The notes under the pieces: model-generated
Told to the model about the DNA's origin: nothing
Databases searched by the model: none
The model's input: the letters and a program-made list of their open reading frames with translations, nothing else
Shown: one piece after another, positions 1-18,857 of the stretch
Position numbering within the stretch: position 1 is the stretch's first letter
How the letters are laid out: each line of letters begins with the position of its first letter
NCBI GenBank assembly: GCA_028692515.1
Contig: JAQUXG010000003.1
Span: 1 to 18,857 of the forward strand
Source of the DNA: Kiritimatiellales bacterium
GTDB taxonomy: Bacteria; Verrucomicrobiota; Kiritimatiellia; Kiritimatiellales; Tichowtungiaceae
DNA: 18,857 nucleotides
Reading direction: 5' to 3'
Made by a program: the position numbers and the translations under genes

Positions 1-1304
1 CTGTATTGTGCGGATCTTCTCTTAAGAATAAAGGCATTCAGCCTCTGTTGGATGCCGTTGTAAGCTTTCTGCCGTCCCCGCTCGAAGTTCCGGCGGTCAA
101 CGGGATTCATCCGAAAACCGAAGAAGTACTGCATCGTGAAGCCAGCGATTTCGAGCCACTCAGCTCACTGGCATTCAAGCTGGCAACAGACCCCTTTGTC
201 GGCAAGCTTGTTTTTGTCCGTGTCTATTCCGGAAAAATTGAAAAACGCCAGAACGTTTTCAATCCGCGCACGAAGAAGCGCGAAAAAATCGGCCGCCTGC
301 TTCGCTTGCACGCCAACAGCCGCGAAGATATTGATGTGCTCTATACCGGTGAAATCGGCGCCATTGCCGGGCTGAAGAATTTCACCACAGGGGACACCCT
401 TTGTTTTGAAAACGATCCGATTGTTCTGGAACGTATTGAATTTCCGGAGCCGGTCATCGCCATGGCGATCGAACCGAAAACTCAGGCGGATCGCGATTCT
501 CTGAAAGCCGCTCTGCTTTCTCTTTCTGAAGACGATCCAACCTTCCGCGTTACGATCAATGAAGACACCGGACAGACCATTATCAACGGAATGGGCGAGC
601 TTCATCTTGAGATCATTAAAGACCGTATTTTCCGTGAATTTAAGGTGCAGGCCAATGCCGGCAAGCCGGTCGTTGCCTACCGCGAAAGCGTCCAGAAGGC
701 CGCATCCGGAGAATTCACCTTCGTCCGCGAGTTCGCCGGACGCGGCCACTTCGGCCATGTTGTTGTTCAGGTTTCTCCGCGCGAGCGCAGCTCCGGCAAC
801 CACCTCGCCGTTAAAGTTTCAAAAGACATCATTCCTGCGGAATTCCACGACGCTATCAAAGAGGGTATCGGTGATGCACTCTCGACCGGTGTGCTTGGCA
901 ATTATCCGCTGGTGGATATTGAAGTGACCGTCACGGGCGGCAGCGCCCATCCGGTCGACTCGTCTGAAATGGCTTTTCGCACAGCGGCTGTCATGGCTCT
1001 GCGCGCGGCAATCGGCAATGCTTCGCCGACCCTGCTCGAACCGATCATGAAGCTTGAAATCATTGCTCCGGATGAACATCTGGGCGATGTGATGAACGAT
1101 TTAAACGGTCGTCGCGGACGGATCCGCGAGATCGAGGCCCGCGATGCGGTGCAGATAGTACATGTGGATGTTCCGCTGGCAGAAATGTTCGGCTACGCCA
1201 CAACGCTGCGTTCGCTAACCAAAGGCCGGGCCAGTTACACGATGGAGCCGTACCGCTTTGAGGCGGTTCCGGATTCCATACAGGAGACCATCTTAAACCG
1301 GTAG
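1..1304 (+). CDS. fusA: Elongation factor G, C-terminal part (5' end outside window)
   Basis: This is the 3' part of the translocation GTPase EF-G. The reading frame is open from the window edge, and codons from position 3 read V-L-C-G-S-S-L-K-N-K-G-I-Q, which matches the end of the G domain. The nucleotide-binding motifs lie upstream of the window. Domains II to V follow: the domain III signature GMGELHLEI is near residue 196 of the visible part, and the domain IV segment GRGHFGHV is near residue 244. The C-terminus (MEPYRFEAVP) is typical of the family. The stop is TAG, 12 nt before rpsJ, so fusA is joined directly to the S10 operon with no tuf gene between. A second EF-G paralogue elsewhere in the genome cannot be excluded, but the str/S10 context favours the main translocase. 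Confidence 0.97.
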   Translation, partial: VLCGSSLKNKGIQPLLDAVVSFLPSPLEVPAVNGIHPKTEEVLHREASDFEPLSSLAFKLATDPFVGKLVFVRVYSGKIEKRQNVFNPRTKKREKIGRLLRLHANSREDIDVLYTGEIGAIAGLKNFTTGDTLCFENDPIVLERIEFPEPVIAMAIEPKTQADRDSLKAALLSLSEDDPTFRVTINEDTGQTIINGMGELHLEIIKDRIFREFKVQANAGKPVVAYRESVQKAASGEFTFVREFAGRGHFGHVVVQVSPRERSSGNHLAVKVSKDIIPAEFHDAIKEGIGDALSTGVLGNYPLVDIEVTVTGGSAHPVDSSEMAFRTAAVMALRAAIGNASPTLLEPIMKLEIIAPDEHLGDVMNDLNGRRGRIREIEARDAVQIVHVDVPLAEMFGYATTLRSLTKGRASYTMEPYRFEAVPDSIQETILNR

Positions 1305-1316
1305 CAGAGAGAAATT

Positions 1317-1625
1317 ATGAATAATCAGCGCATACGCATACGTTTAAAATCTTTTGACCACCGGGTGCTGGACGCCTCGTCAAAGGAAATTGTCGAGACC
1401 GCCAAACGCACCGGCGCTCGCGTCGCAGGACCCATTCCCATGCCGACCCGTATTGAACGGCTTACCGTCAATCGCAGTCCGTTTGTGAATAAAAAATCAA
1501 TGGAACAGTTTGAGATCAGAACGCATAAGCGCCTGCTCGATATTATTGACCCGACGATCAAAACAGTGGACGAGCTCAAAAAGCTCAATCTGCCGGCGGG
1601 CGTGGACATCACCATTAAAATCTGA
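1317..1625 (+). CDS. rpsJ: 30S ribosomal protein S10 (NusE)
   Basis: S10 is a 30S head protein that also acts as NusE in transcription antitermination. The 102-residue product has the usual length and shows the family landmarks [14 protein letters not shown], the loop segment GPIPMPT, and RTHKRLLDI. The ATG follows a GAGAG-type ribosome binding site. The gene lies 12 nt after fusA and 8 nt before rplC, so there is no room for an E. coli-type S10 leader upstream, and autogenous control by L4 at that site is not visible. Confidence 0.98.
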
Positions 1626-1633
1626 GTGAAATC

Positions 1634-2263
1634 ATGAAGAGTCTATTAGGAAAAAAACTGGGTATGACCCAGATCTTTGACGAAGCGGGAAAGCTGGTGC
1701 CGGTAACGGTTATTGAGGCCGGTCCGTGCAGCGTGGTTCAGCGTAAAACCGCAGCCACAGATGGTTACGAAGCGGTTCAGCTTGCGTTCGGCTCACAGAA
1801 GCCGGAACGAGTTACCAAGCCGTTGGTCGGTCACTTCAAAAAAGCCGGCCTGAGTGCGATGCTTAACCTGCGTGAAGTCCGCGTGGATGCGGCTGACGAA
1901 GCGAAAGCCGGCGACACCGTGACGGCAGCTGTTTTCGAAGGCGTTAACTATGTCGACATCGTGGGCGTTACCAAAGGTAAAGGCTTCCAAGGTGTGATGA
2001 AGCGTCATAATTTCGGCGGCGGTCGTGCAACCCACGGTTCGCACTTTCACCGCACGACCGGTTCGATCGGTATGAAAGAAAAGCCCGCTCGCGTTTTCAA
2101 AGGCAAGAAGATGGCCGGACAGATGGGTAACACGGAAGTTACCGCACAGAGTCTGAAGGTCGTTCAGGTTCGTATTGCCGAAAACCTGATTCTGGTTAAA
2201 GGTGCGGTACCCGGTGCCAATGGGACAACGCTTGTTGTGCGTGAAGCACTCAAACGGAAGTAA
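1634..2263 (+). CDS. rplC: 50S ribosomal protein L3
   Basis: L3 is an early-assembly 50S protein that reaches the peptidyl-transferase centre. The 209-residue product has the usual bacterial length. It begins [17 protein letters not shown] and carries the conserved core [20 protein letters not shown]. The later segment KKMAGQMGN contains the glutamine that PrmB methylates in E. coli. The spacing to rpsJ is 8 nt, with only a weak upstream purine stretch, which suggests translational coupling. Confidence 0.98.
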
Positions 2264-2277
2264 TTTGAGAGGATATC

Positions 2278-2901
2278 ATGAGTACGTTACTGCTTAAAGA
2301 TTGCACAGGGAAGAAGTTGGGCGAAGTGGCCCTCAGCGATAAATTCGCTGTTTCTGATAAGGGCGCGCAAGCGGTCCATCAGGCGGTCATCACCTATCAG
2401 GCCCATCAGCATCAGGGTTCTGCCAATACACAGCGCAAAGGCGAAGTGGCCGGTTCCGGCAAGAAACCCTGGAAACAAAAGGGTCTCGGCCGCGCACGCG
2501 CCGGTTATCGTCAGTCGCCCGTATGGCGCGGAGGGGGTGTGGCCTTTGGTCCGCATCCGCGCAAAGTCCGCAAACAGGTTCCGCGCAAAGTGGCTCGTCT
2601 GGCCTTCGCCCGCGCCTTTGGCGAACGTGCCGAAGCCGGTCAGGTGATGGTTCTGGATGCATTCCAGCTGGCCGCTCCCCGCACGAAAGATATGTGCGCG
2701 ATGCTGAAGGCTCTGGAGATCAAGGGCAAAGCTTTGCTGATCATGGATACGCTGGACGCCAACGTTTGTCTGGCCGCCCGTAACCTTCAGGACATCGAAG
2801 TGGTTTGCGCCTCCAATGTGAACACCTACCAGATCGTCCGTTATCCGCAGATTGTGATCACCAAAGCGGGCGTGGAACAGCTCGAACAGCGCATGGCGTA
2901 G
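2278..2901 (+). CDS. rplD: 50S ribosomal protein L4
   Basis: L4 binds 23S rRNA domain I, and its long loop lines the peptide exit tunnel. The 207-residue product shows the loop signature (GEVAGSGKKPWKQKGLGRAR, then SPVWRGGG) at about residues 56-83. A GAGGA-type site (GAGAGGATATC) precedes the ATG, 14 nt after rplC. In E. coli L4 represses its own operon through the S10 leader; no such leader is present upstream of rpsJ here. Confidence 0.97.
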   Translation: MSTLLLKDCTGKKLGEVALSDKFAVSDKGAQAVHQAVITYQAHQHQGSANTQRKGEVAGSGKKPWKQKGLGRARAGYRQSPVWRGGGVAFGPHPRKVRKQVPRKVARLAFARAFGERAEAGQVMVLDAFQLAAPRTKDMCAMLKALEIKGKALLIMDTLDANVCLAARNLQDIEVVCASNVNTYQIVRYPQIVITKAGVEQLEQRMA

Positions 2902-2915
2902 AAGAGGAATTCGCA

Positions 2916-3200
2916 ATGAAAGATGTATATCAGGTAATTCAGAAGGTCATGCTGACGGAAAAGGGCACCCGCCTTTCGGAAGCGGAAAACAAATATATTT
3001 TCAGCGTCAGTCCTGCCGCCAACAAGGCAGAGATCAAGCAGGCGGTGGAAGAGCTTTTCAAGGTGAAGGTGACTGCGGTCAACACCATGAAACGCATTGG
3101 AAAATGCAAACGCGAGCGCACTGCCAGCGCCGGGCGCACTGCCGGATGGAAGCGCGCCGTGGTGACGCTGGCCGAAGGCAGCAAAATTGATTTCGTGTAA
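2916..3200 (+). CDS. rplW: 50S ribosomal protein L23
   Basis: L23 sits at the tunnel exit and docks trigger factor and SRP. The ATG at 2916 gives 94 residues and follows AAGAGGAA with good spacing; it reads MKDVYQVIQKVMLTEKGT. A longer open frame begins upstream but runs out of frame through rplD and is not used. Conserved features include VMLTEKGTRL, FSVSPAANKAEIKQAVEELF and VKVTAVNTM. It lies 14 nt after rplD and 12 nt before rplB. Confidence 0.97.
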   Translation: MKDVYQVIQKVMLTEKGTRLSEAENKYIFSVSPAANKAEIKQAVEELFKVKVTAVNTMKRIGKCKRERTASAGRTAGWKRAVVTLAEGSKIDFV

Positions 3201-3212
3201 GGAGTTTGAGTC

Positions 3213-4040
3213 ATGGCTTTAAAAACATATAAACCGACAACGCCCAGCCGCCGCCACACCGTGACGTCTGCGTTCGAAGAAATTACAACATCAACGCCCG
3301 AAAAATCGTTGATCCGTGCGAAGAAGAGCACCGGCGGACGCAACAGTGCCGGACGCATTTCGACCCGCCATCGCGGCGGCGGACACAAGCGCCGTTACCG
3401 TCTGATCGATTTCAAACGTAACAAATACGGCATCCCCGCCAACGTGGTTACGATTGAGTACGATCCGAACCGTTCGGCTCGTATCGCGCTGCTGAATTAT
3501 GTAGACGGCGAAAAGCGCTACATGATTGCTCCGGTCGGCCTCAAAGTCGGTACGGTGGTTCTGTCGGGTCCTGATGCAGAACCCGCTGTTGGAAACGCAC
3601 TGCCCCTCGGAAAAATTCCGCTCGGCACGACCGTTCACAACATCGAACTCAAGCCGGGTCTTGGCGGACAGATTGCCCGCTCTGCCGGCACCAGCGCTCA
3701 GCTGATGTCCCGCGAAGGTGATTTTGCAAATCTGAAGATGCCGTCCGGCGAACTTCGCCGCGTACGCGTCACCTGCTATGCAACAATTGGTCAGGTTGGT
3801 AATGTGGATCATGAAAACATTGCCAGCGGTAAAGCCGGCCGTAAGCGCTGGTTGGGCATTCGCCCGACGGTTCGCGGTGTGGCGATGAATCCGGTTGACC
3901 ATCCAATGGGTGGTGGTGAAGGCCGTACGTCCGGTGGCGGACATCCGCAATCGCCGTGGGGCACGCTGGCCAAAGGCAAGCGCACTCGCAAACACAAACT
4001 GGCTTCGAATAAGTACATCATTGCACGGAGAAAGAAGTAA
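3213..4040 (+). CDS. rplB: 50S ribosomal protein L2
   Basis: L2 is needed for subunit joining and for building the peptidyl-transferase centre. The 275-residue product has the normal length. It shows the central RNA-binding core ([21 protein letters not shown]) and the C-terminal signature [21 protein letters not shown], which contains the histidine equivalent to the functionally important E. coli His229. The ATG follows a GGAGTTTGAGTC ribosome binding site. rpsS starts 3 nt after the stop. Confidence 0.98.
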
Positions 4041-4043
4041 GTT

Positions 4044-4325
4044 ATGGCTCGTTCACTTAAAAAAGGTCCTTACGTTGACGTCAAGTTGCTCAAAAAAGTT
4101 GCGCAGATGGATGTCTCTGGTAGAAAAAAACCGATCAAGACCTGGGCTCGCGCCTCAATGATCGTGCCGGAATTTGTCGGCCACAACTTTACCGTGCATA
4201 ACGGCAAGGTGTTCGTATCCGTTTTTGTGACGGAAAACATGGTGGGACACCGCCTGGGTGAGTTCGCTCCGACCCGTTCGTTCCGGTCGCATGGCCTCGC
4301 TACAGACAAGACCGTTTCGAAATAA
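4044..4325 (+). CDS. rpsS: 30S ribosomal protein S19
   Basis: S19 is a 30S head protein that contacts S13 and the A-site finger. The 93-residue product begins [12 protein letters not shown] and shows [23 protein letters not shown] and [13 protein letters not shown], all family signatures. The start lies 3 nt after the rplB stop, so translation is probably coupled. It is followed by a 95-nt gap, the longest inside the ribosomal part of the operon. Confidence 0.98.
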
Positions 4326-4403
4326 CGTTTTTTTTAATAGAAGTTCTGGATTTGAAAATGGAATGACGTATAGTTGCCGCCTTTGCGTTCAGGTAGCGGC
4401 AGC
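4313..4403 (+). promoter_or_regulatory. Structured rpsS-rplV spacer (candidate RNA element)
   Basis: The spacer between rpsS and rplV is 95 nt, while nearly all other gaps in this operon are under 35 nt. At its left edge a short inverted repeat overlapping the rpsS stop (CGTT 4313-4316, AACG 4324-4327) is followed by eight T residues (4328-4335). This resembles a very weak intrinsic terminator. Further right, GTTGCCGC (4373-4380) can pair with GCGGCAGC (4396-4403), giving an 8-bp stem with one G-U pair and a 15-nt loop, 17 nt before the rplV ATG. I see no convincing -35/-10 pair. A protein-binding or attenuation element is possible but unproven. Confidence 0.4.
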
Positions 4404-4420
4404 AAATTGAGAGTAAAAAC

Positions 4421-4756
4421 ATGGAAGTTTCAGCAACAACAAAATATGTAAGAATGTCGCCGATCAAGGCACGCTATATGGCGTCCGAGATCCGTGGACT
4501 TTCGGTTGCGGAAGCCCTTCGTATTACAAGCTTTAACGCAATGAAAGCGGCGGCGGAGATCGGCAAGACCCTCCAGTCGGCCGTTGCCAATGCGGCGAGT
4601 AATGAAGGGGTCTCTGCAGACAAATTATTTGTAAAAGATGCCTATGTGGATGGTGGTCCGTCGCTTAAGCGTTCCCGCCCGCGTGCTCGCGGTTCGGCTT
4701 CGCCTATTCGTAAGCGCACGTCTCACATCACTGTGGTTGTATCGGATCGTAAATAA
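4421..4756 (+). CDS. rplV: 50S ribosomal protein L22
   Basis: L22 binds across all 23S domains, and its beta-hairpin lines the exit tunnel constriction. The 111-residue product begins MEVSATTKYVRMSPIKAR and carries the hairpin signature VDGGPSLKRSRPRARGSA followed by PIRKRTSHITVVV. The ATG follows a GAGAG purine stretch. It is separated from rpsS by an unusually long spacer, so its expression may be adjusted separately. Confidence 0.97.
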   Translation: MEVSATTKYVRMSPIKARYMASEIRGLSVAEALRITSFNAMKAAAEIGKTLQSAVANAASNEGVSADKLFVKDAYVDGGPSLKRSRPRARGSASPIRKRTSHITVVVSDRK

Positions 4757-4771
4757 GGAAAGGGAATCGTT

Positions 4772-5407
4772 TTGGGACAGAAAGTAAATCCTATCGGACT
4801 CCGGATTGCGGTTAATAAGAACTGGCGCTCGCGCTGGTTCGCCGGCAAAAAAGAGTTTGCTGATCTGCTTCAAGAGGATATCGCTATCCGCGAAGCCGTG
4901 CTCAAACGTCTTAAAGATGCTTCGATTTCGAACGTCTTTATTGAACGTTATGCCAATCGTGTCCGCGTGACCATTCGCACCGCCCGTCCGGGTTTGGTGA
5001 TTGGCCGCAAGGGCGAAGACATCGAAAAGTTGCGCGAGCAGCTCAGTAAGATGACCAAAAAAGAAGTTTACATCGAAATTGATGAAGTCAAGAGCCCTGA
5101 CCTCGACGCCAAATTGGTCGCCGAAGGAATTGCCCTGCAGCTGGAACGTCGTGTTTCTCATCGCCGTGCCATGAAGCGCGCGATTCAGATGGCGATGGAT
5201 ACCGGTGCGGACGGCATCAAAGTGCTGGCTGGCGGACGTCTCGGCGGTGCCGAAATTTCCCGTTCGGAAAGCTATAAAGAAGGAAGGATTCCGCTTCATA
5301 CGCTGCGGGCTGACATCGACTACGGAACGGCAACGGCCCGTACGGTCGCCGGCGCGATCGGAATCAAAGTGTGGATTTGTAAGAAGGATGAGAAGGCGCA
5401 AGCTTAG
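4772..5407 (+). CDS. rpsC: 30S ribosomal protein S3 (TTG start)
   Basis: S3 forms part of the mRNA entry channel and helicase of the 30S subunit. The product has 211 residues. It starts with TTG: the codons after it read [11 protein letters not shown], the conserved N-terminus, and AAAGGG (4759-4764) is spaced 7 nt away; no ATG fits. The KH-type RNA-binding segment is visible as [20 protein letters not shown] (about residues 72-91), and the C-terminal domain as [12 protein letters not shown] and the later [13 protein letters not shown]. Confidence 0.97.
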
Positions 5408-5419
5408 GAGTATTGACCA

Positions 5420-5839
5420 ATGCCTTTAATGCCCAAACGAGTTAAGTATCGGAAAGTCCAAAAGGGCTCCCGCGGTGGTATGTCTAAAGCCGGCACAACG
5501 CTGTCTTTCGGTGAATACGGCCTGCAAGCGCTGGAGCGCGCATGGATCACAAACATTCAGATTGAGGCCTGCCGTGTGGCGATCAACCGCAATCTGAAGC
5601 GCAAAGGAAAGCTTTGGCTTCGAATTTACCCGGATAAGCCGTTTACAAAAAAACCGCTTGAAGTCCGAATGGGTAAAGGAAAAGGCGGCGTCGAAGGCTG
5701 GGTTGCGGTTGTACGCCCCGGACGGATGCTGTTTGAGCTGGACGGGGTTACCGAACAGCAGGCGCGCGTTGCTATGCGGCTCGCGGCCACAAAGCTGCCC
5801 ATCCGTGTGCGCTTTGTGACACGCCATGCCGTCAACTAA
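5420..5839 (+). CDS. rplP: 50S ribosomal protein L16
   Basis: L16 helps place tRNA in the A site of the 50S subunit. The first ATG (5420) follows TAGGAG by 9 nt and gives 139 residues beginning [16 protein letters not shown]; the second ATG (5429) is a possible alternative four codons in. Landmarks are [37 protein letters not shown] and the C-terminal [12 protein letters not shown]. It lies 12 nt after rpsC. Confidence 0.97.
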
Positions 5840-5854
5840 TTGAGAGTATTCGGA

Positions 5855-6055
5855 ATGAAAAAAGTAAAACAACTTACAGATCTGACAACCGTTGAGATGC
5901 AACAGCAGCTCGATGATGCGAAGAAGGAGCTGTTCACGCTGCGCCTTCAGCAGGTTTCCGGTCAGCTGGAAAATCCGCTGCGTATCCGTGCCGTACGGCG
6001 CTCGATTGCGCGCATCAAAACAGTTATGAATCAGGCGGCTAACGCCGAGGGGTAA
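5855..6055 (+). CDS. rpmC: 50S ribosomal protein L29
   Basis: L29 is a small two-helix protein beside L23 at the tunnel exit. I chose the ATG at 5855 (66 residues, [19 protein letters not shown]). A TTG in the same frame, overlapping the rplP stop, would add five unlikely residues. The hairpin signature [20 protein letters not shown] is followed by the conserved [13 protein letters not shown]. The stop is 3 nt before rpsQ, and the rpsQ ribosome binding site lies over the end of this gene. Confidence 0.96.
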
Positions 6056-6058
6056 AAG

Positions 6059-6310
6059 ATGGAGTCAAGAGGTCATCGGAAAGTGCGCGAAGGTCGCGTT
6101 TGCAGTGCGGTGGGAAATAAAACCATCGCCGTGCTCATCGAGCGCCGGGTTCGGCATCCTTTGCTGGGCAAGGAACTGCGTGTGACGAAGAAAATTCACG
6201 CGCATGATGAGAATAACGAAGCCAAAATCGGGAATGTGGTCCGTGTAATGGAAACCCGTCCGATCAGCCGGTTGAAACATTGGCGGCTTGTGGAAATTTT
6301 GTCGAAATAA
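6059..6310 (+). CDS. rpsQ: 30S ribosomal protein S17
   Basis: S17 is a primary 16S rRNA-binding protein with an OB fold. The 83-residue product shows [40 protein letters not shown] and [15 protein letters not shown], a full match to family landmarks. The ribosome binding site GAGGGG lies in the last codons of rpmC, so the two are translationally coupled. Confidence 0.97.
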
Positions 6311-6325
6311 GGCAGGGTAAAGAAA

Positions 6326-6691
6326 ATGATTTCAGTACAGACCAGACTGGATGTCGCGGATAACACGGGCGCTCGCAGCGTGATGTGTATCCGGGTGTTA
6401 AAGACTAAGCGCAGATACGCGAAAGTCGGTGAAGTAATCAAAGTGGCCGTTAAAGAAGCCCAACCCGGCGGCGTCGTCAAAAAAGGCGATGTGTGCGAGG
6501 CGGTTGTGGTTCGTACGAAGGCTCCGATCCGTCGCGCCGACGGCTCCGTCCTGCGGTTCGATCATAATGCGGCCGTCATCATTGATGTGAATAAAAACCC
6601 GCGCGGAACGCGCATTTTCGGCCCAGTGGCTCGCGAGCTGCGCGACGGCAACTTCATGAAGGTTGTCTCGTTGGCGCCCGAAGTGCTTTAA
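6326..6691 (+). CDS. rplN: 50S ribosomal protein L14
   Basis: L14 sits at the subunit interface and forms bridge B8. The 121-residue product, the usual length, begins [22 protein letters not shown] and contains [32 protein letters not shown] and [13 protein letters not shown]. The ATG follows GGCAGGGTAAAGAAA. It lies 15 nt after rpsQ. Confidence 0.98.
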
Positions 6692-6707
6692 GAGAGGAAC
6701 GTTTTGT

Positions 6708-6929
6708 ATGGCAGCAATTAAAAAAAATGATTTAGTCAAAGCCATTTGTGGTGATGACAAGGGTAAGACCGGTAAGGTTCTGCAGGTGCTCCCGGGCAGC
6801 CAGCGGGCCGTGGTCGAAGGTCTGAATGTTGTAAAGAAGCACATGCGCAAAACGCAGGACAATCCGCAGGGCGGCGTGTTCAATAAAGAGGCTTCGATCC
6901 ATATTTCGAACCTGAAAAAAGCAGAATAA
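6708..6929 (+). CDS. rplX: 50S ribosomal protein L24, short form
   Basis: L24 is an assembly-initiating 50S protein. I chose the ATG at 6708, which follows GAGAGGAAC; upstream alternative starts overlap rplN. The product has only 73 residues, while many bacterial L24 proteins have about 100. The KOW core is present ([19 protein letters not shown], residues 6-24), as is the loop [17 protein letters not shown]. The protein then ends with LKKAE. The usual C-terminal extension, which often starts DPKTGKPTRV, is absent. Only 32 nt separate the stop from rplE, so it has not simply been frameshifted off. Confidence 0.94.
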
Positions 6930-6961
6930 CTTAATCCATTTATCCAGAGGGGTGGGTATCC

Positions 6962-7525
6962 ATGATACCGGCAATGAAGAAAAAATATCGTGAACTAGTG
7001 GTGCCGGAACTTCAGAAGAAGTTCAACTACGGCAACTGCATGCAGATTCCGTCACTTTCCAAGATCAATATTAACGTTTCGGTCGGCATGCAGCATGACC
7101 GCGATGCGTTGCAGGCGGTTCTTGACGATCTGGGGAAAATCACCGGTCAGCGTCCGGTCACCATCAAGGCCCGGAAGAGCGTGTCCAACTTCAAACTGCG
7201 CGAAGGCGTTGCCCTCGCTGGTAAAGTGACACTGCGCGGCGCCCGGATGTATGAATTCATGGACCGGCTGATCAACATTGCTCTGCCGCGCATCCGTGAC
7301 TTCCGCGGCATCCCGCCCAAATCCTTTGACGGACGCGGAAACTACTCGCTCGGTCTCACCGAGCAGACCATTTTCCCGGAAATCAATCCGGACCACGTCC
7401 GTAAAGTACACGGCATGGACGTGACATTTGTCACAACGGCCAAGAGCAACGCAGAAGCCTACGAACTGCTGAGCCTCATGGGGATGCCGTTTGAAGCCGC
7501 CAAAAATAAAGGTGAACAGCAATGA
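6962..7525 (+). CDS. rplE: 50S ribosomal protein L5
   Basis: L5 is part of the central protuberance and binds 5S rRNA and P-site tRNA. The 187-residue product shows QIPSLSKININVSVG, GQRPVTIKARKSVSNFKLRE, the segment VALAGKVTLRG and RDFRGIPPKSFDGRGNY. A strong AGAGGGGTGGG purine tract precedes the ATG. The last four bases overlap the start of rpsH (ATGA). S14 normally sits between these two genes and is missing here. Confidence 0.98.
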   Translation: MIPAMKKKYRELVVPELQKKFNYGNCMQIPSLSKININVSVGMQHDRDALQAVLDDLGKITGQRPVTIKARKSVSNFKLREGVALAGKVTLRGARMYEFMDRLINIALPRIRDFRGIPPKSFDGRGNYSLGLTEQTIFPEINPDHVRKVHGMDVTFVTTAKSNAEAYELLSLMGMPFEAAKNKGEQQ

Positions 7526-7923
7526 TATTGTGCGATCCCATTTCTGATATGTTGACCCGCATCCGCAACGCCAATATGGCGAAGCACGTTAAGGTGCAGA
7601 TGCCGCACTCGAAAATGAAGAGTGAACTGGCCCGCATCCTGAAGCAGGAAGGCTACATCAAAGACTACACCACCGAAAAAGTGGAAGGTAAGCCCACTCT
7701 GGTTCTTTTCCTGAAATACCGGGAAGATAATCAGAAGCCGGTTATTGAAGGCCTGCGCCGCGTCAGCCGCCCGAGCTGTCACCGCTATGTGGGTGCCGAT
7801 GATGTTCCGCGCGTGCTGGGCGGTATCGGCACTGCGATTTTGAGCACGTCCTCCGGTATGCTCAGCGACGGAGAGGCTCGCAAAGCCCATGTGGGCGGCG
7901 AAGTCCTTTGCTATGTTTGGTAA
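7522..7923 (+). CDS. rpsH: 30S ribosomal protein S8
   Basis: S8 is a primary 16S rRNA binder and, in E. coli, the repressor of the spc operon, whose target site lies near the start of rplE. The 133-residue product begins MILCDPISDMLTRIRNA and ends GILSTS-type (AILSTSSGMLSDGEARK, then HVGGEVLCYVW). It overlaps rplE by 4 nt, with AAGGTG inside rplE as ribosome binding site, indicating translational coupling. Confidence 0.98.
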   Translation: MILCDPISDMLTRIRNANMAKHVKVQMPHSKMKSELARILKQEGYIKDYTTEKVEGKPTLVLFLKYREDNQKPVIEGLRRVSRPSCHRYVGADDVPRVLGGIGTAILSTSSGMLSDGEARKAHVGGEVLCYVW

Positions 7924-7944
7924 TTTCAAATTGAGGTTGTAACG

Positions 7945-8481
7945 ATGTCTAGAATAGGAAAATTGCCTCTGACGGTTCCGGCGGGCGTGGAAGTGACGCT
8001 CGACGGAGATGTCGCGACGGTTAAAGGCCCCAAAGGGCAGAGCACGCTGCGGATTCCTTCGAAGATCACGGTGTCGATCGATGGATCACAGGTTGTTGTG
8101 GATCGTAAAGATGAAGTCAAACAATCCCGCGCGCTGCACGGCACCATCCGCAACACACTGAAGAACATGGTTCTCGGTGTGAAGGACGGCTATGTGAAAG
8201 AACTCGAAATTCAGGGCGTCGGCTACAAAGCGGTGCTGCAGGGCAACGTTCTTGTTCTTTCACTCGGTTTCTCGCATGAAATCAAATACGAAATCCCCAA
8301 AGACATCAAAGTCGAGGTCACTGGGACAACGGATGTAAAAGTATCAGGGCACGAAAAAGCCCAGGTCGGTCAGGTCGCCTCGCGCATTCGCGCGTTTTCT
8401 CCCGCTGAACCCTATAAGGGCAAAGGCGTGCGTTATAAAGGCGAACAGGTTCGGCGCAAAGAAGGTAAGGCAGTGGCGTAA
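7945..8481 (+). CDS. rplF: 50S ribosomal protein L6
   Basis: L6 lies near the factor-binding site by the sarcin-ricin loop. The 178-residue product consists of two duplicated domains: N-terminal SRIGKLPLTVPAGVEVTLDG and C-terminal VEVTGTTDVKVSGHEKAQVG, ending in PAEPYKGKGVRYKGEQVRRK. Length and motifs are standard. The start follows TTGAGGTTGTAACG, 21 nt after rpsH. Confidence 0.98.
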   Translation: MSRIGKLPLTVPAGVEVTLDGDVATVKGPKGQSTLRIPSKITVSIDGSQVVVDRKDEVKQSRALHGTIRNTLKNMVLGVKDGYVKELEIQGVGYKAVLQGNVLVLSLGFSHEIKYEIPKDIKVEVTGTTDVKVSGHEKAQVGQVASRIRAFSPAEPYKGKGVRYKGEQVRRKEGKAVA

Positions 8482-8483
8482 TC

Positions 8484-8825
8484 ATGAAGGTCAAAAACAA
8501 AGCAGATTATCGGAAGCGCAGACATCTTCGTTTGCGGAACAAGGTTCAGGGAACAGCCGCGCGCCCTCGCATGGCCGTCTACGTTTCCAACCGTTATATT
8601 TACGTGCAGGTCATCGACGACGACGCGCAGAAAACACTTTGCTCGGCCTCATCGCTGGGCGACAAGTGCACCGTCGAAACCGCCAAAGCGCTCGGCGCCA
8701 AAGCGGCCGAAGCGGCCAAAGCGCAGGGTGTGTCCAAAGTTGTTTTCGACCGCGGCGGATTTGCTTTCGGATCGCGTCTACGTGCGTTGGCCGACAGCGC
8801 CCGCGAAGCCGGTCTCCAGTTCTAG
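8484..8825 (+). CDS. rplR: 50S ribosomal protein L18
   Basis: L18 binds 5S rRNA in the central protuberance. The 113-residue product shows YRKRRHLRLRNKVQGTAARP, the stretch RMAVYVSNRYIYVQVIDDD and the C-terminal VVFDRGGFAFGSRLRALAD. The ATG starts 2 nt after the rplF stop, and its ribosome binding site (AAGGTAAGG) is inside rplF, so translation is coupled. Confidence 0.97.
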   Translation: MKVKNKADYRKRRHLRLRNKVQGTAARPRMAVYVSNRYIYVQVIDDDAQKTLCSASSLGDKCTVETAKALGAKAAEAAKAQGVSKVVFDRGGFAFGSRLRALADSAREAGLQF

Positions 8826-8849
8826 TTTTATGTAAAGGAGTTGCTTGAA

Positions 8850-9377
8850 GTGACTGAAAAAAAATCAGCAGATAGAAAAGTGAAATCCGATTTCAAAGGG
8901 AAATCTGATTTCAAAGCGAAATCCGAGTTCGAAGAACGCGTCGTTCACATTAACCGCAATTCAAAAGTGGTCAAAGGTGGACGCCGTTTCAGCTTCGGAG
9001 CGCTGGTTATCGTCGGCGATGGATCCGGAAAAGTCGGTTACGGTCTCGGCAAAGCCAACGAAGTGGCCGACGCGATTCGTAAAGGCGGCGACAACGCCAA
9101 ACGCGCCATGACACCGATTGTAATGAAAGGCACCACCATCCCGCATGAAGCACGCGGCGAATTCGGCGGCGCGCAGGTTCTTCTGCGTCCGGCGTCTGAA
9201 GGTACCGGTGTAATTGCCGGCGGCTCCTGCCGTGCAGTACTCGAGCTGGCCGGGGTGCGCGATGTGCTTGCCAAGTCGCTTGGCAGCAGCAACCGATTGA
9301 ACGTAACTAAAGCCACCATGGCCGCTCTGGCCTCCTTGCGTTCGCGCGAAGAAGTGATGGCCGCCCGCGGAAAATAA
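8850..9377 (+). CDS. rpsE: 30S ribosomal protein S5 (GTG start, repeat-bearing N-terminus)
   Basis: S5 contributes to decoding fidelity and mRNA unwinding. I chose the GTG at 8850 because AAAGGAG (8834-8840) is 9 nt away; the in-frame TTG at 8841 touches the ribosome binding site and cannot be used. This gives 175 residues. The double-stranded-RNA-binding-like domain is standard: [20 protein letters not shown], then [20 protein letters not shown], the segment [18 protein letters not shown] and the C-terminal [13 protein letters not shown]. The first 35 residues are an extension rich in K, S, D and F, with three tandem six-residue units. rpmD (L30), which usually follows, is absent. Confidence 0.95.
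8883..8936 (+). repeat. Three tandem 18-bp units inside rpsE
   Basis: Three adjacent 18-bp units are AAATCCGATTTCAAAGGG, AAATCTGATTTCAAAGCG and AAATCCGAGTTCGAAGAA. They encode [12 protein letters not shown] and KSEFEE at residues 12-29 of S5. The first two differ at two positions, which suggests a fairly recent duplication; the third is more diverged. The frame is kept. Confidence 0.85.
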
Positions 9378-9394
9378 ATTAAGAGGTTTTTAAA

Positions 9395-9835
9395 ATGGAA
9401 CTGCATACTTTACAGCCTGCTAAAGGCTCGACTCATCGAAAAATGCGCGTAGGTCGCGGCCGGGCTTCCGGTAAAGGGAAGACCTCCGGACGCGGTCACA
9501 AAGGGGCTTACGCCCGTTCAGGCCACAAGCATAAGCCGCTCTTTGAAGGGGGCCAGATGCCCATGGCCCGCCGCATTCCGAAACGCGGATTTAAGAACGT
9601 CAACCGCAAAGTATTTGCGCCGGTCAACGTCGCGATGCTTGAAGCGTTCGAAGCCGGCACGGAAGTCACGGTCGATTTGCTCCGCCAGACCGGAATGGTC
9701 AAAGGCAATTGGGACGGCATCAAAGTTCTTGGCCACGGCGAAATCTCCAAAAAGATTTCTGTCCAAGCCAACGCCTTCAGCGCTACCGCCAAAGAGAAGA
9801 TCGAAGCTGCCGGTGGCAGCTGTGAAACAGTCTGA
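9395..9835 (+). CDS. rplO: 50S ribosomal protein L15
   Basis: L15 is a late-assembly 50S protein. The 146-residue product shows the glycine- and basic-rich N-terminal extension GRGRASGKGKTSGRGHKG, then FEGGQMPMARRIPKRGFKN, with a C-terminal globular domain ending SATAKEKIEAAGGSCETV. The ATG follows AAGAGG and lies 17 nt after rpsE, which leaves no space for rpmD. Confidence 0.97.
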   Translation: MELHTLQPAKGSTHRKMRVGRGRASGKGKTSGRGHKGAYARSGHKHKPLFEGGQMPMARRIPKRGFKNVNRKVFAPVNVAMLEAFEAGTEVTVDLLRQTGMVKGNWDGIKVLGHGEISKKISVQANAFSATAKEKIEAAGGSCETV

Positions 9836-9861
9836 CCCGAAAAATCCCAGAGGGGTAAACG

Positions 9862-11205
9862 ATGCTTTCCGCCTTCGTCAACAGCTTTAAGATTCAGGAA
9901 TTACGCCAGCGGATACTTTTCACCTTGGGCGTAATCTTTTTGTGCCGCCTGCTGTCTAACATCCCGATTGCGGGTGTGGACTTCGGCATGATCACCAACT
10001 ATATCAAGTCCTCTGCCAATTCCGGCACGGGCTTCCTTGATATGTTCAACCTCTTCAGCGGCGGTGCGGTTCAGAACTGTGCCATCGGTGCATTGGGGAT
10101 CATGCCCTACATCAGCGCGTCCATTATCATTCAGCTGATGACGGCGGTGGTGCCTGCGCTCGAAAAACTGGCTCGCGAAGGCGAGTCCGGGCGTGCCAAA
10201 ATCACCCAGTACACCCGCTACCTCACGGTGGCGCTCTGTGCCTTTCAGGGCTTCCTGATTGCCCGAGCACTCGAAAGCGGACAGCTCTACTTCCCGGCCG
10301 AAGTCGTTCAGATTCCCGGCCTCGGCTTTGAACTGCTCACCGCCATGACGCTGGTCACCGGCACATTGCTGATGATGTGGCTCGGCGAGCAGATGACCGA
10401 ACGCGGGATCGGCAACGGGATCTCCATGATCATCACCGTCAACATCGTCAGCCGCATGCCGTCTGCCGTCGGGGCAATGATCAGCATGTTTAAGCCGGTC
10501 GACGGGGTCGTTCGCCACTCTCCGTTCATGGCGGCCGCCATGCTCATCATGGTGCTGGCCGTCATTGCACTGGTCGTTGCGGTCACGCAGGCTCAGCAGA
10601 AAATTCCGGTTCAGTACGCCAAGCGCGTTATCGGCCAGAAAGTCTATGGCGGACAGCACACCTTTATGCCGCTGCGCGTCAACTACGCCGGTGTCATGCC
10701 CATCATTTTTGCTCAGGCCATCCTCATGTTCCCCTCCAAGCTGTTCAACATGCTTCCGTGGGCCGGTGCCAAACAGATCGGTGCCGCACTCAGCTATGGA
10801 ACCAACCTCTACATGGCCTGTTTCGGCCTCATGATCCTCTTCTTCTCCTACTTCTGGGTCGCCACGCAATTTAACCCGGTTCAGATCGCCGACGACCTCA
10901 AAAAAGGCGGGGGCTACATCCCCGGCATTCGTCCGGGCACACCCACCGCTGAATTTCTCGATCGCACCATGACCCGCATCACGCTCGCTGGAGCGGTTTT
11001 CCTGACCCTGATTGCCATCCTGCCCACCATCATGGGCAAACAGTTCGGAATTCCCTACATGGTGGCCTCCTTCTTCGGTGGAACCAGTCTGCTCATTATC
11101 GTCGGCGTCATGCTCGACACCATGCGTCAGATTGAGTCGCACCTGCTCATGCGCCACTACGACGGATTCTTGAAAAAAGGAAAACTCAAGTCCGGGAGAA
11201 GATAG
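9862..11205 (+). CDS. secY: Protein translocase channel subunit SecY
   Basis: SecY forms the pore of the Sec translocon in the inner membrane. The 447-residue product has the expected ten hydrophobic segments. Landmarks are the plug/TM2 region (GGAVQNCAIGALGIMPYISA), QLMTAVVPALEKLAREGE in the first cytoplasmic loop, QKIPVQYAKRVIG in the fourth, and the C5-loop motif GGGYIPGIRPGTPT, which contacts SecA and the ribosome. The ribosome binding site is AGAGGGG, and the gene lies 26 nt after rplO. Its place at the end of the spc cluster is classical. Confidence 0.98.
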   Translation: MLSAFVNSFKIQELRQRILFTLGVIFLCRLLSNIPIAGVDFGMITNYIKSSANSGTGFLDMFNLFSGGAVQNCAIGALGIMPYISASIIIQLMTAVVPALEKLAREGESGRAKITQYTRYLTVALCAFQGFLIARALESGQLYFPAEVVQIPGLGFELLTAMTLVTGTLLMMWLGEQMTERGIGNGISMIITVNIVSRMPSAVGAMISMFKPVDGVVRHSPFMAAAMLIMVLAVIALVVAVTQAQQKIPVQYAKRVIGQKVYGGQHTFMPLRVNYAGVMPIIFAQAILMFPSKLFNMLPWAGAKQIGAALSYGTNLYMACFGLMILFFSYFWVATQFNPVQIADDLKKGGGYIPGIRPGTPTAEFLDRTMTRITLAGAVFLTLIAILPTIMGKQFGIPYMVASFFGGTSLLIIVGVMLDTMRQIESHLLMRHYDGFLKKGKLKSGRR

Positions 11206-11207
11206 GC

Positions 11208-11855
11208 ATGGAAGCGATCATCCTCCTCGGTGGACCGGGAGCAGGCAAAGGAACGCTGGCTGAAGTTCTCAAAAAGCAGACCGATTATCTCCACGTCTCC
11301 ACCGGCGACATGCTGCGGGCCGCCACTCAGGCCGGAACATCTGTCGGGACGGAAGCCAAAAGCTACATGGACTCCGGGCAGCTGGTTCCGGACGCCGTCA
11401 TCCTGCGCATCATCGAAGAGCGCATCTCTGAAGAAAATTCAAACTCTCATTTCATGTTCGACGGCTTTCCGCGCACCATCGAACAGGCCGAAGGGCTCGA
11501 CCGGTTTTTCAAAAAACAGGGCGGAGCCATCAACCACGTATTCAATCTGGTCGTAGACCGCGAAGCGTTGCTGGCGCGCCTGACCGGCCGCCGCGTCTGC
11601 AGAAGTTGCGGTGCGGTCTATCACATGGCCAACAAGCCGCCGAAAAAATCCGGCATCTGCGATATCGATGGCGGCGAGCTCTACCAGCGCGCCGACGACA
11701 GCGAAGCAACCATTTTAAACCGCCTTGAAGTCTATAAAAAACAGACGGCGCCGCTCATCGCGTTCTATCAGCAGAAAGGCCTGCTTCGCGAAATTAACGC
11801 CGGGGGAAGCCCTGCGGAAACCCAGACGCTCGTCCTCAACGTCCTCAACGCGTAA
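11208..11855 (+). CDS. adk: Adenylate kinase, zinc-LID type
   Basis: This enzyme interconverts ATP plus AMP and two ADP in the cytoplasm. The 215-residue long-form product has the P-loop GGPGAGKGT (residues 8-16), the AMP-binding segment STGDMLRAA and the FDGFPRT motif. The LID carries C131-x2-C134 and C151-x2-D154, the Cys3-Asp metal site known from Bacillus subtilis adenylate kinase, so zinc is probably bound. It starts 2 nt after secY, as in the secY-adk-map order of many bacteria, and is probably co-translated. Confidence 0.97.
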   Translation: MEAIILLGGPGAGKGTLAEVLKKQTDYLHVSTGDMLRAATQAGTSVGTEAKSYMDSGQLVPDAVILRIIEERISEENSNSHFMFDGFPRTIEQAEGLDRFFKKQGGAINHVFNLVVDREALLARLTGRRVCRSCGAVYHMANKPPKKSGICDIDGGELYQRADDSEATILNRLEVYKKQTAPLIAFYQQKGLLREINAGGSPAETQTLVLNVLNA

Positions 11856-11864
11856 GGCCTTCCC

Positions 11865-12608
11865 ATGATTGTCATCAAAACGCCCTCCGAACTCGACGCC
11901 ATGCGTCGGGTCAACCGCATTACCGCCCGCATCCGCGACGAACTCGCCGCACTCGTTCGCCCCGGCATCACCACGCTCGACCTCGGCAACGCCGCCGGCG
12001 AACTCATCCGCAAAGCGGGCGGCGTCAGCGCCTTCTACGGCTATCACGGCTTTGCCGGCCAGATCTGCGTCTCCGTCAACGACGAAGTCGTCCACGGCAT
12101 TCCCGGCCCGCGCGTCATCCAGAACGGCGACATCGTCAGCATCGACACCGGTGTTTGTTACGAAGGATTTATCGGCGACACCGCCATCACCGTCGCCGCC
12201 GGCGAAATCAGCGACGAAAACAAGCGTCTGCTCGAAGTCACCAAAGCCTCGCTTGCCGCCGGTGTTGCCAAAGCCGTCGTCGGCAACCGGCTCGGCGACA
12301 TCTCGCACGCCATCCAAACCGTCGTTGAAGCAGCAGGATTTTCCATCGTCCGCGAATTTGTCGGACACGGCATCGGCCGCGACCTGCACGAAGACCCGCA
12401 GATTCCAAACTTTGGAAAACCCGGCCGCGGACCCGTCCTCAAAGCCGGCATGACACTCGCCATCGAACCCATGGTCAACATTGGCGGAGCGAAAGTCGAA
12501 ATTCTCGAAGACAAATGGACCGTCGTCACCAAAGACGGAAGCTGTTCCGCGCACTTCGAACACACCGTCGCCGTCGGCCTCAAACCCGAAATCCTCACGC
12601 TCCCCTGA
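11865..12608 (+). CDS. map: Methionine aminopeptidase, type I
   Basis: This enzyme removes the initiator methionine from new proteins. The 247-residue product shows the full set of metal ligands of the pita-bread fold: D94 and D105 (SIDTG and GDTAIT), H168 (GHGIGRDLHEDP), E201 (AIEPM) and E232 (HFEHT). It lacks an N-terminal zinc-finger linker, so it is the short type Ia form. It lies 9 nt after adk and is the last gene of the operon; infA and rpmJ, often next, are not present. The segment coding IPNFGK carries one copy of the window's palindromic repeat, with A/T-ending codons in a gene otherwise rich in C-ending codons. Confidence 0.97.
   Translation: MIVIKTPSELDAMRRVNRITARIRDELAALVRPGITTLDLGNAAGELIRKAGGVSAFYGYHGFAGQICVSVNDEVVHGIPGPRVIQNGDIVSIDTGVCYEGFIGDTAITVAAGEISDENKRLLEVTKASLAAGVAKAVVGNRLGDISHAIQTVVEAAGFSIVREFVGHGIGRDLHEDPQIPNFGKPGRGPVLKAGMTLAIEPMVNIGGAKVEILEDKWTVVTKDGSCSAHFEHTVAVGLKPEILTLP
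12403..12417. repeat. TTCCAA-N3-TTGGAA palindrome inside map
   Basis: The 15-mer TTCCAAACTTTGGAA has both six-base half-sites intact. It encodes part of IPNFGK, a stretch that is often conserved in methionine aminopeptidases, so this copy could be a coincidence of protein sequence. Its register (CCA-N3-NTT-GGA) is the same as in the copy inside the DUF4139 gene. Confidence 0.55.
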
Positions 12609-12615
12609 TTTTTCT

Positions 12616-12632
12616 TCGGCTCATCGAGCCGA
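12616..12632 (+). terminator. Candidate terminator hairpin after map
   Basis: TCGGCTC and GAGCCGA form a perfect 7-bp stem with a 3-nt loop, 8 nt after the map stop. The following bases (CTTTACAT) are only modestly T-rich, so the intrinsic terminator is weak. Its position at the end of the 23-gene operon, facing a convergent gene, supports a role in ending transcription. The rest of the 12609-12765 gap holds the palindrome at 12679, a six-base inverted repeat (TCGTCG 12716-12721, CGACGA 12730-12735) and a decayed palindrome half-site at 12752-12757. Confidence 0.45.
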
Positions 12633-12678
12633 CTTTACATCACGCAGCGAAGGGTATGTTGGTTCTACGAACCCGTCT

Positions 12679-12699
12679 TTTTTCCAAACCTTGGAAAAA
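12679..12699. repeat. TTCCAA-N3-TTGGAA palindrome, T/A-flanked copy
   Basis: The core 15-mer TTCCAAACCTTGGAA (12682-12696) is flanked by three T and three A residues, giving nine paired positions per arm. The whole 21-base unit is identical to the one at 17362-17382, next to the thyX stop. It sits between the convergent ends of map and the DUF4139 gene. Confidence 0.85.
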
Positions 12700-12765
12700 G
12701 TTGAGGCGCCAAGTCTCGTCGGTTTCATTCGACGAAGTGAAGCGGCAATCCTTGGAAACCTTTGT

Positions 12766-14211
12766 CTACCAGCTGTAGTGCACCGTGTAGGTGATGACCT
12801 TTTCTTCGCCGGGCTGGAGCGTTACGCGGAATTCCATGGTGTCGGAACTGGTCTTATTCTGAAGATCGGAGCTGGCGGAAATGTTCCAGGTGAGGGCGCG
12901 GTAGAGGTGCTCAACCACGCGGATTTCAGCGGCATCTTTTTCTTTGCGGTTGCGCACCTTGATCTCGAAAGATTCGTCGATCCAGTTTTTCGAGGTGTCG
13001 ATCTGGTAGTCGGTGCGGGTGCGTTCGCCGACGAGGTCGAAGGCGTTGCCGGTAAAGAGGCGGACGGTTTCATCCTTCGGAGTGTGGTCGATCAGGTTCT
13101 CGCCGGTGAATTCGAGCTGTCCGTCGGTATCGCGGCGGTAGAAGCGCGCCCGGCCTTTGGGCAGGGGAATGCCGAGGCCGTTTTCCTTGGTGTTTTTGAA
13201 TTCGCGCATAACCCACACCTTCGGATTGCATTGGGTTCCATAGTCGCGTTCCTGACGAATGTTAGCCCAGTTCCAGCCTCGGTAGCGGTTTGGATCGATC
13301 TGTAGTCCGTCATAGATGTAGACCGTTTGGCTTTCCACGTTCGCCGCGCGCAAAAATTCGACCTGCTTGGTTTCGCGGTCGCGCAGGGTGGTGGTGCGTC
13401 CCAGCGCGTAGAGGTGGTATTCGTCGAAGGCCTTTTCCGATACGGCAGGCTCTTCGCGATCTGCATAGCTGCTGGCGGCTTTCATTAACCTGCGTGGACT
13501 ATTGCCGTTGGGTTTAATTTTTTCGACATCGCCCGCCATGAGTTTGATCTTGGCGTTTTCGAATGTGCGGCCGCTCTGGTTATTCATCGTCACCCAGCCG
13601 ATCACGTCGACGGTGTCGCCTTTTTCGGGAGCAACGATGTTGTAGTCGGCCTCCCAGCTCATTCCGCCGGAGACATAGCAGAGTTCGGCATCTGTCTTCC
13701 CTTCGCGGTCGCTATGCAAAAGCCAGTTAAAGGTGGGCTTGAGAATCGAGTCGTTTCCAAGGGTTGGAAAAATCGGCTGCCCCGGCAGGCTGAAGCGCAA
13801 TTGACCGTCCACCTCGATGATGGGTTCTTCTTGAGGAATGGGATCTGGATATCGAGAGACGGCATGTCCGCCACGGATGATCTTTCCTTTAATGAGATTG
13901 GTTTCGGAAAGAAAATCAATCTCCCTTCCTTGAAAGTAGTTTAGCAACAGGTTTTGCGAGATGGGGTCGGCGCGGTAGTTCTGTTCGAGAATGCGCAGGG
14001 TGTTCTTTTGGGAAAGGGAGCGAAGGATCACGGAGTCGGGTTCGGCGTGCGCTGTGATTTCCGAGAAGGCAACCTGAGTTTCTCCTTTGTTGAGTTTCAG
14101 CTCAATCTGTTCGCGCACCACGGCGAAGTTCTGATTGTAGAGCGTGAGCGCGGTGTTTTGCGCGTGGCTGGCGGCGGCGGACAGGCAGACGAGTGTGATA
14201 ATCCTTTTCAT
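12766..14211 (-). CDS. Secreted DUF4139-domain protein
   Basis: The product is a DUF4139 family protein of unknown biochemical role. I chose the ATG at 14211 (481 residues) because GGGAGAATACC precedes it and a signal peptide follows at once (MKRIITLVCLSAAASHA, likely cut before Q18); a longer frame to 14310 adds an unsupported 33 residues. The family core is visible as SYVSGGMSW-type sequence (CYVSGGMSWEADYNIVAP), NNQSGRTFENAKIKLMAGDV, the segment VEFLRAANVESQTVYIYDG, REFKNTKENGLGIPLPKGRA and the C-terminal RVTLQPGEEKVITYTVHYSW. It lacks the coiled-coil N-terminal domain seen in many relatives. It is the last gene of the sigma/vWA cluster, 113 nt after the vWA stop, so it is probably exported and works at the envelope with that protein (inference). 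Residues 147-153 (IFPTLGN) are coded by a copy of the palindromic repeat. Confidence 0.85.
   Translation of the reverse strand: MKRIITLVCLSAAASHAQNTALTLYNQNFAVVREQIELKLNKGETQVAFSEITAHAEPDSVILRSLSQKNTLRILEQNYRADPISQNLLLNYFQGREIDFLSETNLIKGKIIRGGHAVSRYPDPIPQEEPIIEVDGQLRFSLPGQPIFPTLGNDSILKPTFNWLLHSDREGKTDAELCYVSGGMSWEADYNIVAPEKGDTVDVIGWVTMNNQSGRTFENAKIKLMAGDVEKIKPNGNSPRRLMKAASSYADREEPAVSEKAFDEYHLYALGRTTTLRDRETKQVEFLRAANVESQTVYIYDGLQIDPNRYRGWNWANIRQERDYGTQCNPKVWVMREFKNTKENGLGIPLPKGRARFYRRDTDGQLEFTGENLIDHTPKDETVRLFTGNAFDLVGERTRTDYQIDTSKNWIDESFEIKVRNRKEKDAAEIRVVEHLYRALTWNISASSDLQNKTSSDTMEFRVTLQPGEEKVITYTVHYSW
13755..13769. repeat. TTCCAA-N3-TTGGAA palindrome inside the DUF4139 gene
   Basis: The 15-mer TTCCAAGGGTTGGAA has both half-sites intact and lies within coding sequence. 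On the minus strand it gives codons for F-P-T-L-G-N at residues 148-153. The reading register is the same as for the map copy. Confidence 0.8.
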
Positions 14212-14274
14212 GGTATTCTCCCGGTTCGGTTTGAATGTGTACGTTAAGATTAAAAAGAATGTGAACAAGAGTAT

Positions 14275-14319
14275 TTCCAAACATTGGAAGCCGGTGAAGT
14301 CTGATTCCAATGTTTGGAA
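14275..14319. repeat. Facing pair of palindromes between vWA and DUF4139 genes
   Basis: TTCCAAACATTGGAA (14275-14289) and TTCCAATGTTTGGAA (14305-14319) are each near-palindromes and are exact reverse complements of each other, separated by 15 nt. Together they can form a 15-bp hairpin with a 15-nt loop. On the transcribed minus strand the structure starts 5 nt after the vWA stop, followed by ATACTCTTGTTC, which is not a clear U-tract. It may act in transcript processing, stability or partial termination. The rest of the 14212-14324 gap shows nothing else clear. Confidence 0.85.
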
Positions 14320-14324
14320 GCTCT

Positions 14325-16532
14325 TTATTCAGGAATCGGAACCAGCAGTTTGGTTCCCTGTTTGATCTGCCGGGTATCTGTGATTTTGTTCAGGCGAATG
14401 ATTTCTGCTTCGGTGCATCCGTACTGCCGGGCTATGTCCCAGATCGTTTCGCCGGGATAGACGATGTGTTCATACACCGGAACGTCCGGTTCTTGCGCAG
14501 GGGTCGGCGTCAGAAGCGTGCCGGCCTTGCGGACGAGGTCGATGAATTCGCGACGGTAGCCGAACTCATCGTTTCCTTGTGAGCGGGCGGCCCATTCGAG
14601 TACCTGCTCGCAGGTGAGGGTGCCTTTGTAGTCCGAGTCGCGCAGCAGCATGCCGAACCCCGCCACGGCGGTTGCGAAGCGGAAGTCGGGACTGGTTTCA
14701 CTGAATGAACGGGCGGTGTCCATCAGCGGGAATTCCAACTTGGCGCTGATATCTCCGTCCGGTTCTTTGTACCGCAGCTTAACGGTCAGCAATTCGCCGG
14801 AGTTTCCGGCGAGCGCATCGCTCGCGGTGGGTTGATATTTCAGATCATCAATGTCCGGCGTGTTGTTGACCGGCTGACCCGCCGGAATAATTTCATAAAG
14901 CGCGGTGACGGTGTGACCCGCACCGATTTCGCCGGCGTCTTTTTTGTCGTCGTTGAAATCTTCGGTGGCCAGCATGCGGTTTTCATAACCGATCAGCCGG
15001 TAGCCCGCGACGCGCGCCGGATTGAATTCAACCTGAATTTTCACGTCTTTGGCGATGGTCACCAGCGTGCCGCTCATCTGATCGACCAGCACTTTGCGGG
15101 CTTCGTTGAAGGTATCGATATAGGCATAGTTTCCGTTGCCGCGGTCGGCCAGCTGTTCCATGGTGGAATCCTTGGTGTTGCCGGTTCCGAAACCGAGTAC
15201 GCTCAGGAAGATGCCGCTCTTGGCTTTTTCTTCAATCAGACGGTTCAGGTCGCCGCCCTGCGTGACGCCGATGTTGAAATCGCCGTCGGTGCAGAGGATG
15301 ACCCGGTTAACCCCATCTTTATTGAAGTTTTCCAGCGCGGTGCTGTAGGCCAGTTGAATGCCCTGACCACCGTTGGTTCCGCCGCCTGCTTTCAGTCGCT
15401 TGAGGGCTGCAATGATCGTGCGGCTGTTGGCGCCGGAGGTCGGCGGCAAAACGAGGCCGGATGATCCAGCATAGACGACGATGGCTACATGATCACGTTT
15501 GTCCAGCTGCTGAGCAAGCATCGTCATGGCACGTTGTACCAGCGGCAGCTTATTTTCCTGATTCATGGAGCCGGAGACATCCAGCAGGAAAACCAGATTC
15601 AGCGGCGGGCGGGCGGCCTGTTCGATCACGCGGCCTTTCAGTCCGATCCGCACCAGCTTGTGTTCTTCGTTCCACGGACATCTGGAAAGTTCCATATGGG
15701 TTGCGAACGGCACGTTGCCGCGCGGTGGGGCGTAGTTATAGTCGAAGTAGTTGATCATCTCTTCAATGCGCACTGCGTCTTTTGGCGGCAGACGGCCTTC
15801 ATTGAGGAAGCGGCGCACGTTGGCGTACGACGCCGTATCCACATCAATCGAGAAGGTGGAGAGCGGCTGGTCAGCCACGCGCAGGAATTTATTTTCCTGA
15901 ATCTCCGCATAGTCCTCAATGCTCGGGCCCCACTGATTTGCAACGAGCCCCTCGGCATCGCCGAGCATCACTCCAGAACCGACGTTTTCTGCGACGAATC
16001 CTTGGGCTATTCCTGCGGACCCAAACACTTCTATTTCAGGCAGACTCTGTTGTGTTCTGGAAATGATTCTCTGCGTCGAGCCAGCCACAGCATTTTTTTT
16101 CATCTTCACCCGGGGCTTCTGGAGATCCGTTTTTTGTCTCGAGAAGACGGGGCTCGGTGGGCAGAAGGCGACTTCTCTTTTCTCAACTGTGGAAAAAATG
16201 ACGATGCTTCCGGAAAGCATCAGCAGAATTCCGCCGATCGATGCGGCAACGGCTATCGGAATCCAGGGTTTACGCGGGAAGGGGATGATCTTTTCTTTCC
16301 GGTTTTTGCGCGCGGCCTGGCGGATGGTTTCGTGCTGTTCTTCGGTCAGAACCATTTGGGCTTCGGCGGCGTAGTGATCTTTGATTTTTCCGGCCAATTT
16401 GCGGATTTCTTCAACCGCTTGGCGGGCTTCCGGGTTGGTTTCGAGTTCTTTTTCAAACGCGGTGCGTTCAGCTTCGGGCAGTTCGCCCAGAGCGTAGGCG
16501 GTCAGTTTTGGATCATTTCTTTCAAATTTCAT
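14325..16532 (-). CDS. YfbK-like vWA membrane protein with anti-sigma-like N-terminus and LysM
   Basis: This 735-residue protein appears to join four modules. Residues 1-80 are cytosolic and helical (LTAYALGELPEAERTAFEKE, ETNPEARQAV), like the N-termini of anti-sigma factors. One hydrophobic helix lies at about 90-114. The YfbK-type N-terminal domain (FSIDVDTASYANVRRFLNEG) is near 205-295. The vWA domain at about 310-485 has a complete MIDAS: D318-x-S320-x-S322, T386 and D416. The YfbK C-terminal region spans about 505-670, and a LysM motif lies at 688-732 (YPGETIWDIARQYGCTEAEI, LNKITDTRQIKQGTKLLVPI). The ATG follows AAGGAGA, which overlaps the stop of the sigma gene 11 nt upstream, so the two are co-translated. 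The predicted topology puts vWA and LysM outside the inner membrane, with LysM able to bind peptidoglycan. The anti-sigma role is inference. Confidence 0.9.
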   Translation of the reverse strand: MKFERNDPKLTAYALGELPEAERTAFEKELETNPEARQAVEEIRKLAGKIKDHYAAEAQMVLTEEQHETIRQAARKNRKEKIIPFPRKPWIPIAVAASIGGILLMLSGSIVIFSTVEKREVAFCPPSPVFSRQKTDLQKPRVKMKKNAVAGSTQRIISRTQQSLPEIEVFGSAGIAQGFVAENVGSGVMLGDAEGLVANQWGPSIEDYAEIQENKFLRVADQPLSTFSIDVDTASYANVRRFLNEGRLPPKDAVRIEEMINYFDYNYAPPRGNVPFATHMELSRCPWNEEHKLVRIGLKGRVIEQAARPPLNLVFLLDVSGSMNQENKLPLVQRAMTMLAQQLDKRDHVAIVVYAGSSGLVLPPTSGANSRTIIAALKRLKAGGGTNGGQGIQLAYSTALENFNKDGVNRVILCTDGDFNIGVTQGGDLNRLIEEKAKSGIFLSVLGFGTGNTKDSTMEQLADRGNGNYAYIDTFNEARKVLVDQMSGTLVTIAKDVKIQVEFNPARVAGYRLIGYENRMLATEDFNDDKKDAGEIGAGHTVTALYEIIPAGQPVNNTPDIDDLKYQPTASDALAGNSGELLTVKLRYKEPDGDISAKLEFPLMDTARSFSETSPDFRFATAVAGFGMLLRDSDYKGTLTCEQVLEWAARSQGNDEFGYRREFIDLVRKAGTLLTPTPAQEPDVPVYEHIVYPGETIWDIARQYGCTEAEIIRLNKITDTRQIKQGTKLLVPIPE

Positions 16533-16543
16533 GGCAAATCTCC

Positions 16544-17041
16544 TTACAGGTTAATCATCTGTTCGCGCAGGGTTTTAATGCCGGTATGCAGCAGAAAGCC
16601 CACATTGCTTTCGCTGAGTTGCGTGCAGTGGGCGATTTCGCGGTAGCTCAGGTTTTGCTGAAATTTCAGCCGGATGACTTCCCGCTGATTTTTCGGAAGT
16701 TTGGAGAGAAATCGGGGGAGCAGGCGGCTGAGATCGCCTTGCGCGGCCTGTTCGTCCGGGGATTTTTCTTCAGAAGCGATCGAGGCTTCCTGCGGCTCGC
16801 TCATCGACTGAACGGGATTTTCTTTGCGCAGAATATCGAGTGACCGGTTGCGACAGACCCGAAACAGCCAAGGCGCTTCGCGGTCTTTCAGCTTTTCCGG
16901 TTTTTGACCGCAGAGACGCAGGAACGTATCCTGTACGGCGTCGCGCGCCCATTCCAGATTTCGCAGCAGGCTGAACGCGTAGCTGCATAGAGGGCGTTCG
17001 TAGCGCCTGACCAGCGAGGTGATCCACGTCTCTTTGTCCAT
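16544..17041 (-). CDS. ECF-type RNA polymerase sigma factor
   Basis: This is a 165-residue sigma-70 family factor with only regions 2 and 4, the ECF layout. Region 2 covers about residues 12-77 (SLLRNLEWARDAVQDTFLRL, then APWLFRVCRNRSLDILRKE). An acidic linker SPDEQAAQGD follows. Region 4 covers about 105-160 (LPKNQREVIRLKFQQNLSYR, EIAHCTQLSESNVGFLLHTG), including the helix-turn-helix that reads the -35 element. The ATG follows AAAGGAAG. The stop is 11 nt before the vWA/anti-sigma-like gene and shares bases with its ribosome binding site, the usual sigma/anti-sigma layout. It may direct transcription of its own cluster. The exact ECF group cannot be assigned by eye. Confidence 0.93.
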   Translation of the reverse strand: MDKETWITSLVRRYERPLCSYAFSLLRNLEWARDAVQDTFLRLCGQKPEKLKDREAPWLFRVCRNRSLDILRKENPVQSMSEPQEASIASEEKSPDEQAAQGDLSRLLPRFLSKLPKNQREVIRLKFQQNLSYREIAHCTQLSESNVGFLLHTGIKTLREQMINL

Positions 17042-17066
17042 AACTTCCTTTCGGGTTGTTTCCCTG

Positions 17067-17082
17067 ACCTGCGTCGGCAGGT
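17067..17082 (-). other. Hairpin in the sigma-factor leader
   Basis: ACCTGC and GCAGGT form a perfect 6-bp stem with a 4-nt loop, 26 nt before the sigma ATG on the minus strand. It would lie in the 5' untranslated region and could tune translation or mRNA stability. No partner or family is recognised. Confidence 0.4.
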
Positions 17083-17121
17083 TTCACAGAGGTTAACGGG
17101 CGAGACGGAGAGTCCTTAGAA

Positions 17122-17151
17122 AATAAATGAAAAAAGTTTATCGCAATGCAA
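17122..17151 (-). promoter_or_regulatory. Possible promoter of the sigma-vWA-DUF4139 cluster
   Basis: On the minus strand TTGCAT (17151-17146) and TTTATT (17127-17122) are separated by 18 nt inside an A/T-rich island (about 17112-17155), about 80 nt before the sigma ATG. The match to sigma-70 boxes is only moderate, and an ECF-type promoter used by the adjacent sigma factor is equally possible. The rest of the gene-free stretch 17042-17382 consists of the hairpin at 17067 and the repeats listed below. Confidence 0.25.
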
Positions 17152-17208
17152 ATCTTCGGTGCGGCTTCTGAAAATCCGTTTCCTCACACCTGCGCAAGTG
17201 CGGGGAAA

Positions 17209-17223
17209 TTCCAAGGATTGGAA
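17209..17223. repeat. TTCCAA-N3-TTGGAA palindrome
   Basis: TTCCAAGGATTGGAA has both half-sites intact and marks the left end of the palindrome cluster that fills the space between the sigma gene and thyX. Confidence 0.85.
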
Positions 17224-17234
17224 AAAAATCTATA

Positions 17235-17251
17235 AACCGGCCGCGCCGGTT
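17235..17251. repeat. G+C-rich hairpin
   Basis: AACCGGC (17235-17241) and GCCGGTT (17245-17251) form a perfect 7-bp stem around a 3-nt loop (CGC). It lies 11 nt after a TTCCAA palindrome and overlaps by two bases the next, altered copy. Confidence 0.7.
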
Positions 17252-17264
17252 CCAATGTATGAAA
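17250..17264. repeat. Altered TTCCAA palindrome copy
   Basis: TTCCAATGTATGAAA keeps one half-site fully and four of six bases in the other. It differs at two positions from the intact unit at 14305-14319, so it looks like a decayed copy. Confidence 0.5.
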
Positions 17265-17270
17265 CTGTAG

Positions 17271-17289
17271 CCGCGTCCCGCGGGCGCGG
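17271..17289. repeat. G+C-rich hairpin
   Basis: CCGCGTCC (17271-17278) and GGGCGCGG (17282-17289) form an 8-bp stem with one T-G pair and a 3-nt loop. It is the second of three G+C hairpins interleaved with TTCCAA elements. Confidence 0.6.
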
Positions 17290-17291
17290 TT

Positions 17292-17327
17292 TTCCAATGG
17301 CGCATTTTGCGCCACAAGTGTTTGGAA
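17292..17327. repeat. Split TTCCAA...TTGGAA unit with a nested hairpin
   Basis: The half-sites TTCCAA (17292-17297) and TTGGAA (17322-17327) are held apart by 24 nt instead of 3. The gap starts with a perfect hairpin, TGGCGCA and TGCGCCA around TTT (17298-17314). It looks like a palindrome into which a second hairpin was inserted, or a longer composite element. Confidence 0.6.
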
Positions 17328-17331
17328 CTTT

Positions 17332-17359
17332 TGACCCCTGACGCCTGCTTCCTGACCCC
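17332..17359. repeat. Four tandem 7-bp units (TGACCCC type)
   Basis: Four contiguous heptamers are TGACCCC, TGACGCC, TGCTTCC and TGACCCC. The first and last are identical and the middle ones differ at one and three positions. On either strand any coding frame here gives low-complexity sequence, so it is not a gene. It sits between the composite palindrome and the thyX end. Confidence 0.75.
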
Positions 17360-17361
17360 GG

Positions 17362-17382
17362 TTTTTCCAAACCTTGGAAAAA
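17362..17382. repeat. TTCCAA-N3-TTGGAA palindrome at the thyX stop
   Basis: The core TTCCAAACCTTGGAA (17365-17379), with T3 and A3 flanks, is identical over 21 bases to the copy at 12679-12699. It abuts the thyX stop codon directly. On the thyX strand it forms a 9-bp A/T-rich stem but no U-tract follows, so it is not a standard intrinsic terminator. Confidence 0.85.
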
Positions 17383-18237
17383 CTATTCAGCCGGTTTTTC
17401 GAAGAGGGAGAGGTTGCCTTTGAGCTTGTCTTCGAATTCGGCCTTGCGGCGCTCGTCGAGCGGATTTTCTTTTCCGGCGAGCAGGGCGTTGATGGCGGCA
17501 ATTTCGTCGCTGGAGAATTTCGCGCCGCGCAGGATGTGCCGTTCGAAGGATTCGTAGACCAGCGGACAGGTCGCTTTGACGATCTGCGCAATGGCGCGGG
17601 CGTATTCCTGAATTTCCCACTGGGCGTGGCTGTCCATGCGCAGCTTCAAAAAGTGCAGCATGTTTTTGAGATCCATCTGCCAGTACCACTCGGTGTACAT
17701 GGAGAGCGGCAGGTTGATGCGCGCGAGTTCGCGGGCGATGCCGTCATTTAAAATTTCGCTGTAGTTGGCGTAGCTGGCGGACTGATCCTGTTTGAGCAGT
17801 TCGAGCACTTTATCCTGCAGCTCGACCGGGACGGCTTCTTTGTCGCGACCCTGTTTGTTGTCGACGCTTTGCAGGCTGATCTGTTCGCGCGGCGGCAGGT
17901 AGAATTCGTCTTTCATGACGCTGTAGCGGCCGGAAATTTCGTTGAGGCGCGCGGTGCGGTGGCGGATCCACTGGCGGGCGACGAAGATCGGCATTTTGCA
18001 GTGGAATTCAAAGATGACGTGTTCGAAGGGGGAGGTGTGTTCGTGGCGCAGGAGGTAGTCGATCAGCCCGGCATCCTGACGGATGGTTTTTGTGCCTTCG
18101 CCGTAGGAGACGCGCGCGGTCTGCACGATGCGTGCGTCGCCGCCCATGTAGTCGACGAGACGGACGAAGCCGTGGTCGAGAACTTTGATTTCCTGATCAA
18201 GCAGTTTTTCAGCTTCCGGAACGATGATGTGCGCCAT
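17383..18237 (-). CDS. thyX: Flavin-dependent thymidylate synthase
   Basis: ThyX makes dTMP from dUMP with FAD, NADPH and methylene-tetrahydrofolate, independent of ThyA. I chose the ATG at 18237 (284 residues) because a strong GGAGGT site lies 7 nt before it; a longer frame to 18297 runs through repeat-like DNA. The family signature RHR-x7-S is present as R92-H93-R94 and S102 (RHRTARLNEISGRYS). Further landmarks are RHEHTSPFEH (residues 64-73), VARQWIRHR and the C-terminal MDLKNMLHFLKLRMDSHAQW. It appears to be a single-gene unit, with an A/T-rich palindrome at its stop and a shared upstream region with the + strand gene at the right edge. Confidence 0.96.
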   Translation of the reverse strand: MAHIIVPEAEKLLDQEIKVLDHGFVRLVDYMGGDARIVQTARVSYGEGTKTIRQDAGLIDYLLRHEHTSPFEHVIFEFHCKMPIFVARQWIRHRTARLNEISGRYSVMKDEFYLPPREQISLQSVDNKQGRDKEAVPVELQDKVLELLKQDQSASYANYSEILNDGIARELARINLPLSMYTEWYWQMDLKNMLHFLKLRMDSHAQWEIQEYARAIAQIVKATCPLVYESFERHILRGAKFSSDEIAAINALLAGKENPLDERRKAEFEDKLKGNLSLFEKPAE

Positions 18238-18250
18238 GAATAACCTCCGT

Positions 18251-18294
18251 GGAATATTGGAAGGCTGGATGATGGAGTATTGGGAATGGTGATT
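18251..18294. repeat. Degenerate 6-8 bp tandem repeat in the thyX leader
   Basis: On the + strand the segment divides into units that each start with GG: GGAATATT, GGAAGGCT, GGATGAT, GGAGTATT, GGGAAT and GGTGATT. They are similar but not identical, and unit length drifts between 6 and 8. The stretch is open in the thyX frame but is unlikely to be coding, because the strong ribosome binding site lies after it. Confidence 0.45.
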
Positions 18295-18304
18295 CAAATC
18301 ATTT

Positions 18305-18325
18305 GGAATATAAGGTTGATATTCC
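18305..18325. promoter_or_regulatory. Inverted repeat in the thyX/aldolase divergent region
   Basis: GGAATAT and ATATTCC form a perfect 7-bp inverted repeat with a 7-nt spacer, extendable by one T-G and two T-A pairs. On the minus strand TATATT (18312-18307) inside it could be a -10 box for thyX. On the + strand TTGATA (18316-18321) could be a -35 box with TCATAA 18 nt further. An operator or a leader hairpin are both possible. Confidence 0.35.
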
Positions 18326-18334
18326 GAAGCTAAG

Positions 18335-18385
18335 GCGCATCATAAGCGCATCACATTAACAAAAAGTTGTTCATAACGGTGATGC
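18335..18385 (+). repeat. Direct and inverted repeats before the integrase-like fragment
   Basis: GCGCATCA occurs at 18335-18342 and 18346-18353, one helical turn apart. GCATCAC (18348-18354) is complementary to GTGATGC (18379-18385), with AACAA/TTGTT (18358-18362 and 18367-18371) nested between. This could be a folded leader, a regulator site, or a remnant recombination site given the integrase-like sequence that follows. Confidence 0.35.
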
Positions 18386-18388
18386 ACT

Positions 18389-18577
18389 ATGGGTACATTT
18401 GAAGGCACAGGGATAAAAAATCTGAAGCTGCGCGGCGGGATCTACTACTGGCGGCAGAAGATCGGCGGCGTTCAGTATTCTGAGTCGCTTCAGACCGGTG
18501 AACGCGCCGAAGCGCTTCGGCGGATGGATGAAAAGGTGAAGGCCGCGAAGAGCGGAGAAATTTTAAAGGAAAAACCC
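18389..18577 (+). pseudogene. Orphan N-terminal fragment of a tyrosine recombinase
   Basis: An ATG at 18389 opens 63 codons reading GTGIKNLKLRGGIYYWRQKI, then GGVQYSESLQTGERAEALRR and MDEKVKAAKSGEI. The pattern R-G-G-I-Y-Y-W-R with a basic, beta-strand-rich stretch, then SL-x-T-x-x-R-x-E-A, is that of the arm-type DNA-binding start of phage-like integrases. No core-binding or catalytic domain follows. Instead the frame continues without a stop into the aldolase gene. It is most likely a remnant of an integrase, or a domain captured by the aldolase; the identification is from pattern only. Confidence 0.55.
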
Positions 18578-18857
18578 ATGACCAAGATCAAAGATATCAG
18601 CGAAGAGTCGGTGAATTTCTGGCCGCAACTTAAAGTGCTCGACTGCACCATCCGTGACGGCGGGCTGATGAATAACCATCAGTTCAGCGACGAATTTGTG
18701 CATGGCATACACAAGGCGCTGGTCGCCGGTGGCGTGGACTACATGGAAATCGGCTATAAGGCCGATAAAAAACTTTTCAGTCCCAGTGAGTATGGTGCAT
18801 GGAAGTCCTGCACAGAAGATTCATTGAACGGCTTTTTCGGCGATGAAGATCCCGGAG
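18578..18857 (+). CDS. Aldolase of the DRE-TIM/HMGL-like family (3' end outside window)
   Basis: The first 93 residues of a TIM-barrel aldolase or lyase are visible. The motif LKVLDCTIRDGG (residues 18-29) is the strand-1 Arg-Asp signature of the HMG-CoA lyase/4-hydroxy-2-oxovalerate aldolase superfamily, and VDYMEIGYKADKKLFSPSEY fits the second strand region. The ATG at 18578 follows AAAGGA (18565-18570) with 7 nt spacing and is the likely start, although the frame is open back to 18389 through an integrase-like fragment. Substrate cannot be told from this part. The gene runs off the window, so operon partners are unknown. Confidence 0.8.
   Translation, partial: MTKIKDISEESVNFWPQLKVLDCTIRDGGLMNNHQFSDEFVHGIHKALVAGGVDYMEIGYKADKKLFSPSEYGAWKSCTEDSLNGFFGDEDPG

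What the first reader, a model, noticed from the sequence alone, without database searches (positions are those of the whole stretch)
12403..17379. A clustered family of TTCCAA-N3-TTGGAA palindromes
Seven exact copies (12403, 12682, 13755, 14275, 14305, 17209, 17365) and two altered or split copies (17250, 17292) lie within 5 kb. Twelve fixed bases are expected by chance about once per 16.8 million positions at even base composition. I saw no copy in the ribosomal genes before map. The central three bases vary (ACT, ACC, GGG, ACA, TGT, GGA), so selection or copying acts on the half-sites. It could be a regulator operator, a nucleoid or restriction-related site, or a dispersed short palindromic repeat.
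Basis: seen in the sequence. Interest (0 to 1): 0.75.

Follow-up and report, generated by a model that had tools for sequence, protein, structure and literature searches.

The report
Class-wide phased palindrome arrays in Kiritimatiellia

Summary
TTCCAA-N3-TTGGAA occurs 7 times exactly in the window and 609 times in its 1.81-Mb draft genome, where about 0.2 are expected. In the class Kiritimatiellia 48 of 146 sampled genomes carry 10 or more copies, up to 3,044; none of 159 sampled genomes of other classes of the phylum has more than 4. The gap is 3 and the middle base is nearly always G/C. Neighbouring copies lie whole helical turns apart, mostly two or three (period 10.45 bp, 119 distances). 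Arrays are about 16-fold denser between genes than in genes, whatever the gene orientation. Half-sites show almost no compensatory changes; 9 of 9 alignable sites differ from a relative by substitution, without indels. Best reading: cooperative binding sites of an unidentified dimeric, architectural or global DNA-binding protein. IS200/RAYT, IclR and AbrB families do not track the sites. An Lrp-family protein is present in all 48 site-bearing genomes, but its DNA-reading helix is not conserved. I found no published description in the library searched.

The parts
12403..12417 (.). exact site, centre ACT, inside map (codes the IPNFGK stretch)
   Evidence: map = Peptidase_M24; also an exact site in relative G007
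12682..12696 (.). exact site, centre ACC, in the gap between convergent genes map and the DUF4139 gene
13755..13769 (.). exact site, centre GGG, inside the DUF4139 gene
14275..14289 (.). exact site, centre ACA, first of a pair 30 bp apart, between the vWA gene and the DUF4139 gene
14305..14319 (.). exact site, centre TGT, second of the pair; its end and the end of the vWA gene (14325) differ by 6 in coordinate
17209..17223 (.). exact site, centre GGA, between the ECF sigma gene and thyX
17250..17264 (.). altered copy, 2 mismatches, 41 bp (four turns) from 17209
17292..17327 (.). split copy: half-sites 17292-17297 and 17322-17327, with a short inverted repeat between them; starts 42 bp from 17250
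17365..17379 (.). exact site, centre ACC; its end and the end of thyX (17383) differ by 4 in coordinate
   Evidence: no site at this place in the relatives read

Best explanation
The palindromes are binding sites of a dimeric, sequence-specific double-strand DNA-binding protein. Dimers sit side by side on one face of the helix, mostly two or three turns apart, sometimes four, and probably interact, bending or wrapping the DNA. Sites arise and decay in place by point mutation and are kept by selection at many interchangeable, mostly intergenic places. The protein therefore acts genome-wide (architectural, nucleoid-like or global regulatory) rather than as a switch for a few promoters. Shown: geometry, phasing, intergenic placement, turnover, patchy class-wide distribution. 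Inferred: that a protein reads the sites, that it is a dimer and cooperative, and that the role is architectural. The protein is not identified; of four families tested only Lrp/AsnC fits the presence pattern, and its recognition helix argues against it.
For: Gap 3: 56 copies at gap 3 and 0 at gaps 0-2 and 4-12 in 117,649 bp of own contigs (most of these contigs were chosen because one search listed sites in them). Half-sites are hardly in excess outside full sites: 56 TTCCAA and 35 TTGGAA there, about 42 TTCCAA expected. Helical phasing: vector strength 0.90 at 10.5 bp, best period 10.45, 119 neighbour distances of 100 bp or less; significant in each of the 7 groups with such distances, related arrays not being independent. 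Mismatch spectrum 200 exact / 74 one-mismatch (1.7 expected) / 28 two-mismatch (19.3 expected); core CC least variable; only 2 compensated double changes (loci chosen for exact sites). Without that bias, the whole own genome has 609 exact and 299 one-mismatch copies, 19 for the reversed control. Middle base G/C in 83 of 87 in the own genus. Arrays per kb: tandem gaps 0.79, convergent 0.92, divergent 0.88, inside genes 0.05. No indel, only substitution or identity, at 9 of 9 alignable sites. Strict grammar in 7 of 7 f27 arrays of four or more sites.
Against: No cognate protein found. The site beside thyX is not conserved in position among congeners, unusual for ordinary operators. Some arrays are segmental copies of each other. 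Decay ratios differ greatly between close relatives, so maintenance is not universal. 32 of 121 arrays or single sites lie in genes. No binding data exist.
Confidence: 0.55

Rival explanations
1. The reader of the sites is the conserved Lrp/AsnC (feast/famine) protein of these bacteria, wrapping DNA as Ss-LrpB does.
For: Lrp-family operators have the same architecture: 15-bp palindrome TTGCAAAATTTGCAA for Ss-LrpB (passages of PMC4046817) and sites two or three turns apart on one face, with DNA wrapping (passages of PMC2995911). PF01037 is present in 48 of 48 genomes with 10 or more sites; the 23 genomes without it (20 listed, 3 deduced by elimination) have 2 sites or fewer, Fisher 5e-5 without correction for kinship. 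Best solved relative is PH1519, the protein of DNA complex 2e1c.
Against: 75 of 123 Lrp-bearing genomes have fewer than 10 sites. The recognition helix varies among 35 site-rich genomes and no single residue separates them from 20 site-poor ones. Only 2 of 60 Lrp loci show exact sites within 200 bp upstream of the gene. Lrp sites have an AT-rich centre; here the middle base is G/C.
Confidence: 0.15
2. A self or uptake mark with molecular drive, like uptake sequences: DNA that carries sites is taken up, protected or licensed preferentially, so sites spread by recombination and decay when the machinery is lost.
For: Turnover of position, excess of perfect copies, decay in some sister species, lineage dialects in the centre, arrays in viral contigs and, in site-poor genomes, beside genes that look like mobile defence genes.
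Against: Known uptake sequences are not palindromic and not phased in arrays (recalled). No competence or degradation machinery was tested.
Confidence: 0.15
3. REP/BIME-like dispersed palindromes copied by a RAYT (Y1) transposase.
For: Intergenic; 26% of 77 distances to gene 3-prime ends lie under 11 bp, 10% expected; regular spacing; some arrays are segmental copies.
Against: 5 of 48 genomes with ten or more sites lack any Y1 match, while several genomes with no site have 10-17. Half-sites fixed while most spacers differ. No indel at 9 of 9 alignable sites (only 2 intergenic).
Confidence: 0.1
4. RNA hairpins or transcription terminators.
For: Each site can fold as a short hairpin; often just past stop codons.
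Against: No U-run follows (flanks are T before, A after). About as dense in divergent gaps. Arms hardly covary. Spacing follows the DNA helix. No Rfam match in 11500-18857.
Confidence: 0.05

Closest known systems
Operator arrays of Lrp/AsnC (feast/famine) proteins, e.g. Ss-LrpB, FL11
   Same: 15-bp palindrome with outer TT and inner AA; sites two or three turns apart on one face; arrays
   Different: hundreds to thousands of near-perfect copies per genome, G/C at the centre, some four-turn spacings, cognate protein not shown
REP/BIME elements with RAYT transposases
   Same: intergenic palindromes, hundreds of copies, regular arrays, close to stop codons
   Different: no transposase link, almost no arm covariation, substitution in place, symmetric site without fixed flanks
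DNA uptake sequences (Pasteurellaceae, Neisseriaceae; features recalled)
   Same: short, hundreds of copies, mostly perfect, fast turnover, dialects
   Different: palindromic, helically phased arrays, strongly intergenic
IclR-family operators
   Same: tandem palindromes at 2, less often 3-4 turns; group-1 motif has a related half-site (PMC8222616 passages)
   Different: centre W3-4 there, G/C middle base here; family not found in the window's own genome
HIP1 of cyanobacteria (recalled)
   Same: genome-wide over-represented palindrome in one clade
   Different: 15 bp with a gap, strongly intergenic, phased arrays

Membership tests
REP/BIME-RAYT | RAYT/Y1 transposase co-occurs | tested here: not met
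   5 of 48 genomes with 10 or more sites lack a PF01797 match; several genomes with 0 sites have 10-17 matches
REP/BIME-RAYT | element arrives as an inserted copy | tested here: inconclusive
   no indel at 9 of 9 alignable sites, but only 2 are intergenic; a few segmental array copies exist
REP/BIME-RAYT | arms keep pairing by compensatory change | tested here: not met
   74 single mismatches; doubles at mirrored places: 2 compensated, 2 not
Lrp/AsnC operator array | about 15-bp palindrome, sites 2-3 turns apart on one face | tested here: met
   architecture as in passages
Lrp/AsnC operator array | AT-rich centre | tested here: not met
   middle base G/C in 83 of 87
Lrp/AsnC operator array | cognate Lrp present with a conserved DNA-reading helix | tested here: not met
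   present in 48 of 48 but helix variable
Lrp/AsnC operator array | protein binds the site | not testable with these tools
   needs binding assay
IclR operator | IclR protein in the genome | tested here: not met
   PF01614 has no match in G000 (86% complete draft) and in 36 of 48 genomes with 10 or more sites
AbrB-type sites | AbrB/SpoVT-fold protein in the genome | tested here: not met
   PF04014 no match in G009 (one contig, 567 sites), G020 (640), G057 (111); G000 itself has one match
Intrinsic terminator | hairpin followed by U-run, at gene 3-prime ends | tested here: not met
   A-rich side follows; similar density in divergent gaps
DNA uptake sequence | preferential uptake of DNA with the site | not testable with these tools
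   competence genes not searched

The most novel reading that the evidence does not exclude
Kiritimatiellia use an undescribed genome-wide address code: a fast-turning-over, in-place-evolving 15-bp palindrome, read by an unknown protein that polymerises along one face of the DNA in helically phased arrays with defined ends (22-31n-30-22 in one family). Mu-like phage contigs carry the arrays too, and mobile islands seem to bear them into other genomes, so the code may mark or package self DNA rather than regulate single genes.
Probability: 0.3. Interest if true: 0.88.

Novelty: new variant of a known kind. Interest (0 to 1): 0.72.

Why it matters
A class of little-studied bacteria carries an unusually strict short genome-wide DNA element with a readable physical grammar (fixed gap, G/C centre, whole-turn spacing, array ends) and natural on/off contrasts between sister lineages. 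Finding its reader would expose a new architectural or marking system and give a clean model for how genome-wide binding sites are gained and lost.

Tried and rejected
RAYT/Y1 transposase, IclR and AbrB as cognate families: presence does not track sites. Lrp/AsnC: presence fits, but the recognition helix neither is conserved among site-rich genomes nor separates them from site-poor ones; kept as a rival only. Of 60 Lrp loci, three (G003, G005, G112) were dropped because my script had picked a neighbouring open frame, and two (G118, G085) because their counts lie between the two classes.

Ancestral regulon from site-poor genomes: leftover single sites often have an A/T middle base or seem to lie in genes (chance). 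Phased pairs were found in 6 of the 19 site-poor genomes; I looked at five and they lie beside defence-type genes by my reading of the open frames, with no common regulator. RNA hairpin/terminator: almost no covariation, no U-run, no Rfam match. Insertion: one search shows substitution, with the limit that intergenic DNA rarely aligns at 82% identity. My gene calls are a home-made hexamer caller and crude ORF picking. Many stretches were chosen because a listing showed sites in them, so densities per bp in them are not genome averages. Chromosome-wide distribution in a complete relative (G009) could not be examined.

Papers: (site strings) found 0 papers; some searches were seen as listings with starts of abstracts; passages were read from PMC8222616, PMC2995911 and PMC4046817. 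No paper was read whole.
Full report
WHAT IS THERE. The window is one contig (C9) of an 86%-complete, 288-contig draft genome with 609 exact copies and none of the reversed control pattern; 0.07-0.20 copies are expected by composition. The nearest named relatives by the map gene are mostly labelled Pontiellaceae, Kiritimatiellales or Verrucomicrobia.

DISTRIBUTION. In the own genus 14 of 14 genomes have sites, 62 to 793 copies. In a sample of 146 genomes of the class, 77 have at least one and 48 have ten or more (my count from the table), the maximum being 3,044 in G140. Among 159 genomes of other classes of the phylum (hand count) the maximum is 4. Within the class the pattern is patchy even inside families: f27 has 459 and 411 in genus g47 but 0 in the four sampled g51 genomes; f14 ranges from 0 to 3,044. 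The named isolates Pontiella sulfatireligans and Pontiellaceae B12227 have 376 and 1,132.

ANATOMY OF ONE SITE. In 117,649 bp of own contigs, most of them chosen because one search listed sites there, 56 sites have gap 3 and none has gaps 0-2 or 4-12. Over all loci then held, gap 3 occurs 160 times and each other gap from 0 to 24 at most 3 times. Outside full sites the half-sites occur 56 (TTCCAA) and 35 times (TTGGAA); about 42 TTCCAA are expected. The middle base is C or G in 56 of 56 own copies, and in 49 of 51 (f8), 32 of 33 (G140) and 20 of 20 (f27) copies elsewhere, and in 83 of 87 in the own genus. Centre triplets are lineage-specific: GCC 36 of 51 in f8; TCA 29 of 33 in G140. Outside the site T is favoured before (75% at the first place) and A after, fading within 3-4 bp.

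MISMATCH SPECTRUM. Over the fetched loci of seven sets there are 200 exact, 74 one-mismatch (1.7 expected) and 28 two-mismatch copies (19.3 expected). Changes avoid the CC core (8 of 74) and concentrate on the inner A (30 of 74, 28 of them A to G). At mirrored places 2 double changes restore pairing and 2 do not. Those loci were chosen for exact sites; over the whole own genome the figures are 609 exact and 299 one-mismatch, with 19 for the reversed control at up to one mismatch. This is the signature of a sequence read in double-stranded DNA rather than of a hairpin.

ARRAYS AND PHASE. Neighbours within 100 bp lie at 21-22, 30-33, 62-64, 73 or 85 bp, and once at 41 bp in the viral set. The vector strength at 10.5 bp is 0.90 over 119 distances, best period 10.45 bp; phasing is significant against evenly spread distances in each of the seven groups that have such distances, though related arrays within a group are not independent. 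Adding copies with up to two mismatches, the own genus shows 22, 30-32 and 41-42 bp, i.e. two, three and four turns. In the window 14275/14305 are 30 bp apart, and 17209, 17250 and 17292 are 41 and 42 bp apart. In family f27, 7 of 7 arrays with four or more sites start and end with a 21- or 22-bp step and have exactly one 30-bp step, next to one end; the other inner steps are 31 bp. Read in one orientation the first centre is CCA in 6 of 7 and the last but one is CCA in 7 of 7; spacers share an A-tract/CCG/A-tract composition and a few are identical. These arrays come from two genomes of one genus and may be partly related by copying.

PLACEMENT. With a home-made gene caller over 769,391 bp of fetched loci, arrays or single sites occur at 0.79, 0.92 and 0.88 per kb in tandem, convergent and divergent gaps and 0.05 per kb in genes (78 in gaps, 32 in genes, 11 at contig ends or unplaced). 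26% of 77 distances to gene 3-prime ends are under 11 bp (10% expected); under 4% of 79 distances to gene starts are (11% expected). So the sites look neither promoter- nor terminator-specific.

EVOLUTION. The site just past thyX in the window has no counterpart there in the relatives read; G011 has one-mismatch copies 48 and 90 bp past its stop (one search placed the stop in only 2 of 8 loci, the rest is read from site positions). Own contigs were aligned to 792,251 bp of relative G007 (82% identity). Nine of 58 own sites examined could be aligned: three are exact in both, the others carry 1-5 substitutions in G007, and none has an indel inside the site. Seven of the nine are in genes and two intergenic, so insertion in intergenic DNA is not excluded. 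The ratio of one-mismatch to exact copies runs from 0.22 (G057) and 0.49 (G000) to 2.85 (G007), 3.4 (G005) and 5.7 (G034): sites are kept clean in some lineages and decayed in close relatives. Some whole arrays are segmental copies (L116/L117; L196).

WHO READS THEM? Four families were searched in the same 146 genomes. Y1/RAYT is missing in 5 of 48 genomes with ten or more sites, and several genomes without sites have 10-17. IclR is missing in the own genome and in 36 of 48. AbrB-type is missing in G009 (one contig, 567 sites), G020 and G057. Lrp/AsnC is present in 48 of 48, while the 23 genomes without it (20 listed, 3 deduced by elimination) have 2 sites or fewer (Fisher 5e-5 without correction for kinship). 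Lrp-family operators are the closest architectural match: TTGCAAAATTTGCAA for Ss-LrpB (passages of PMC4046817) and sites two or three helical turns apart on one face, with wrapping (passages of PMC2995911). But 75 Lrp-bearing genomes have fewer than ten sites, the recognition helix varies among 35 site-rich genomes and no single residue separates them from 20 site-poor ones, only 2 of 60 Lrp loci show exact sites within 200 bp upstream of the gene (three of the 60 with the wrong frame), and Lrp sites have AT-rich centres. I therefore do not assign the sites to it. LacI, GntR, MarR, HU, ParB and other families were not tested.

MOBILE DNA. A phased-pair pattern found 4 stretches in 3 viral contigs. 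Two of these contigs match a phage transposase family, one of them also portal and major head proteins, the other a terminase small subunit ('Mu-like' is my reading), with arrays mostly in gaps. Of 19 genomes with 2-13 sites, six hold a phased pair; in the five looked at, the pair lies near genes that I read from their open frames, without a family search, as restriction-modification, RhuM/Fic-like or PIN-like. This fits arrival with foreign DNA from site-rich donors.

VERDICT. The finding is real, class-wide and geometrically strict. The most economical mechanism is cooperative binding of a dimeric protein along one face of the DNA, with a genome-wide rather than promoter-specific role. The reader of the site is unknown. 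I found no published account and 69 of an open-access library; most subscription papers are not covered.

Noticed in passing
L022:3088, L026:3094, L027:3075, L308:1501, L310:1501: A site with centre GCA sits at the same place in a ribosomal-protein gene gap (rplX-rplE by my reading) in five loci of family f2, including genomes with only 4 and 7 sites in all.
   Followed up: partly
L303, L304, L314, L315, L134: In site-poor genomes phased pairs lie beside genes that look like mobile defence or toxin-antitoxin genes (PIN, RhuM/Fic-like, restriction-modification), as if imported from site-rich donors.
   Followed up: partly
L361, L362, L363, L364: Phased arrays occur in three viral contigs, two of them with phage transposase matches, in places next to small helix-turn-helix or terminase-like genes.
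   Followed up: partly
window 17292-17327: A copy split by a short insert that holds the inverted repeat TGGCGCA-TTT-TGCGCCA.
   Followed up: no
window 14325-17041: An ECF-type sigma gene followed by a gene for a YfbK/vWA/LysM protein whose first residues look like an anti-sigma domain by eye.
   Followed up: no
L116, L117 (G057): Two arrays share spacers and about 30 bp of flank, next to other intergenic repeat-like text rich in CGCAAAG and CCGTG words.
   Followed up: no
G007 and G000: Congeners with thyX 95% identical differ nearly 9-fold in exact sites (71 and 609) and in decay ratio, a ready natural contrast for finding the protein.
   Followed up: partly
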